A program made the translations under genes and the position numbers. Positions 1-64,000 of a DNA stretch of 64,000 nucleotides are shown here, piece by piece. How positions within the stretch are numbered: the first letter of the stretch is position 1; every line of letters begins with the position of its first letter. Under the pieces are notes generated by a model that was given only the letters and a program-made list of their open reading frames with translations, was not told the origin of the DNA and made no database searches. The stretch is from Arcticibacter eurypsychrophilus (GTDB taxonomy: Bacteria; Bacteroidota; Bacteroidia; Sphingobacteriales; Sphingobacteriaceae), in the NCBI RefSeq assembly GCF_001730525.1, contig NZ_MDFN01000024.1:1-64000 (forward strand). The letters run 5' to 3'.

Positions 1-454
1 GATAAGAATAATTATCATCAATTCCAGCCCCATGTTCAGGGATCAACATTCGTCAAACAGGTTTTAATCTTCTTAAATTTTTAGCTTTTATACGTGTAGT
101 TCCTAAATGTCTTTTGTAATAAGTTAAGTTATTAATATTTATCAATTGCACCATATGCCCCCATTCTCAGGCGATCTCGAGAATCTTCAAGATTCACAAA
201 TCGAAATGAAGGCTCATTAATTTATTTATACGGTGATAAAAAGACCCTGAGTATGAGTCTCAATTACGAATTATTCAAAGCTAATGCCAGAAACCTGAAA
301 ATGATTCTTATCACCTTTAGATATGATTTGCCTTCTTATTGCGCTGATTGTATTTGTTTAGACTTGTAATAAATCGAAGCATATATACCTAAACAGAAGA
401 CATAAACTTCGTCTCTCAAGAATACAAACTATACATTCCAACTAGCTTTCCTTT
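1..454. other. Upstream region of the nirK operon, no confident gene
   Basis: No convincing gene is seen. Short open stretches exist (for example about 39 codons on the plus strand ending at 369, and a minus-strand stretch running off the left edge from position 49), but none resembles a known family. A perfect 7+1+7 palindrome (GAATCTT-C-AAGATTC) lies at 181-195. It could be a regulator site for the nitrite reductase operon, but it sits about 260 bases from the start codon and its binding protein is unknown. Confidence 0.4.
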
Positions 455-1891
455 ATGAATCTAAAATCAATACAATTAACTACATTTCTCTCAATAGTAT
501 TAATTATTTATAGTAGCTGCGGACCTCCCAGATCTAAAAACACAGAAGACGACTCAGTTGTAGGCCATTACGAAGCTGAGCTTACCGATGCTCCTCATGT
601 ACCCGCTTCAGGTAACTATAAGCACCCCGAAAAGGTAATTGTAAAACTTGAGGTTCTGGAAAAAGTTATGCGCTTGGCAGATGGTGTGGAATATAACTTC
701 TGGACGTTTGGAGGGAAAGTTCCAGGCAAGTTTATCCGGGTGCGCGAAGGAGATGAAGTAGAGTTTCACCTAAGTAATCATCCTGACAATAAGCTTCCAC
801 ACAATATCGATTTACATGCAGTAACCGGCCCCGGAGGCGGTGCCGAATCTTCTATGACCATACCAGGTCATACTTCGCAGTTCACATTTAAGGCATTAAA
901 TCCAGGGATTTTTGTATATCACTGTGCAACGGCGCCAGTAGGGATGCATATCGCCAATGGCATGTATGGCCTAATCCTGGTAGAGCCTAAGGAAGGTTTG
1001 CCGAAAGTAGATAAGGAATTCTACATCATGCAAAGTGAGTTTTATACGAAAGCCAAGTTCGGTCAGGTTGGCCTGACCTCTTTTGATATGGAAAAAGCAT
1101 TTGATGAGCGTCCCGATTATGTAGTTTTCAACGGTTCTGTAGGGGCGCAAATGGGGGACAATGCCTTACAGGTAAATGTTGGCGAAACCGTACGGTTATA
1201 TGTAGGAAATGCCGGCCCGGGACTGGTCTCATCCTTCCATATAATCGGAGAAATATTTGATAAAGTGCGTATTGAGGGAGGAAGCTTAATTAATGAAAAC
1301 GTAGCGACCACTTTGATACCTGCCGGAGGAGCAACGATAGTTGAATTCAAATGCGAAACGCCGGGTTCACTCACTATAGTAGACCATTCTATTTTTAGGG
1401 CCTTTAACAAGGGAGCTCTAGCACAAATAAAAGTTTCAGGTAAGCAAGACCATAATATTTACTCAGGCAAACAAAAGGACGTGGTATACCTGCCTGAAGG
1501 TTCGGCAGTACAGTCTATAACAAAAGCTACTAAGGCAGTAGCGGTACCTGAAAAATCCATGCCAGAACGTATGAAAAATGGCGCAATCTTATATGAAACA
1601 AATTGTGCAGCTTGCCATCAAAAACAAGGAGAAGGTTTGGCGGGAGCTTTCCCACCTTTGGCTAAATCAGATTATCTCATGGCACGTAAAGATAAAGGCG
1701 TGGGAATTCCTTTGCATGGTTTATCCGGTAAGATTAAAGTAAACGGCAAAGAATATGATGGCGTCATGCCTCAGATGCAGTTAACTGATGATGAGGTAGC
1801 TAGCATCATAACCTATGTTCGAAACAGTTGGGGCAATAAAGGCAACTTAGTAACGGCTGCTGATGTGCAAAAAAGCAGGATAGGAAAATGA
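455..1891 (+). CDS. nirK: Copper nitrite reductase NirK with C-terminal cytochrome c domain
   Basis: Reduces nitrite to nitric oxide in the periplasm. The N-terminus is a lipoprotein signal with C22 as the likely lipidated cysteine. Two cupredoxin domains follow (about 60-330). All expected copper ligands can be placed by motif: type 1 His116, Cys157, His165 and Met170; type 2 His121, His156 and His311; catalytic Asp119 and His262. Residues about 370-465 form a class I cytochrome c with CAACH at 384-388 and methionines near 437-441 as candidate axial ligands. Fused NirK-cytochrome c proteins are a known subclass, in which the heme domain passes electrons to the type 1 copper. The stop overlaps the start of the next gene, so translation is probably coupled. 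No nitric oxide reductase or nosZ is present in the window. Confidence 0.95.
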
Positions 1892-2658
1892 TCAAACGGA
1901 CGCTATTCATTTTCTGTTTAACAACAGCTTCGATATCATTAGTGTATGCTGCCAATCCAGCTGGAATGGTTAAAATCCAGTCTGGTCAGTACACCCCTTT
2001 TTTTACGGAAAAGGGCGTTAAAACGGTAAAGGTGAACTCTTTTTACTTGGACATTAATGCAGTGACCAACGCTCAGTACATGGCATTTGTGAAATCTAAT
2101 CCTCAATGGTCAAAATCAAAAGCCTCTAAACTCTATGTTGATGCCTCTTACCTAAAGCATTGGAAAAGTGATTTTGATATCGGAGCTGATTACAATAAGC
2201 TTAAAGATAGTCCGGTTACTAATGTTTCCTGGTTTGCAGCCAATGCTTATAGCAAATGGAAAGGTAAACGTTTGCCAACGGTAAACGAATGGGAGTATGT
2301 GGGCAACGCTCCCGCGGTTAACAATAAGCGTCCAATTGAAAAAATTATCCTTCAATGGTATAGTAAACCATCACCAGCCTTTCTGCCACCTGTAGGGTCA
2401 ACCTTTTATAATACCTACCATGTTTCAGACATGCATGGGCTGATATGGGAATGGTTGTTCGATTTCAACAGCATTATCATGACTGGTGATTCGCGAAGCA
2501 ATACAGCTGTAAATCGTGAATTATTCTGTGCTTCAGCAGGATTGGGTGCTATTGATAATAAGAATTATGCGGCTTATATGCGCTATGCTTTCAGAGGCAG
2601 TTTGAAAGCCAAATATACGGTAAGTAACCTGGGATTTAGATGTGCAATGGATATATAA
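1888..2658 (+). CDS. nirV: NirV-like formylglycine-generating-enzyme (SUMF1) domain protein
   Basis: The product has a signal peptide (about residues 1-21) followed by a single FGE-sulfatase/SUMF1 fold. Typical blocks are [38 protein letters not shown] and a C-terminal LGFRCA. Proteins of this family encoded beside nirK are called NirV in denitrifiers; their function is not established. The active-site region has FCAS, but the second cysteine of true formylglycine-generating enzymes (the YCxRYR region) is not seen, so sulfatase activation is unlikely. The gene overlaps nirK by four bases (ATGA), which supports an operon. A role in maturing or assisting NirK is inferred from position only. Confidence 0.8.
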
Positions 2659-2666
2659 TAAATAGG

Positions 2667-3278
2667 ATGAAAACAAAACGAACTTTTTATTCAGCAAGGA
2701 TAGCCCTGGTTATTAGTCTCTTTCTTCAGGCTTGTACAGGAAGCGGGAACTCTTCTAAACAAGATAGCCTCAGCTCGCAGAGCGTAGAGGAATACAGCAC
2801 TGAGTCTATTTACCAGACCAGTGCAAAATGGGATAATCAGGAAGGCGACACCCTGCAATTGAGTCAGCTATCGGGTAAGATTCCTGTGGTATCGATGGTT
2901 TTTACCCGCTGCACATTTTCATGTCCTAAAACTGTTGCTGATTTAAAAGCAATTGAAGATAAACTACCACCGGATAAAAAAGACAAAGTTGTGTTTGTCC
3001 TGATATCTTTCGATTCAGACAGGGATCATACAAAGGAGTTAAAAGCGTTCTCGAAACAAATGCAGCTAAGCAAAAACTGGATGGTATTACATGGAAATCC
3101 GGACGATGTGAGGGAACTTTCCATGTTGTTGGATGTGAAATACAAGAAGCAACCCAATGGCGATTTTACCCATTCGCCGGGAATAACAGTACTTGACACT
3201 AAAGGTGTTGTAGCAAGCCAAAGCGAAGGTTTAGGAAAAGATCCAAGTGATATGGTAAAAGTTATTCAATCACTCTAA
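2667..3278 (+). CDS. SCO1/SenC family copper chaperone lipoprotein
   Basis: A periplasmic thioredoxin-fold protein of the SCO family, which delivers copper to cupric enzymes or acts as a thiol reductase. The start at 2667 gives a clean lipoprotein signal with lipobox cysteine 23 (LQAC). An upstream in-frame ATG at 2640 lies inside nirV and would bury the signal. The copper-binding CxxxCP is C82-C86 and the distal histidine is H169 (FTHSPG), so all three ligands are present. About 203 residues is normal for the family. Co-transcription with nirK suggests it loads copper into nitrite reductase rather than cytochrome oxidase, which is an inference. Confidence 0.9.
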   Translation: MKTKRTFYSARIALVISLFLQACTGSGNSSKQDSLSSQSVEEYSTESIYQTSAKWDNQEGDTLQLSQLSGKIPVVSMVFTRCTFSCPKTVADLKAIEDKLPPDKKDKVVFVLISFDSDRDHTKELKAFSKQMQLSKNWMVLHGNPDDVRELSMLLDVKYKKQPNGDFTHSPGITVLDTKGVVASQSEGLGKDPSDMVKVIQSL

Positions 3279-3455
3279 ATTTTATTGAGTTTAGAGGAAA
3301 GTAAAGGGTAAAACTTATGTGGAATTTAATAGAAAAGCGAATTGTTGCTACATATCTTCTTCCTACCCCGATTGACCTCAGCATATCTCTCATCGAATAG
3401 TCCGTACCTTTAACTTCTTAAAGTATTAATTTCATCAGTGGTCATATGCTATGGA

Positions 3456-5942
3456 TTAGAATTCCTGATTTAAGACCTTATTTGCAGCTAAAACCAGAAA
3501 TAGATAGTCAGTAGTTCCTCCTCCAAGTACATACTCAGTCTGCTGCCATAAGAATGGCCATTTTAATAATTCGGGAAAGTCTGGCCTGATTAAAGCTGTT
3601 CCTGAAATGATTCCGCCTGGGATATAAGAGCGATCGGCGCGATTAAATCCATAAGCAGTAGTGGCAGATTTAGCACCCACTCCAGAGACGAAAGATTCAG
3701 TATTAGAACCCGGATGAGTACCCAGAATAAAATTGAGGGAGTGAAGCATATAATCAGCTGGGAAGATTTCCGGAAACCTGGAATGTAAAAAATACTGCTT
3801 GTATCCGAAATTTTGTATACCCCAGCCCGCTCCCCAAATACTTGGTTCGTAAGGTACTCCATACGGTGTTTTAGCACCCTGATCTTTTACTTTCTTAAAC
3901 AATCCCTGAACTGCCGAGCGAATTGATAAACGGTAATTCTCGTCATTAACCAATGTTACAGTGCGCCCAACTAACCAACCAAAATTATCTATGCCTTTAA
4001 CAATCTCATTGGTATGGGCTATGAGAAAAGCGGAGTATTTAGAATCCCCGGTAGTTATCAATAGTTCAACGGCCAAACCTATTTTAGAATCGGTGTTTCC
4101 TTGAGTTTTACTCCAAACTTCTTCGGCAATTTGAAGGCATTCTTTAGATAAAGTATCGTTGTAGCCATTCATAACTCTTGAAGCCGCTGCCAGACCAGTA
4201 GCGGCGCGCAAACTTCTGCCAGGGTTATCTTCCGTAAAGATCCACCTATCATCTGCTGAGCCGGAGAGTCCCACGGGATGCATAGCTCCTTGCCCGGCAA
4301 GAAAAGGCTGGTTATCTGTGATGTTCGCAGCATCACCTAATAGTGTATACTGACGTAGAGTTGGTTCGATAATACCGCGGTAAAACCTGCCTAGAGTTTT
4401 ATAGCCTTCATTAACCGAAAGCAAGCCATGTTCTATTTGCTGCAATAAATCAGGTTTTCCATCTGGGCGTTGAATCTCAACGATTGAATTCCTTTGATCG
4501 ATTGTGGTGTTATCATAGTCAACTTTGAATTCTTCATAAGCCAGGGCAAGCCCATGAATAGTTTCTGCCTGAGACTCCACCCGTATGTCGAAATCGCCGG
4601 CATCATGCCATCCACCCTTATTTAAATTGGGAACATGGTCGCCCGGCTGGTATTTAGTGAGTGTGGAGCTCCCAGAAATGTATCCATCGAAATGGTTCGA
4701 GTCTAAAGGCGCCATTCGTGCATCATCCAAATGACAGGCTCCATGCCATACCCGATAGCGGTCATTTATACGCATGTGACACATTTGAGCAGGCAGGAAA
4801 TAGTCGACTGTAGGCTGCCAAACATTGTATTTGAATACGTCTTTACTTATCTGAAATGGTTCAGACGTATATTTACCATACTGCACTATGTACATGCCAG
4901 GCTTTTGAACGGAAGAAAATTCAAACTGAAGATAATTATATCTTAAAAATTTGCCCCACTTTTTTCCGCCATTCTTAATGATAGTCTCGTAACCTCCGTT
5001 TTCATTTATCCGCAAAAGCGAAATTGGCAACAACTGTGTCTCCTTAGCATCAAGTTCAATTACGGCAACTTTTTGCTGTCGGGGATGATAACCAACCTGC
5101 GAAACCTGCACAACCGGTTCAGACTTCCAACCCGTAATAGCATTTGGAGTCACGATCCATTCAATTGCATTTTTAGCGGCGCCTTTTGATACTAGGGAGC
5201 GAACTACAAACCAACCGTTTGTATGATTTGCACGGCCATCTAACAACTCCAGGTTATCACCGTGCAAATTTTCGATTAACATTGTTTGGGACGGCAATTC
5301 GGGCACAAGCGTCAGCCTTTTACCAACTGCTATAGGCCGCACTTGCATTTCGCCATCTTTATCTTTATAAACCTGGTTCACTGCTTGTTGAGGGAAGATG
5401 CCAAACTGTTTATCCATATAATATGATTTGCCGAATAAAGCCCCAGGGTAAAGCTCAATTAAGAAACCTACCTTTCCTATCCATTCGTCAGGCAATGCTT
5501 TGTCTAGGTCGACCGTTATTTTAAAGCCCTTACTTGCAGGCTGCACCTTTATATTATATGCGAAGTTAAGGTTAGGATAAATAATCGGGTTAAATCCTTT
5601 CCTGTTAATTTCAGGATTAGGGTATTCCATCCGTACACTTACCTCCTGGGTATGCGTATTAACCATTCGTTTGCCAACTTTTGGAATTGGAGCCCATTGC
5701 CCTGGTGTAGGTTCCAGACGAATATCGCCGTTAGTTGCAACCCGAATACCGTTTTGAATGATTCCAACACCCCCCTGATGTCCTTCTGGATAAAAATCGT
5801 GCGCTAACATCACATTTATTCCTTCATATTCCAGGTACTCCTGTTTGTTTAGCACCATTCCTTTTTGAGGTTGGGACTGTGCGTTAACAGGCGGACTAAA
5901 AAAGGCTAAAATAAATAAAGTTGCGAAAAATCGGTCTTGCAT
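3456..5942 (-). CDS. Glycoside hydrolase family 9 (endoglucanase-like)
   Basis: An exported glycosidase of 828 residues with a signal peptide of about 21. Residues about 30-270 are an unassigned beta-rich region. An Ig-like N-terminal cellulase domain follows (from VVQVSQVGYHP, about 280-370), then an (alpha/alpha)6 GH9 barrel. The GH9 signature GGWHDAGDFDIR holds the catalytic base aspartate. The LGTHPG block and the C-terminal acid in QQTEYVLGGGTTDY match the family layout. GH9 enzymes cleave beta-1,4-glucans, and some act on mixed-linkage glucan or glucomannan. The gene is divergent from an epimerase-mannanase pair, so glucomannan or cellulose-rich plant fibre is a plausible substrate. Confidence 0.85.
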   Translation of the reverse strand: MQDRFFATLFILAFFSPPVNAQSQPQKGMVLNKQEYLEYEGINVMLAHDFYPEGHQGGVGIIQNGIRVATNGDIRLEPTPGQWAPIPKVGKRMVNTHTQEVSVRMEYPNPEINRKGFNPIIYPNLNFAYNIKVQPASKGFKITVDLDKALPDEWIGKVGFLIELYPGALFGKSYYMDKQFGIFPQQAVNQVYKDKDGEMQVRPIAVGKRLTLVPELPSQTMLIENLHGDNLELLDGRANHTNGWFVVRSLVSKGAAKNAIEWIVTPNAITGWKSEPVVQVSQVGYHPRQQKVAVIELDAKETQLLPISLLRINENGGYETIIKNGGKKWGKFLRYNYLQFEFSSVQKPGMYIVQYGKYTSEPFQISKDVFKYNVWQPTVDYFLPAQMCHMRINDRYRVWHGACHLDDARMAPLDSNHFDGYISGSSTLTKYQPGDHVPNLNKGGWHDAGDFDIRVESQAETIHGLALAYEEFKVDYDNTTIDQRNSIVEIQRPDGKPDLLQQIEHGLLSVNEGYKTLGRFYRGIIEPTLRQYTLLGDAANITDNQPFLAGQGAMHPVGLSGSADDRWIFTEDNPGRSLRAATGLAAASRVMNGYNDTLSKECLQIAEEVWSKTQGNTDSKIGLAVELLITTGDSKYSAFLIAHTNEIVKGIDNFGWLVGRTVTLVNDENYRLSIRSAVQGLFKKVKDQGAKTPYGVPYEPSIWGAGWGIQNFGYKQYFLHSRFPEIFPADYMLHSLNFILGTHPGSNTESFVSGVGAKSATTAYGFNRADRSYIPGGIISGTALIRPDFPELLKWPFLWQQTEYVLGGGTTDYLFLVLAANKVLNQEF

Positions 5943-6084
5943 AATAAGTTGGTTAGTTAGCTTGCAAATTATAAAAAGGTCTCGTCTCTAAATCGATATT
6001 TTTTTATCTAAAAATAAACATTTTTTGTCAGAATGCATTTGACAATAAATACTAATATAAATTTACCATTGTCAGCTTATTCGA

Positions 6085-7686
6085 ATGGCCCATAGAATTA
6101 CAACGAAGTATTACCTACTCGGCATTTTACTCCTATCCGTAATTTCATTCACGATAGAGAATGAAATTACGGAGCGTTCTGTTATCGCAGCTGATATGGA
6201 ATTGTCAGCGAGAAAAAATCTGATCGAGGTGTGGTATCCAAAGTCTGTGGACACCGTATATGGAGGGTTTTTGAGCACATTTAACTATAAATTCGAGCCA
6301 TTAGGGCCTCAGGATAAGATGATTGTTACCCAGTCAAGGCATGTATGGTCAAACTCTAAAGCTGCCATCTTCTTTAAAAATTCCGACTACAAAGAGTACG
6401 CAGCTCAGGGAGTTAAATTTCTCAGAGATGTAATGTGGGATAAGACCTACGGTGGCTTTTATACGTTAGTTGACCGGCAAGGCCATGTAAAGAGGTTTGT
6501 ATCTCCGAAAGATTCTTATGGAAATGCTTTTGCCATTTATGCACTTTCCGCATACTATCAGGCGTCGGGAGATACGAACGCTCTCAATCTGGCAAAAAAT
6601 ACTTTTTTCTGGCTAGAGAAAAACAGTCACGACACTAAGAATAAGGGATACTTTCAGCATTTAAGCAGAGAAGGTTTTCCAATTAAACGGACCACAAACA
6701 CGCCCAGTACAGCGGAACTAGGATATAAAGATCAAAATTCTTCTATTCATTTATTAGAAGCCTTTACGGAGTTGTACACCGTTTGGCCTAACGCCTTACT
6801 ACGCGAACGTCTGCTTGAAATGTTTTATCTGGTTCGCGACAAAATTACAACTCCTCAGAGTTACCTTAATTTGTTCTTCCAGACTGATTGGACACCGGTT
6901 TCAACGCGAGATTCGTCGTATAAAAGCATCCTAAAACATCGTGGTTTAGATCATGTTTCGTTTGGACATGATATTGAAACAGCATATCTGCTTATTGAAG
7001 CTTCACTCATTCTCGGCTTAAAAGATCATTCCGCCACTTTGCAAAAGGGCAAGAGCGTGGTGGATCATGCACTTAATTTCGGATACGACTACAAATTAGG
7101 AGGGTTTTACGATGAAGGTTATTATTTCAAAGACAAACCTGGTGTAACTATAATTAAGGACTCAAAAACCTGGTGGGCACAAGCAGAAGGAATGAATACT
7201 TTACTGTTGATGTCGGAGCACTTCCCAAAAGATAAACAGGACTACTATGGAAAGTTTAAGCAGATGTGGAGATATATTAATGTTTACTTGATTGACAAGG
7301 AACATGGTGATTGGTATATGGGTGGCATTGATAAGGAACCGGAAATGAAACTAGCTTTGAAAGGCCAGATTTGGAAGGGAACTTATCACAATTTTAGAGC
7401 TTTGATGAACTGCATTACGCATTTGAAACCTGACCATATTGCACCGCAAGTACCTTCGACGGCAAAAGTTATAACTAGCGTTGACAAAGTGTTTCTAAAA
7501 TGGGCAAAGTCGACTGACGATCAAAACCTGATCGGTTATAATATATATCTGAACGGTGAACGCATCGGCTTTACGCCTTTAGATTCTTTTCAAATTGAGG
7601 GTTATAAAAAAGGCATAGCGTATAGTGTAAAAGCAATCGACTTTCAGGGAAATCAATCTACAACACGAATAGCAACAATAAATTAA
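6085..7686 (+). CDS. AGE-family 2-epimerase (cellobiose/mannobiose type) with C-terminal Fn3 domain
   Basis: Belongs to the N-acylglucosamine 2-epimerase superfamily. These (alpha/alpha)6 barrels interconvert the C2 epimer at the reducing end of beta-1,4-disaccharides. Motifs typical of cellobiose/mannobiose 2-epimerases are present: FGHDIETAYLL, KTWWAQAEGM and GTYHNFRALM, which carry the catalytic histidines. An N-terminal hydrophobic segment (about 8-24) looks like a signal or anchor. Residues about 455-533 form a fibronectin type III-like domain, which is unusual because most family members are about 400 residues and cytosolic. The mannanase starts six bases after the stop, so the two are probably co-transcribed. 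A degenerate promoter-like sequence (TTTG at 6038, TAAATTTA at 6058) lies upstream. Confidence 0.85.
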   Translation: MAHRITTKYYLLGILLLSVISFTIENEITERSVIAADMELSARKNLIEVWYPKSVDTVYGGFLSTFNYKFEPLGPQDKMIVTQSRHVWSNSKAAIFFKNSDYKEYAAQGVKFLRDVMWDKTYGGFYTLVDRQGHVKRFVSPKDSYGNAFAIYALSAYYQASGDTNALNLAKNTFFWLEKNSHDTKNKGYFQHLSREGFPIKRTTNTPSTAELGYKDQNSSIHLLEAFTELYTVWPNALLRERLLEMFYLVRDKITTPQSYLNLFFQTDWTPVSTRDSSYKSILKHRGLDHVSFGHDIETAYLLIEASLILGLKDHSATLQKGKSVVDHALNFGYDYKLGGFYDEGYYFKDKPGVTIIKDSKTWWAQAEGMNTLLLMSEHFPKDKQDYYGKFKQMWRYINVYLIDKEHGDWYMGGIDKEPEMKLALKGQIWKGTYHNFRALMNCITHLKPDHIAPQVPSTAKVITSVDKVFLKWAKSTDDQNLIGYNIYLNGERIGFTPLDSFQIEGYKKGIAYSVKAIDFQGNQSTTRIATIN

Positions 7687-7692
7687 TTGTTT

Positions 7693-8688
7693 ATGAAACG
7701 TATTATCAGCATTGCATTGGCATTCAGCACTTTCTGTGCCTTCGGACAGGATTTATTACCTGTAAATAAAGCTGCTAGTCCCGAAGCAAAGAAATTGCTT
7801 GATTATATCTATAGCATCTATGGTAAACACATCCTCTCTGGACAACACAATTATAACGATCAAATGGACCGCTACAATGATAGTGTTGTATCGATTTCGG
7901 GGAAAAGTCCTGCTATTTGGAGCACAGACTTCATTTGGAACGGAACAAAAGATCCAGGAGAAAGAATTGTTGCTGAGTCTATCAAAAAACACAAGGAAGG
8001 ATATTTGATAACATTGATGTGGCATCAAGGGAGACCGATAGACAATCCGCCTTATGGTTGGAAGGAAAGTATTCAGGCTAAGTTAGACGATACGCAATGG
8101 AGGGAACTAACCACATCTGGGACTGTACTCCACAAACGATGGTTAGACCAGGTGGATAAAGTAGCAGAACACCTAAAAAAATTGCAGGATGCACATGTAC
8201 CGATACTATGGCGCCCATACCATGAGATGAATGGTGTTTGGTTTTGGTGGGGAAATAAAAAGGGAAAAGATGGACTGGCAAAGCTATGGCAAATGATGTA
8301 TGATAGATACACTAATTACCATAAGCTAAACAATTTGATTTGGGTTTGGGGAGCAAATGGACCAAGGGACATTCCAAAGGATGAAGCGTATCCGTACAAA
8401 GATTTCTACCCGGGTCATAAATATGTAGATATCCTTGGGACGGATATTTATAATATGGATTATGAACAAAGAGATTACAACGAATTACTAAAACTGGCTG
8501 AAGGGCGTCCTATTGCTTTGACAGAAGTTGGGGAGTTACCTAAACCAGAAATACTAGAGGCGCAGCCAAAATGGGTTTGGTTTGTGGTGTGGTCTAACTG
8601 GCTGTGGGAACATAATTCAAGGCAGCTGGTTAAAGAAGTTTATGATATGCCGCGAACCCTTACTTTAGATGAGCAAAACGCGTTATAA
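7693..8688 (+). CDS. Glycoside hydrolase family 26 beta-mannanase
   Basis: An exported endo-1,4-beta-mannanase-type enzyme. The ATG at 7693 gives a signal peptide of about 20 residues ending FCAFGQ; an in-frame TTG at 7687 is less likely. The GH26 fold is shown by WRPYHEMNGVWFWWG, which contains the acid/base glutamate, and by LTEVGELP with the nucleophile glutamate near the C-terminal end. Conserved aromatic residues (LMWHQGRP, WSNWLWE) line the expected subsites. At about 331 residues it is a single catalytic domain with no carbohydrate-binding module. Together with the upstream 2-epimerase this suggests mannan breakdown to mannobiose, followed by epimerisation. Confidence 0.92.
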   Translation: MKRIISIALAFSTFCAFGQDLLPVNKAASPEAKKLLDYIYSIYGKHILSGQHNYNDQMDRYNDSVVSISGKSPAIWSTDFIWNGTKDPGERIVAESIKKHKEGYLITLMWHQGRPIDNPPYGWKESIQAKLDDTQWRELTTSGTVLHKRWLDQVDKVAEHLKKLQDAHVPILWRPYHEMNGVWFWWGNKKGKDGLAKLWQMMYDRYTNYHKLNNLIWVWGANGPRDIPKDEAYPYKDFYPGHKYVDILGTDIYNMDYEQRDYNELLKLAEGRPIALTEVGELPKPEILEAQPKWVWFVVWSNWLWEHNSRQLVKEVYDMPRTLTLDEQNAL

Positions 8689-8751
8689 CAGTTAAAGTGG
8701 ATCTCATCTTTACGCATTAAAAGGAATTTAAGACTTATCGGTGTATGTTTT

Positions 8752-9642
8752 CTATTTCAAATGTGTATTAAAAAAATCAATAGTGCGTTTCCAGGCAAGC
8801 TCTGCTGCTGCCTTATCGTAACGAGGTGTTGTATCGTTATGAAAGCCATGGTTAACATTTTCATAAATAAAAGCTTGATACTTTTTGCCGTTTTTCTTTA
8901 AAGCAGCTTCGTAAGGCGGCCAGCCTGCTATAATCCTGGTGTCAAGAGAAGCATAGTGTAACATCAGGGGGGATTTGATTTTGGACACCTCGGAAATATC
9001 GGGCTGACTGCCGTAAAAAGGTACAGCTGCAGCCAGTTCAGGTATCCGTACAGCCATCATATTGGCTATTCCGCCACCATAACAAAAACCCACAACACCT
9101 ACCCTGCCATTACAGTCTTTATGATTTTTCAGGTAATCGTATGCCGCAATAAAATCTTCTTCCATTTCGCCTTTCTCCCTTTTGCTTTGCAAATTACGAC
9201 CTTCGTCATCATTACCAGGATAACCACCCAGCGGAGTCAATCCATCGGGTGCAAGGGAAATGAATCCCGCCAAGGCAGCTCTTCTAGCCACATCTTCAAT
9301 ATAAGGGTTTAATCCCCGATTTTCATGTACCACTATGATGCCCCCAAGCTTCTTATTGGACTCAATTGGTTTTGATAGTAATCCTTTAATGCTTCCACCA
9401 CCCTTAGGAGAGAGGTAATTGATGTATTCCGATTTTAAGCGGGGATCATCTGGTTCTATTTGCACATTTCCACTGTAATCAGGCATCAGAAAACTCATTA
9501 ATGCGGGTACGGTTAATCCGCCAACTGCATAAATAGAAAGATTTTGTACGAATGCACGTCGGCTAAGCTGGTTATGTGCGTATTCATCATATAAGTCAAA
9601 CACTTCCTGCTTGATGTCTTCTTTGTTAATTTGGCTCATCAT
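8752..9642 (-). CDS. Dienelactone hydrolase family protein
   Basis: An alpha/beta hydrolase of the dienelactone hydrolase family. The cysteine nucleophile lies in GFCYGGG, the aspartate in YASLDTR and the histidine in NVNHGFHND. Residues about 30-55 contain SRRAFVQNL followed by a hydrophobic stretch, resembling a twin-arginine (Tat) export signal after an N-terminal extension. Tandem ATGs at 9642 and 9639 are the best starts; an earlier in-frame ATG at 9672 adds ten residues of no recognisable role. Substrates of such stand-alone homologues are mostly unknown. The gene is convergent with the mannanase and has no obvious functional link to its neighbours. Confidence 0.85.
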
Positions 9643-9727
9643 TAAAGGCTTTAAACAAATATAAATATTCAAGGCAACAGCTTACTAAACAAATTGTAAC
9701 AGTCTTTGTAATAAAAAAACAGGCTTA

Positions 9728-9774
9728 TACGAAGAGAGCCTGAAATCATAATCTATGATTCAGGCTCTTTCGTA
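9728..9774. terminator. Stem-loop terminator, strong hairpin
   Basis: The arms ACGAAGAGAGCCTG and CAGGCTCTTTCGT pair with small bulges around an AT-rich centre (9750-9754). On the minus strand the hairpin lies just after the small membrane protein gene ending at 9802, and a T-rich run follows around 9713-9720. It therefore probably ends the ALDH/small-protein transcript before the dienelactone hydrolase gene. Confidence 0.6.
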
Positions 9775-9801
9775 TTTAATATATGAAATTGTTAATTTCT
9801 A

Positions 9802-10077
9802 TTAAGCAGGAAGCGGGGATTGAGTTTTCTCAAACAGACCGTCGATGCTGTTATCATCTACATCTTCAGCATATGAACTTGTACCATGTTCGAATGCATC
9901 CAATCCACCTTTGCCAACTTCGCCATTTTCTTCAACACGCAGGTTCCATGGGTGAGGTAATTTACGTACCGAATACATCATAACAAAGGCAACAACAAAC
10001 GTAGCTATAGTTATGGTTGCGCTACCAATATTAAAAATCGAATTTAATTCCTTGTGCCAGAGGAAGTCCGGTTCCAT
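9802..10077 (-). CDS. Small single-pass membrane protein of unknown function
   Basis: A 91-residue open frame with one clear transmembrane segment (about 18-37, from GSATITIATF through VVAFVMMYSV) and a hydrophilic, acidic C-terminus. No family is recognised. Its first 47 bases overlap, in another frame, the end of the aldehyde dehydrogenase gene, whose C-terminus is conserved (LPLAQGIKF). The start is therefore either translationally coupled within that gene or lies further downstream at a non-ATG codon. A strong hairpin follows the stop, as expected for the last gene of a transcript. The membrane segment and the tidy position favour a real gene, but this is not proven. Confidence 0.55.
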   Translation of the reverse strand: MEPDFLWHKELNSIFNIGSATITIATFVVAFVMMYSVRKLPHPWNLRVEENGEVGKGGLDAFEHGTSSYAEDVDDNSIDGLFEKTQSPLPA

Positions 10078-11560
10078 AATTAATCGTATTCGTTTGTCTT
10101 CGCATATAGACTTTCCATGAATCTGATCCTGATTCTCTTCCTCCTCCTGAATCTTTTTCTCCTCCGAAAGCCCCTCCTATTTCAGCTCCTGAAGTACCGA
10201 TATTTACATTAGCAATACCGCAATCAGAGCCGGCATGAGAAAGGAAAAACTCTGTTTCTCTAATATTCAAAGAGATTAATCCTGATGAAAGTCCTTGAGA
10301 TACCCCATTTTGAATAGCAATAGCCTCGGCAAGGGTATCGTATTGCATGACATAAAGCAAGGGTGCAAATGTTTCTTTTTGTACAATAGCAAAATCCGGC
10401 TGTACTTCTATGATGCATGGTTTTACGTAACAGCCGCTTTCATAGCCCACGCCTTCCAATACTCCTCCCTCTACGATAAATTGTGCTCCCTGCACCTTAC
10501 ATTCTTCTAATGCATGTAAATAATTCTGAACGGCAGCCTGATCGATTAATGGACCCATATGCACGCCTTCTAGTAAAGGATCCCCTATCTTAACCTGCTT
10601 ATAAGCGTTTATTAGTTTAATTTTAAAATCCTCAAAGATCGATGAATGAATAATCAGGCGACGGGTAGTAGTACAACGCTGCCCCGCCGTTCCGATGGCT
10701 CCAAAAACTGAAGCATGAAGAGCAATGTTAAGATCAGCATTTTCTGTAATAATAATAGCATTATTACCTCCAAGTTCAAGTAAGGTTTTTCCCAGCCTTT
10801 CTCCTACTGCCACTGCTACTTTTCTTCCCATAGCAGTTGATCCGGTGGCCGAAATTAAAGGAATTCGCTTGTCTTTCGCCATGATTTCCCCGATATCATT
10901 TGCCCCGCATACCAAAGAACATACCCCTTCTGGTATATTGTTTTCTTTAAGCACATGAGCTGCAATTTTTTGACAGGCTGTAGCTGTCATTAATACTTTA
11001 TGTGAGGGTTTCCAGACGGCAACATCTCCACAAACCAGTGCAAGCATGGTATTCCATGACCATACGGCTGCCGGGAAATTAAATGCAGTAATCACCCCTA
11101 CAATTCCAAGTGGATGATACTGCTCGTACATCCGGTGGTCAGGGCGTTCAGAATGCATTGTCAGTCCATAAATTTGTCTGGATAGTCCACTTGCAAAATC
11201 GCAGACATCGATTACTTCTTGCACTTCTCCTAAGCCTTCCTGTAAACTTTTACCCATTTCGTATGAAATAAGAGTGCCCAGTTCCTGCTTGTATTTTCGA
11301 AAAGCATCAGCCATTTGCCTGATTATATCTCCACGTTTGGGAGCTGGGACTTGACGCCATTCTAAAAAAGCCTTTTCTGCTGTCTTTATAACGCGTTCAT
11401 AATCGTCCAAACCGGCAACGCGAACTGTACCTATTCTTCTTCCATCGACTGGAGACATTGATTCTATCTCATCAGAGGTCATCATCCAATCATTCCCTGT
11501 GGATACTCCCTGGTTTAAATCTTCAAGTCCTAGAACTTTTAAAAAATCTATGTTGCTCAT
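10031..11560 (-). CDS. amaB: Alpha-aminoadipic semialdehyde dehydrogenase (ALDH7A1/AmaB type)
   Basis: Oxidises 2-aminoadipate-6-semialdehyde (in equilibrium with piperideine-6-carboxylate) to 2-aminoadipate with NAD(P)+. The catalytic cysteine is in TAGQRCTTTRR, and the glutamate-containing LELGGNNA block is present. The C-terminal stretch with GAEIGGAFGGEK, GGGRESGSD and MRRQTNTINY closely resembles the ALDH7A1/antiquitin family rather than general aldehyde dehydrogenases. Length of 509 residues is typical. It is divergent from an Lrp/AsnC gene across 47 bases, and the neighbouring genes complete the route to 2-oxoglutarate. Confidence 0.92.
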   Translation of the reverse strand: MSNIDFLKVLGLEDLNQGVSTGNDWMMTSDEIESMSPVDGRRIGTVRVAGLDDYERVIKTAEKAFLEWRQVPAPKRGDIIRQMADAFRKYKQELGTLISYEMGKSLQEGLGEVQEVIDVCDFASGLSRQIYGLTMHSERPDHRMYEQYHPLGIVGVITAFNFPAAVWSWNTMLALVCGDVAVWKPSHKVLMTATACQKIAAHVLKENNIPEGVCSLVCGANDIGEIMAKDKRIPLISATGSTAMGRKVAVAVGERLGKTLLELGGNNAIIITENADLNIALHASVFGAIGTAGQRCTTTRRLIIHSSIFEDFKIKLINAYKQVKIGDPLLEGVHMGPLIDQAAVQNYLHALEECKVQGAQFIVEGGVLEGVGYESGCYVKPCIIEVQPDFAIVQKETFAPLLYVMQYDTLAEAIAIQNGVSQGLSSGLISLNIRETEFFLSHAGSDCGIANVNIGTSGAEIGGAFGGEKDSGGGRESGSDSWKVYMRRQTNTINYGTGLPLAQGIKFDF

Positions 11561-11572
11561 TGGGATTAAATG

Positions 11573-11584
11573 TATTTTAAAATA
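11573..11584. promoter_or_regulatory. Palindrome between amaB and lrp-like gene, candidate Lrp operator
   Basis: TATTTTAAAATA is a perfect 12-bp palindrome in the 47-bp divergent gap. Partly matching ATTA/TAAT outer arms would extend it. AT-rich imperfect palindromes beside their own gene are typical for Lrp/AsnC regulators. Control of both genes from this site is inferred. Confidence 0.4.
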
Positions 11585-11607
11585 TTTATAATTACAGCAT
11601 CAATACT

Positions 11608-12090
11608 ATGTTTATGAGTGATACCCATATTTTGGATGAAATAGATAGGAATATTCTTGAAGAGCTGCAGATGGATGCTGAAAAACCATATGTTCAGATT
11701 GCTAAATCTTTAAATATCTCCAATTCCCTGGTACACCAGCGTGTATCCAGGCTTAAACAATTCCAGATCATAGAAACTACCCAGGTTAATCTTAGCGAAA
11801 AAGGATTAGGGTATGAAAGCAGTGCTTTTACAGGCATAATATTAAAGGAAGATCCCACGTCTAAAAATATAATTGAGGCACTTAAAAAAATTCCTGAAAT
11901 TGTAGAATGTTATTATATATCGGGCCAATATACCTTGTTTTTAAAGATTGTAGCCAGGAATAATGAACATCTACGTGAAATTCTTTATGAAAAGATTGAT
12001 GCTATTCCAGGGATTCTTAGAACGGAAACTACCATAAATTTTGGAACTGTTTTCAAAAGAAACTGCCCTGTACCGGATTTGAAACATTAG
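11608..12090 (+). CDS. Lrp/AsnC family transcriptional regulator
   Basis: About 160 residues. An N-terminal winged helix-turn-helix (about 10-65, with YVQIAKSLNISNSLVHQRV as recognition region) is followed by the C-terminal RAM/effector domain (about 70-150). Lrp/AsnC proteins form dimers and octamers that sense amino acids. Position inside a lysine-degradation cluster makes lysine or aminoadipate the likely ligand and the adjacent catabolic genes the likely targets. Two ATGs (11608 and 11614) are possible starts. The 3' end overlaps the convergent dehydrogenase gene by four bases. Confidence 0.9.
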   Translation: MFMSDTHILDEIDRNILEELQMDAEKPYVQIAKSLNISNSLVHQRVSRLKQFQIIETTQVNLSEKGLGYESSAFTGIILKEDPTSKNIIEALKKIPEIVECYYISGQYTLFLKIVARNNEHLREILYEKIDAIPGILRTETTINFGTVFKRNCPVPDLKH

Positions 12091-13286
12091 ACGGCGACTC
12101 GTACTACTGCATTACGCGATTCTTTTAATAAATGTACAGCATGATCAGGGAAGTATACAGCCTTTACAAAGGGCCCATTTAAAAACTCTATAGGGTCAAT
12201 ATGGCTCTGTAATATGGTACCCTTATATTTTCCAGATAAGAGCATTCTAGCACATTCTGCCATAGGTGCAGCTGTAGTTGATTGTATAGCCCTAAGAGTT
12301 ACTTTTCCAACCTTTACGGGGCCGATTTTAAAAGCTTTTTCTAGTGAACGTAAACAAGAACTGTGGTCAAAGCCTTTAACTACACAGTAAATCACTACAA
12401 TATCCTCTTCGATGGAGGGAATAACGGAAAGCATATGTTTTTCTAAATACTGTATAGGTTCCTCATTTTGAGGCACCTGATCTAAAATACTTTGAATCCA
12501 CTTAAAATGTCCGGGATACCTTAATGTCTTGTAATCCAGCTTTCTTGTTTTTTTAGAAAACACGTCAGGTAGGTCTGCCGCACCCCCGGATGTGTAATCT
12601 TCCTCATAAGAAATGCCATTTATAATCAGACTTCCACGACCCGATAAGGATGGGACTGTTTTCTTTTTAAAGTCATCCACAATCCAAGCGTCCTTAAGGT
12701 ACTCAGTTGCTACCCCTACAGGACTCCAGGTAAACCCATAAAAATGTGGTGCTTCAGCATGTTCTGTTAGCGCACCCACCTTCATTCCTATATACTCAAC
12801 CTGTTCGTTTTTATATTTAAAAACGAATTTCTTATAAAGAGAGTGTGCTAAAATATTAACGAAACCAGGAGCAAGACCGCTTTGAAGAATAAAACCAGTT
12901 TCTGCATCTTCAGACAATTTCTTGATTTGTTCTGTTTCGTTTACGTATTCAGTCAGGTTTACATAATGCGCGCCATACCTTTTAGCGATAGCGCCCATAC
13001 GGGGAGCTTCGGTGCCGGGAAGGCAATCAAGAATGATGTCTGCTTGTATAAACTGGTTATTTTCCTGGTCTTCGTACCCCGGCAGAAGCTGAAACGCTGT
13101 AGCATAGATGCCTTTCGTGTTGCCTTCATTCATCCAGCTAGCGGCCTCGCCTGCTATTAAAAGATCTCTATCTCCTAAAAACAGGCTAATCTCAAAATCC
13201 GCATATTCGGCTAGTAGGAGCCCGACAGCTCTTCCTATCCCTCCTGCTCCAACAATGATGACCTTATTTATTTTATGTTCCGACAT
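12087..13286 (-). CDS. Saccharopine dehydrogenase-like oxidoreductase (probable lysine 6-dehydrogenase or saccharopine dehydrogenase)
   Basis: A 399-residue protein with an N-terminal Rossmann domain (VIIVGAGGIGRAVG near residue 10) and a C-terminal catalytic domain of the saccharopine dehydrogenase/homospermidine synthase fold, including QSGLAPGFVNILAHSL. In this superfamily both lysine 6-dehydrogenase and glutamate-forming saccharopine dehydrogenase produce aminoadipate semialdehyde. No separate lysine-ketoglutarate reductase is present in the window, which slightly favours direct lysine 6-dehydrogenation, but sequence alone does not settle this. It starts one base after the DUF1338 gene on the same strand, so they form an operon. 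Confidence 0.8.
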   Translation of the reverse strand: MSEHKINKVIIVGAGGIGRAVGLLLAEYADFEISLFLGDRDLLIAGEAASWMNEGNTKGIYATAFQLLPGYEDQENNQFIQADIILDCLPGTEAPRMGAIAKRYGAHYVNLTEYVNETEQIKKLSEDAETGFILQSGLAPGFVNILAHSLYKKFVFKYKNEQVEYIGMKVGALTEHAEAPHFYGFTWSPVGVATEYLKDAWIVDDFKKKTVPSLSGRGSLIINGISYEEDYTSGGAADLPDVFSKKTRKLDYKTLRYPGHFKWIQSILDQVPQNEEPIQYLEKHMLSVIPSIEEDIVVIYCVVKGFDHSSCLRSLEKAFKIGPVKVGKVTLRAIQSTTAAPMAECARMLLSGKYKGTILQSHIDPIEFLNGPFVKAVYFPDHAVHLLKESRNAVVRVAV

Positions 13287-13287
13287 A

Positions 13288-14115
13288 CTATTGATTTTTT
13301 GATAAAATTTTATCCACTAGTGATACGTTAGTACTCTCGAATATTTTATCAGCAGAAGCCGCAATAAAACCTTGGTATAAGTTTCCATCATCTAAAGGAT
13401 AGCGGCGTGCAAACTCATAGTAACAGCTTGGAATGTTTTTGATGTCCTGGTTGAAATGAACTGGAACCTGATCTGCAATGGTACTTGATTGTTGTAAAAA
13501 TTGGTCTGATGTACCCTTGATTTCCCCACCGGCGTCATTGAGTTTGAAGTTTTTACTTTTTAAAAAGTCATTTACTTCTTCCAAACTTCGCAGCGTTTTT
13601 AATCCATTTACCAAGACAGTAAAATGATTGGCACAAAAGCCGAATACATACATCCAGGAGGCATATTCCGACTCTTTCCTTAAGATTTCGTAATCATCAA
13701 ATGATATATCCCATAATCTTCCCTGCAGTAGTAGGTTCTCCTTAGTGGAAGCATCGTTTGGAATTTGATCGATGACACCTGAAACGATATGTTGAAGTTC
13801 GTTAGAGCACTGTTCCAGAAGAAGTTCACTGATAAATATTTTCGGAGCATTTTTATCATCCTGATGTTCGTAATGATGAGCAAGTAATTTTTTCTCTTTA
13901 AATTTATACTCCCCTTTTTCAACATAGCCAAGCTCAATAAATGGTTTGGCAATTACTTGTATATTAACCCTTGGATCATTGAAGGTTCTTAAGGCAATAT
14001 GGTCATTTAATACCTGTTCGCCCTTTTCTTCAAATATCTGATGTATGTGCTTTGCAGATGGGGTCATCAGTGTATAGTTATTCCATAATAACTTTAATAG
14101 TTCATCTTTTTTCAT
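13288..14115 (-). CDS. hglS: DUF1338 family 2-oxoadipate dioxygenase/decarboxylase (HglS-like)
   Basis: DUF1338 enzymes (HglS/YdcJ) are Fe(II)-dependent and convert 2-oxoadipate plus O2 to D-2-hydroxyglutarate plus CO2. The family's metal ligands can be assigned here as His39 (NDHIALRTF), His164 (CANHFTVL) and Glu234 (YYEFARRY). Arg43 is the expected substrate-binding arginine. At 275 residues it is the short form, against about 460 in Pseudomonas. Its partners agree: it shares an operon with an aminoadipate-semialdehyde-forming enzyme and is divergent from a D-2-hydroxyglutarate dehydrogenase, the next pathway step. The 163-bp divergent gap upstream is very AT-rich. Confidence 0.88.
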   Translation of the reverse strand: MKKDELLKLLWNNYTLMTPSAKHIHQIFEEKGEQVLNDHIALRTFNDPRVNIQVIAKPFIELGYVEKGEYKFKEKKLLAHHYEHQDDKNAPKIFISELLLEQCSNELQHIVSGVIDQIPNDASTKENLLLQGRLWDISFDDYEILRKESEYASWMYVFGFCANHFTVLVNGLKTLRSLEEVNDFLKSKNFKLNDAGGEIKGTSDQFLQQSSTIADQVPVHFNQDIKNIPSCYYEFARRYPLDDGNLYQGFIAASADKIFESTNVSLVDKILSKNQ

Positions 14116-14191
14116 ATGTCATATTTTTTATATAAAGCAGATATTGTAGTTAATATTACCTAAATATAAAGACTTAAAAGTTATAAATATT

Positions 14192-14203
14192 ATTATTAAT
14201 AAT
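14192..14203. promoter_or_regulatory. AT-rich palindrome in the hglS/D2HGDH divergent promoter
   Basis: ATTATTAATAAT is a perfect 12-bp palindrome in the gap between the divergent hglS and D-2-hydroxyglutarate dehydrogenase genes. It might be a second site for the cluster's Lrp-like regulator. In so AT-rich a region such a palindrome may also arise by chance. Confidence 0.22.
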
Positions 14204-14278
14204 TATTGTAGTCATTTTAACATAAATTTAAATAGAATTATTTATTTATATACATTTACTTTATCGGTTCGACTCATT

Positions 14279-17215
14279 ATGGTTTCAAAGACAGATAAAA
14301 TTACTTTAAATAAGCTGGAGCAATTACGCGCGGAATTGGATGGTGAGTTATACCTGGATACTTTGCAACGCATTTTATATGCTACTGATGCCTCCTCTTA
14401 TCGGGAAATTCCGCTTGCTGTTGCCGTGCCTAAGACAGTAGATGATATAAAAGCGCTGGTCCGTTTTGCTAATAGGGAAAAAACAAGCCTTGTTCCTCGT
14501 TGTGCAGGAACATCCCTTGCCGGTCAGGTTGTAGGAGAAGGCATAATTGTTGATCTTTCAAAATATTTCACTGAAATTATAGCCTTTAATAGGGAGGAAA
14601 AGTGGGTACGTGTGCAACCAGGTGTGATCAGAGATGTATTAAATATGTTCCTAAAGCCTTTTGGGCTTTTCTTTGCCCCTGAAACGTCAACAGCCAACAG
14701 GGCCATGATCGGAGGTATGGTAGGAAATAATAGTTGTGGCGCTAATTCGATTGTTTATGGAAGTACAAGGGAACACTTACTTGAAGTTAATGCGGTATTG
14801 AGTGATGGCTCTGAGGTTGTATTTAAGGCGCTGGACCTGGAGGCTTTCTATAAAAAGTGCATAGGCAGCAGTCTGGAATCTACCCTTTATCATACTACTT
14901 TATCGCTGTTAAGTGATCCGGCTACGCGCTCTGAAATAGAAAAAGAGTTTCCGAAGAAAAGTATCCGCAGAAGGAATACCGGTTATGCGCTGGATCTTCT
15001 TATGGATGCTAACCCTTTTTCTGAAGGCGCTGAATCATTCAACTTTTGTAAGCTGGTTGCCGGTTCTGAAGGAACACTTGCCTTTGTCACTGAAATAAAA
15101 CTGAACCTTGTGGCTTTGCCGGATAAGCATAAAGGTTTACTTTGTGTACACTTCAACACGGTTGAAGAAGCATTGCGGGCTAATAGTATAGCCATGAGTT
15201 ACCAGCCTTCTGCTTGTGAACTCATGGATCATTATATACTTGATTGTACCAGGGACAACATAGAACAAAGAAAGAATCGTTTTTTTATACTTGGAGAACC
15301 TGGAGCGATTCTAATGGTTGAGTTTATAAGGGGAAAAACGGAATCTATTGTTGAAATAGCAGGATTACTGGCAGAAGAGCTGCAAAGGACTGGACTGGGT
15401 TATCATTATCCTCTTATTCTGAATGAAGAATGCAATAGGATCTGGGACCTGAGAAAAGCAGGATTAGGTTTATTGAGTAATCTTCCCGGTGATGATAAAG
15501 CGGTTCCTGTAATTGAAGATACAGCTGTTGATCTGCAAGATCTGACTGCCTATATCAGCGAGTTCAATGAGATATTAAAGAAGCATGACCTTTATTCGGT
15601 GCATTATGCACATGCAGGAGCGGGAGAACTGCATCTACGTCCGATCATAAATCTGAAAACTAGTGATGGGAATGCGCAGTACAAGATGATCGCTGCTGAA
15701 ATAGCCGAACTAGTAAAAAGGTACCGTGGCTCATTATCAGGGGAGCATGGAGATGGTAGGTTAAGGGGCGAGTTTTTGCCCTTCATGTTTGGTGAAAAAA
15801 ATTACCAACTTTTTAAGACCGTCAAAGATACCTGGGATCCTAAGCGTATTTTTAACCCAGGTAAAATTGTGGAAACGCCTCCAATGAATACCATGCTCAG
15901 GTATGAACCCGGACAGCAACAACCCGAAATAAAGACGGTCTTCCGCTTTAATGGTCAGACTGTTCTTCAGCATGCAGAACAATGCAATGGCTCCGGAGAC
16001 TGCCGTAAACTGCAATTTTCGGGAGGAACCATGTGTCCATCCTATATGGCTACGAGAAACGAAAAGGAAACAACCAGAGGCAGGGCGAATACATTAAGGG
16101 AATTCCTGACGCATTCGGAAAAAATAAACCGTTTTGATCATAAAGAAATACTGGAAGTAATGGATCTTTGCTTGAGTTGTAAGGGCTGTAAATCCGAATG
16201 CCCTTCCAGCGTAGATCTTGCTAAACTGAAGGCTGAATTTTTGCAGCACTATTATGATGCGAATGGGGCGCCTTTCCGTTCAAGAATCATTGCCCGATTC
16301 AGTACTATTTCTGGCATAGGGGCTCTCCTTCCCTCTTTGTATAATTTTATGGCGTCTACAGGTTTGCCTGGTATGGCCGGATTTGCAAAAGAAAGAGCAC
16401 TTCCTAAACTTTATTCCTTTACGCTTAAAAGCTGGTATAAGAAAAGAGGGATGTCAAAGAACGTGAATAAAAAGCAGGTGTATCTCTTTTTTGATGAGTT
16501 TAGCAACTACATTGATACCTCTATTGGAATTAAAGCTATCCTTTTGCTGGAGCATTTGGGTTTTGATGTATTGATGCCTCAACATATTGAAAGTGGGCGT
16601 ACCTGGCTCTCGAAAGGTTTTGTTCGTAAAGCAAAAAAAATAGCAAATCAAAATGTAAGTCAACTTGGCACATTAATTACCTCAGAAATTCCCCTTATTG
16701 GTCTTGAGCCTTCGGCGATCCTTACTTTTAGGGACGAATATCCTGATCTTGTGGATGATGATTTATTGGATACAGCCCGAAGACTAGCTCTGAATACATT
16801 CTTGATTGATGAGTTTCTTGCTCAGGAGGCTGAAAAAGGCACTATTGGTAAAGAACTTTTTATCAAAGACTCAAGAAAAGTATTGCTGCATGGGCATTGT
16901 CAGCAGAAAGCAGTTTCCTCAGTTGCAGCAACGGTACGGTGTCTATCCTTACCGGAAAATTATCTGGTAGAAACGATACCATCTGGTTGTTGTGGAATGG
17001 CCGGATCGTTTGGCCTCGAACAGGAACATTATAAAATCTCTATGCAGATTGGGGAGCTGATTCTTTTACCTGCAGTAAGAGAAGCTCCCGATGAAACTTT
17101 AATCGCAGCTACAGGAACCAGTTGCAGGCATCAGATTAAAGACGGAACTGGGCGTGATGCCTTTCATACTGTAGAAATTTTATATGATGCTTTGCTGAAT
17201 AAAGGTGTTTTATAA
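14279..17215 (+). CDS. D-2-hydroxyglutarate dehydrogenase, FAD/Fe-S type (YdiJ-like)
   Basis: A 978-residue flavoprotein that would oxidise D-2-hydroxyglutarate to 2-oxoglutarate. Domains in order: FAD-binding type 4 (about 40-185, with CAGTSLAGQVVGEG and VGNNSCGANS); FAD-oxidase C-terminal domain (to about 540, with HYAHAGAGELHLRP and GEHGDGRLRGEF); two ferredoxin-like cysteine clusters (CNGSGDC...MCPSY and CLSCKGCKSECP); and a C-terminal cysteine-rich CCG domain (GCCGMAGSFG). This architecture is that of E. coli YdiJ and related D-lactate/D-2-hydroxyacid dehydrogenases; the hglS neighbour favours D-2-hydroxyglutarate. Its last 87 coding bases lie in the left arm of a 112-bp perfect inverted repeat. 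Confidence 0.88.
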   Translation: MVSKTDKITLNKLEQLRAELDGELYLDTLQRILYATDASSYREIPLAVAVPKTVDDIKALVRFANREKTSLVPRCAGTSLAGQVVGEGIIVDLSKYFTEIIAFNREEKWVRVQPGVIRDVLNMFLKPFGLFFAPETSTANRAMIGGMVGNNSCGANSIVYGSTREHLLEVNAVLSDGSEVVFKALDLEAFYKKCIGSSLESTLYHTTLSLLSDPATRSEIEKEFPKKSIRRRNTGYALDLLMDANPFSEGAESFNFCKLVAGSEGTLAFVTEIKLNLVALPDKHKGLLCVHFNTVEEALRANSIAMSYQPSACELMDHYILDCTRDNIEQRKNRFFILGEPGAILMVEFIRGKTESIVEIAGLLAEELQRTGLGYHYPLILNEECNRIWDLRKAGLGLLSNLPGDDKAVPVIEDTAVDLQDLTAYISEFNEILKKHDLYSVHYAHAGAGELHLRPIINLKTSDGNAQYKMIAAEIAELVKRYRGSLSGEHGDGRLRGEFLPFMFGEKNYQLFKTVKDTWDPKRIFNPGKIVETPPMNTMLRYEPGQQQPEIKTVFRFNGQTVLQHAEQCNGSGDCRKLQFSGGTMCPSYMATRNEKETTRGRANTLREFLTHSEKINRFDHKEILEVMDLCLSCKGCKSECPSSVDLAKLKAEFLQHYYDANGAPFRSRIIARFSTISGIGALLPSLYNFMASTGLPGMAGFAKERALPKLYSFTLKSWYKKRGMSKNVNKKQVYLFFDEFSNYIDTSIGIKAILLLEHLGFDVLMPQHIESGRTWLSKGFVRKAKKIANQNVSQLGTLITSEIPLIGLEPSAILTFRDEYPDLVDDDLLDTARRLALNTFLIDEFLAQEAEKGTIGKELFIKDSRKVLLHGHCQQKAVSSVAATVRCLSLPENYLVETIPSGCCGMAGSFGLEQEHYKISMQIGELILLPAVREAPDETLIAATGTSCRHQIKDGTGRDAFHTVEILYDALLNKGVL

Positions 17216-17240
17216 GGGTCTATTTAAGAAACAAAAGACC
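17129..17240 (+). repeat. 112-bp perfect inverted repeat, left arm
   Basis: This 112-base segment is repeated in reverse complement at 17398-17509 with no mismatch found on base-by-base comparison. It covers the last 87 bases of the D-2-hydroxyglutarate dehydrogenase gene, including the stop codon, and 25 bases beyond. The left flank diverges immediately outside (G versus A), so the boundary is sharp. The transcript of the upstream gene would fold into a very long hairpin. Confidence 0.95.
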
Positions 17241-17397
17241 TCAATAAGAATATCTGCTTGACTTTAAAAAAAATAATATCTGGCTATATCAAAAGAATCA
17301 CTATGTTTCCAAAATGTCTGCCACAAAATCTGATAAGATTACGATCTAGCCTTGATTGAATGAATGTTTTTTTGATGCTATTAAAATACAATCTTAC

Positions 17398-17509
17398 GGT
17401 CTTTTGTTTCTTAAATAGACCCTTATAAAACACCTTTATTCAGCAAAGCATCATATAAAATTTCTACAGTATGAAAGGCATCACGCCCAGTTCCGTCTTT
17501 AATCTGATG
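17398..17509 (-). repeat. 112-bp perfect inverted repeat, right arm (gene 3'-end copy)
   Basis: Reverse-complement copy of 17129-17240, separated from it by 157 bases (17241-17397) in which no gene or known element is recognised. It carries a dead inverted copy of the 3' end of the upstream dehydrogenase gene. Identity of both arms means a recent duplication, active homogenisation, or an assembly/library fold-back artefact. The rest of the gap before the beta-helix gene (17510-17585) is AT-rich and would hold that gene's promoter. Confidence 0.95.
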
Positions 17510-17585
17510 TTAAGAAACTTAAATGAATTATGAGTTTGAATGAAATAACAGAATTGATTATTTTTATTTTAGCTAAGCTGATTTT

Positions 17586-18878
17586 ATGATTAAAAGATTT
17601 TTTGCTGCACTATTGATTTCTGTTGTACTAGTTAGCTTCAAAAGTGAGCGCAGCTGTATTTTAAATGAAATGGAAGCGGATTCAATAAATACTCCTAATA
17701 GAATTGAAGTAAGGTTAAGCGGAATTAATGATCATGATCAGGAGATTCAAAGCTACATCACTAGTAATTCACATTTGTTTTTTCCAAAAGGGACTTATGT
17801 AATAAACAATTTCATTACGATCAGTAACGTAACTAATTTAAAGATTTCAGGTGAGCCAGGTACTGTTTTTACAAGTAATCAAAATAAAATCATCACCATA
17901 TCCGGTGAGATCAATAATCTGGAAATTGAGGGGATTACTTTTAAATCGACAAAGGTTAGTGCAGTTGATGATGCGGAAGGACTTGTTTTCATTGCTAATT
18001 ATGGCGATGATGATATAATGGATGGCTTAAAGATTCATAATTGCAGGTTTAGCATTCCAAACTCTCAGGCAAATGGTATTAAACTTGTCAGTGAGGGAAC
18101 TAATTCAAGTGCTAAAAATATATCGATCACCTATAATAAATTTGAAAATATAGGTCGCATGGCCATTGAATTTCAGAATCATAACACACTGCTCGCTCCG
18201 AGATTCAGTGAGTTCGATATCTCATATAATTACTTTTATAATGTAGGCACAATACAACTGGGACCGGCTCCTGCGTGTGTGTCTGTAAGCGGACATTCCT
18301 TAAATGGCAAGATTAATTACAATAAATTTTATGATATGCATATGGAGAGCTCGAAATATATCTATTATGGAATTGAAAATGCGGGGACTATAGGTTTAGA
18401 AACGGTCGGTAATTATATGCAATCCAGCACCTATGGATTTACTGGCTTATTAGCTTCGGGATCATTAAAAAAGAGTTGGATGATCAAGGATAATGTATTT
18501 GAACTTTCCGGTGGTAAAACAGCTGATAAAAATAAGATTAGAGGGATGGAATTATGTAACCTGGATGATTTTATTGTAACCGGAAATACAATATCAACGG
18601 ATGGCATGGCCATTATGCTGGTAAATTGCACATCAGGGAGAATTACAAATAATAAAATAAAGGTAAAATCGGGGAATGCTATATACTTGAGAGCAGGATG
18701 TACTAAAAACGTAATCACCCGCAATGATATAGATGCTAGTCTTGGAACAGACAACGGAGTGGTGCTTTTTGATGGATCTGAAACCTCACACAATGTGGTT
18801 TCTTTAAACAACCTATTAAAAACGGGCAGACGGCCAGGTTCTTATGTGAATGTTAATGGCGCTAATAACAATAAATAA
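17586..18878 (+). CDS. Right-handed parallel beta-helix repeat protein, exported
   Basis: 430 residues with an N-terminal signal sequence (about 1-20). Many short imperfect repeats follow of the kind N-x-I/F-x-N-N-x-F/I (ITYNKFENIG, ISYNYFYNVG, INYNKFYDMH, VTGNTISTDG, ITNNKIKVKS). These are PbH1-type coils seen in pectate lyases, GH28 enzymes and polysaccharide epimerases. No catalytic signature was recognised, so the activity is open. It converges with the exopolysaccharide cluster and ends 20 bases from gmhB, so action on that polysaccharide is possible but unproven. Confidence 0.75.
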   Translation: MIKRFFAALLISVVLVSFKSERSCILNEMEADSINTPNRIEVRLSGINDHDQEIQSYITSNSHLFFPKGTYVINNFITISNVTNLKISGEPGTVFTSNQNKIITISGEINNLEIEGITFKSTKVSAVDDAEGLVFIANYGDDDIMDGLKIHNCRFSIPNSQANGIKLVSEGTNSSAKNISITYNKFENIGRMAIEFQNHNTLLAPRFSEFDISYNYFYNVGTIQLGPAPACVSVSGHSLNGKINYNKFYDMHMESSKYIYYGIENAGTIGLETVGNYMQSSTYGFTGLLASGSLKKSWMIKDNVFELSGGKTADKNKIRGMELCNLDDFIVTGNTISTDGMAIMLVNCTSGRITNNKIKVKSGNAIYLRAGCTKNVITRNDIDASLGTDNGVVLFDGSETSHNVVSLNNLLKTGRRPGSYVNVNGANNNK

Positions 18879-18898
18879 CAAAGATTAACTTTCAGAAA

Positions 18899-19408
18899 TT
18901 AGACATCAGCGATGAGAGAGGAAATTAGTTGAGATGTAGATTCAACTCGAAAATTAGCCATCCGCATATCATGATGGCCGATGTAGATTGTTTTGATTCC
19001 TAAGCTTCTGGCCGGAATTAAATCATTGACTGAATCTCCTATCATCCAGGAATTGGCAAAATCAATTGTATACATTTCTTTCGCCTGAAGAAAAAGTCCT
19101 GTTTTAGGCTTCCTGCAGTTACAATTGTCTTCATCAAGATGTGGACAAACGAAAAAGTGTTGAATAACAAAGCCTAATTGTTCGTTAATCTGTTCATTTA
19201 AGGCGTTTAATTCAATCAGGCTTAGCATCTTTCGTCCAATACACCGTTGATTGGTGATCACGAAAATTTGCTTAAACGCCTGATTGGCCCACAATAGGAA
19301 ATTCTTTATTCCTGGGAGAATTTCTATGTCAATTGGCAGGAGCACATATGTGTCATCCAATTTTTTATTCAGGACACCATCGCGATCCAGAAACAGCGTA
19401 TCTAACAT
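18899..19408 (-). CDS. gmhB: D-glycero-D-manno-heptose 1,7-bisphosphate phosphatase
   Basis: HAD superfamily subclass IIIA phosphatase of 169 residues. The nucleophile motif DRDGVLN starts at residue 8. The zinc site CPHLDEDNCNCRKPKTG matches GmhB. The later motif IGDSVNDL provides the magnesium-binding aspartates. It removes the 7-phosphate from heptose 1,7-bisphosphate. It is the last gene of a kinase-guanylyltransferase-phosphatase set, which points to GDP-D-glycero-alpha-D-manno-heptose for surface polysaccharide. The isomerase GmhA is not in the window. Confidence 0.88.
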   Translation of the reverse strand: MLDTLFLDRDGVLNKKLDDTYVLLPIDIEILPGIKNFLLWANQAFKQIFVITNQRCIGRKMLSLIELNALNEQINEQLGFVIQHFFVCPHLDEDNCNCRKPKTGLFLQAKEMYTIDFANSWMIGDSVNDLIPARSLGIKTIYIGHHDMRMANFRVESTSQLISSLIADV

Positions 19409-19410
19409 CT

Positions 19411-20127
19411 TTAAACTATAATATTTTTAAGTAATTTTTGTGATAAATAATAATCTGAAGGGATTCCGATATCGATAAAAAGAGCTTGGTATACTTTTCC
19501 ATATGCCTTCAATCTGTGTAAGTTCTTTTCAAAGAAGTCCTGTTCCATCGAGAACTTGGCAGGCATTGTTATAGCTGAAATAAGCGATTTGTTCATGTAA
19601 TAAATTCCTCCATTAATAATCATCTTTTGATTTTCGATTGCGCTTTTCTCTTTAAATGACAGGATCTTTCCATTTGGGGCACAGCCTACACTCCCGTATC
19701 TGCTCGAATGTTCGGTTTCTAAAAGTGCAAATGCTAAATCTGCTGAATTAGAGCGAGCAAATGCTTCCAGATCAGATAATGATATGTCAAAAAAAGTATC
19801 TCCATTAAGAATAAATGAACTATCTCCTTCCACTTGTTCATATGCTTTGAAGATAGCACCCCCTGTACCCAGCATTTCCGTTTCAATGCTATAGCTTATT
19901 TCTAATCCATAACGGTTCTCCGGAATTTCCAGGTACTCTTTTATAATCTCGTATTTATAACCTACCGCTAAAATGACTTTTTTAATATTGTTAGTCGACA
20001 AAAAATACATGAGATAATTCAGAAAAGGGCGTCCGGCAACTTCTGCCATGGGTTTGGGCACATCTTTAACTACAGATTGAAGTCTCGTTCCTAATCCTCC
20101 TGCTAGTACAATAGCTACATCGGTCAT
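19411..20127 (-). CDS. hddC: Heptose 1-phosphate nucleotidyltransferase (HddC type)
   Basis: A sugar nucleotidyltransferase with the signature VLAGGLGTRL near the N-terminus and KPMAEVAGRPFL next to it. Other pyrophosphorylase motifs follow (NGDTFFDI, GSVGCAPNGKILSFKEK). Given hddA and gmhB on either side, transfer of GMP to D-glycero-alpha-D-manno-heptose 1-phosphate is the most likely reaction. The start at 20127 puts the GTRL loop at the usual distance from the N-terminus and avoids overlap with hddA; an upstream ATG at 20160 would overlap hddA by 19 bases. It ends two bases before gmhB. Confidence 0.85.
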   Translation of the reverse strand: MTDVAIVLAGGLGTRLQSVVKDVPKPMAEVAGRPFLNYLMYFLSTNNIKKVILAVGYKYEIIKEYLEIPENRYGLEISYSIETEMLGTGGAIFKAYEQVEGDSSFILNGDTFFDISLSDLEAFARSNSADLAFALLETEHSSRYGSVGCAPNGKILSFKEKSAIENQKMIINGGIYYMNKSLISAITMPAKFSMEQDFFEKNLHRLKAYGKVYQALFIDIGIPSDYYLSQKLLKNIIV

Positions 20128-20141
20128 GAAGTTCTTTTTTG

Positions 20142-21173
20142 TTAGTCTTGTGTTTTCCATGTGATTACACCCTTGTCATAGAAGTGAACTCGTTCCACTT
20201 GTCCACCAAATTGGTTAAGTACATTAACCAGATGATGTACAAAGCAATTTTTCACATAAAACATCATATAGCCCCCTCCTCCTGCACCGGATATTTTCCC
20301 TCCTAAAGCACCATTCTTCATTGCGGCTTCATATATTTCATCTACAATTGGGTTACTTATTTCATCGGCTGTTTCTTTCTTAGAAATCCATCCTTCATTA
20401 AGTAAATTCCCAATGTCATTTAATCGGCCACGTAATAAAGACTCCTTCATGTTATAGGCTATTTTTTTTAAGGTATGCATAGCCTCAATTGATTTATCAC
20501 CTGCCTTACATACATTTTTTACTTGTGCTTCAATAATTTTGGAAGATAGTCTGGATGTTCCGGTATAATATTGAAGTAATGAAAATTCAAGTTCGTATAT
20601 ATAGTTCTGTTTAATCCGCAAAGGGTTCACAACCACACGATCTGCATAGAATTCCATAAAATTGAAACCTCCGAAAGTCGCTGCATACTGATCCTGCCTC
20701 CCTCCTGCCAATCCTACATCCTCACGTTCAATACTATAAGCTAATTGAGCAAGATCGTAATCGCCTAGAGGAAGTCCAAGCCATTCTGCAAAAGCCGCCA
20801 CTATAGCCACTACCAATGTAGAAGAAGAGCCTAATCCTGATCCTGGAGGGGCATCAACATAGGTTTCCAGTTGATAAAACATGGGTTCTTTAATGTTGAA
20901 TTCCCTTCTAATACGGTTATGGATTGCTTTAATTAAAACAAGCTTGTTATCACTTAAATCAAATTCTTCTACACTATCATAGATATGGTGTTCATTAATA
21001 TCATGGCATTTGATCACAATTTGGGGTAGCTTTAATGGCATTAAGGTTGCATAAGCAAACTTGTTGATAGTAGCATTTAAAATAGCACCACCGTACTGAT
21101 CGCTATAAGCACTGACATCTGTCCCCCCACCTGCAAGACCTAGTCTTAAAGGGGCTCTAGAACGTATAATCAT
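20142..21173 (-). CDS. hddA: D-glycero-alpha-D-manno-heptose 7-phosphate kinase, GHMP family
   Basis: GHMP-family kinase of 343 residues. It starts with APLRLGLAGGGTDVSAY, typical of HddA/Fkp-like sugar kinases. The ATP loop is PPGSGLGSSSTLV and the C-terminal GHMP motif is GGKISGAGGGGYMMFY. It phosphorylates the anomeric carbon of heptose 7-phosphate. Same strand and tight spacing with hddC and gmhB indicate one operon dedicated to GDP-heptose. Confidence 0.88.
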   Translation of the reverse strand: MIIRSRAPLRLGLAGGGTDVSAYSDQYGGAILNATINKFAYATLMPLKLPQIVIKCHDINEHHIYDSVEEFDLSDNKLVLIKAIHNRIRREFNIKEPMFYQLETYVDAPPGSGLGSSSTLVVAIVAAFAEWLGLPLGDYDLAQLAYSIEREDVGLAGGRQDQYAATFGGFNFMEFYADRVVVNPLRIKQNYIYELEFSLLQYYTGTSRLSSKIIEAQVKNVCKAGDKSIEAMHTLKKIAYNMKESLLRGRLNDIGNLLNEGWISKKETADEISNPIVDEIYEAAMKNGALGGKISGAGGGGYMMFYVKNCFVHHLVNVLNQFGGQVERVHFYDKGVITWKTQD

Positions 21174-21265
21174 GAAATTTAATTTTGAAAATATGAAGAT
21201 ATTAGGTTTAAAGCTCGAGTATTAGAAATATTCTCCTGCTTTTATGGTTTAGAACACGAGAGTCG

Positions 21266-22402
21266 TCACTGACTTGTTTCATATTTAATCTTCTTACGAG
21301 GGCCATGCTCTGCTACGTCGTCAAACATGTGCTGATAAGATTGAACTAATTTACTCATGGCAAAATGCTCGTTGGTGTACTCCGCTTGTTTTTCCTTTAA
21401 ATTTAAATAATCACTAGGGTTCCTTAAAATAGCTTCTTCCAAAAGGCGATCAAGATCGTTAGGTTTATTTAGATCAAACATGTAACCGGATGTGCCTGAT
21501 TCAAAGAATTCATTAAAACCAGCGGCATTACTGGCAAGAATTGGTACATTATAGTTATATGCGATCATCAGCGGACCGCTTTGTGTGGTGTCACGGTAAG
21601 GCAGGACAATATAATCAGCCTCTGCAAAATAAGAAGGTATCTGGTGGTTTTCAATAAATCCGATATGTGCTGATACCTGATCTTTGTTCAATATCAAGGG
21701 CTTATATTGTTGCTCCCAGTTTAAACATCTTCCTGCGATAAGTAATCTGAAGTTTTGATATTTAATACCTAAGCGACTTACTGCTTCTAAAAGCAGGTCA
21801 AGTCCTTTATAATGTAGAATATTTCCAAAAAACAGAAAGGTTATACCCTCCTTTTTTTTCAAATCAGGAAGTTTTCCAAATCCAATTAATGGTAATGGAA
21901 TACAATATACTTCCTTTTTATTAAAGATTTCTTTTAATAGGTTTGCCTGTGGTTGTGAGTATGTTAAAAACTTTTCAAATCGATTAATCAAAACCTTTTT
22001 TCCTAAAGTGGTTAATCGGTTAAAAGCCGTCTTGCTATGGTTTATAACATCATGCATCGCAATGATGGTCCGTTTTTTATCCAATAGCAATAAGAGGATA
22101 TTTAAATATAGCTGATCAAAATTAGCTACGAAAATAACATCAGGATTGGCCTTTTTAACGGTTGTGATGATCTTGTAATAGGTAAGTAATAATCTGGGAT
22201 CTCTAAAGCGATACTTTAACGGAAATGGTACTAGTTTGATATGATGCTGGTTACAATAATCCGCCAATTCTTTTTCCGAGTAATTTGAATTTTTGTTGGG
22301 AATTATAACACCATAGGTAATCTCATATTCTTTAGGAAAATGGTGAAGTAAATTTATTTGATTATCTGAAAAGGCAGAGGATGATAAGTAAAAAACCTTC
22401 AT
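21266..22402 (-). CDS. Glycosyltransferase family 4
   Basis: 378-residue GT-B fold glycosyltransferase. The C-terminal half has FLFFGNILHYKGLDLLLEA (nucleotide-sugar binding start), IGFIENHQIPSYFAEADYIVLPY, and a glutamate-containing donor loop (AAGFNEFFESGTSGYMF) in the usual place. No membrane segment is seen, so it probably acts at the cytoplasmic face of the inner membrane. Its donor and acceptor cannot be read from the sequence; position next to the heptose genes makes GDP-heptose one candidate donor. Confidence 0.85.
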   Translation of the reverse strand: MKVFYLSSSAFSDNQINLLHHFPKEYEITYGVIIPNKNSNYSEKELADYCNQHHIKLVPFPLKYRFRDPRLLLTYYKIITTVKKANPDVIFVANFDQLYLNILLLLLDKKRTIIAMHDVINHSKTAFNRLTTLGKKVLINRFEKFLTYSQPQANLLKEIFNKKEVYCIPLPLIGFGKLPDLKKKEGITFLFFGNILHYKGLDLLLEAVSRLGIKYQNFRLLIAGRCLNWEQQYKPLILNKDQVSAHIGFIENHQIPSYFAEADYIVLPYRDTTQSGPLMIAYNYNVPILASNAAGFNEFFESGTSGYMFDLNKPNDLDRLLEEAILRNPSDYLNLKEKQAEYTNEHFAMSKLVQSYQHMFDDVAEHGPRKKIKYETSQ

Positions 22403-22482
22403 TGTATAAACCGTTGAATAATGTAATTGAATAGCTTTTTGAGTACTTTGAATAAAATTATTGTGGTACGGATGTCGCCTTG

Positions 22483-23436
22483 CTAACCCTGATCGATAAG
22501 ATCATTTATATATCTTTTGATCTTATCCGCGTTACCTGAAGTATATTTCTTTACAACATCCATTAAATCCTCCGCTTTAGTATGGAATTGAAAATTGCTG
22601 ATCAGGTCTTCCGGCATAGGAATAGATTGAATCAAATGATCATTTGGTGTAGTTATCCCTTTTTGAACAAGTACATCGATTACCATTTGTGCCAGGTCCC
22701 GATGCGAAATTGGATTACCGGATCCTAAATTATGTATACCACTTACGATACTGTTATCATTTAGGATTTCTACTATCACATTTGCCACATCTTCCACCCA
22801 AACATAATCCCGTTTAATTTCCTTATCAAACAAGTCAATAAAACCTTTTTGTTTGATAAATGAATGAAAGCGGTAAGGCAAACTGGCATTTTTGTCTTTA
22901 TGAGCCTCTCCCATTCCGAAGATATTAAAGAACCTAAGACCAATAACTCTGCTTTCAAAGGTAGTCATGTTGTTTAACACATACTTATCGAACATCCATT
23001 TAGACCATGAATATACATTATGGGGATGTTCATAATCGTTGTCTACTATACAATTTGTTGAATTTCCGTATACTGCTGAACTGGATGCATAAATTAATGG
23101 GATTTTGCGCTCAAGACAAAAATTGAGGTAATATTTAGAATGCTCATAATTGTTAACGAGCATAACTTCTGCATCTTTAACCAGTACATCAGCATTGGCA
23201 CCAATATGCAATACCGCCCCTACATTATGCCCTTTAAGTTGCTCATCTATATGTTGCAAATTGCTTTTATATGAGATGTAATCTATAAAAGCGCAGTTTT
23301 TGATATTTAAAAACTTTCGTTCATCATAGTTATCAATTATAATAATATCATTGACTCCACTTGCATTGAGCTTTTTAATTAAATTGGAGCCAACAAAGCC
23401 TGATCCTCCTGTGACAACGATTGATTTAGGTTTCAT
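22483..23436 (-). CDS. NAD-dependent sugar epimerase, HldD/RfaD-like
   Basis: Extended short-chain dehydrogenase. The NAD-binding GGSGFVGSNLIKKL is near the N-terminus, YASSSAVYG and the active-site YSWSKWMFDKYV (YxxxK) follow. The region RFFNIFGMGEAHKDKNASLPYR resembles ADP-L-glycero-D-manno-heptose 6-epimerase. Start chosen at 23436 (MKPKSIVVTGG), which places the Rossmann strand at the N-terminus; an upstream ATG at 23457 adds seven residues. In this cluster it might invert C6 of GDP- or ADP-heptose. The specificity is an inference. Confidence 0.8.
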   Translation of the reverse strand: MKPKSIVVTGGSGFVGSNLIKKLNASGVNDIIIIDNYDERKFLNIKNCAFIDYISYKSNLQHIDEQLKGHNVGAVLHIGANADVLVKDAEVMLVNNYEHSKYYLNFCLERKIPLIYASSSAVYGNSTNCIVDNDYEHPHNVYSWSKWMFDKYVLNNMTTFESRVIGLRFFNIFGMGEAHKDKNASLPYRFHSFIKQKGFIDLFDKEIKRDYVWVEDVANVIVEILNDNSIVSGIHNLGSGNPISHRDLAQMVIDVLVQKGITTPNDHLIQSIPMPEDLISNFQFHTKAEDLMDVVKKYTSGNADKIKRYINDLIDQG

Positions 23437-23599
23437 ATTTATTTGATTATTAAACATACTTAACTGGTATGTTTAAGCTCGGTGCTTCTGTTATCTGTCT
23501 GATAACCAGTATTGAATTCTATGACTTTGCTTTATGCAATCGCTGATATAAGGCATATAGCTGTTAGAATAAAACAGTAGCAAAGAAATTAAAAATGAT

Positions 23600-23644
23600 C
23601 AGTGAATAATACAGCAGGCTTTACTCCTAGTGTATTATTCACTG
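23600..23644. terminator. Hairpin with 13-bp perfect stem
   Basis: CAGTGAATAATAC at 23600-23612 pairs perfectly with 23632-23644 around a 19-base loop. It lies downstream of the minus-strand cupin gene and is followed in that direction by a T-rich stretch. It may be an attenuator or terminator within the polysaccharide cluster. Confidence 0.45.
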
Positions 23645-23706
23645 TAAGCCATTGCTCATTTTGGAGTATTTTATTATCCTGGAAGAAATAGTTATTTGGA
23701 ATAAAA

Positions 23707-24072
23707 TTAAGGATGAAGTAAGGCATTCGCCTCATTTGTATATTCTAAACCAAAGTAAAAGAACTCCAAGGGTATTGTATTACATAAAATATCGTGCTTA
23801 CTGCCAGCTGGTATGTATACAAAAATACCAGGCTTTAAATCATAAGCGACGTTATCTACTTTGGCTATACCGTATCCATTCTGAAAAAAATAAACTTCGT
23901 CCATATCAGGGTGAACATGAACCGGAACGTTCTGCCCTGGCATAAGTTTTCCATAAGCTACTTGTTTCAGTTTTACCGGTTGATCTGAGCCTTGCGCTAA
24001 AATCTTTTTTAGGCCAACAGCGTGTGAAGTAGATACTGGTATAACTTCATCAACATCTAAATGTATAAACAC
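23707..24072 (-). CDS. Cupin domain protein
   Basis: 121-residue single cupin. The first metal motif is visible as PVHVHPDMDEVYFFQNG, and the second as PGIFVYIPAGSKHDI. Only a GTG (24072) is available as start codon before an upstream stop. Small cupins of this type in polysaccharide clusters can be sugar isomerases or binding proteins; no exact role can be given. It follows the GDP-mannose 3,5-epimerase-like gene by ten bases, so they are probably co-transcribed. Confidence 0.75.
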   Translation of the reverse strand: MFIHLDVDEVIPVSTSHAVGLKKILAQGSDQPVKLKQVAYGKLMPGQNVPVHVHPDMDEVYFFQNGYGIAKVDNVAYDLKPGIFVYIPAGSKHDILCNTIPLEFFYFGLEYTNEANALLHP

Positions 24073-24082
24073 AATTCTTCAA

Positions 24083-25093
24083 TTAAACAGCTGTATTGAA
24101 AACCTGATTTTCGTTCGAAAGATTACGGGTTGCATCCACATTCTTTTCAACCCAATGATAAGTTTGAGTTAACCCTTCCAAAAGCGGTCTTGATGGAGCC
24201 CAATTAAGCTTTTGGCTAATCAAATGATTGTCAGATGTTCTTCCTCGTACACCAACAGGACCAGGGATATTTTTAATTCGGATAGTTTTGCCGGCTATTT
24301 TAGCTACCATCATGGCGAGGTCGTTAATAGATAGCATTTCCTCGGAACCAATATTAACGGGTCCCATAAAGTCACTTTCCATCAATCTGCGTACGGCTTC
24401 TACACATTCATTGATGTACAAAAATGACCTGGTTTGAAGTCCATCACCCCAAATTTCAATTTCGCCATTATCTTCCGCTTCTGCTACTTTCCGGCATACT
24501 GCAGCAGGAACTTTTTCCTTTCCACCTTGCCACGTACCTTGAGGACCAAAGATATTATGAAATCTACCTATTCTGACGCTTATATCATAGTTTTTTTGGA
24601 AAGAGAGGAATAGCCTTTCACTGAATAACTTTTCCCATCCATATTCACTGTCCGGAGCAGCAGGATAAACTGTGTCTTCACTGCATTTTGGATTTTGAGG
24701 ATCCATTTGATTGTATTCGGGGTATACGCAAGCAGAGGAAGAATAAAATATTTTTTTTACTTTATTTAAGCGACTTGCTTCAGCAACGTTTAAATTAATA
24801 AGGGCAGAATTATGCATGACTACAGCATCGTTATCGCCAGTAAATAAGTATCCTGCACCTCCCATATCTGCTGCCAATTGGTAAACCTCAGAGATTGGCC
24901 GATCAAACAATGACTGGCACAATTGGTAATCCCGAAGGTCTCCTAAAACAAAATCATCAGCATTCGTATTGCCATATTCATTTTCCTTAATGTCAACACC
25001 TCTAACCCAGTAGCCTTCGCTCTTTAATCTGTTAACCAGATGCCCGCCTATAAAGCCGCCAGCACCGCAAACAATTGCCGTTTTTATTTCCAT
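24083..25093 (-). CDS. GDP-mannose 3,5-epimerase homologue
   Basis: Extended SDR of 336 residues. Besides the NAD motif GAGGFIGGHL, it carries blocks diagnostic for GDP-mannose 3,5-epimerase: QLAADMGGAGYLFTGD, SSACVYPEYNQ, GRFHNIFGPQGTWQGG, DGLQTRSFLYINE and PGPVGVRGRTSDN. The plant enzyme makes GDP-L-galactose and GDP-gulose for ascorbate. Bacterial relatives can act on GDP-heptose derivatives. With a GDP-heptose set nearby, a modified heptose or L-galactose in the polymer is a reasonable inference. Confidence 0.85.
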   Translation of the reverse strand: MEIKTAIVCGAGGFIGGHLVNRLKSEGYWVRGVDIKENEYGNTNADDFVLGDLRDYQLCQSLFDRPISEVYQLAADMGGAGYLFTGDNDAVVMHNSALINLNVAEASRLNKVKKIFYSSSACVYPEYNQMDPQNPKCSEDTVYPAAPDSEYGWEKLFSERLFLSFQKNYDISVRIGRFHNIFGPQGTWQGGKEKVPAAVCRKVAEAEDNGEIEIWGDGLQTRSFLYINECVEAVRRLMESDFMGPVNIGSEEMLSINDLAMMVAKIAGKTIRIKNIPGPVGVRGRTSDNHLISQKLNWAPSRPLLEGLTQTYHWVEKNVDATRNLSNENQVFNTAV

Positions 25094-25346
25094 TTTTGTT
25101 GAGTTTTGATGATTTTTAAATTATTTGATTTAGACCTGTACTGCTATTTTAATTGGTTAGCAGTCTATGGGTTGAATGATATACTTTTAGCGAACATAAA
25201 TGACTGCTGAGATACACAGTTTTGTATTAAATGATTAAGTCTCTTGGCGAGAAGTATTTAATATCAATATTACTTGATGGGATATTATTCAAATATTTTG
25301 TTTAACACTTGACCGTTAGAAACCCTTAGTCAAATATTATTTTTAC

Positions 25347-26135
25347 TCAATCAGCGTGTTTGACACTTGATAAATTGTATTTAACTAATCCGGATTTCTG
25401 TAAAAGAAAGTTATATAAAAATATGACGTACATTATAGTGTATCTTTTCCATAATCTTTTAAAATCTTTTCCTAATAAACGATGTACCCATTCAAAGCCA
25501 GATTTTCTAATAAAATCTGGTGCCATTTTTATTCTTCCACCAAAAAAATCAAATGTAGCACCGGATGCAATAAGCACCGAACCATTGATCTTATAGAGAT
25601 GCTCATCTATCCAATAATCTTGTTTGGGTGTGCCTAATCCAACGCAAACAATATCTGGTGCCAATCTATTGATTTCATTGACGATAGCCTCATCTTCAGC
25701 TTCAGACAATTCCCTGAATGGTGGCGAATAATGTCCGATAATTTTTATATGTGGAAATTTTTCACATAAAAATTCTTTCATTTTTACACAAACATCAGGG
25801 GCACCACCATAGAGGTAAAAGGTGTAATCGGTTTTTTTCGCATGTTCAGCGAGCTTAAGGATCGTATCAGGAGCAGCTATACGATCACAATTTTGTCTGC
25901 TTATCATACGAATCCATCTGACGAATGGCATACCATCAGCGCCAACAACATCAGCAGAATTATAAATTCGTTTTAATTTTTCATTTTTTAAAGCGAGGGC
26001 TACATTGAAAGCATTAATACACGCAATATGATGCGATCGACCTTTTTTATCTAATTTCCATGTATCAATCTTCTTAAATAATTCATCGTACGTGATAGGG
26101 TCTAACCCTATCCCTAAAAAATTTACTTGATTCAT
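25347..26135 (-). CDS. WecG/TagA/CpsF family glycosyltransferase (GT26)
   Basis: 262 residues of the GT26 family, with the typical DGMPFVRW block and VCVGLGTPKQDYW. The family transfers N-acetylmannosamine, its uronate or similar sugars to a lipid-linked GlcNAc acceptor, usually as the second sugar of a repeat unit. Its start overlaps the end of the upstream GT4 gene by 53 bases. An initiating phosphoglycosyltransferase is not present in the window. A 250-base gap without a recognised gene separates it from the next genes on the strand. Confidence 0.88.
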   Translation of the reverse strand: MNQVNFLGIGLDPITYDELFKKIDTWKLDKKGRSHHIACINAFNVALALKNEKLKRIYNSADVVGADGMPFVRWIRMISRQNCDRIAAPDTILKLAEHAKKTDYTFYLYGGAPDVCVKMKEFLCEKFPHIKIIGHYSPPFRELSEAEDEAIVNEINRLAPDIVCVGLGTPKQDYWIDEHLYKINGSVLIASGATFDFFGGRIKMAPDFIRKSGFEWVHRLLGKDFKRLWKRYTIMYVIFLYNFLLQKSGLVKYNLSSVKHAD

Positions 26136-27216
26136 CGTTATCTATTAGTGTTTTGTATAATTGATTTAAAGCATTTATGTAATGCTCCAGATTGTAAAAC
26201 CTATCGATAGTCTGCTTGGCATTAGTGCTTAATACTTTAAGCTCATCACGATTAGTTAAGACTTTGATGAGCTTCTCGCTTAAACTGGCATAACTAGCCT
26301 TTTCAGTGAGATAGCCATTAATGCCATTTTTAACCACAGTACCCATTGAAGCATCATTCGATACCACAGGTACACAGCCATAATTCATACTTTCAAGCAT
26401 TGCCATTGGCAGACCCTCTCCAAATAATGAGGGTAATAGGAAAATATGTGACTTTTGAAACACTTGAATCTTTTTCATGTCTCTTACAATTCCTCCATAT
26501 TTATATTGTAAGCCTTTAATAGACGAAAGTTGCTTTAAAAACTCCTCAAGATCAGGTCCTACTCCATAGATATGAATTTCCATTACTTTAAAGTATGATG
26601 TCATTTCACTTAAGCATTGGGCAATTTGAAAGATTCCTTTAGATCTCACCATTCTTCCCATGAAGAAGAAAGTCAACTTTTTAGAAAAATCTTTTTGCTC
26701 AATTTCTTTACAAAGCTTAACCGCATTTGGCATCACAGAACAGTGAATTTGATACGCTTTATGAATTTCATCTTTCTCAACCTCACTTAGAACGGCTATA
26801 CAAGATGCATTTACTAACATGCATTTTATTAAATAATAAAATATGGAATAATGGCCAGGGGGACGCATAAGAAAATACCCACCATGGATATGAAGAAGTA
26901 TTTTCTTTCTTAAAAGATACTTTCCTGTAATTAATAAGGAGCAGTCTCTTAAAATTGAAAATGGTGTTAAATCCGTATTTAAATGAATAATATCAATCTT
27001 GTGTTTTAGTATAAACAGAACAAAGCGTGGTAATAAACTGAGTTGATTCAGCAGCCATTTGAATCCTTTACTTTCTGAATCCTTTTTACCTATTATAAAA
27101 TGAAAATAGTTTTGATAAGCAGAGTTATTCGTGATTATAGTTTTTGTTAAACTGGATATACCACTGATATTTGTATTCTCATTTAAAGAAGGAGCTGTAA
27201 TCAATATTTTAAACAT
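26083..27216 (-). CDS. Glycosyltransferase family 4
   Basis: GT-B fold enzyme of 377 residues. The N-terminal half has HIHGGYFLM. The C-terminal half has FFFMGRMVRSKGIFQIAQ and the EX7E-type donor motif FGEGLPMAMLESMNYG. The donor sugar is not evident. It belongs to the exopolysaccharide operon. The 53-base overlap with the following WecG-like gene suggests coupled translation. Confidence 0.88.
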   Translation of the reverse strand: MFKILITAPSLNENTNISGISSLTKTIITNNSAYQNYFHFIIGKKDSESKGFKWLLNQLSLLPRFVLFILKHKIDIIHLNTDLTPFSILRDCSLLITGKYLLRKKILLHIHGGYFLMRPPGHYSIFYYLIKCMLVNASCIAVLSEVEKDEIHKAYQIHCSVMPNAVKLCKEIEQKDFSKKLTFFFMGRMVRSKGIFQIAQCLSEMTSYFKVMEIHIYGVGPDLEEFLKQLSSIKGLQYKYGGIVRDMKKIQVFQKSHIFLLPSLFGEGLPMAMLESMNYGCVPVVSNDASMGTVVKNGINGYLTEKASYASLSEKLIKVLTNRDELKVLSTNAKQTIDRFYNLEHYINALNQLYKTLIDNDESSKFFRDRVRPYHVR

Positions 27217-27296
27217 GAAATTGGCGATTAATGGAATGAGATACTTAATCAGATGAAAACAGGAAACCAGGCGGTATCGAATTACTGTAAAATTAT

Positions 27297-28223
27297 TTAG
27301 TTAGACTTTAATAGATAATTTTTAAAAACCCGCCAACTAATGCTTCTAAAATGAAAATAAAAATTACCTATAAAAAAGGGCACAAAATGAAAAGAATCTT
27401 CAGTAGCAATTACGGAATAATAGTAAAGATGTTTAATCGCATAGGATGATCTAAAATCGGTGAGCAAGGTGTAAGCTTCCTTGAAAGTAAGTCGTTGTTT
27501 ACCATCCAGATCATAGGCATGCTGAGGTAATTCATACACGATGGCATCATAAGAAACTAATAATTTGTAACCAGCTTTTTTTGCTCTTAAAGGCAGATCC
27601 ATATCTCCCCTATGCTTAAACCTTTTATTGTTGAATAGACCCAGATCTTTGAAAACAACATAAGGTATATACAATCCTCTTCCATACAGATCAAATGATG
27701 ATACGGTATAATTTAGTCCCAAAATACTTCTGTTCGTGCCTTGATTTATTTTTTTTTCTTTTGCAAACCAATGATGCATTAAACGACCTCCGTATAAAAT
27801 CATATTTTTGCTATCTAAAACTGAAGTTGCACAGCCAATTAAAGCCTGAGGATTGGCATCAATTGCTTGGATATAATTAGAAATCCAATTCGGTTCTATG
27901 ACAATATCATCATTCTGCAGAATAATACCCTTTAGATCAGAATAGTTGTCAAGCGCATATTGAATACCCATATTGACGGCTCCTGTCCACCATAAGTTTC
28001 CAGAACCTACCACAACATGGATTTGAGGATAATGAAGACTAATCCATTCTTTGCTGCCATCACTTGACCCATCGTCTACTACAATAATATCTACTCCATA
28101 TAAATTAGCTGATGATTCCTTGTAATAGCTAACCGCGTTCATGATGTGAGCAAGACCTTGCTTGGTCACTTCTATTCTATTATAAATAGGTATAACTAAT
28201 ACAATTGACTTTTGATTATTCAT
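27297..28223 (-). CDS. Glycosyltransferase family 2
   Basis: GT-A fold transferase of 308 residues. It has the nucleotide-binding start VIPIYNRIEVTKQ, VVDDGSSDGSKEW, the metal-binding DDI in LQNDDIVIEPNW, and a rhamnosyltransferase-like GAVNMGIQYAL block. It overlaps the polymerase stop by four bases (ATGA), so it is in the same operon. Sugar specificity is not readable. Confidence 0.88.
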   Translation of the reverse strand: MNNQKSIVLVIPIYNRIEVTKQGLAHIMNAVSYYKESSANLYGVDIIVVDDGSSDGSKEWISLHYPQIHVVVGSGNLWWTGAVNMGIQYALDNYSDLKGIILQNDDIVIEPNWISNYIQAIDANPQALIGCATSVLDSKNMILYGGRLMHHWFAKEKKINQGTNRSILGLNYTVSSFDLYGRGLYIPYVVFKDLGLFNNKRFKHRGDMDLPLRAKKAGYKLLVSYDAIVYELPQHAYDLDGKQRLTFKEAYTLLTDFRSSYAIKHLYYYSVIATEDSFHFVPFFIGNFYFHFRSISWRVFKNYLLKSN

Positions 28224-29500
28224 GCTGATTGCATTAAAGGCTTACCTGGGATAAACTTTATGGACTGACCTGTAAAATCAAGGTCTATTGAGCTGAGAAA
28301 AAATAATGCCCAAAAGAAATTAAACCGGAAATAGGTCTCACTAAAGGCTAACACCAATATTGTAATCAAAGCGCAGGAGGCTATCCACTTTTGTTTAGCT
28401 CCGAATTGATTAACTTGTTCAAATGCTCCTTTGAGCATAGCGACGTAGAAGATGAAACAAGGGATCCCCAAGCGCACTAATTGATCTGTTATCCCATTAT
28501 TTCTTAAAACTTCTTTATCAACTGTCCCAATGCGTGTCATTGGATGGGATCCTCTGCCGAATAATACGTAAACCGTCTTCTCAAATAATTCTTTAATATC
28601 TAAATATGCGCTAGCCATCCTCGTATCTCCACCTTTCAACAAAACATCAATTTGAATATTATCAATTTCAATCTGAATCTTTTTCCCCAGGAAACTCAGG
28701 CTAACGAACAAGATAATGAACGATACGCCTCCAAATAATAGGGTGAAAAGTTTCATCACCATGGATTTGATTTTAATATAGTAGTAAAGCATGACAAAAA
28801 TTAAAATGCTGAGGTAGGCTGTAGTTGAAAACGTCGTAATAATAGCTAGCATTAATATGCAGTTTTTCCAGGAAAACATTTTATTGTCTAACAGCACGTT
28901 AAACATAATCGACAAGACAAGAAATCCACCAAAGGCACCTGGTTCCCAAAAGGGACCGCTGTTTCTTACCAACATTAAAAAATCGCCAGGAAAATTTAAA
29001 AAGAAGATATTGTGAGCAACACTTTTAAAATTATAAAACATGACTTCTGTTTCATAATGAATAGGTGATTTGCTAATGTAGAAATTATAGATATTGAAAT
29101 TAATTAAGATAGGAATAAACAGAACCAGGGCAATGACAGTGAACCACAACATTATCCTTTGAAAGATGTATACGAAGTCTATTCCTAATGTAGCAATGCT
29201 AAAAGCACCTGCAAAAATCAGCATACTTTGATAGGCAAACGTGGTAACGTACATGCTTCCAAAATATAAGGTTTGAATAAGCAGTAACAGACAAAAAGTG
29301 CTGATTAGCAAATAAAACCTACCTGTGATCGTTTTCCTCCATAAAACAAATCCTCCTATAGCCAGCATGAATGTGATAATATCACCTGTCTTTCCTTGAA
29401 AAAGAGGAAACCCGGAAGTGGAAAGCAATGCAAATACTAAGATATGTTTATAGAAGTTCTCGAAACTTAATTGATTTGTATCTCTTGTAATATTCTCCAT
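28220..29500 (-). CDS. O-antigen polymerase-like membrane protein (Wzy)
   Basis: About 426 residues, with roughly ten or more hydrophobic segments along most of the length and a larger hydrophilic loop (about 300-340) carrying RMASAYLDIKELF and GRGSHPMTR. This is the usual layout of Wzy polymerases, which are recognised by topology and context rather than sequence. The ATG at 29500 is preferred; an in-frame TTG at 29512 would overlap the upstream stop. Its place between a flippase, glycosyltransferases and Wza/Wzc supports repeat-unit polymerisation in the periplasm. Confidence 0.78.
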   Translation of the reverse strand: MENITRDTNQLSFENFYKHILVFALLSTSGFPLFQGKTGDIITFMLAIGGFVLWRKTITGRFYLLISTFCLLLLIQTLYFGSMYVTTFAYQSMLIFAGAFSIATLGIDFVYIFQRIMLWFTVIALVLFIPILINFNIYNFYISKSPIHYETEVMFYNFKSVAHNIFFLNFPGDFLMLVRNSGPFWEPGAFGGFLVLSIMFNVLLDNKMFSWKNCILMLAIITTFSTTAYLSILIFVMLYYYIKIKSMVMKLFTLLFGGVSFIILFVSLSFLGKKIQIEIDNIQIDVLLKGGDTRMASAYLDIKELFEKTVYVLFGRGSHPMTRIGTVDKEVLRNNGITDQLVRLGIPCFIFYVAMLKGAFEQVNQFGAKQKWIASCALITILVLAFSETYFRFNFFWALFFLSSIDLDFTGQSIKFIPGKPLMQSA

Positions 29501-29508
29501 ATTGATGA

Positions 29509-30339
29509 TCAAGAATATGCTTCTATAAATTTAATCCAAAATGAACGGTTATAAGTCTCCCATGCGTGGCATCCAAAAGGCAACTGATTATTGTTCATTT
29601 TGAACAACTCATCCGGCATCACTTCAAAGCTAAATTTCATTGCAGTTTGAGGCTGAGCTACTTTAAACCATGGAAAAATTTTTGGAACCACTCTACCATA
29701 AAACTCATCTTCCCAACCAACAAAATTTCTTATATATTTAATAGCGGTATTGGCCAGAATGTTGTTCTGTAATAAGGGATATTTTTTAGGATTGTATCTA
29801 TTATTTATATAATGCGCCAATTTATGAAATTGTACAAAATAACGTTTGCTAGCAATCTTTCGAAATGACTGTACCTTTCTTAATGAAAATCCGCCATTTC
29901 CTGAACCATTAAACTCAAGGGGAAAAGAAGGCTGATTTGTTCCTTTAAACCATGGAGCACCGATATAATCGTATCCTTGATTACACCAGTAATCTAAATC
30001 ATCTTTAAAGACAAATGCGTCCAATTGATGAATTAAAATATAATCAAAATCTAAAAAACTATCATATAAAACCTTGGATAAGCATAATCTATTATAACTA
30101 CTGTGTCCGTTAAAATATTTTTTTTGAAATGCTATACATTTGATTTCAAGAGGAGCCATGAAATCTAAATATGCTTTTGGATTGAATTGTACTCCATGAA
30201 TAAATAGGATAGGTCGCCCGTTCAACACCTCTGTCACCCTTTTAAGGGATTTAATTTCCATCTCGGAACACAATTCAAATGGCTTATAAACAGGAACCAC
30301 TATGGCAACCTTTCCAGGATAGATATCTCCAAAACTCAT
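29509..30339 (-). CDS. DUF5672 family glycosyltransferase-like protein
   Basis: 276 residues. The conserved DUF5672 core is visible: YILIHQLDAFVFKDDLDYWC, GYDYIGAPW and SGNGGFSLRK, and a C-terminal PFGCHAWETYN. The family is found in polysaccharide clusters and is regarded as glycosyltransferase-like, with the DAF segment as a possible metal site. No biochemical role is firmly known. It lies between the flippase and polymerase genes on the same strand. Confidence 0.82.
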   Translation of the reverse strand: MSFGDIYPGKVAIVVPVYKPFELCSEMEIKSLKRVTEVLNGRPILFIHGVQFNPKAYLDFMAPLEIKCIAFQKKYFNGHSSYNRLCLSKVLYDSFLDFDYILIHQLDAFVFKDDLDYWCNQGYDYIGAPWFKGTNQPSFPLEFNGSGNGGFSLRKVQSFRKIASKRYFVQFHKLAHYINNRYNPKKYPLLQNNILANTAIKYIRNFVGWEDEFYGRVVPKIFPWFKVAQPQTAMKFSFEVMPDELFKMNNNQLPFGCHAWETYNRSFWIKFIEAYS

Positions 30340-30362
30340 ATGTCTTATTTTGCTGTTAAATA

Positions 30363-31733
30363 TTATACCGTTGTAAGATCAGCAGTAACTTTTTCTGCCA
30401 TCTTACTTTTTAGTATATGGTATGATTGTATGGAAAGGATTAGAGAGCTGGGAATCATACACAGGATATTGGCTATACATATTGTAGCTATTCCCCAGTC
30501 CGTATTTTTAGCTAAGTATATAGTTAATGGAATATTGACAATGCCTCCGAATACAGCAGCATAGAGCTGTAATTTTATATTTCCAATTCCATTTAAAAAA
30601 TAAGAAAAGACATCATTAAATCCTATTTGAAAATTATACATGATCAATGAAACAACGAATATAGGAGTGACATATATAACATTGCCCAACCACAATTTCA
30701 ATACAGGAGCGTAAAGATAAAATAGAATAACACTGCCAAATAAAAGCAGAATATTAATTAAGGTCATCTTTATTATCGTATTTTTTATCCACTTATAATC
30801 CTTTTGGTACCAGGCATTTGTGTATGCCCCCCATAAAGGTGTGAGTAAAATATTAAAGGCAAGTAAAGTGCTACCATAATATTTAGAAACAATATTGAAA
30901 GTAGTTACATCCTGCATCGTATACAAATTAGCAATTAAGAAATTTGATGTTGATAAAATGATGACTGCTATTAATTGCAATAAGAAAAATTGAAAACCTA
31001 ATCCTAATAAATCATTTTTTAATTTATAATCTAAATAACTTCTTTTAGGCGATAACCATTTGTATCTGGTTCTAAAAAGAATAACAGTATAGATCATCAA
31101 TAGCAAAACCGGGACACCACATATGCAAAATATAATAATGTAGAAGCTGATAATATTTAAAGTATAGAAAATATAAATAACAATTAAAGTGATAAAGCTG
31201 GATATTGGAAGTATGGAATCGCTCAGGTAGGACTTTTGATCAGCCAGTAAAATCACATTTATGAGCTGTAATATAAACCGCACAATAAAAAGAGCGATAA
31301 TCACATACATGCATTGATTTAAGTTATGTACATCAACCAATCGTAAGTTTAAAAACGAGTACCAGTTAATAAAGGGAGCCAAACAGCTATAAATAACCAG
31401 AACGCCCAAAAAGATCAGGGTAATAAAAAAATATGCTGTGCTTACATATTTCTTCGCCAATTCCTGTTTGTTTTCTGCAATGCATTTCCCCAATTTATTA
31501 CGTAATCCATTCCCGATTCCTACATCAAAGAATGAGATCCAGTTAACAATAGAGGTGATAGTTAAAATAATACCATATTCTTTTGCTGTTACTGCTTTTA
31601 AGCATAAAGGGACAAGAATAAAGGATACTGATATAGAAAAGATCTTAAAAAAAGAAGATATAAAACTATTGTACAATAAATTATTCGTCCGGCTGGTTCT
31701 AATAGGTATTTTGTTGAATATACTAAGAATCAT
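30363..31733 (-). CDS. Polysaccharide flippase (Wzx-like, MOP superfamily)
   Basis: About 456 residues with some 12-14 predicted membrane helices. The N-terminal part has the PST/MATE-like start (SVSFILVPLCLKAVTAKEYG followed by FDVGIGNGLRNKLG). It would move lipid-linked repeat units across the inner membrane for the Wzy polymerase. The start at 31733 (MILSIFNKIP) is preferred because the longer frame from 31781 adds a basic stretch of no recognisable role. The substrate is unknown. Confidence 0.85.
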   Translation of the reverse strand: MILSIFNKIPIRTSRTNNLLYNSFISSFFKIFSISVSFILVPLCLKAVTAKEYGIILTITSIVNWISFFDVGIGNGLRNKLGKCIAENKQELAKKYVSTAYFFITLIFLGVLVIYSCLAPFINWYSFLNLRLVDVHNLNQCMYVIIALFIVRFILQLINVILLADQKSYLSDSILPISSFITLIVIYIFYTLNIISFYIIIFCICGVPVLLLMIYTVILFRTRYKWLSPKRSYLDYKLKNDLLGLGFQFFLLQLIAVIILSTSNFLIANLYTMQDVTTFNIVSKYYGSTLLAFNILLTPLWGAYTNAWYQKDYKWIKNTIIKMTLINILLLFGSVILFYLYAPVLKLWLGNVIYVTPIFVVSLIMYNFQIGFNDVFSYFLNGIGNIKLQLYAAVFGGIVNIPLTIYLAKNTDWGIATICIANILCMIPSSLILSIQSYHILKSKMAEKVTADLTTV

Positions 31734-31828
31734 CTTATGTGCTTTTCGTCGGTTTGAATCTCTAATTGCCTTTCCGCACAAGTTGAGAGGAGGTGATACT
31801 AGTTTAAGTAAATCCTTAGCTATAGTGC

Positions 31829-34141
31829 TTAGGAATACCCATATTTTTTATACCCATATCCATAGTTTGTACTACTGGATCCATTAAATATAATATTAAC
31901 ATTTGGTAAGCGTTGCTGCTCATTAAGCGTATTGATATAATCCAGTTCTGCCTTGTTTGTATAGGCCCGCCGAACCACATACAGTGTTACATCAACAAAG
32001 CGGGTAAGCAACAATACATCAGTGACCAGGCGCATTGGAGGACTATCAATAATAATATGTTCATAATTATTTTTTAAGTATACCATTAACTCTTCCAGTC
32101 GGTAACTTTCCAATAGCTCTGGTGGATTTTGGGACACCGGACCACATGTTATAATGCTCAGATGAGGCAGTGAAGCTGAACTTTGAATAATTTCTTCTTT
32201 ACTGCAATTTCCATTTAAATAAGTAGTTACGCCTGGATGAGTTGCCGTTAATTTAAATAAATCAACAAACTTCGGCTTGCGGAGATCCATTTCCAGAATT
32301 ATTGTTTTCTTACCTGAGAAAGCCAATGCACTGCTTAAATTAACGCTCACGAAACTTTTGCCCTCACCTGGAACACTTGAGGTTACCAAAGTCACCTTTC
32401 CATTTTTATTATTTAGTTGAAGATAATAGAGGTTGGTTCGTAATGATTTAAATTGCTCATTAATGGCAAAAGTGCTTTCAGAATTAAAGCCAATCAGCTG
32501 TTTGCTTTTTTGAAAGGAAAGCTCAGATAAGATAGGAATGGGTGTAGCCGCATATATTTCTTGTGTCGTTAAAATATTATTGCTTAAAATGTTTTTCGCT
32601 ACGAAGAATGCAGCTGGTAATCCCAATCCTAGCATGACTGCAATTCCAATTATAAATGGCACATTAGGCCATGTTTTACCCTCAGAATATGCTTGGTCAA
32701 TTACCCGGTCATTAGCCAGAGTAGAAGCATAATTTACAGAAACCTCTTCTCTCTTTTGCAATAGATAAACATACAGATTTTCTTTAGTTGATTGTTGCCT
32801 TTTAATGCTGACGAATTGACGCTCCTGAACTGGAATGTTTTTAATTGATGATTCAAAACGTGAATTAAGTGATTGCAAATTAGACCTCTGATTAAGTAAA
32901 GATGACTTTATATTACTTACATTATCTCTAAGTGCTCCTCTGGTTGTCGCAATTTGCTTGTTAATGATTTCAAAATCTGGATTTGTTTCTGGTGTAGTTG
33001 CCGATAGCTTATCGTGCTCAAGCTGAAGATCTGATAATTTTTCAATTAAGCTGTTTAATCCAGGGTCCACAATTCCTAATGTGGCAGGCAATTTACCATG
33101 GTTTCCGGGGGTATTAACATACCTTTCAATCCCATTAATCACACTTAATTGAACATCTACTTCATTTAAACGATTGTCGTTGGTTTGCTGGTTTTCAAGA
33201 TCAACTTTAGTTACCGAGCTTACATCAGGCATTGCCTGACTACTTTTAAAACCTTCTAAATTCTTTTCAGCTTCAGTTAGTTGACCGGATAATAAGGCAA
33301 GTCTATCATCAAGAAACTGCAAAGCCTTTTGAGCTTCACGTTGTTTATAGTTCATAGATGCAGTATTGTAAACTACAATAAGATGATCAAGAAAATCAAT
33401 TCCACGTTGTTCTATCTGATCTTTAATGGTTAAGCTTACCGCAGAAGTTAATTTGTTTACTAGATTAACATCTATTGCCTTCCTGTATTGTAAGGCCAGT
33501 GCCCCCTTATCCAATATCTTTATTTTAAAATCTTTGGATTCATCCGGATAAGAATTTCTAATAAATTCAAGTTTCCATGTTCCCCAATTATTTTTTATTG
33601 CTGAATTATAAGCGTATTCCTTCTTCTCACCATCCGGCAGTTTTAAATAGAAATAATTTTTATCCTTTAAACTTAGTTCAATCTCCGGAGCAACTTTATA
33701 ATGCCCTGCTTTAATGAGCGTAAACTTGACCGGATTAGTTTTGTAAATATCTTTATAAAATAGCAATCCCTGCTTTTGCTGATAAACAACCCATAATTGC
33801 ATATCGTTGATCACTTGCCCGATCAACTGTTTTGATCTAATAATCTCAATCTCATTTTCAACTATTTTTAACGACTGCGTTAAATCAAGCTCATGTAATA
33901 CTGATTGCTGATTGGGGTTTCTTGTTTCATCTTTAATTAATATCGTAGCATTAATTTCATAAGCAGGTTTTGCAACTTGCAGATATAGAAATGCACCAGC
34001 CAGAGCTAAGAATAAGGTGACACTTAACATCCGCCAGTGAGTAAAAACTTCGGATAGAGTGTGCCTTATATCGAAACCTTTACTTTTCTGCTGCACAACG
34101 GTATTTGAACCTAATAGATTGGTGGAATTCTGCATCATCAT
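31829..34141 (-). CDS. wzc: Polysaccharide co-polymerase with tyrosine autokinase (Wzc)
   Basis: Inner-membrane Wzc of about 770 residues. An N-terminal Wzz domain has membrane segments near 40 and near 500, with a long coiled-coil periplasmic part between. A BY-kinase domain follows: Walker A SSVPGEGKSFVSVN, Walker A' IILEMDLRKP and Walker B HIIIDSPP. The tail is tyrosine-rich (NYGYGYKKYGYS), the usual autophosphorylation cluster. It controls chain length and export with Wza. No Wzb phosphatase is seen nearby. Tandem ATGs occur at 34141-34135; 34141 lies directly after the wza stop. Confidence 0.93.
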   Translation of the reverse strand: MMMQNSTNLLGSNTVVQQKSKGFDIRHTLSEVFTHWRMLSVTLFLALAGAFLYLQVAKPAYEINATILIKDETRNPNQQSVLHELDLTQSLKIVENEIEIIRSKQLIGQVINDMQLWVVYQQKQGLLFYKDIYKTNPVKFTLIKAGHYKVAPEIELSLKDKNYFYLKLPDGEKKEYAYNSAIKNNWGTWKLEFIRNSYPDESKDFKIKILDKGALALQYRKAIDVNLVNKLTSAVSLTIKDQIEQRGIDFLDHLIVVYNTASMNYKQREAQKALQFLDDRLALLSGQLTEAEKNLEGFKSSQAMPDVSSVTKVDLENQQTNDNRLNEVDVQLSVINGIERYVNTPGNHGKLPATLGIVDPGLNSLIEKLSDLQLEHDKLSATTPETNPDFEIINKQIATTRGALRDNVSNIKSSLLNQRSNLQSLNSRFESSIKNIPVQERQFVSIKRQQSTKENLYVYLLQKREEVSVNYASTLANDRVIDQAYSEGKTWPNVPFIIGIAVMLGLGLPAAFFVAKNILSNNILTTQEIYAATPIPILSELSFQKSKQLIGFNSESTFAINEQFKSLRTNLYYLQLNNKNGKVTLVTSSVPGEGKSFVSVNLSSALAFSGKKTIILEMDLRKPKFVDLFKLTATHPGVTTYLNGNCSKEEIIQSSASLPHLSIITCGPVSQNPPELLESYRLEELMVYLKNNYEHIIIDSPPMRLVTDVLLLTRFVDVTLYVVRRAYTNKAELDYINTLNEQQRLPNVNIIFNGSSSTNYGYGYKKYGYS

Positions 34142-34142
34142 A

Positions 34143-34919
34143 TTATCGGTACAAGTTTGATAGAACAATTGCTATAATAGATAGTCCTGATAGTACAAGG
34201 GTAGCAGTTCGATAACCCCGATCAACTGTTGCATATTTTGTGCGGTCTGGCTGCACATAGATCTCATCGTTATTCTTTAAGTAATAATAGGGGGAATTGA
34301 ATATATTTTTAGATGTTAAATCAAGCCTTACAAATTTTCGCTTTCCGTTCTCTGTTCTGATAATTAAAACATTGGTACGTTTTGCGGTTATGTTCAAATC
34401 ACCAGCCATACTTATAGCCTGTGTGATGGTCGTATGTTCATTCTGTAAAGTATACACATCTGGTCTTAAAACATCCCCTAAGACTGAAACATTGAAATTA
34501 ACAATCCGGATGTTTACAACAGGATCCTTATAATAAGTTAATAGTAGCGTGTTAAGCTTATCGCGCAGCTGTAATGTAGTTAAGCCAGCTGCTTGCAAAG
34601 TACCAATTAACGGCAAATGAATATTACCATTCTCATCAACAGGATATCCTATTAAGGGATTATCTGGGGCAACTGTAAAATTTCCCTTAACATTACTCAG
34701 GTTATAGTTGAATATCGACGACGATTCAGGGTTCCTGCTAATCACATTAATAGCCAGAATATCGTTTGCCCTTATTGCAAGTGGTGAATAATTTAACACA
34801 TTCTGGGTGATGGAATCTTTTTGAGCCAAATCTTGAAAATAAGGTATGGTTTTATATGAACCACATGAAGTTAATATCAAGAGTAAGATAAAGGAGTAAT
34901 TAATACTAAGTTTGGGCAT
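34143..34919 (-). CDS. wza: Polysaccharide export outer-membrane lipoprotein (Wza/BexD)
   Basis: 258 residues with lipobox LILTSCGS (C19). A polysaccharide export domain follows (YPVDENGNIHLPLIGTLQAAGLT) and one SLBB domain (VNFNVSVLGDVLRPDVYTL). A C-terminal hydrophobic segment (about 235-255) is typical of the Bacteroidetes form. It is the first gene of the exopolysaccharide operon on the minus strand, so the operon promoter should lie in the 690-base region above 34919. Confidence 0.92.
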   Translation of the reverse strand: MPKLSINYSFILLLILTSCGSYKTIPYFQDLAQKDSITQNVLNYSPLAIRANDILAINVISRNPESSSIFNYNLSNVKGNFTVAPDNPLIGYPVDENGNIHLPLIGTLQAAGLTTLQLRDKLNTLLLTYYKDPVVNIRIVNFNVSVLGDVLRPDVYTLQNEHTTITQAISMAGDLNITAKRTNVLIIRTENGKRKFVRLDLTSKNIFNSPYYYLKNNDEIYVQPDRTKYATVDRGYRTATLVLSGLSIIAIVLSNLYR

Positions 34920-35388
34920 CTAATCAAAATTAAACAGTAAAATTATTTGTTGATTTGGTATTGTTAAGCAATTATGATGTCAATTCTTCTAATATATAAT
35001 GAGACTTGAGCATTTTAGTGAACATAATCGAGTTATAGTACTCGTTTTTCGGCAGTATTATTATACATGTAGGGTGTGTTTGTTTTGTAATAAATACAGC
35101 TTCGCCAGTCCACTTACAGAGTCAATTAAAAATTTCATAAAGTGCATCCCTATATTTTCTTTGTTTTATCTCTAAAAATTCAGCGATACTTTATACTTCT
35201 AAATTAAACGATGTTTACTTAAATTTCACTGTTTTTAGAATAAGTACTTAAACTGTAAAATTTTATGAAAAATGGTCGTAAAAAGAGGAATTAAAGTGTG
35301 CAAAATGAGGAACAATGAGAGGCAATGAGATTTATTTTCTGATGTAAATTCTCAAACTGTGCTATTTTTCTGCAAAATATTGCATTTT

Positions 35389-35467
35389 GTTTCTTGTTTA
35401 TCAGGTTTAGTCTAATTATTTCAGAGCGAATAATTGGACTAAACCTGATAAGCAAGAAATCTTTTTA
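35389..35467 (+). terminator. 32-bp hairpin with T-tract on the plus strand
   Basis: Arms 35390-35420 and 35429-35459 match at 29 of 31 positions around an eight-base loop. Both mismatches, and one further flanking pair (35389/35460), become G-U wobble pairs only in a plus-strand RNA. The stem is followed at once by TCTTTTT on that strand. This is the form of an intrinsic terminator for a plus-strand transcript, although both neighbouring genes are on the minus strand. Confidence 0.6.
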
Positions 35468-35561
35468 AGTGTTATTCTTTAAATATTTATTGAAAATATT
35501 TCTTTACGTGAGCTTAGTTCAAGCTATTGAAGTATTAGAGAATTAGAGTAAGGTTTTTTAA

Positions 35562-35598
35562 GGATGCATACAAAAGATAATAGCTTTTGTATGCATCC
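35562..35598. terminator. 15-bp perfect hairpin after the LLM oxidoreductase gene
   Basis: GGATGCATACAAAAG at 35562-35576 pairs perfectly with 35584-35598 around a seven-base loop. It starts 14 bases after the stop of the minus-strand LLM oxidoreductase gene and probably ends its transcript. No clear T-tract follows on the minus strand. Confidence 0.65.
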
Positions 35599-35611
35599 AA
35601 TTTTAATTATC

Positions 35612-36640
35612 TTATACATGAACGGTATGCGATACATTTTTAATTACATGAGCGAAAATTTCATAAGAACGTAATTTAGCAGTATGTTCATGAATGTGTG
35701 AAGTCACCATTACCTCATCTATTTGACTCTTGTTGACGAAAGAATCCATTTCCTCCCTGATCTTTTCCGGACCTCCAATAAAGGAATAGCTGAGCATTTG
35801 ATTCACTGTTTCTTTTTCATAGCTATCCCAAATATCATCCATTCGATCAACGGGAGGTTGTAAAAGCTGACGTTTACCAGTTATAACACCCATGAAAAAT
35901 TGTTTGACTGATGTTGCTAAGTACTCCGCTTCTGCATCGGTGTCGGCAGCAACAACATTTACGCAAGCCATTACATAAGGTTTGTGTAAATATTTAGAAG
36001 GTCGGAAATTTTCTCTGTACAGTTTTATTGCTTGCATAAAATATGCTGGTGCAAAATGACTGGCAAAGGCATAAGGTAGCCCCATTGCTGCAGCTAAACG
36101 TGCACTATCTGTACTTGACCCAAGTATCCAGATCGGAATATCCAAACCTTCGCCAGGAATAGCTCTTACCTGAGCTGTACTGTTCTCCGAAGAGAAAAAG
36201 GTCAGCAAGCTTTGAACATCTGTAGGAAAATGGTGAGCCGAATTGAAATTGTCTCCCCGAATAGCCATAGCAGTAACTTGATCCGTACCTGGTGCTCGCC
36301 CCAAACCCAGATCAATTCTTCCTGGATATAAAGAAGCTAATGTTCCGAATTGCTCTGCTACAATTAAGGGGGCATGATTGGGTAGCATAATTCCCCCCGA
36401 TCCTACTCTAATAGTTGATGTGCCTGCTGCAATATAACCGATTAAGACTGATGTAGCAGAGCTGGCTACATTCAGCATGTTATGGTGTTCAGCAAACCAG
36501 TAACGGGTGTATCCAAGTTGTTCAGCTTGTCTGGCTAAATCAAGACTATGATGGTAAGTATCGGCTGGTGTCAGATCTTGTACCACTGTTGCAAGATCTA
36601 AAACAGAATAAGATATGTCGGATAATTGCTTTGAAGTCAT
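35612..36640 (-). CDS. LLM class flavin-dependent oxidoreductase
   Basis: A luciferase-like monooxygenase family TIM barrel of about 342 residues. Recognisable blocks are [46 protein letters not shown] and [16 protein letters not shown]. These match the group of unassigned FMN-dependent alkanal-monooxygenase-like proteins. The ATG at 36640 gives the usual short N-terminus; in-frame ATGs at 36658 and 36682 are possible. The substrate is unknown. Confidence 0.88.
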
Positions 36641-36952
36641 TTGATTATATTTTACCATGGAAACTATATAACAGTGGACCATGAATCACAAAATTATAAT
36701 TAACAAAATTAAATATCAGGAGCTAAAGTATAAATGACTTTCAGTTCACACTTAACCCCGTTTGAAAAACCTTCGAACTAAGAGCGCATGCACTCCACTT
36801 AAACACAATCTTAAGGAAAGCATTCAGACCTTTCCTGTGATTTTAAATAAGTAGATTTCTTTTATAACTGTCATAATAATTGGCTTTAGTGTTGGATGGA
36901 TCATCGTTCTTAAAAAAAAATATTTTGATTATATTTAATAAAACTTTAAAAA
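36641..36952. other. Divergent intergenic region
   Basis: About 310 bases between the LLM oxidoreductase (minus) and the UBP zinc-finger gene (plus). It should hold both promoters. Apart from its AT-rich right half no repeat, RNA or gene is recognised. Confidence 0.4.
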
Positions 36953-37225
36953 ATGATCGATCAGGATTCTTGCAGCCACATTAAGGCCATTAAAAAAGTT
37001 GTCGTAGGAAAGAACCGTGTTTGCGAGGAATGCATTAAGATACAAGGCAACTGGGTTCATCTGCGTACCTGTCAGACCTGTGGACAAACTCTTTGCTGCG
37101 ATTCTTCAACTCATAAACACATGACTAAACATTATCATGAAACCCAGCACCCCGTTATTGCTTCCGCTGAAAAAGGTGAACGCTGGCTTTGGTGTTATCC
37201 TGATGAAAAATTTGTAGACTATTAA
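36953..37225 (+). CDS. UBP-type zinc finger domain protein
   Basis: A 90-residue protein that is almost entirely one zf-UBP domain. The ligand pattern is visible in order: CSH at the start, CEEC, CQTCGQTLCC, HKHMTKHYHETQHP, ending with WCYPDE. In eukaryotes this fold binds the ubiquitin C-terminus. Stand-alone bacterial copies are common in Bacteroidetes and other groups but have no known role. It precedes a histidine kinase gene by 85 bases, with a promoter-like box between them. Confidence 0.85.
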   Translation: MIDQDSCSHIKAIKKVVVGKNRVCEECIKIQGNWVHLRTCQTCGQTLCCDSSTHKHMTKHYHETQHPVIASAEKGERWLWCYPDEKFVDY

Positions 37226-37262
37226 CCTCTTTCTTAGTATGAACCAAACGTTGATATTATTG

Positions 37263-37270
37263 TATATTTG
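37263..37270 (+). promoter_or_regulatory. Candidate -7 promoter box TAnnTTTG
   Basis: TATATTTG matches the Bacteroidetes -7 consensus TAnnTTTG exactly and lies 40 bases before the start of the GAF histidine kinase gene. No good -33 TTTG box is found at the usual distance, so it is only a candidate. Confidence 0.35.
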
Positions 37271-37310
37271 AGATCATACACATCTATTCATTCAACTTAA
37301 ATATCAGCCA

Positions 37311-38513
37311 ATGTCTCCTTTACCTCTAAGCAAAAATGAAGAAGACAGACTAGCAGCGCTCGAATCCTATCATATTTTTGATACCGGAGAGGAAAAAGAT
37401 TTTGATGTCCTGACTTCTTTAGCTTCAGTCATTTGTCAAATACCTATAGCATTAATCACATTTATTAATGAAAAGCACCAGTGGTTCAAGTCACACCATG
37501 GAACAAATTTGACAGCTAATCTAAGAGAATTGTCATTTTGTACACATGCCATTGCATCAAGTGATGAAATTTTGATTATCCCTGATGCAACATTAGATGA
37601 ACGCTTCGCTAATAATCCAATGGTTACGGGCCCCACTAAACTTGCATTCTATGCAGGAGTGCCTTTAATTAATGAAGATGGCTATGCGCTAGGTACACTT
37701 TGTGTTTTAGATCAGCAAACGCATACCCTGTCAGAGGATCAGATTGCAGCATTAAAAACACTGGCTAAACAAGTGGTCGACAAGATAGAGCTGAGAAGAA
37801 AAGTGCTGATTCTTGAAAGGACAAATCAAAACCTGCTGAATTCAAATATGATCATTCAGAAGTTTGCTTCAATGGCTGCTCATGATATTAAAAATCCATT
37901 AAGCAGTATTTTATTGACATCCCAGGCCTTGAAGATCCGACATGAAAAGATACAGGATGATGGCTGTTTAAAGTTAGTTGACATGAATATAAATGCAACC
38001 AAAACGCTGCTTGAGCTATTTGATGATATGTTGGAGTATTCTCGATCACCCTCTTTATTACTAGAGAAAAAGCAAAATTTCGAACTGAACAACTTAATTT
38101 TGAAAGTGCTTGAACTGATTAGTATTCCAGAGAATATCCAGATCATATTGCCAGAGGAAAGACATCACTTATATCTTTCTTTCATCGCATTCGAGCAGAT
38201 CATGATCAACTTATTGAGTAATGCAATCCGTTATAATAATAAGGAAAAGGGTATAATAAAAATTCGCTTTGAAAATGATGAAAATTTTTATCGTTTTGAA
38301 ATTGAAGATAACGGGATAGGTATAGCAGAACAATACTATGAGAAAATATTCGACAGTAATTTCACGTTAAAGATTCCTGATCGATATGATAAAAAGGGAT
38401 CAGGTATTGGATTATCAACCGTAAAAGATCTTATTGCTGCGTTAAAAGGCACAATCTATGTAAAATCTACTTCAGGAGATGGAGCAACCTTTTTTATAGA
38501 TATAAAAAAATAA
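37311..38513 (+). CDS. GAF-domain sensor histidine kinase
   Basis: A soluble kinase of 400 residues without membrane segments. It has an N-terminal GAF domain (about 25-165, with FCTHAI and YALGTLCVLD as in redox- or light-type GAFs), then a HisKA domain with His191 in MAAHDIKNPLSS, then an HATPase domain (NLLSNAIRYNN, DNGIGI, GSGIGLST). The signal it senses is not readable, and no response regulator is adjacent. The next gene, an EcsC-like protein, starts six bases after its stop. Confidence 0.92.
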   Translation: MSPLPLSKNEEDRLAALESYHIFDTGEEKDFDVLTSLASVICQIPIALITFINEKHQWFKSHHGTNLTANLRELSFCTHAIASSDEILIIPDATLDERFANNPMVTGPTKLAFYAGVPLINEDGYALGTLCVLDQQTHTLSEDQIAALKTLAKQVVDKIELRRKVLILERTNQNLLNSNMIIQKFASMAAHDIKNPLSSILLTSQALKIRHEKIQDDGCLKLVDMNINATKTLLELFDDMLEYSRSPSLLLEKKQNFELNNLILKVLELISIPENIQIILPEERHHLYLSFIAFEQIMINLLSNAIRYNNKEKGIIKIRFENDENFYRFEIEDNGIGIAEQYYEKIFDSNFTLKIPDRYDKKGSGIGLSTVKDLIAALKGTIYVKSTSGDGATFFIDIKK

Positions 38514-38519
38514 TCAGAA

Positions 38520-39260
38520 ATGACATCCCACGAAGAGCTAGCATACAAAGAATTACATATTTGGCAGCAGAAAATGCTAAAAAAGCCTTCAGTTACGGAT
38601 CGGTTATCCAAAAATATACAAGGTAAAATCAACAATCTTATCCCTGATAAAATTCATAAAGTTATTACTCTAGCCATTGAAAACATGGTGAAAGCTGTCT
38701 TGTTTGGCTCCAAATTTACCACCAATAAGGCACTGGCAGATAATACATCCTTACATTTACGGGAAGCTTATGTCAGACAGAAAATAGGATTTTATCAAAA
38801 AGCAGCAACTGTTGAAGGAGCTGTTACCGGTGCAGGAGGTATATTAACTGGTCTTGCCGATTTCCCAATTCTTATTGGCATAAAAATAAAATTATTGTTT
38901 GCCATTGCAGCGTTATATGGACATGATGTAAAAGATTATAAAGAGAGGCTCTATATATTGTATATCTTTCAGTTAGCCTTTTCGAGTCAGCAAAGACGCA
39001 ACCAAGTGTATCAGATTATAGCAAACTGGCAGGGATATAGTAATTCATTGCCTTATAATGTAGGTGAATTTGACTGGCGCATTTTTCAGCAGGAATACCG
39101 CGATTATATTGATCTTGCAAAAATGGCACAGCTTATCCCTGTTATTGGTGCTGCTGTAGGAGCTATAGCGAATTACAAATTGATCGCTATTTTAGGCGAA
39201 ACAGCTATGTATTGCTACAGAATGCGTAAAGTAAGTCCATTGAAAATTACCAACAGGTAA
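38520..39260 (+). CDS. EcsC family protein
   Basis: 246 residues of the EcsC family, with the glycine-rich hydrophobic blocks GAVTGAGGILTGLADFPILI and PVIGAAVGAIANYKLI, which are two likely membrane-associated segments. Bacillus EcsC is linked to the EcsAB transporter, but stand-alone members have unknown roles. Six-base spacing from the kinase gene suggests a shared transcript. Confidence 0.82.
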   Translation: MTSHEELAYKELHIWQQKMLKKPSVTDRLSKNIQGKINNLIPDKIHKVITLAIENMVKAVLFGSKFTTNKALADNTSLHLREAYVRQKIGFYQKAATVEGAVTGAGGILTGLADFPILIGIKIKLLFAIAALYGHDVKDYKERLYILYIFQLAFSSQQRRNQVYQIIANWQGYSNSLPYNVGEFDWRIFQQEYRDYIDLAKMAQLIPVIGAAVGAIANYKLIAILGETAMYCYRMRKVSPLKITNR

Positions 39261-39267
39261 AATGATA

Positions 39268-39540
39268 TTACACTTCTTCTTCCTCTTCTAAATACACCTC
39301 ATGTACTAAGAACTTCACCAACTCCATTCCTTCCAATAATTCTGAAATATCCTCCGAATGGATATTATGAATCATTTCCCCTTCTTCGGGTATCTCCGAA
39401 TTGGGAATAAGTTCAAAAGCGCTGTATGGTGCAACCATTTCAACTTCAACCAATTTGATATAACTCACACCACTATCAATCCAATCCTGAAGGATTTCTG
39501 AACTGAATTCCACGTATCCTTTTTTTAGTTGCCTTTGCAT
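39268..39540 (-). CDS. Small acidic hypothetical protein
   Basis: 90 residues, with many glutamates and a terminal poly-glutamate run (YLEEEEEV). No signal peptide or membrane segment is present, and the family is not recognised. It is convergent with the EcsC gene (seven bases apart) and divergent from the NTF2-like gene. The composition is protein-like, and no competing frame on the other strand resembles a gene here. Confidence 0.65.
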   Translation of the reverse strand: MQRQLKKGYVEFSSEILQDWIDSGVSYIKLVEVEMVAPYSAFELIPNSEIPEEGEMIHNIHSEDISELLEGMELVKFLVHEVYLEEEEEV

Positions 39541-39696
39541 GCCTTAAAGTTAAGGATAACTTCACCGACTCCTACCCTGTTTTCACCGAAAACTTCCTGC
39601 CGTTTGCCTAAAACCTCTTTGCTAGCTTCAATTCTCAGCCTACTTTTGATTCAACAAACAAAAGAAAAAACAAAAACTCCCCAAAACAACAACATT

Positions 39697-40119
39697 ATGA
39701 AAACTCTAAAATCGTTAACAGCAGCAGTATTATTATTCGTATCAATCAGTGCATTTGCCTATGATGAACCGGGCAGTGAAAAGATGAACATGAATTATGC
39801 CTTAAAAACCTATATTCAGGCAGTAGCTAATGGACAGGTAAATGGATTCGCTGAAGTATTGGACCGTGATGTTAAGTTCACAGTAACAGGTGGTAAAAAA
39901 GTAATTAATTATAACAAATCTGAAATGGTAACTTTTGCAAAACAGAATGAAAATATGCAGCAAAACTGCAGCACTGATTATAAAATTGTGGAACTCAACA
40001 ATGCTCAAGCCATGGTAAAAGTGACCATGATATATCCTGATTTTACTAAAGTAAACTTTGTTTCTCTTGCTAATACCTCCGAGGGATGGAAAATTACTAA
40101 TGTAACTTCTTCATTTTGA
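39697..40119 (+). CDS. NTF2-like (putative lumazine-binding) exported protein
   Basis: A 140-residue exported protein. The start at 39697 gives a clear signal peptide (LTAAVLLFVSISAFA); an earlier in-frame start at 39529 would add 56 residues without homology. The mature part has the NTF2-like pattern, with ALKTYIQAVANGQVNGFAEV near the N-terminus and GWKITNVTSSF at the C-terminus, as in the putative lumazine-binding family of Bacteroidetes. The ligand is unknown. A strong terminator follows at 40156. Confidence 0.82.
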   Translation: MKTLKSLTAAVLLFVSISAFAYDEPGSEKMNMNYALKTYIQAVANGQVNGFAEVLDRDVKFTVTGGKKVINYNKSEMVTFAKQNENMQQNCSTDYKIVELNNAQAMVKVTMIYPDFTKVNFVSLANTSEGWKITNVTSSF

Positions 40120-40155
40120 GGAAGTGTTCCTAACCTAACAAAATTTCACATATAG

Positions 40156-40182
40156 CAAAAGACCCGAGTTTCGGGTCTTTTG
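40156..40182. terminator. Bidirectional intrinsic terminator
   Basis: CAAAAGACCCGA and TCGGGTCTTTTG form a perfect 12-bp stem with a three-base loop. A/T runs lie in both arms, so it can stop transcription from both convergent genes (NTF2-like on plus, universal stress protein on minus). Confidence 0.85.
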
Positions 40183-40234
40183 TATTTCAATAAGATCATT
40201 CCAATTCAATGATAAAAAAGAAAATGCGGATCTC

Positions 40235-41068
40235 TTATTTCAAAACCAATACAGGCAGATTAGCATTTAGCGTTATTGCTTCAGATATACTTTTATGCGT
40301 AAGGGAATAGAAAAAACTATGCTTTCCCGGAAGTGCAATAATCATCTGCACTTCGTTTTGTTCCTGAAACTGCAAAATTCCTTTCAGGACATTTTTATTC
40401 GATGAATAATATACATCATATTGATATTTCGACAATATATCCTCCAGCATGTCTTCATGGGCATCCTGCATATGTTTTTCGCCCGGAGCCACATTAAGCA
40501 CCAATAACTTCGGATGAAGCCATAGATAAGTATGTCGTAAGTTTTTCAGTAAATTAACAGACGATACAGTGGAAAAATCGCAAGGTACTAAAGCATTTTC
40601 AATGAGCTGATAAGAAACATTTGAAGGGACGATCAGCATGGGAACTGTGCTTATTTTTGCTATGTGAATAACTTGAGATTCTACAAAACTCTCATCATCA
40701 TCCGTTTCACAGCAAACACCAGCAATAATAAGGTCAGGTTGCTGCTCATTGGACAGTTGGTTCAATGCCCGTGCTAAAGGCTCTTCGCTTGTAATGGTTT
40801 CTACAATGACACCGGCTTTTACTTTCGTTCTCAACCTCTGTGCCACTAGCTGTAACTCAGCTTCCAGACTTGTCCTGTCTTCTGTCATGATTTTATCGCT
40901 TACCTGGACATAATCAACTGAGGGGACACACTGCACATATATAGGAACATATAAACTCTGTAATAAAATGATCCGTTCATTTTCAGTGACCGCACCAAAG
41001 GCAGTACCATATTTGATGGCATTTTCTGAAGCTGCAGAATGATCTACTGGTATGACAATTGTTTTCAT
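40235..41068 (-). CDS. Universal stress protein family, tandem UspA domains
   Basis: 277 residues forming two Usp domains (about 1-140 and 145-277). The first begins with TIVIPVDHSAASENAIKYG, the second with NALVPCDFSTVSSVNLLKNL. The ATP-binding G-2x-G-9x-G(S/T) motif is not intact in either half (a partial AGVCCETDDD occurs in the first), so nucleotide binding is uncertain. Tandem Usp proteins of this size are common in Bacteroidetes stress responses. It is a single gene transcribed toward a strong terminator. Confidence 0.88.
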   Translation of the reverse strand: MKTIVIPVDHSAASENAIKYGTAFGAVTENERIILLQSLYVPIYVQCVPSVDYVQVSDKIMTEDRTSLEAELQLVAQRLRTKVKAGVIVETITSEEPLARALNQLSNEQQPDLIIAGVCCETDDDESFVESQVIHIAKISTVPMLIVPSNVSYQLIENALVPCDFSTVSSVNLLKNLRHTYLWLHPKLLVLNVAPGEKHMQDAHEDMLEDILSKYQYDVYYSSNKNVLKGILQFQEQNEVQMIIALPGKHSFFYSLTHKSISEAITLNANLPVLVLK

Positions 41069-41336
41069 TTTCTAAACTATTAATCGGTTAAACAATAGTT
41101 AATGTATAAAAATGGATAGGATTTAGCCTTATTATGCAGATGAATATTGATCTCATGCTAAGATAATGAGGCATATAACTACATACAAAGTTAGCTATAT
41201 GCATTAATTATTTTACTAAATTCAGGCAAATGTGTCTGATATCACAGACGAAGGATTTTTATTTTTAATATGATTAATTATTGAGTGCTATATTAATAAT
41301 GTTACTTATAAATGATGCTTATAGTATGAATTTGAT

Positions 41337-41344
41337 TAGTTTTG
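41337..41344 (+). promoter_or_regulatory. Candidate -7 promoter box TAnnTTTG
   Basis: TAGTTTTG matches the Bacteroidetes -7 consensus exactly. It lies ten bases before a TTG at 41354 that would start the His/Cys-rich protein. A transcript from here would have almost no leader, which argues against the in-frame TTG at 41342 inside the box. Confidence 0.35.
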
Positions 41345-41353
41345 CGCTTAGAA

Positions 41354-41695
41354 TTGAAAAATAAACGCTCCCATATCAAACAGGCTGTTGCCTTATTCCT
41401 GCTTTGTGTATTTGCTATCGCACTTACGCCATGGAGTTCTTTTCATCACCATGAAAAGGAGGAGAAGTATTGCGGTGTGGATGGGGAATTCTGTTCGCAT
41501 AAAGTACATGTTAAAAATCAGGTACATTCCTGTTTAATTTGTTCAGCCCATTTTATAAAGGATTATTGTTTTCCACATGAACTGGTATTCAAAGTTAATC
41601 TTCAATGTACTATCCTTGTAAGAATCTTTGCCACTAGCCCTGCCTCTTATACACTTTTAATTGGCACCTCTCTAAGGGGACCACCTCTGGCCTGA
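41354..41695 (+). CDS. Small His/Cys-rich exported protein preceding a TonB receptor
   Basis: About 113 residues. A hydrophobic signal segment (VALFLLCVFAIALTPWS) is followed by a metal-ligand-rich part: FHHHEKEEKYC, FCSHKVHV, HSCLICSAHF, YCFPH. The C-terminal SLRGPPLA resembles the end of DUF2946-like and related small proteins often found just before TonB-dependent receptor genes. Start codons are TTG only (41354 or 41342). Binding of copper, zinc or iron in the periplasm is a fair guess from ligand density. No family is firmly assigned. Confidence 0.6.
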   Translation: MKNKRSHIKQAVALFLLCVFAIALTPWSSFHHHEKEEKYCGVDGEFCSHKVHVKNQVHSCLICSAHFIKDYCFPHELVFKVNLQCTILVRIFATSPASYTLLIGTSLRGPPLA

Positions 41696-41818
41696 TCATT
41701 CGCAAACTAATGAATCAAACCCTTTAAAGGGTTGATGCTGAATTTATTTTGATTGATATAAATCCGATAAACCGGATTGCATATCAAAGGACCATGCCCT
41801 ATTTACATAAAATATTTT

Positions 41819-44140
41819 ATGAAAAAGATACATCTATTTCTAGTTGTCATCCTGTCTGCCTTTGTTTTGACAAACTCATTTGCAGCTGATATATCCGAAT
41901 TATCCGGTAAAATTACTGATGCACAGAGCCAATCTGCTTTACCGGGTGCCACAATTGCTATTCCCGATCTGCGCGTTTCTGTTATAGCGGACAAAAATGG
42001 TGACTTCACCTTTAGAAATTTACCCGCACGCGGAAGATTCCTGGTTCAGGTAAGTTATGTTGGTTATAGTACCATTACCCAATTGATTGACTTTTCCAAT
42101 CCGGCCACTTTAGCATTTTCACTTCAGCCCAGTGTAATAGAAGGCAGGGTGGTGATCGTTACCGGCTCAGCAACCAGTTCTGATAATCGCAAAAACAGTA
42201 CTTCCGTCGCCAGTGTCAGTAAAGCAGACCTTTTATATCATCCATCAACAAATCTGATCGATGCCATCTCTCGTGTACCAGGGATCTCACAGATCACAAC
42301 AGGCCCGTCCATATCAAAACCCGTTATCCGTGGTTTAAGTTATAACCGTGTAGTAACCGTAAATGATGGAGTAAAACAACAAGGGCAGCAATGGGGAGAT
42401 GAACATGGTATTGAAATCGATCAGTATAGTGCCGACCATATCGAAGTTTTACGAGGACCCGCTAGTTTAATGTATGGTTCTGATGCGCTTGGTGGTGTCA
42501 TTAATATCCTTGATGGATTACCGGCTCCTGATGGAACACTGAGAGGGGAACTTTTAACCAATTATGCCAGTAACAATGGCTTGTCAGGGAGCTCATTGAT
42601 GTTGCAGGGTAACGAAAATGGCTTGATTTACAAAGCACGTGCCTCCTATAAAAATGCGTATTCTTATCAAACACCGATAGAGTTTGTGCCCAATTCAAGT
42701 TTTAATGAAACAAATTTTGAAGGACAAATAGGTTTGAATAAGAAATGGGGATATGCACATCTGGATGCATCCAGCTTTAGAAATAATATCGGTTTTTATG
42801 AACCGGTAAGAAATGAAAGCGGACAGCTTATTGATGAAGAAGGCAATACCTTTTCTGACAGTCAAAATAAAGATAGAACGTTAGCTTTTCCAAAACAAGA
42901 TGTACGCCACTCAAAAATAGCCCTGAATAGTAATTTAATTTTCGGCGAAGGGAGTTTAAAATCTACATTTGGTTATCAACATAACCAACGCCGCGAACTA
43001 GAAACAGCAGGTGAAGGAAACGCCTTATTTTTGAATAGTTATACCTATAGCTACGACCTGAAATACTCCTTTAAAGATAAGAACGGATGGACACCTGTAA
43101 TCGGTGTATCAGAGGAATTTATGCACAGCTTGAATACTGAAGGCGAAGAGCAGCTGATCCCTGATTATAATTCACGAACTTTAGGTGGATTTGCTTATAT
43201 CAAAAAAAACTGGGATAACGATACCTTTAACGGTGGAGCACGGGTCGATTATAGAAAAATGACCGGTAAAGCTTTTGATGGAGATGCCACATTTGATGCC
43301 TTTACCAATGAGTTTTCCCATATAACAGGAGCATTAGGCTACACACACGAATTCAATGACGATTTTAGCTTCAAAACTAATGCAGGAAGTGCATTCCGTG
43401 CGCCAAACATTGCCGAATTATCCTCAAATGGAGTTCATGAAGGTGCGTTTCGTTACGAAATAGGGAATCCTGATCTGAAACCCGAGCAGAGCTACCAGCT
43501 AGATGCTGCTTTTGATTTTCAGAATCAATATATCAGTGCGAGTTTAGGTAGTTTTGCCAATTATATTAATGATTACATTTATTATAGTACTAGTGGTGAT
43601 ACCCGGTTAATTAACGATCGCGACTTTCCTGTTTATAATTTTGTTCAGGATAATGCCTTTTTACGCGGTATTGAAGCATCTCTTACTTTGCATCCGGTTA
43701 AATTTATCCATTTTGAAAATGGTTTTTCTTATACAAGGGCAACCAACCGGACAACTAAAGAGTCACTTCCATTTATTCCTGCCGCAACGTTGCGCAATGA
43801 ACTACGTTTTGAACCAACCATTGCAGGAACCTCGCATACCTATGTTTCTGTAGGATTAGATAATTTCTTTAAACAGAATAAGATTGATCAGTTTGAAAAT
43901 GCTACATCAGGTTATACGCTGCTTAATGCAGCGATCGGTACTACTTTGCAAATAAGCAAAAGTCAGCATATTACCTTATATGTAGCTGGTAAGAACCTAT
44001 TGAACAAGGCCTATTACGATCATTTAAGTCGCTTTAAGCCAGGAAGACTCAGTGATGAGGATCCTACTTTAGGGATTTATAATATGGGACGTAATATTAC
44101 ATTTGGTATAAATCTTCCTTTTACACTGAAGAATAATTAG
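41819..44140 (+). CDS. TonB-dependent outer-membrane receptor
   Basis: About 773 residues. A signal peptide (to about AFA) is followed by a carboxypeptidase-regulatory-like domain (SGKITDAQSQSALPGATIAI), a plug domain (PVIRGLSYNRVVTVNDGVKQQGQQWGDEHG in pieces, and VLRGPASLMYGSDALGGVIN), and a 22-strand barrel ending in a terminal aromatic-rich strand. The conserved barrel block NAGSAFRAPNIAELSSNG is present. The start at 41819 places the signal peptide at the N-terminus; the frame opens upstream at 41777. The His/Cys-rich protein upstream suggests a metal or metal-chelate substrate, which is an inference. Confidence 0.9.
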   Translation: MKKIHLFLVVILSAFVLTNSFAADISELSGKITDAQSQSALPGATIAIPDLRVSVIADKNGDFTFRNLPARGRFLVQVSYVGYSTITQLIDFSNPATLAFSLQPSVIEGRVVIVTGSATSSDNRKNSTSVASVSKADLLYHPSTNLIDAISRVPGISQITTGPSISKPVIRGLSYNRVVTVNDGVKQQGQQWGDEHGIEIDQYSADHIEVLRGPASLMYGSDALGGVINILDGLPAPDGTLRGELLTNYASNNGLSGSSLMLQGNENGLIYKARASYKNAYSYQTPIEFVPNSSFNETNFEGQIGLNKKWGYAHLDASSFRNNIGFYEPVRNESGQLIDEEGNTFSDSQNKDRTLAFPKQDVRHSKIALNSNLIFGEGSLKSTFGYQHNQRRELETAGEGNALFLNSYTYSYDLKYSFKDKNGWTPVIGVSEEFMHSLNTEGEEQLIPDYNSRTLGGFAYIKKNWDNDTFNGGARVDYRKMTGKAFDGDATFDAFTNEFSHITGALGYTHEFNDDFSFKTNAGSAFRAPNIAELSSNGVHEGAFRYEIGNPDLKPEQSYQLDAAFDFQNQYISASLGSFANYINDYIYYSTSGDTRLINDRDFPVYNFVQDNAFLRGIEASLTLHPVKFIHFENGFSYTRATNRTTKESLPFIPAATLRNELRFEPTIAGTSHTYVSVGLDNFFKQNKIDQFENATSGYTLLNAAIGTTLQISKSQHITLYVAGKNLLNKAYYDHLSRFKPGRLSDEDPTLGIYNMGRNITFGINLPFTLKNN

Positions 44141-44149
44141 CAGAATATA

Positions 44150-44191
44150 CGAAAAAGCCCCGCTTCTTTTTAAGGAAGCAGGGCTTTTTCA
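44150..44191. terminator. Bidirectional intrinsic terminator
   Basis: GAAAAAGCCC...GCTTC and GAAGCAGGGCTTTTTC form a long stem with A and T runs at its ends, between the convergent TonB receptor and succinate-semialdehyde dehydrogenase genes. Confidence 0.85.
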
Positions 44192-44216
44192 TATATAAAC
44201 AATTACTTAAAGAAAC

Positions 44217-45599
44217 TTAAAATGGATCAGTAAGTTCACTCACACGAATCAGTTTCTTATTTACAAATTCCTCTATGCCTAAGCTGGATAACTCTCTGCC
44301 ATATCCAGAACGCTTAGTTCCTCCAAATGGAAGATCCGGCTGTGTCCATGTAGGGTGATTAATGAATACCATTCCGGTATCTAATTGATCCGCAACATTT
44401 TCACCTCTTTTTTTATCAGAAGTAAAAACAGATCCTCCTAAGCCGTATGGCGAGTCGTTAGCTAGTGTAATTGCTTCCTGTTCATCTTTCACTCGATAAA
44501 AAGAAGCTACGGGACCAAAGAGCTCTTCGTGATAAGCAGCCATTCCCGGTTTTAAATCCGTTAAAATAGTAGCTTCAATAAAAGCACCGGGACGATCGAT
44601 ACGTTTTCCACCAATCACAACCCTTGCTCCTGCATCTACAGATCGCTGAACCTGATCTGCCAACTGTACAGCTGCAGCTTCACTGCTTAAAGGGCCCATT
44701 TCAGTGCTAGCATCCATTGGATCGCCAACCTTTAATCCGGTTAATTTAGCCGTAAATTTTTCAAGAAATTCATCAGCCACGGCGTCTAAAACAATCATTC
44801 GTTTTGAGGCTACACAACATTGTCCGGTATTATTCATCCTTCCAACTACCGCCCATTCTACCGCCTGATCTATATCAGCATCTTCTAAAACGATAAAAGC
44901 GTCGCTTCCACCAAGTTCCAAAACGGATTTCTTAAGTGCCTTACCAGCTACCTCAGCTAAACTAGCACCAGCTAATTCACTTCCTGTAAGAGAGACCCCT
45001 TTAATACGAACATCCGCAGCCAATAGGGAAGCGTTTTTTCCAGAAAGAAACAAATTGGTGTAAATCCCTGCAGGGGCTCCAGCTTCTTTAAATAATTCTT
45101 CAATAGCTTGAGCACACTGTGGTACATTGGAAGCATGTTTAACTAAAATAACGTTTCCAACCATGATATTAGGTGCAGCAAAACGGACTACCTGATAGAA
45201 TGGAAAATTCCAGGGTTCCACACCTAACAATACGCCAATCGGACTACTTTTAATATAAGCTTCTCCAAATTCTGTGTCTAATACCTTATTAGCTAGAAAT
45301 CGTTCACCATTTGTTGCATAATAGTCGATAATGTCTGCGCTTAAATTTATTTCTCCCACACTTTGAGCAAGCAATTTACCCATCTCTAATGTAATCAGAT
45401 GAGCAAGCTGATCTTTTTTATTTCGCATTAACTCCGCTACTTTATGCAATAATGCCGAACGCTCTCCGTAACTTGTTTTTTTCCAGCTTTGAAATTGTGT
45501 CTCAGCTTGTCCTACTGCAGCATCTACTGCGTTGGGTGTCATTTCTTCAAAATCCTTAATTACCTCGTTGTTAAAAGGATTAATTGTTTGTATTGCCAT
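44217..45599 (-). CDS. gabD: NAD(P)-dependent succinate-semialdehyde dehydrogenase
   Basis: ALDH superfamily enzyme of 460 residues. The catalytic cysteine is in NNTGQCCVASKRM, the glutamate in LELGGSDAFI, and the substrate-region motif is PFGGTKRSGYGREL. This matches the short succinate-semialdehyde dehydrogenase group common in Bacteroidetes. It oxidises succinate semialdehyde to succinate for entry to the TCA cycle. No GABA transaminase is beside it, and other small aldehydes are possible substrates. The 260 bases upstream hold no gene. Confidence 0.85.
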   Translation of the reverse strand: MAIQTINPFNNEVIKDFEEMTPNAVDAAVGQAETQFQSWKKTSYGERSALLHKVAELMRNKKDQLAHLITLEMGKLLAQSVGEINLSADIIDYYATNGERFLANKVLDTEFGEAYIKSSPIGVLLGVEPWNFPFYQVVRFAAPNIMVGNVILVKHASNVPQCAQAIEELFKEAGAPAGIYTNLFLSGKNASLLAADVRIKGVSLTGSELAGASLAEVAGKALKKSVLELGGSDAFIVLEDADIDQAVEWAVVGRMNNTGQCCVASKRMIVLDAVADEFLEKFTAKLTGLKVGDPMDASTEMGPLSSEAAAVQLADQVQRSVDAGARVVIGGKRIDRPGAFIEATILTDLKPGMAAYHEELFGPVASFYRVKDEQEAITLANDSPYGLGGSVFTSDKKRGENVADQLDTGMVFINHPTWTQPDLPFGGTKRSGYGRELSSLGIEEFVNKKLIRVSELTDPF

Positions 45600-45859
45600 T
45601 GTTTAAATTTGTTAATAGAGTTTAATTGAAAAACTTTTTAAACTATTTAATTTTGAGTACATATACGTTTTAGGATAAAATGAAACCTCCCCTATTAGAG
45701 CAATAATTAATGCGATTTATGAAATACTACGGCTCATAATCATGAAATACTTAAAACTTGAATAGTTTAAGAGTTTAGATTTACAACAATGGAAATTTTA
45801 TAATGTTTGTTAACCTTTCCTTTAAATGATATGCATTCAATTATTAATCTATTAACCCT

Positions 45860-47062
45860 TTACATCTTACTCATGTCGTGTCCTGCCATCGGATCTGTCC
45901 CTTTTTTAAGGATATATTCACTTGATAATAAATACGCCCCACTAATAACCACTTCCTTTACATCCGCTAAGCCTGATGTGATAATGATCTGACGCTCATC
46001 CTCATCCCCGGTAGTCACCATTTTAGAAACAAACTTCCCCTTTCCTGTTTTTACCCAAACATGTGCACCCATTTCATCCCTGATCACTGCATTTAAGGGT
46101 AAAGAAACGGCATCATTAATTTCAGCTTTCGGCAGAAGAACTGCGACCTGCATACCAGGCTGAAGTTTCCCCTGACTGGGTATAAGAGCCCTTACTTTCA
46201 ACAGCTGAGTGGAAGGATCTAGCTGAGGAGATATAAAGTTAATTTTAACTGTTTGTTTCAATTCCGGGAAACCATCTACAACAACCTGAACAGCTGTACC
46301 TAATTTTATTGAACCTACTTCATCAGGATACACATCTGCTTCTACCCAGAGTTGGCTTAAATCTTCTAATCGCAAAATAGCCGATCCCTCTGTCACATAC
46401 TGCCCCTCAGAAACATTTACTTCATTTACAATTCCTGATGCAGTAGCCCTTACTGTGACTGAAGAAGAGGGTGTACCTCCTCTTGCCAGGTTTTCTATTT
46501 GCGAACTCGAATAACCAAAAAGAGACAATTTGTTTTTTGCCGCATTTTTAAGGGTGCTATAAATCTTTTCATTAGGAAATGCGGCCACTTGTTTTACCTG
46601 TAGCAGGTAATCCTGTTGCAGCGTTTGCAGCTCCTCACTGTAAATCTGAAATAGAGGTTGTCCTTTGGATACAGCTCTCCCGGTTTCTTTCACATATAAC
46701 TTTTCTATTCTTCCCGCATACCTGCTGGAAATCACTTCTGTAAGCTCGGGATTAGTTACCAATCTTCCATTCAGTATTTTAGAAGTATTGAAATTACTAC
46801 TAGCGATGGCTACCGTTTTAATATTCGCTAATTGCATTTGGCTTTCCGTCAAGGTAAGTTCATTTTTATTTGTTGAAGCATGTACTTTAACTAAATCCAT
46901 TCCGCAAATCGGACATAAACCAGGAGCCTCTTTGATGATCTGCGGGTGCATGGGACAAGTATACTTTGGCGTAACAGTGACAACCTTTCCCTTTTCACTT
47001 TTACAGGTCGCAAATAGTAGCGATAAAAGCAAAATACTCCATATAAATCTTTTCCTTTCCAT
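45860..47062 (-). CDS. cusB: RND efflux periplasmic adaptor lipoprotein with heavy-metal-binding domain (CusB type)
   Basis: 400 residues. The lipoprotein signal ends LLFATC (C20). A heavy-metal-binding domain follows with TCPMHPQIIKEAPGLCPICG and the methionine after it. The membrane-fusion core comes next: ISSRYAGRIEKLYVKETG, a helical hairpin (about 140-190), and GIVNEVNVSEGQYVTEGS as the second half of the lipoyl domain. It links the inner-membrane pump to the TolC-type channel and can hand metal to it. It is the last gene of the efflux operon, five bases after a second adaptor gene. Confidence 0.9.
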   Translation of the reverse strand: MERKRFIWSILLLSLLFATCKSEKGKVVTVTPKYTCPMHPQIIKEAPGLCPICGMDLVKVHASTNKNELTLTESQMQLANIKTVAIASSNFNTSKILNGRLVTNPELTEVISSRYAGRIEKLYVKETGRAVSKGQPLFQIYSEELQTLQQDYLLQVKQVAAFPNEKIYSTLKNAAKNKLSLFGYSSSQIENLARGGTPSSSVTVRATASGIVNEVNVSEGQYVTEGSAILRLEDLSQLWVEADVYPDEVGSIKLGTAVQVVVDGFPELKQTVKINFISPQLDPSTQLLKVRALIPSQGKLQPGMQVAVLLPKAEINDAVSLPLNAVIRDEMGAHVWVKTGKGKFVSKMVTTGDEDERQIIITSGLADVKEVVISGAYLLSSEYILKKGTDPMAGHDMSKM

Positions 47063-47066
47063 TTCC

Positions 47067-48413
47067 TTATTTTATGTCTTGTACTTTAATAAAACTTTCA
47101 CTGTCTACCAGAAACCAGGCGTTAAGCGCTACTTCCTGACCCTGAATACTGTTTCCTATATCGACCCAGTCGCCGGTTACCGATTTTATGCTGACATAGA
47201 CCGGAACAAATGCCCCTTTATCTTTAACGAAAGCAACATATTTAGTACCCAGTTGAAGTACCGAAGTACGTGGTAACCATGTTCCATTTTTACTAATCAC
47301 TTCTTCATGTGCAACCTGAATAAGCTCACCTATTTTCCAAAGTTGTTTTGAATTAGGCATGACTGCTCTAACCAATGAGTAATTTACCCCTTCACTGTAA
47401 TAGGGTTGAATTAAGCTTACCGGTACATGAGCAAGCTTTGTTTTTACGTCAATAGAAGTTATCGAGATCCGGGTTCCTTTTTTAAACTGATTTAACTGAT
47501 CCGGAGATATATAAAATTCAGCCCAAACCCGATTCACATCAACCAGATTGAATAACTGTTGACCTACAGAAATATACTGTCCCTCCCTTAACTCCAAAGG
47601 AGTATTTGATGCTACATTAGGTACTGAAGATGGTTGATTTTGCGAAGAAGATTTCGAAGCAGCACCCATACTTCCCATGGAAGAAGAACTGTTTGCTGCA
47701 GTAATCGTCGTACCCCCAGCTGCAGGGTTTGTTCCTGAAGATGATGCAGAATTTTGGTTTTCAGAAATATATCCTGAATAGGGACTGTAAATACTAATGG
47801 AATAACTAATTTTTCCAGTCTTTATAACCCTATTAATTTGTTGCTCTGTAGCACCTAGTAAACGTAATTTCTTTTTAGCCGCTTCCAGTAATTTTGGTTC
47901 ATTGTTATCCCGAAGAAAGAGCAGCTCCTGTTGTGCGTTTGCTAAATCCGGACTGTATATATCCATCAGTTTTTGTCCTTTAGAAACTGCCTGGTAATTA
48001 TATTTCACATAAAGTCGCTCAATTCTTCCACTTACCCTGGAAGAAACAGAGTTTAAATTATTTGTATTATAGTTGATCACTCCCTTGACATTGGTTTCAA
48101 TGGAGCGTAATCCAGTCTTAGGCTTAATTGTTTTGATCGCTGACAATACGAATTCATTCGTCGGTTTCACTAACGTGGCCAGACTATCATTCACTTTCGC
48201 AGAACTACCTTGCCTTACAAGTGGTACTAATTCCATTCCGCAAATCGGACAGTTCCCAGGTTCATCCTTAATCACCTGCGGATGCATAGAACACGTATAT
48301 TTCGTTTTTTCTGAATGTGCTTCATGCTTCTGATCCTTCCCCTTACATGCGAAAAGCAAGGTAACAGCTAGAAACAGCATTATAGGCACACTACCTTTCA
48401 ATATTTTTCTCAT
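47067..48413 (-). CDS. Second RND efflux adaptor lipoprotein with heavy-metal-binding domain (CusB type)
   Basis: 448 residues. Lipobox LLFAC (C23), then the metal-binding domain (TCSMHPQVIKDEPGNCPICG), then adaptor halves: SSRVSGRIERLYVKYNY and, after the hairpin, IYSPYSGYISENQ. Between the hairpin and TPLELREGQYISVGQQLF lies a roughly 50-residue insertion rich in serine, glycine, alanine and asparagine (about 219-270), absent from the sister adaptor. Two adaptors in one operon may form a mixed assembly. The gene overlaps the TolC-like gene end by 23 bases. Confidence 0.88.
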   Translation of the reverse strand: MRKILKGSVPIMLFLAVTLLFACKGKDQKHEAHSEKTKYTCSMHPQVIKDEPGNCPICGMELVPLVRQGSSAKVNDSLATLVKPTNEFVLSAIKTIKPKTGLRSIETNVKGVINYNTNNLNSVSSRVSGRIERLYVKYNYQAVSKGQKLMDIYSPDLANAQQELLFLRDNNEPKLLEAAKKKLRLLGATEQQINRVIKTGKISYSISIYSPYSGYISENQNSASSSGTNPAAGGTTITAANSSSSMGSMGAASKSSSQNQPSSVPNVASNTPLELREGQYISVGQQLFNLVDVNRVWAEFYISPDQLNQFKKGTRISITSIDVKTKLAHVPVSLIQPYYSEGVNYSLVRAVMPNSKQLWKIGELIQVAHEEVISKNGTWLPRTSVLQLGTKYVAFVKDKGAFVPVYVSIKSVTGDWVDIGNSIQGQEVALNAWFLVDSESFIKVQDIK

Positions 48414-49641
48414 AATCTACAATCATTTGATAAAACTTTTTTGACTGCTCCAAATAATTCACCTGGGACATATTCAAACTCTCCCAACTGTCTATCACGA
48501 CATTTAAGTCCGCTTTATTTTCCTGGTAAGCCAGCATAGAAACTTTCATGTTCTTAGTTAAGGCAGGCAAAATCTTATTTTCATAATTACTCAATTGCTT
48601 TTCCATGTTAATTAAGTCATTCTCCATTGCTTTCGTCATTCCAAGCATATCCGACAACATCACTTCTTTTTGCTGACGCATGGCATCGCGCTCAAAATTC
48701 ATGGATTTAACCTCGGATTTATACATTTTAGACGACCAGGGTGCAATAGGAATAGAAATCATGCCCATTAAAGTATATTGATTGGGCATCATAGCCGCAC
48801 GGTTGGCCATATGCTCGAACCTAATCCGGAAATCAGGTTTTGCCTCCTGTTTCATTTGTTTAATGTTTAATCCCATTGCGTCAATAGAGCGATCCATTTG
48901 TCTGATATCGCTTCTTTTTTCGGCCAGATAGGAAGTATCCAGTTGGGCAGTGGGGTTAAATGAAATTCGATAAGCAGTATCCACTTCAAAAGGAGTACTT
49001 ACAGGCCTGAACATAAGCGTATTGATTGCCATCTTCTTCGAACGAATCTCACTTTCGGTCATCAGAATCATGTTTTCTGATTCATATAAACGTCCCTCTG
49101 CTTTAAAAACCTGGTTAAGTGAACCTTGATTATAAGGATATCGGATCTCTGCAATCTTTTTCATCGTTTGCATAATCGCACGGTTTTCTTTCTGATAAAC
49201 AATGGTCTTATTGGCCACCAATAAACCGAAGTAAAGTTCCTTAGCTCTTGCTTTTAACTGATTGGCCTGAACAGATTGTTCAGCACTGGTAATCTGAGAT
49301 TGTGCACCCAGGTACCTGGCTTTCGCTTTCAGTTTCGCAGGGTTTGGAATGTCTTGTTCAGCCGAAATCATCCAAGCTCCTTTATCAGCTTCATCCATTA
49401 CTTTTACGCCAGGGTAAGGAGTCATAAAAGTACCCACTCCTACCATTGGTGCCATCCATGCACCCGAGCCTTCAACTTTAGCATCCTGACTTTTCATCTT
49501 GCTATCGAAGGCCTTTAAAGATGGATTATTGGACTTAATTTCCTGCAATACCTGCTCCAGCGTTAAAACTTGCTGTCCATAAACCTGTCTAGTGCAGATT
49601 AAAAGGAACAAAAAGAGTATTATTCGTTTATTTGACATCAT
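48391..49641 (-). CDS. TolC family outer-membrane efflux protein (CusC type)
   Basis: About 416 residues with a signal peptide (LFLFLLICTRQVYG). Two outer-membrane-efflux repeats of long helices follow: one starts at LTLEQVLQEIKSNNPSLKAF and the other near YRISFNPTAQ. It forms the outer-membrane channel of the pump. Tandem ATGs at 49641 and 49638 give a proper signal peptide; the longer frame from 49674 does not. It overlaps the permease gene end by 14 bases. Confidence 0.9.
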   Translation of the reverse strand: MMSNKRIILFLFLLICTRQVYGQQVLTLEQVLQEIKSNNPSLKAFDSKMKSQDAKVEGSGAWMAPMVGVGTFMTPYPGVKVMDEADKGAWMISAEQDIPNPAKLKAKARYLGAQSQITSAEQSVQANQLKARAKELYFGLLVANKTIVYQKENRAIMQTMKKIAEIRYPYNQGSLNQVFKAEGRLYESENMILMTESEIRSKKMAINTLMFRPVSTPFEVDTAYRISFNPTAQLDTSYLAEKRSDIRQMDRSIDAMGLNIKQMKQEAKPDFRIRFEHMANRAAMMPNQYTLMGMISIPIAPWSSKMYKSEVKSMNFERDAMRQQKEVMLSDMLGMTKAMENDLINMEKQLSNYENKILPALTKNMKVSMLAYQENKADLNVVIDSWESLNMSQVNYLEQSKKFYQMIVDYEKNIER

Positions 49642-51574
49642 GCACCTCCAGCTTTCCATATTTACGTAATTCATATTCTTTAGTCATCAGGAAGATTAGT
49701 GGAGTAACTAGTAGAATGTGTGTAGATGAGGTCAAGACACCGCCAATCATCGGCAAAACAATAGGTGCCATCATGTCGCTTCCTACTCCGGTAGACCACA
49801 GCACAGGGATCAAACCAAATAAGGCCACACATACGGTCATAATCTTCGGTCTCAACCTTTTAGCCGCACCATTAATCACATACTCTCTTAAATCTTCTTT
49901 GGTAATGGTCTCACTTGAATTTCCTTTTAAGGCGATCAGCTGACTCATCGAATCGTTCAGGTAGATCACCATCACTACCCCCGTTTCTACCGCAATACCA
50001 AAGAGTGCAATGAAACCAACCGCTACGGCTACGGATAAACTTACTCCCCAGAAATAAATAATATAGGCCCCTCCAATGAGCGCAAATGGAATCGTAACCA
50101 GACTTAAAAAAGCTTCTCTGGCAGATTTAAAAGCCAGGTATAAAGCAATAAAAATGATGATCAATACAATTGGAAAAATATAAATTAAAGTTTGTTGCCC
50201 ACGGATCAAATTCTCATATTGTCCGCTCCACTCAACAAAATAGCCGTTTGGTAATTTCAAATCCTTATTTAGCTTGTCTATGGCTTGTTGAACAGTATGT
50301 CCCAGATCCCTATCCCGTACATTAAACATCACAGCACCCCTTAACAAAGCATTTTCTGAAGTAATCATTGGAGGCCCATCCGTAAAACGAATATCCGTAA
50401 CTGCCGAAAGGGGAATGGTTCCAGCATCGGGCGAACTAATCGGAATCCGCTTTAAACGATCAATACTATTACGATAATCCTGACCCAGTCGCAAGTGAAT
50501 ATTGAAACGTTGTCTCCCTTCAATCGTAACCGAAAAAGGAGCCCCTCCGATAGCTGTTTCAACAGTTGAATTAATATCGTCCACAGATAGGCCGTACCGT
50601 TCCAATTGATCACGTTTGATGTCTATTTCAAGGTACTTTCCACCGGTTACAGGCTCTACATACAAGTCCTTAACTCCTTCAATATTCTTTAAAAGTGACT
50701 GCACCTCATACGATACTTTGGCGATTTTCTTTAAATCTTGTCCGTAAACTTTAACACCCACATCGGTGCGGATCCCCGTTGAGAGCATATTTATGCGATT
50801 AATAATAGGTTGCGTCCAGCCGTTCACCACTCCGGGAATTTGAAGTTTTGCATCCAGTTCATTAATAATATCCTTTTTAGTTATTCCTGGTCTCCATTCC
50901 GATTTAGGTTTCAAGGAGATGATCGTTTCAATCATACTGATGGGTGAGTTATCCGTAGCAGTATTCGCTCTCCCCGCTTTTCCCAAAACTTTATTTACTT
51001 CAGGTACTGATTTAATCAGTTTATCCTGCACCTGAAGGATCCTTTTCACTTCAGCATTAGAAACATCAGGCAGGGTAACCGGCATAAATAAAATGGATTG
51101 TTCATCCAAAGGAGGCATAAACTCTCTCCCCAGACTCATCACCATAGGAATACTAATAAGTAGTGCCAGTATATTCACACCTATAGTGGTTTTTCGATTC
51201 CGCATACAAGCACGAATAATAGGCTCATATTTCTTTTCCAACCACCTGTTTAAGGGGTTTTCATGATCAGATCGAAACCTGCCTTTCATAAAGAAAGAAA
51301 TCATAACAGGAGCAAGTGTCACCACCAGCAAGGCATCTATTAAAAGAATAAACGTCTTGGTATAGGCTAGCGGATGAAAAAGCTTGCCTTCCTGACCCCC
51401 TAATAAAAATACAGGTAAAAAGGAGGCAATAATGATAATGGTAGAATAAAATACCCCACGTGACACCTGCTTGCAGGCCTTCTCAATAATGCTTAACCTC
51501 TCTTCTTCAGATAGTTTCACATACCCTTTTTGTTTCTTATTGTTACCGAAAAAACGGCTCAATCTATTCCCCAT
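49628..51574 (-). CDS. cusA: RND heavy-metal efflux permease, C-terminal part (CusA split)
   Basis: 648 residues corresponding to CusA/CzcA from just before TM5 to the end. TM5-TM6 (from STIIIIASFLPVFLLGGQEGKLF), the second porter domain (VGVKVYGQDLKKIAKV), and TM7-TM12 (LIYIFPIVLIIIFIALYL, VALFGLIPVLWSTG) are present. It starts inside the last codons of the N-terminal gene (11-base overlap). A purine-rich AAAGGAG lies about 8-9 bases before its ATG, an unusually good ribosome-binding site for this group. Both halves are intact, so the pump is probably made as two polypeptides. Confidence 0.88.
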   Translation of the reverse strand: MGNRLSRFFGNNKKQKGYVKLSEEERLSIIEKACKQVSRGVFYSTIIIIASFLPVFLLGGQEGKLFHPLAYTKTFILLIDALLVVTLAPVMISFFMKGRFRSDHENPLNRWLEKKYEPIIRACMRNRKTTIGVNILALLISIPMVMSLGREFMPPLDEQSILFMPVTLPDVSNAEVKRILQVQDKLIKSVPEVNKVLGKAGRANTATDNSPISMIETIISLKPKSEWRPGITKKDIINELDAKLQIPGVVNGWTQPIINRINMLSTGIRTDVGVKVYGQDLKKIAKVSYEVQSLLKNIEGVKDLYVEPVTGGKYLEIDIKRDQLERYGLSVDDINSTVETAIGGAPFSVTIEGRQRFNIHLRLGQDYRNSIDRLKRIPISSPDAGTIPLSAVTDIRFTDGPPMITSENALLRGAVMFNVRDRDLGHTVQQAIDKLNKDLKLPNGYFVEWSGQYENLIRGQQTLIYIFPIVLIIIFIALYLAFKSAREAFLSLVTIPFALIGGAYIIYFWGVSLSVAVAVGFIALFGIAVETGVVMVIYLNDSMSQLIALKGNSSETITKEDLREYVINGAAKRLRPKIMTVCVALFGLIPVLWSTGVGSDMMAPIVLPMIGGVLTSSTHILLVTPLIFLMTKEYELRKYGKLEVHDVK

Positions 51575-52868
51575 CTTTAAGTTCTCCTTTTCTTAATTCG
51601 TTTAATTCAGCCTGTCGGATAGCCAGGTGTTTATATGAGTTTTCAGCCATTATAATTCCGTTATCAACTATGACACCTATAGCCAATGCAATCCCTGTTA
51701 ATGACATAATGTTGGATGAGATATCTAAAGCGTTTAAAACAATAAAACTTGCCGCGATAGTAATTGGAATCTGGATGATGATACTGATGGCGCTTCGCCA
51801 ATGGAAAAGAAAAACAATTACGATTATTGACACTACGATCATTTCCTCAATCAGCGTATTTTTTATTGAGGAGATGGATTCTTCTATCAACTCACCCCTA
51901 TCGTATACAATATTGAATTTCATCCCTTCAGGTAAACCTTTGCTCACCTCAAGCATTTTTGTCTTTACTTTCCCAATCACCTCATCGGCATTTTCACCAT
52001 AACGAAGCACCACTATTCCACCTACAGCTTCTCCTGCTCCGTTGTAATCAAAAATACCAAGTCGTGATTCTCCAGCCATCTGTACAGTAGCGAGGTCTTT
52101 AATTTTAATTGGAATCGAATTTTGTGTCCTTACAGCGAGATTTTCTATTTCTGCAATTGATTTTAAATACCCGGTAGTTTTAATGATATAACCGATATCG
52201 CTCATCTCAAACTTTCGCCCACCCGCCTCATTGTTATTCGTTTTTACCGCACGCATCACATCAGGAACAGTAAGTTTATAGTACGTCAGCTTATTCGGGT
52301 CAATATTGATTTCATATTCTTTTTGAAATCCCCCGAAAGAAGCGATTTCACTTACCCCCTGCACATTCTGCAAAGCAAACTTGACATACCAATCCTGCAC
52401 TGCCCTTTGTTCACCCAGATCCATTCCCGGCGCATCAAACGTATACCATAACACATGTCCAACGCCAGTACCATCGGGACCCATGGTAGGCGTAACTCCC
52501 TCAGGCAAAGAATTACCTATCGAACTTAACCGCTCCAACACTCTGGAACGTGCCCAATACACATCTACGTTATCTTCGAAGATGATGAAAATAAAGCTCA
52601 TACCAAACATCGAATTTGCCCGGACATACTTCACTTTTGGAATCCCCTGTAGATTAGTTACTAAAGGATAAGTAATCTGGTCCTCAATAATCTGAGGACT
52701 CCTTCCCATCCATTCTGTAAATACAATAACTTGATTTTCAGACAAATCAGGTATCGCATCTATTTTACTTGTTTTGACCGAATAAATGCCCCAGGCAAAT
52801 ATTCCAACCGCTACAAGCAGTACCAAAAACCTGTTTCGCATAGAAAACGCGATGAGTTTTTCAACCAT
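51564..52868 (-). CDS. cusA: RND heavy-metal efflux permease, N-terminal part (CusA split)
   Basis: 434 residues covering TM1, the first porter domain (IDAIPDLSENQVIV, MGPDGTGVGHVLWYTF) and TM2-TM4. TM4 keeps the proton-relay aspartate in GVIVDNGIIMAEN. It stops in the hydrophilic linker between TM4 and TM5, where CusA/CzcA proteins of about 1040 residues normally continue. The stop TAG lies eight bases beyond the ATG of the C-terminal gene. Either a genuine two-subunit permease or a programmed or accidental frameshift explains this. The first explanation fits the good ribosome-binding site of the second gene. Confidence 0.88.
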   Translation of the reverse strand: MVEKLIAFSMRNRFLVLLVAVGIFAWGIYSVKTSKIDAIPDLSENQVIVFTEWMGRSPQIIEDQITYPLVTNLQGIPKVKYVRANSMFGMSFIFIIFEDNVDVYWARSRVLERLSSIGNSLPEGVTPTMGPDGTGVGHVLWYTFDAPGMDLGEQRAVQDWYVKFALQNVQGVSEIASFGGFQKEYEINIDPNKLTYYKLTVPDVMRAVKTNNNEAGGRKFEMSDIGYIIKTTGYLKSIAEIENLAVRTQNSIPIKIKDLATVQMAGESRLGIFDYNGAGEAVGGIVVLRYGENADEVIGKVKTKMLEVSKGLPEGMKFNIVYDRGELIEESISSIKNTLIEEMIVVSIIVIVFLFHWRSAISIIIQIPITIAASFIVLNALDISSNIMSLTGIALAIGVIVDNGIIMAENSYKHLAIRQAELNELRKGELKDGE

Positions 52869-52961
52869 GAAATTTAAAATTAACTTGCGTAAGAAAATAG
52901 GAAATAAGGACCTAAGAGTCCATCAAGCAAGAAATAGCTTGATCAAGAGAAGGAATAAATT

Positions 52962-53351
52962 CTATATACGAAAATTACAGTTACGTAGAAAAGTTGCTGA
53001 ACTTTGTACGAACGGAGTTGAATTTAATAAGGGAAACTCTTCATGAATGGAAGATATACTTGATTCCTGTAAGGTATAATATTCAGTTTTAACCTCAGTC
53101 GGAAGATTATTAAAATGGAAGCTCACATCAGAAATGGTCTTAGCATTATCAACCTTCACTGATTGGTCCTGATGTTTGCAGCAATCTTTAGCCTTATCGG
53201 CATTCATTCCACATTTGCTGCATTTAGCAGGTTTAGAAGAGGCCAATCCCATTTCAACCAATTGCCCCATGCAATAATGAAAATGCATAGTTGCTCCTGA
53301 TGAAACACCAAGATAAAAAACAACTAAGAGGGTAACGAAGAACTTCTTCAA
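52962..53351 (-). CDS. HYC_CC_PP family small exported protein
   Basis: 129 residues. A signal peptide (FFVTLLVVFYLGVSSG) is followed by the family hallmarks: FHYCMGQ, CSKCGM, KDCCKHQ and the C-terminal RNCNFRI. The family is confined to Bacteroidetes and is usually encoded before CusA-type efflux genes, as here. It is probably a periplasmic metal-binding or sensing protein of the pump. The first codon is TTG at 53351; no ATG occurs before the HYC motif. It is the first gene of the operon. Confidence 0.85.
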   Translation of the reverse strand: MKKFFVTLLVVFYLGVSSGATMHFHYCMGQLVEMGLASSKPAKCSKCGMNADKAKDCCKHQDQSVKVDNAKTISDVSFHFNNLPTEVKTEYYTLQESSISSIHEEFPLLNSTPFVQSSATFLRNCNFRI

Positions 53352-53456
53352 GTGTAAATGAATTTAATTACTGCTGCAAATATAAGTATTTGTTTGAACT
53401 ATTATTTTAATCAATTCATTGAATTTCCGTGGAAGAACAAAAACATGTTCATTATA

Positions 53457-54500
53457 TTAAATCACTTTAATCACATTTTCACTATTCGCCTCCTCTAACC
53501 AGCCAAAGGAAACTACATCCGCCAACCCCTGTTCTTTAAGAAGAGACTCGAATTCTTCAATCCCCTGAGGTTCCACAGCAATCAATAAACCGCCACTAGT
53601 TTGAGGATCTGCAAGAATGAACTTCTGCTGATCGGTCAAAATACTAATCTGATGACCATAGCTATTCCAGTTCCTTTCTGTACCACCTGGATAACTATTT
53701 TGGCTTAAGTAATAAGGCAAAGAAGGAATTGCCGGAACCTTATCAAACTCGAGGACTGCAGATAAGCCGCTTCCAATACACATTTCAGAAAGATGTCCCA
53801 GCAATCCAAAACCCGTTACATCAGTCATCGCTTTTACACTATCCAGTTGACCCAGTATTTGACCTAGTTTATTCAAGGTAACCATACTTTTAAGGGCAAT
53901 TGCGGCATCTTCAGGAAGCAATATTCCCTTCTTTTGCGCTGTAGACAAGATCCCTACCCCTAACGCCTTTGTTAGATACAGGCGGCAACCCGCTGTAGCA
54001 GTTGAATTTTGTTTCAGGTGTTTAATATCCACCATTCCGCTTACAGATAAGCCAAAAACTGGTTCCGGACAATCAATGCTATGCCCACCAGCAAGCGTAA
54101 TACCTGCATCTGCACAAATAGCCCGGGCGCCATCCAGTACCCTTTGTGCCGTTTCGGGAGGAAGTTTTTCAATAGGCCAGCCTAATATAGCAATAGCCAA
54201 TACAGGCTTCCCGCCCATCGCATACACATCACTGATTGCATTTGCAGAAGCTATCCGACCAAAATCATAGGCATCATCCACAATCGGCATAAAAAAATCA
54301 GTAGTTGAAATTAGTGCCGTACCATTGCCTAAGTCAAACACCGCCGCATCATCCCTTTTATCATTACCCACCAAAAGACGAGGATCTGTTACAGCAGGAA
54401 CACTACTATGCAGAATGGTATCAAGTATAGCGGGACTGATCTTGCATCCACATCCTGCACCGTGTGAGTATTGAGTAAGTTTTATATCTTTAAAATCCAT
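53457..54500 (-). CDS. selD: Selenide, water dikinase
   Basis: Makes selenophosphate from selenide and ATP. The start at 54500 aligns exactly with the E. coli enzyme: [16 protein letters not shown] with the catalytic cysteine at position 17. An in-frame ATG at 54509, next to the mnmH stop, is possible. PurM-like ATP-binding blocks follow ([65 protein letters not shown]). It directly follows mnmH on the same strand, so selenophosphate is supplied for tRNA modification. Confidence 0.95.
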
Positions 54501-54509
54501 TATTGTCAT

Positions 54510-55544
54510 TTATATTATCTTTTTGGAGTCTATGGTATTCAAAATTTTACCAGCATCAGCTACTAAATCAATCCTGTCTATATGTACTGAAACAACGTCT
54601 TTTTTATTTCGCTTACTTAGTGCAGTATTGTACGTTTTATCATAATACACTAGTACGATACGGATAAAGTCAGCCATCCGATTTTCCGCTATAGCTTGAA
54701 TGGCAAGTTTAGTCTGTTCCAAACCTAATCGTTTTTTTATCCGTTCCGTACATGATATCAAAAAGCTTTGATCTAAAACACCATATTCATCGACCAGCAT
54801 TTCAACCCTTTTTTCCTGAGGGACATAAATATTTACTAATAACGAATCACGCATTTGATCCCAAAAAGGGTGAGGTATACATCGTTGACCTATGGTTAAA
54901 CTTTCATCCTCTATCCAGGTACGTTGACCCGGATCAAGTTTATTGAGCTGAGCAGCTAAATTATTCTCAAACTGTTCCTGTGTAGGCTGAATCATGGTAC
55001 TCATTGATCCATAAGCTGATCCCTGATGTTGAGCTAAACCTTCCAGATCGATCACTTGCTCATTTAAAGACATGAGCTGATGTAATATTTTTGTTTTACC
55101 GGAGCCTGTCATGCCACCCAAAACAGTCAGCAGATACGGTTTCTCAAACTGTTCGATAGTCCACTTCCTGTAATTTTTATAGCCTCCTTCAATAAGATAA
55201 ACTTCAAAGCCATATAAATTAAGTGCCCATGCCATCGCGCCACTTCTCATTCCTCCTCGCCAGCAATGAACGCCAATCTTCTTCAACGGTGCAATTTCCA
55301 AAGCTTGTTTTATAAAGCCCGACCACTTGCTACCCGTCAGGTCAAAACCTAACAATATAGCCTGTTCTCTTCCAACCTGTTTGTAGGTAGTTCCAACAAT
55401 GACTCGTTCTTCATTGGTGAATAAAGGTATATTGAACGCCCCTGGAATTTTACCCTGCTCAAACTCTGCAGGAGTTCTGACATCAACTAAGGGTATAGCA
55501 TTAGGTAGACTGATAAAATCATTAATGGAAATTGGGTTGATCAT
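54510..55544 (-). CDS. mnmH: tRNA 2-selenouridine synthase
   Basis: About 344 residues with an N-terminal rhodanese domain (VDVRTPAEFEQGKIPGAFN) whose active cysteine (about 94) is in GVHCWRGGMRSG. A P-loop domain follows (GGMTGSGKTKIL, about 143-154). The enzyme geranylates 2-thiouridine at the wobble base of tRNA-Lys/Glu/Gln and replaces it with selenium from selenophosphate. The ATG at 55544 is preferred to an in-frame TTG at 55562. Together with the adjacent selD this is a complete selenouridine unit. No selA or selB is in the window. Confidence 0.94.
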   Translation of the reverse strand: MINPISINDFISLPNAIPLVDVRTPAEFEQGKIPGAFNIPLFTNEERVIVGTTYKQVGREQAILLGFDLTGSKWSGFIKQALEIAPLKKIGVHCWRGGMRSGAMAWALNLYGFEVYLIEGGYKNYRKWTIEQFEKPYLLTVLGGMTGSGKTKILHQLMSLNEQVIDLEGLAQHQGSAYGSMSTMIQPTQEQFENNLAAQLNKLDPGQRTWIEDESLTIGQRCIPHPFWDQMRDSLLVNIYVPQEKRVEMLVDEYGVLDQSFLISCTERIKKRLGLEQTKLAIQAIAENRMADFIRIVLVYYDKTYNTALSKRNKKDVVSVHIDRIDLVADAGKILNTIDSKKII

Positions 55545-55618
55545 TATCTTGATTTGACGCAAATATGCGCAAATATAAGACTTGAATCATAAAGCATTGT
55601 AAAGCTAAAATAGGTTCA

Positions 55619-55738
55619 TTACCCCGGCATGCTATAGATAAACTCTTCAGTAACAATTTTCCCTTCCTTCACTTTATACACACAAACCTCACTCATAGCC
55701 ATTCTGCCATGCTGTTTAATAATGTAATTAACCAATTG
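55619..55738 (-). pseudogene. Remnant of an NTF2/SnoaL-like protein gene (C-terminal end)
   Basis: After an in-frame stop, about 39 codons encode a peptide ending with MAMSEVCVYKVKEGKIVTEE and a few more residues. The pattern VYKVKxGKIVxEEF is the usual C-terminal strand of SnoaL/NTF2-like proteins. The N-terminal two thirds are missing upstream, where the plus-strand antitoxin region begins. It looks like the tail of a gene cut by the rearrangement that formed this patch. Confidence 0.5.
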
Positions 55739-55767
55739 CTAAATATGATAAAGGAGGTTTTTAGCAA
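55736..55767. promoter_or_regulatory. Inverted repeat upstream of the DUF6364-like antitoxin
   Basis: TTGCTAAA at 55736-55743 is repeated inverted as TTTAGCAA at 55760-55767 around 16 bases that include AAAGGAGG. It lies about 60 bases before the antitoxin start. Ribbon-helix-helix antitoxins often repress their own operon through such repeats, but binding here is a guess. Confidence 0.3.
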
Positions 55768-55829
55768 CATGATAAGGTTAAGTTCATTTGCCTCACTAAA
55801 ACACGTATCTTTATAAAAACACACCTAGT

Positions 55830-56090
55830 TTGACAACAAAGTTGACATTAACCGTAGATGAGAACGTCATTAAAAAAGCGAAGTCCTACTCCAAGCAAAC
55901 AGGCAGAAGTTTATCAGAGTTAATAGAAAAATATTTGGAAACACTTACTGAGGTACACTATGATGCAGAGCACATTTCCCCTAAGCTGAAGAAAGTAGTG
56001 GGTCCGGTTAAGCTGCCTGCAAATTTTAACGAGAAAAAGAACTTGGAGCTTATTTCGAAAGCAAGCATTTATGAAGAATGTGTTTGTTGA
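55830..56090 (+). CDS. DUF6364-like VapB-type antitoxin
   Basis: 86 residues with a ribbon-helix-helix N-terminus (TTKLTLTVDENVIKKAKSYS and GRSLSELIEKYLE). Proteins of this DUF6364-like form precede PIN-domain (VapC) toxins in Bacteroidetes. The start codon is TTG at 55830. Its end overlaps a frame at 56071 that starts like a VapC toxin but is cut short, so the antitoxin now lacks an intact partner and may be an orphan. Confidence 0.75.
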   Translation: MTTKLTLTVDENVIKKAKSYSKQTGRSLSELIEKYLETLTEVHYDAEHISPKLKKVVGPVKLPANFNEKKNLELISKASIYEECVC

Positions 56091-56214
56091 TACAAATATT
56101 CTGATTGGCCTTCTTGCTGGCAGACTTTCATTCAGTCCTGTTTTACTTAAAAGGTTAATTCTGCAATGTCAGCCATTGGCAGGAACATTTTACCACTATC
56201 AGGCAAAACGATAA
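56071..56214 (+). pseudogene. Truncated VapC-like PIN-domain toxin
   Basis: The frame starts MKNVFVDTNILIGLLAGR, the N-terminal strand of PIN domains with the first catalytic aspartate (Asp7). PIN proteins are about 130-140 residues, but this frame ends after 47 codons. Only the first 24 or so residues look PIN-like; the rest reads antisense through the end of the convergent GNAT gene, which stops at 56147. The start overlaps the antitoxin gene, as in vapBC operons. The break near 56145 marks where foreign sequence replaced the toxin body. Confidence 0.7.
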
Positions 56215-56647
56215 ATCCGAATTTTTCATAAAAGGCAACAGCATCACTATCTAATGGGTCAACGATAACACCAATAGATCCTAAGCTATGGTTGGCAATT
56301 TCATAACTTCGTTTAAGTGCATCTACTAATATAATACTCCCCAATCCTTGGCCTTTAAACTTTATATCAATCGCAAGTCTTCCCAGTAATGTAACTCGCA
56401 AGACCTCATAAGATTGCGGCATCTTTCTTTTAATTGCTTTGGGTATCAACTTAGAAGGTATAGATGCGTTTGAAAGTGTATAATATCCCCTGATGGTCGT
56501 TTCGTCGAAAAGGACGAATACAACACATAATTTACGTTTAACATCCTGGCTTGCTTGTGTATGCAGATAATTATCTAGCATCTCTTTACCACATCTAAAA
56601 TCCTTTTTGTTTAATAAAGAATTTAGTAGCTCGATTTTAACGCTCAT
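56147..56647 (-). CDS. GNAT N-acetyltransferase toxin (TacT-like)
   Basis: 166 residues. The acetyl-CoA loop is FKGQGLGSIIL and the later tyrosine is in AVAFYEKFGFI, as in TacT/AtaT toxins, which acetylate aminoacyl-tRNA and block translation. The N-terminal FRCGKEMLDNYLHTQASQD is also typical. Its start overlaps the DUF1778 antitoxin stop by four bases. The pair forms a complete type II toxin-antitoxin module, inferred to be active because both frames are intact. Confidence 0.88.
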   Translation of the reverse strand: MSVKIELLNSLLNKKDFRCGKEMLDNYLHTQASQDVKRKLCVVFVLFDETTIRGYYTLSNASIPSKLIPKAIKRKMPQSYEVLRVTLLGRLAIDIKFKGQGLGSIILVDALKRSYEIANHSLGSIGVIVDPLDSDAVAFYEKFGFIVLPDSGKMFLPMADIAELTF

Positions 56648-56940
56648 TTTTTCTTTTGTATGAACGCATTATACCTTTCTGCAGCATCAAGTAATTTTTG
56701 ATTGGGTCCAGATGGGTTCAGGATAGCATTAAAAAATATCTCCCGATCTTTTTCCGATGCGAGTATAGTGTTGTGTTCTTGAATGATAGCTGTCGCTTTC
56801 TCATGAACTGTATTAATAATAAAATCGGTAAGCGTACGAAACCCTCCCAAACTTGCTGCATACTCAAATAGTTCTTTCTGAGCTTTTGGTATTTTGGCAT
56901 CAAATCTTGATTTTGCTGGTGTTGTTATTTGCTTCTCCAT
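56644..56940 (-). CDS. DUF1778 antitoxin (TacA-like)
   Basis: 98 residues. The ribbon-helix-helix half has RFDAKIPKAQKELFEYAASL and FRTLTDFIINTVHEKA. The C-terminal part (from about 60, REIFFNAILNPSGPNQKLL) is the toxin-neutralising segment. It forms an operon with the GNAT toxin (ATGA overlap). A palindrome 35 bases upstream of its start is a candidate autoregulatory site. Confidence 0.88.
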   Translation of the reverse strand: MEKQITTPAKSRFDAKIPKAQKELFEYAASLGGFRTLTDFIINTVHEKATAIIQEHNTILASEKDREIFFNAILNPSGPNQKLLDAAERYNAFIQKKK

Positions 56941-56974
56941 AAAATGAATAATCTGTAATACAATTATACGGAAA

Positions 56975-56990
56975 TAATACGTATGTATTA
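56975..56990. promoter_or_regulatory. Palindrome upstream of the DUF1778/GNAT operon
   Basis: TAATAC-GTAT-GTATTA is a perfect inverted repeat with a four-base centre, and another TAATAC occurs nearby at about 56957. The position, 35 bases before the antitoxin start, fits autorepression by the ribbon-helix-helix antitoxin. Confidence 0.45.
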
Positions 56991-57009
56991 TGAATAAAAA
57001 AAGTTGAGT

Positions 57010-57996
57010 CTATTGTTTTCTAAAATAAACCCGCTCTTTCAAAGAAATACCAGCATTTGTCTCTTTTTCTTTAATCTTAGGAGTTGATAGTACCGATTTT
57101 ATATTGAGTTCAACAGTTTGTTTGGTAGTTTTATTTGCCAGTCCCAGCATGAGTAAATTGCCTTTATAAAACATTCCTTTGATTTTTTCTTCTCTGCCCG
57201 GATAGTGGGATGGCAGTGTAATAAACTCTTTTGTAGGATAATCAGATGGCTTTTCAGATTGAAAAACACCAATGATTGCGCAAGGACTGAACGCTGCACT
57301 ATTCAGCAGGATGCTTTCATTGGTTTGGCTAACAGTTGAGTACAACATCAGTGACATACTGACTAGTGCCAAACAGTCTTCTGGAACTGTTTCTGTAAAT
57401 GTGATTACTTGTTCTTCGATGGTTTGATAGCCTTCCAAATCCACATCCTGAAAGCCCAGGTTTTCATAATACTCTTCCCTGAAGTTAAATGCAACCAAAA
57501 TTAGCCTTATGCGGTGTTTCATATAGGCTCCGCTTGCATTTTTAGGTCTTTTGATGTCGGTTTTGGTGTTTAAAGGACCGAGGGTAACACTTACCAAACC
57601 CTCTAAACTTTTACTTACCGAGTGGCTTATCTGCAACACTTCATGCAATTTGCTATTGGTATTGAAGTCCAATCCCTGTAATAAAGAAAGGTTTCCATCA
57701 TGCAGATCCCTCTTCCCTTTCTCTCCAGTCACATTATTCAACAGAGACCGGTACACCAGTTGCGTACTCCTGTAAGCTGCCGTACCATCCTTAAAAAAAT
57801 AAGCCGGTTTAAATGCCTCCCTTATAACTGCGGCTGCAGAACTTGAAAGTCCAAACTCGGTAGCGCTCCTGATGGTTTTTTCAGTTTGCTTAAATTTCTT
57901 TGCTTTGCCCTGGATGATGTTCTTTCCCCGGTACTCACGGTAAATTACTGAACCTGCTGTTCCGTGTACCATTCCTTTATTATCTATTCTAGCCAT
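57010..57996 (-). CDS. Hypothetical protein, possibly related to DUF6266
   Basis: 328 residues, no signal peptide or membrane segment. The N-terminus (GMVHGTAGSVIYREYRGKN, then KAKKFKQTEKTIRSATEFG) resembles the start of DUF6266 proteins, common in Pedobacter and relatives, which begin with a GxxGSVIG-like block and a basic stretch. The rest is beta-rich and not recognised. Members occur as variable accessory genes and their function is unknown. It stands alone next to the toxin-antitoxin pair. Confidence 0.65.
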   Translation of the reverse strand: MARIDNKGMVHGTAGSVIYREYRGKNIIQGKAKKFKQTEKTIRSATEFGLSSSAAAVIREAFKPAYFFKDGTAAYRSTQLVYRSLLNNVTGEKGKRDLHDGNLSLLQGLDFNTNSKLHEVLQISHSVSKSLEGLVSVTLGPLNTKTDIKRPKNASGAYMKHRIRLILVAFNFREEYYENLGFQDVDLEGYQTIEEQVITFTETVPEDCLALVSMSLMLYSTVSQTNESILLNSAAFSPCAIIGVFQSEKPSDYPTKEFITLPSHYPGREEKIKGMFYKGNLLMLGLANKTTKQTVELNIKSVLSTPKIKEKETNAGISLKERVYFRKQ

Positions 57997-58666
57997 ACTC
58001 TTTTATAATTTGCATAAAGTAATAGCTAATAAATCTTAGGACCGAAAGTTGAGCAAAATCTTCTCAACTCTTCTTGAATAAGGTATGATTATGCGCTTTT
58101 TACGCATTTTTCGATTCTATTTAAAATTCCAGTTTAGACCTAAACAGGATAGCAATTATAGTCAATGCGATTCAGAGCAAAATCCTACTGGTAAATTTCT
58201 GGTGCAAGTCCGACTTAAATAAGCTACAGTGGGACTTACATCAGAGTTAAACCCCTATCATTTTAGAAACATATAACAGAAAATAAAAATCTATTTTAAC
58301 TACGAACAGCCGAAGGGCTTAACCGGGATTTCGCATCTTCCTATTTCCTTGTATCCCGATTAAAATGTGCCAACCACGATCGTATTATCATTCTTTGCCT
58401 CTATGATCGCAGGATTCTATCGATACAAAACGCTTATTGGTCGGTACATGGAAGAAACATAAGATTTCTTTGCTAACTTCAACGAATCTATTGATTCTTT
58501 ATCCTACACTAAGTTTGGATGGATATTTGATCATGGATTTGTAATAAGGGGATCTCTGGCAATAATATTTACGCTGTTTATAACACTAAGTGATGATTTA
58601 TCACGTATATATTGCAAAGAAAATTTTAATATTCACACACATTTCTGACCTGGATAACTAATATAT
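57997..58666. other. Long intergenic region without a recognised gene
   Basis: About 670 bases with stops in all frames at short distance. It holds a short hairpin at 58091-58107 (ATGCG/CGCAT followed by T) and a segment at about 58190-58260 with GGTGCAAGTCC followed by GCTACAGTGGGA. That segment is reminiscent of the cobalamin-riboswitch core, but the rest of the motif cannot be fitted. The promoter of the S41 protease gene should lie near the right end. Confidence 0.4.
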
Positions 58667-60262
58667 ATGAACACCAAAAAGACCAAATCTTTAACCTACA
58701 TCTTATCTTTAGCCGTTATAGCACTTAGTACCACTACAAGTTGCAAAAAAGATAAGGAAACGCCATCCAGGTCGGATATAGAACGAGTCGAAAAAATTAC
58801 CGACTCCATATTTCTTTATGCAAAGGAGGCTTATTTATGGAATACCTCATTGCCAACTTACGAAGTATTTAATCCAAGGCAATATGTGCAATCAGATGAA
58901 GAAGCAGGATTTAATGCGGAGCTATTAAAAATCACCAAATATCCAATAAATCCGTCCACAGGAGTTTCTTATGAAGAGGTAGCAAAATATCCTTCTGAAA
59001 CCAAATACAGTTTTATCAGCAATACTGATAACGACAACCCAATCGCTTTTGTTGGTAATGCTAAAAGTTCTGTAGACCTTGAAGGAAATGGATATGATCT
59101 TGGGATAGACATTAAATTATATGGAACCGAAACAAACTTTGATGTTTTTGTAACTGACGTTGCCCGTAACTCTCCAGCTGAAAAGGCTGGTATTATGCGC
59201 GGAGATGAGATTACTTCTATTAACGGTACTGCAGTTGGTAATAATTTTGATGCTCAGGAAGATTTATTGAATAATACTTTTTACAATGATAAAGTAACCC
59301 CTGCTACTTTAAAAGGAATAAAACGAGATGGTTCTGCATTAAGTGCTGTACTTAGTGTGAGTTCATATAAGGGAAATCCAATTTCAAAAGACACCATTTA
59401 CACTGCAGGTGCGAAGAAAATAGGGTACATGGCATACTCATCCTTTACTACTCTTGATAAAAATTCCAAGCCAGTTCTTGATGCAGTGTTTAGCAAATTT
59501 GCTACTGCAGGAGTTACAGATTTAATTATCGATTTGCGTTATAATGGTGGTGGTTATGTAACTACTGCTCAATACCTGGCAAATTTGATAGCTCCTATAA
59601 GCATCGATAACAGCGTCATGTTTTCCGAGCACTATAACAAGAACATGCAGGATAAAAACATTCCGCTTCTTAGCAAGAAACCTTATCTAAATGATGATAA
59701 TACAATTCGGTATTCGGGTGGAAAAATGGTTACTTATGCAGATATTCCTTACTCAGTAGCTGAAAATACAATTTTATTTGATAAGCAAGGTCTACTGAAC
59801 AACATTCGCAACGTTGTTTTTATTGTCTCTTCGAGCACTGCATCTGCCAGTGAACTGGTAATTAATAGTTTAAAACCGTATATGAATGTTCAGCTGGTGG
59901 GCGAGCAGACTTATGGCAAACCAGTTGGCTTTTTCCCTATAAAGATAGATAAATACGATGTTTATCTGAGTATGTTTGAATCCCGGAATAAGAACGATGA
60001 AGCGGATTATTATCAAGGTTTTACCCCGGATGAACCTGCTTCCGATAATGTTTCTTATTTGTTGGGTGATAGAAATGAGAACTCCATTAATGCTGCTTAT
60101 AAATATTTGGTAAATGGTGCTTTTCCTGGTATTTCGTCAAGCTCTACATCTTCCATAAAAACCTCCAGAGGTGCAATACTTAAGCCTTTTACAGAAGCAA
60201 ACAAAAAACTTCCAGCTAAAGGATTTAGAGGTATGATTGAAGATCGAATTAAAACGAAATAG
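58667..60262 (+). CDS. S41 family peptidase lipoprotein with PDZ domain
   Basis: 531 residues. The lipoprotein signal ends TTSCKKD (C26). An N-terminal helical part follows, then a PDZ domain (about 145-215, VARNSPAEKAGIMRGDEI), then the C-terminal-processing-peptidase domain. The catalytic serine is in STASASELVINSL and the lysine in GEQTYGKPVGF. DLRYNGGGYV is the conserved strand before them. It probably trims or degrades proteins in the periplasm, anchored to a membrane. Bacteroidetes carry many such paralogues with unknown targets. Confidence 0.88.
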   Translation: MNTKKTKSLTYILSLAVIALSTTTSCKKDKETPSRSDIERVEKITDSIFLYAKEAYLWNTSLPTYEVFNPRQYVQSDEEAGFNAELLKITKYPINPSTGVSYEEVAKYPSETKYSFISNTDNDNPIAFVGNAKSSVDLEGNGYDLGIDIKLYGTETNFDVFVTDVARNSPAEKAGIMRGDEITSINGTAVGNNFDAQEDLLNNTFYNDKVTPATLKGIKRDGSALSAVLSVSSYKGNPISKDTIYTAGAKKIGYMAYSSFTTLDKNSKPVLDAVFSKFATAGVTDLIIDLRYNGGGYVTTAQYLANLIAPISIDNSVMFSEHYNKNMQDKNIPLLSKKPYLNDDNTIRYSGGKMVTYADIPYSVAENTILFDKQGLLNNIRNVVFIVSSSTASASELVINSLKPYMNVQLVGEQTYGKPVGFFPIKIDKYDVYLSMFESRNKNDEADYYQGFTPDEPASDNVSYLLGDRNENSINAAYKYLVNGAFPGISSSSTSSIKTSRGAILKPFTEANKKLPAKGFRGMIEDRIKTK

Positions 60263-60284
60263 AGGCTTCAAAATTCGGATCGTA

Positions 60285-61292
60285 TTAAAGAGTCAATATC
60301 GCTACTTTTCCGTTATTGCCTGCTATTACTGCGGTTTTTGACTTTTTCAATACGCCAACGACGTTATAACTTTGAGCTGATAGATTGATCCATGTATTTC
60401 CACCATCTTTAGAGAGGTCTGTACCCGAGGTGCCTGTTGCAATTAACGTCTGTTTATCCAAGTAGGTTATGCAGGAACGGAAGCCCCAAGGATTTATCTT
60501 AGCCTTTTGCCAGCTACGACCGCCGTTACTGGTCATCATGAGGTTATTGACCCGTACAGTATTGTTTTTATAGTCGCCTCCGGTTATTACACCTGTTTTT
60601 GCATTCCAAAAACCTATGGAATAAGCACCCTGCGTACTTGCTCCTTGTGTCATTAAGGTATTAAAAACCTCCCAGCTTTTTCCCTGATCGGAAGAGTAAT
60701 ATACGCGCGATTTGCTACCTCCCGTAATAATCCAGGTTTTTCCATTATTCTGCGTTTTGATTCCGGTATTACTGGCGGCAAAACTGGCTTCTCCTTGTTC
60801 CAGCGGGATGTTTAGGTTTTCTGATATATTCATCCAGTGCTTACCTCCGTCTTCCGTTTTAAGCAATTGCATTTTTCCTTCTATAGGGTCTCCGTACACC
60901 AATCCCTGCTGATCGTTGTAAAAGCTGATGCCATCAAGGAATATTTCCTTTGAATCGTTTCGATAGGTTTCAGTCCAGTTTGTTCCGCCGTCTTCGGTAT
61001 AAAGGATCAGACCGGGAGTTCCGGAACTCATCACTACGGCTTTTGTAGCTGAAAAGGCTTTTATGCCTCTAAAATCAAATGCCTTATATTTTGCGGATTG
61101 CTTCCAGGACCAGTTATTTCCTCCGTCTTTGCTAGTTGCTGTCCAGCCATTACTTCCGCTCAGCCAGACCATCAAGGGGTTAACAACACTCATGCCTCGA
61201 ATACTTGATTCGGGACCTCCTTCAATAGGCTGAAAGGTTTGTGCAATGAGATGGATTGGGAAGAATGCAAGGAATAAGATGATTTTGTTCAT
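60285..61292 (-). CDS. Exported Asp-box (BNR/YCF48-like) beta-propeller protein
   Basis: About 335 residues. The start at 61292 puts the signal peptide (IILFLAFFPIHLIAQ) at the N-terminus. Six Asp-box repeats of the form S/T-x-D/N-x-G-x-x-W are visible (SKDGGNNW, TEDGGTNW, TEDGGKHW, SSDQGKSW, TSNGGRSW, SKDGGNTW). These form a sialidase/YCF48-like propeller. No catalytic residues of sialidases are evident, so a binding or structural role is likely. It is often annotated as an oxidoreductase without evidence. Confidence 0.8.
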   Translation of the reverse strand: MNKIILFLAFFPIHLIAQTFQPIEGGPESSIRGMSVVNPLMVWLSGSNGWTATSKDGGNNWSWKQSAKYKAFDFRGIKAFSATKAVVMSSGTPGLILYTEDGGTNWTETYRNDSKEIFLDGISFYNDQQGLVYGDPIEGKMQLLKTEDGGKHWMNISENLNIPLEQGEASFAASNTGIKTQNNGKTWIITGGSKSRVYYSSDQGKSWEVFNTLMTQGASTQGAYSIGFWNAKTGVITGGDYKNNTVRVNNLMMTSNGGRSWQKAKINPWGFRSCITYLDKQTLIATGTSGTDLSKDGGNTWINLSAQSYNVVGVLKKSKTAVIAGNNGKVAILTL

Positions 61293-61446
61293 AAGAAAAC
61301 TGAGAAGAAGCAATTTGAGAATAATAAGGCAAACTCAAAAGTATTTATTTGTCATTGAACGAAAGAAAATGAAATTAATAAAGTATTAATGTAATAAAAA
61401 ACTGAAATTTCTTATCTTTCGATTCTATTTATTGAAAGTACCTTAA

Positions 61447-62172
61447 ATGACCATAAACCCATTCATGAACAAATATTCTAAACAAACTCGACAACTTATA
61501 GCAGTTGACTGTATCATTTTCGGTTTTGATGGGGAAAACCTAAAGTTATTAGTGATTCATCGTGGATTTGAACCTGAAATGGGCAAATGGAGTGTCGTAG
61601 GCGGTTTTCTGCAAGCTGATGAAAGTCCGGAAGACTCTGCTGCCAGGATCTTGAAACAGCTGACTGGTTTGGAAGGTGTATATATGCAGCAGCTGGAAGC
61701 TTTTGGTGATCCAAAACGTGATCCTATGGAACGGGTGTTGAGTATCACTTATTTCGCCCTAATCGATATTGATCAATATACCGAACAGCTGAGTGAAGAA
61801 TATAAGCCGGAATGGTTTCTTTTGAAAGAGCGACCAGAGTTAATTTTTGATCATAATGCTATGGTGGAAGCGGCATTGAAGAAAATAAGATACAAAGCCG
61901 CCCTACACCCTGTACTGTTTGAACTCCTACCAGAGAAGTTTACTCTACCCCATTTACAAGCCTTGTATACAGCTGTATATGACGTTGAATTTGATAAACG
62001 GAATTTTAGCAGAAAGGTACTGTCAGCAAATCTTTTGATCAAACAGAAGGAAAAAGATAAAGAAGGCTCAAAGAAAGGTGCCTTTTATTATATGCTGGAT
62101 AAATCACAATATAAAGACAAACTGCAGTCTTTTTTAAACTTCGTACCAAGTCCGAATAATTTTCTTTTATAA
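61447..62172 (+). CDS. araR: Nudix-family transcriptional regulator AraR
   Basis: 241 residues. An N-terminal Nudix-like domain (about 10-140) is followed by a winged-helix DNA-binding domain (about 150-225, with FTLPHLQALYTAVYDVEFD and KRNFSRKVL). The Nudix box region (GGFLQADESPEDSAARILKQ) lacks the REUXEE catalytic glutamates, as expected for a sensor rather than a hydrolase. In Bacteroidetes such NrtR-like proteins beside araB are the arabinose regulator AraR. The araB gene follows by 72 bases. Confidence 0.88.
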   Translation: MTINPFMNKYSKQTRQLIAVDCIIFGFDGENLKLLVIHRGFEPEMGKWSVVGGFLQADESPEDSAARILKQLTGLEGVYMQQLEAFGDPKRDPMERVLSITYFALIDIDQYTEQLSEEYKPEWFLLKERPELIFDHNAMVEAALKKIRYKAALHPVLFELLPEKFTLPHLQALYTAVYDVEFDKRNFSRKVLSANLLIKQKEKDKEGSKKGAFYYMLDKSQYKDKLQSFLNFVPSPNNFLL

Positions 62173-62244
62173 AATTGCATGCTTTTCCAATAGTAATATT
62201 TATTTTTGAGTCAATTAAGTGTTAGTTAGACACGAATACCAATT

Positions 62245-63933
62245 ATGTCTTCAAAAAAATTTGTTATTGGAGTAGATTACGGAACTGATTCTGTACGTTC
62301 AGTTATCGTTAATGCAGACAGTGGACAGGAAGTTGCTGCCTCTGTATTTTATTATCCGCAATGGAAGAAAGGTGCTTTCTGTGATGCAGAGAAGAATCAG
62401 TTCAGGCAACATCCTGCAGATTATATCGCAGGACTGGAACATACTATAAAAGATTGCTTGACGAAGGCTGGTGCTGAAGTAGCGGTTCAGGTGAAGGCTA
62501 TTTCGGTGGATACCACCGGATCAACTCCTGTGGCGGTTAACAAGGCTGGTACCCCTCTTGGGCTTCTTCCGGAGTTTAAGGACAATCCAAACGCCATGTT
62601 TGTGCTCTGGAAAGATCATACCGGCGTGAAAGAGGCCGCTGAAATAAATGAGATTGCTACAAAATTTCCTGTTAATTACTTGCAGTATGTGGGTGGAATC
62701 TATTCTTCTGAATGGTTCTGGTCTAAGTTGCTGCATGTGCTGCGTGAAGATAAAGCGGTTCGTGCTGCTTGCTACTCCTGGGTAGAGCAGTGTGACTGGA
62801 TTCCCTACTTATTAACGGGTGGAGAGAATGTGGATGAAATTAAACGTGGCGTTTGTTCTGCTGGCCATAAGTCATTGTGGAATGAATCTTTTGGTGGTTT
62901 TCCTCCTGAAGAGTTTTTCGTAGCACTTGATCCGCTGTTGGAAGGTTACGCTTCGCGGTTATCCAGCAAAACATATACTTCCTCTGATAAAGCTGGGAAT
63001 TTAAGTCCGGAATGGGCTGAACGTTTAGGCCTAAATACAGATGTTGTAATCGGTATTGGTGCTTTTGATGCGCATATGGGTGCTGTAGGTGGACAAATTG
63101 AACCATATTACCTGAGTAAAGTAATGGGAACGTCTACTTGCGATATGCTGGTTGCTCCTGCTTCGGAAGTGGAAGGGATTTTAGTAAATGGAATTTGCGG
63201 ACAGGTTAATGGCTCTATTATTCCGGGAATGATTGGTATGGAAGCAGGTCAGTCTGCTTTTGGAGATGCTTACGCCTGGTTTAAGAATGTGCTTTTATGG
63301 CCGGTTAAGAATCTTTTGGCTCAATCTGGGCTTCTTGATGCTGCCACTGTAGCGCAGGTGATTGAAGATCTGGATGGTCGGATCATTCCTGAACTGAGCA
63401 GACTTGCCGCTTTGCTACCGATAGAAGAAAATGGTGAACTGGCTATTGAATGGTTAAACGGAAGGCGTACGCCTGATGCTAACCAGGCTCTTACGGGTGC
63501 ATTCTTAGGATTGGACCTTGGTAGTGATGCAGTAACGATGTTTCGTTCTTTAGTGGAAGCTACGTGTTTTGGTGCGAAGAAAATTGTGGATCGTTTCAAT
63601 GAGCAAGGGGTTCCTGTAAAGGGACTGATTGGTCTGGGTGGTGTAGCAAAGAAATCACCGTTCATCATGCAAATGATGGCTGACGTGATGAATATGCCTA
63701 TCCGGATTCATAAATCGGAACAAACCTGTGCAATTGGTGCGGCTATGTTTGCTGCTACTGCGGCTGGGATCTATGATAAGGTGGAAGATGCCATGGCTGC
63801 AATGGGTCAGGGTTTTGATGCTGAATATCTTCCTAATCCTGAGTTGGTTCCCCTATATGCGAAACGTTATGAAAAGTATGGCCATGCGGGACATGCTATT
63901 GAGGAACTGATGAGCAATCAGGTACATGCTTAA
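62245..63933 (+). CDS. araB: Ribulokinase
   Basis: FGGY-family kinase of 562 residues. It phosphorylates L-ribulose to L-ribulose 5-phosphate. The N-terminal phosphate motif is IGVDYGTDSVRSV. VDTTGSTPVAVN and the later GAFDAHMGAVGG and GLGGVAKKSPFIMQMMADVM blocks are as in AraB, including the long form's RRTPDANQ. It lies between araR and the start of araD. Confidence 0.95.
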   Translation: MSSKKFVIGVDYGTDSVRSVIVNADSGQEVAASVFYYPQWKKGAFCDAEKNQFRQHPADYIAGLEHTIKDCLTKAGAEVAVQVKAISVDTTGSTPVAVNKAGTPLGLLPEFKDNPNAMFVLWKDHTGVKEAAEINEIATKFPVNYLQYVGGIYSSEWFWSKLLHVLREDKAVRAACYSWVEQCDWIPYLLTGGENVDEIKRGVCSAGHKSLWNESFGGFPPEEFFVALDPLLEGYASRLSSKTYTSSDKAGNLSPEWAERLGLNTDVVIGIGAFDAHMGAVGGQIEPYYLSKVMGTSTCDMLVAPASEVEGILVNGICGQVNGSIIPGMIGMEAGQSAFGDAYAWFKNVLLWPVKNLLAQSGLLDAATVAQVIEDLDGRIIPELSRLAALLPIEENGELAIEWLNGRRTPDANQALTGAFLGLDLGSDAVTMFRSLVEATCFGAKKIVDRFNEQGVPVKGLIGLGGVAKKSPFIMQMMADVMNMPIRIHKSEQTCAIGAAMFAATAAGIYDKVEDAMAAMGQGFDAEYLPNPELVPLYAKRYEKYGHAGHAIEELMSNQVHA

Positions 63934-63948
63934 GTTGAAAATATAATT

Positions 63949-64000
63949 ATGAGTAAATACGATCACATTAAACAAACTGCATATGAAACAAATATGCAGT
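63949..64000 (+). CDS. araD: L-ribulose-5-phosphate 4-epimerase, 5' fragment cut by window end
   Basis: Only the first 17 codons are present (MSKYDHIKQTAYETNMQ). The start lies 15 bases after araB. The position and the helical start resemble AraD N-termini (xxxxLKxxAYEANM). This would convert L-ribulose 5-phosphate to D-xylulose 5-phosphate, completing the arabinose route. The identification rests mainly on context. Confidence 0.65.
   Translation, partial: MSKYDHIKQTAYETNMQ

Follow-up and report, generated by a model that had tools for sequence, protein, structure and literature searches.

A perfect 112-base inverted repeat at the end of an oxidase gene of Arcticibacter eurypsychrophilus, probably a young copy made by a template switch

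The window, i.e., the whole stretch of 64,000 nucleotides that was analysed, carries a gene for a protein of 978 amino acids with an intact reading frame. The Pfam domains of this protein (FAD_binding_4, FAD-oxidase_C, Fer4_17, and Fer4_8) assign it to the FAD/Fe-S oxidases, whereas D-2-hydroxyglutarate dehydrogenase is the name given in the preliminary description of this DNA. The end of the oxidase gene forms one arm of a long inverted repeat, and a gene of a beta-helix protein follows. The features of the locus are:

14279 to 17215, plus strand: gene of 978 amino acids, FAD-linked oxidase with a 4Fe-4S domain, source of the copied tail (open reading frame, Pfam domains, orthologue in the congeneric genome G005)
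17129 to 17240, plus strand: left arm, the source, with 84 sense bases and the stop codon TAA (17129 to 17215) followed by 25 untranslated bases; its coding part has a homologue in the tail of the G005 gene
17241 to 17397, no strand assigned: spacer of 157 bases (27% G+C), of which the genome has no second copy; neither orientation gave a detectable match to the intergenic region of G005
17398 to 17509, minus strand: right arm, the derived inverted copy of 17129 to 17240, missing in G005
17510 to 17585, plus strand: leader of the next gene, in which homology to G005 restarts at about 17519 and runs to the next ATG
17586 to 18878, plus strand: next gene, 430 amino acids, NosD-like/right-handed beta-helix protein, which is the same neighbor in G005

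The NosD-like gene has two more homologues in its own genome, with 56% and 44% identity.

The two arms are exact reverse complements over 112 of 112 nucleotides, so that the perfect repeat which had been described beforehand, with its coordinates and its separation of 157 bases, was recovered unchanged. The arm had also been said to hold the last 87 coding bases and the stop codon; the end of the gene is indeed present, but the 87 bases already include the stop. The number of such repeats expected by chance in 64 kb is approximately 10^-55, which excludes chance as their origin. No other exact inverted repeat of at least 20 nucleotides was found in the window, whatever the distance between the arms. 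The borders of the 112-base repeat are abrupt, as there is no complementarity in the inner or outer flanks immediately beyond the arms.

Repeats of this shape are rare in the part of the genome that was scanned, namely approximately 1.26 Mb (27%), with arms less than 2 kb apart and, in the last 400 kb, with scores of at least 28. The other repeats found there with arms of at least 30 bases (arm/loop 30/16, 32/16, 33/1, 41/3, and 32/0) all have loops of 16 bases at most and a terminator-like shape. Among 400 kb of genome G001 and 245 kb of G005, the scan found no repeat at or above the thresholds of 30 and 28. The present repeat shares with intrinsic terminator hairpins the position of an inverted repeat at a gene end, but it differs from them in its loop (157 bases vs. 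16 at most in the terminator-like repeats of the same genome), in a stem that holds the stop codon, and in that the scan found no T-run. A survey of 118,019 genomes for perfect inverted repeats is described as covering spacers of up to 8 bases (PMC13155455); a repeat like the present one therefore falls outside it. Elsewhere in the genome, inverted repeats of the tandem motif GTGAKGCCACA were seen in two places (contig C11, L135:15383-15462 and L128:1015-1072).

This rarity also bears on the reality of the repeat. The second arm might have been made by fold-back chimeras in the library or the assembly and be absent from the chromosome; chimeric reads with inverted repeats are reported from library preparation (PMC10908179), and the assembly consists of 93 contigs. 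However, such an artefact would need two distinct junctions, a spacer of 157 bases between them, and an in-register re-entry to the chromosome. Moreover, the locus lies inside a contig of 80.9 kb, with homology to G005 continuing on both sides. Since no second repeat of such shape was found in the 1.26 Mb of the same assembly, the library does not appear to be rich in fold-backs which reach the consensus, and a library full of them was rejected. An artefact is thus regarded as unlikely.

The search of the region 16700-17750 against 41 genomes gave matches in seven of them, and only in the species' own genome did a match extend across both arms. The single syntenic relative is G005, which belongs to the same genus and is the closest relative examined (protein identity of 89% for the oxidase orthologue and 90% for the beta-helix neighbor). 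A comparison of the locus in sister strains had been proposed as a check in the preliminary description; at the level of the genus, G005 conserves both neighboring genes with no second arm between them. The orthologous locus of another genome, G003, contains no inverted copy either. In the search within the genus, orthologues with more than 70% identity were found in four of six genomes, the own genome included. The orthologue of G002 is a fragment with no tail and was excluded from the comparison of tails; among the three genomes of the genus with a readable tail, the repeat is present in one, i.e., the species' own.

The alignment with G005 also gives the direction of the copying. The coding arm and the tail of the G005 gene are identical at 69 of 77 aligned positions, and at the eight positions which differ the inverted copy bears the state of its own species in every case (8/8). 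Against the intergenic region of G005, no significant similarity was obtained for the spacer or for the right arm (p = 0.63 in forward and 0.54 in reverse orientation). Homology restarts at most approximately 10 bases past the right arm, and the local alignment score of the leader against G005 was equalled by none of 300 shuffles. Because G005 has a homologue of the coding arm but no right arm in its intergenic region, copying proceeded from the gene outward. Judged by this alignment, 17398-17509 was derived from the gene tail, and the copy is to be placed after the split from G005, unless it was lost in G005. Loss is formally possible, since there is only one close relative with no copy.

The repeat was probably made by a single template switch during replication or repair in the lineage of this species. 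In detail, at about 17397 within the intergenic region, the growing strand would have come off its template and gone on to copy the opposite or the nascent strand from 17240 back to 17129, i.e., the tail of the gene as its reverse complement, before it rejoined its own template at about 17510. The product would be a non-tandem inverted duplication, with two identical arms of 112 bases around 157 bases and the gene itself untouched. The locus agrees with such an event in that the right arm is a perfect reverse-complement copy of adjoining sequence with sharp borders, and in that the unswitched state is seen in a close relative, G005 being the one informative syntenic genome. Template switching is described as producing perfect reverse-complement repeats and hairpins in one event (PMC8794818), and its action at quasipalindromes is described for Escherichia coli (PMC7202029). 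The present repeat resembles these mutations, both the correction of quasipalindromes in E. coli and the reverse-complement insertions which create hairpins, in the one-step copying of nearby sequence, the perfect pairing, the sharp ends, and the otherwise intact locus. It differs from them in size, since a tract of 112 bases and a jump of 157 bases exceed the largest template-switch-like pattern mentioned in PMC8794818 (up to 59 bp), and in that no pre-existing imperfect repeat can be demonstrated.

The length of the copied tract is therefore a point against a template switch. The length of the intergenic region is another, as 370 bases here and 365 in G005 are unlike a simple insertion of 112 bases; a replacement or other indels would be needed in addition. 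With respect to microhomology, the spacer and the intergenic region of G005 do not align, and there is no pairing immediately beyond the arms. As the intergenic sequence of the ancestor can no longer be recovered from G005, neither the strand used nor a microhomology that may have primed the switch can be read off. When a loss of SbcCD was weighed as a cause for the stability of the repeat, SbcD was found to be present in the genome.

Selection for a transcript-end hairpin or an antisense RNA had been listed as another origin of the repeat. The repeat would then act as a giant 3′ hairpin which shields the mRNA from RNase III or exposes it to this enzyme, or as a source of cis antisense RNA through a transcription start in the spacer that serves the next gene. 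A transcript through both arms has a predicted fold of -227.5 kcal/mol, far below the -80.3 (SD 5.3) of 100 shuffles, and, read on its plus strand, the right arm is antisense to the tail of the gene. Such a fold, however, is the trivial outcome of any inverted copy, and there is no conservation of the repeat in G005 or G003. The Rfam search of the repeat gave no match up to E = 1, and a known RNA family was rejected on this ground; with no counterpart in G005 or G003, the repeat does not resemble a conserved structured RNA. A scan for sigma-70-type promoters and terminators found no site in 17216-17585, and a Bacteroidota-type promoter pattern had no match in the spacer. A loose match to the latter pattern begins at 17535, in the conserved leader and thus outside the repeat. 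The copied tail continues in no open frame of at least 20 amino acids, and an open reading frame in the inverted copy was rejected. Apart from the fold, nothing positive was found for selection, and a selected element of either kind is considered improbable. The stem of 112 bp in any transcript which crosses both arms is probably a by-product rather than a device shaped by selection.

The arms may also be viewed as recombination sites between which the spacer of 157 bases flips and thereby alters beta-helix gene expression. This NosD-like gene lies downstream of the spacer, and invertons are described near surface genes of gut bacteria, Bacteroides included (PMC11892184). As in the invertible promoters of Bacteroides, inverted repeats flank an intergenic spacer; here, however, the arms include coding sequence, the spacer has no match to the promoter pattern, and neither the arrangement nor the spacer is conserved in G005. 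None of the six phage-integrase and none of the eight resolvase matches of the genome (tyrosine and serine recombinases, respectively) lies on the contig of 80.9 kb, although enzymes acting in trans are possible. In addition, arms of 112 bases are longer than site-specific recombination sites commonly are. Such a switch is judged most improbable, but it is possible that the spacer flips passively by homologous recombination. There is also a very slight chance that the inverted tail has turned regulatory, either because the leader of the downstream gene bears a perfect antisense of 112 bases against the oxidase mRNA at its 3′ end or because the spacer flips, and would so form a new link of two adjacent genes in one species. 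There is no Rfam match, no copied open reading frame, no recombinase match on the contig, and no further copy in the genome that would favor a designed function, and a selected role is not indicated.

The age of the event was approached through the divergence from G005. At four-fold sites, 131 of 358 positions differ (0.50 after Jukes-Cantor correction), while the absence of differences among the 112 positions of the arms bounds their divergence at 0.027 (95%). Provided that the arms evolve independently, i.e., with no homogenization, the event belongs to roughly the final tenth of the period after the split from G005. A very recent origin, one of the four options in the preliminary description, is the best supported of them, with G005 lacking the second arm and the copy bearing all eight differences of the tail.

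The premise that exact identity implies youth was, however, weakened by a control that emerged from homologous genes in other genomes. In total, 80 loci from GTDB genomes were compared, 76 of them with at least 400 bases downstream of the gene and four with less. Such repeats are present in two of the 80, namely Spirosoma profusum (L097; arm/loop 37/7 and 32/17) and Chitinophaga niastensis (L107; 106/59). The former are two perfect hairpins near each other (L097:6329-6517), with arms of 37 and 32 bases. The latter (NZ_PYAW01000005.1, L107:3727-3997) is a palindrome just downstream of the orthologue, and it turned out to be a dispersed element, to which the Chitinophaga genome has 103 matches with both orientations counted. 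Among the 28 copies examined (L173-L180 and L222-L241), 27 with arms of at least 80 bases and loops of 40-75 were used and L240 was omitted. The arms within a copy differ at 43 of 3,362 positions (1.3%, i.e., 98.7% alike), a measure which favors agreement within copies as the arms were delimited by complementarity, whereas the mean difference between copies is 11.4%, and that between a copy and its nearest neighbor lies at 2.1-10.2%.

Since the arms of the Chitinophaga element stay alike while its copies diverge, exact identity alone is no proof of youth; in the present case it suggests youth but falls short of proving it. That the arms are identical may be due to youth, to later homogenization by the same process, or to both. 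An older inverted repeat, held perfect by template switching or gene conversion between its arms, is nevertheless quite unlikely. Homogenization of repeat arms is described, together with inversion of the spacer (PMC8604942), and the Chitinophaga copies are in line with it. Against an older repeat, there is no trace of a second arm in G005 or G003, and the sharp borders show no outer zone of decay.

The Chitinophaga palindrome also raises the case of a mobile palindromic element inserted beside the gene. The two are alike in arm length, in having a loop (59 bases in the Chitinophaga element), and in their site just after the orthologous gene. They differ in that the Chitinophaga element is a dispersed family of many diverged copies, with arms which are not derived from the gene, while one arm of the present repeat is native gene sequence. 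When several copies, as expected of a dispersed palindromic or MITE-like element, were sought in the 93 contigs of the own genome, only self-matches were obtained. Because there is no second match anywhere in the genome, the repeat does not belong to a mobile family; a dispersed element was rejected, and the insertion of a mobile one has a negligible probability. A habit of the locus shared by both species was likewise rejected once the Chitinophaga palindrome proved to be dispersed, and the two cases are unrelated for the same reason.

The repeat is thus a real-looking, rare, and probably young inverted duplication of a gene end, and probably the product of a known kind of mutation. It is ordinary in kind, represents no new kind of system, and does not change how any gene family or system is seen. 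If real, it is a clean case from nature in which the end of a gene in a bacterial chromosome underwent a long inverted duplication, and a syntenic relative displays the copy-free state; such cases help to judge the origin of new hairpins at gene ends.

A literature search on palindromic elements of Chitinophaga found no paper, and the element of C. niastensis may serve as a system for the study of arm homogenization. Its copies have arms of approximately 100 bases and loops of 50-60 bases, and in some of them the arms are extended to 140-187 bases.
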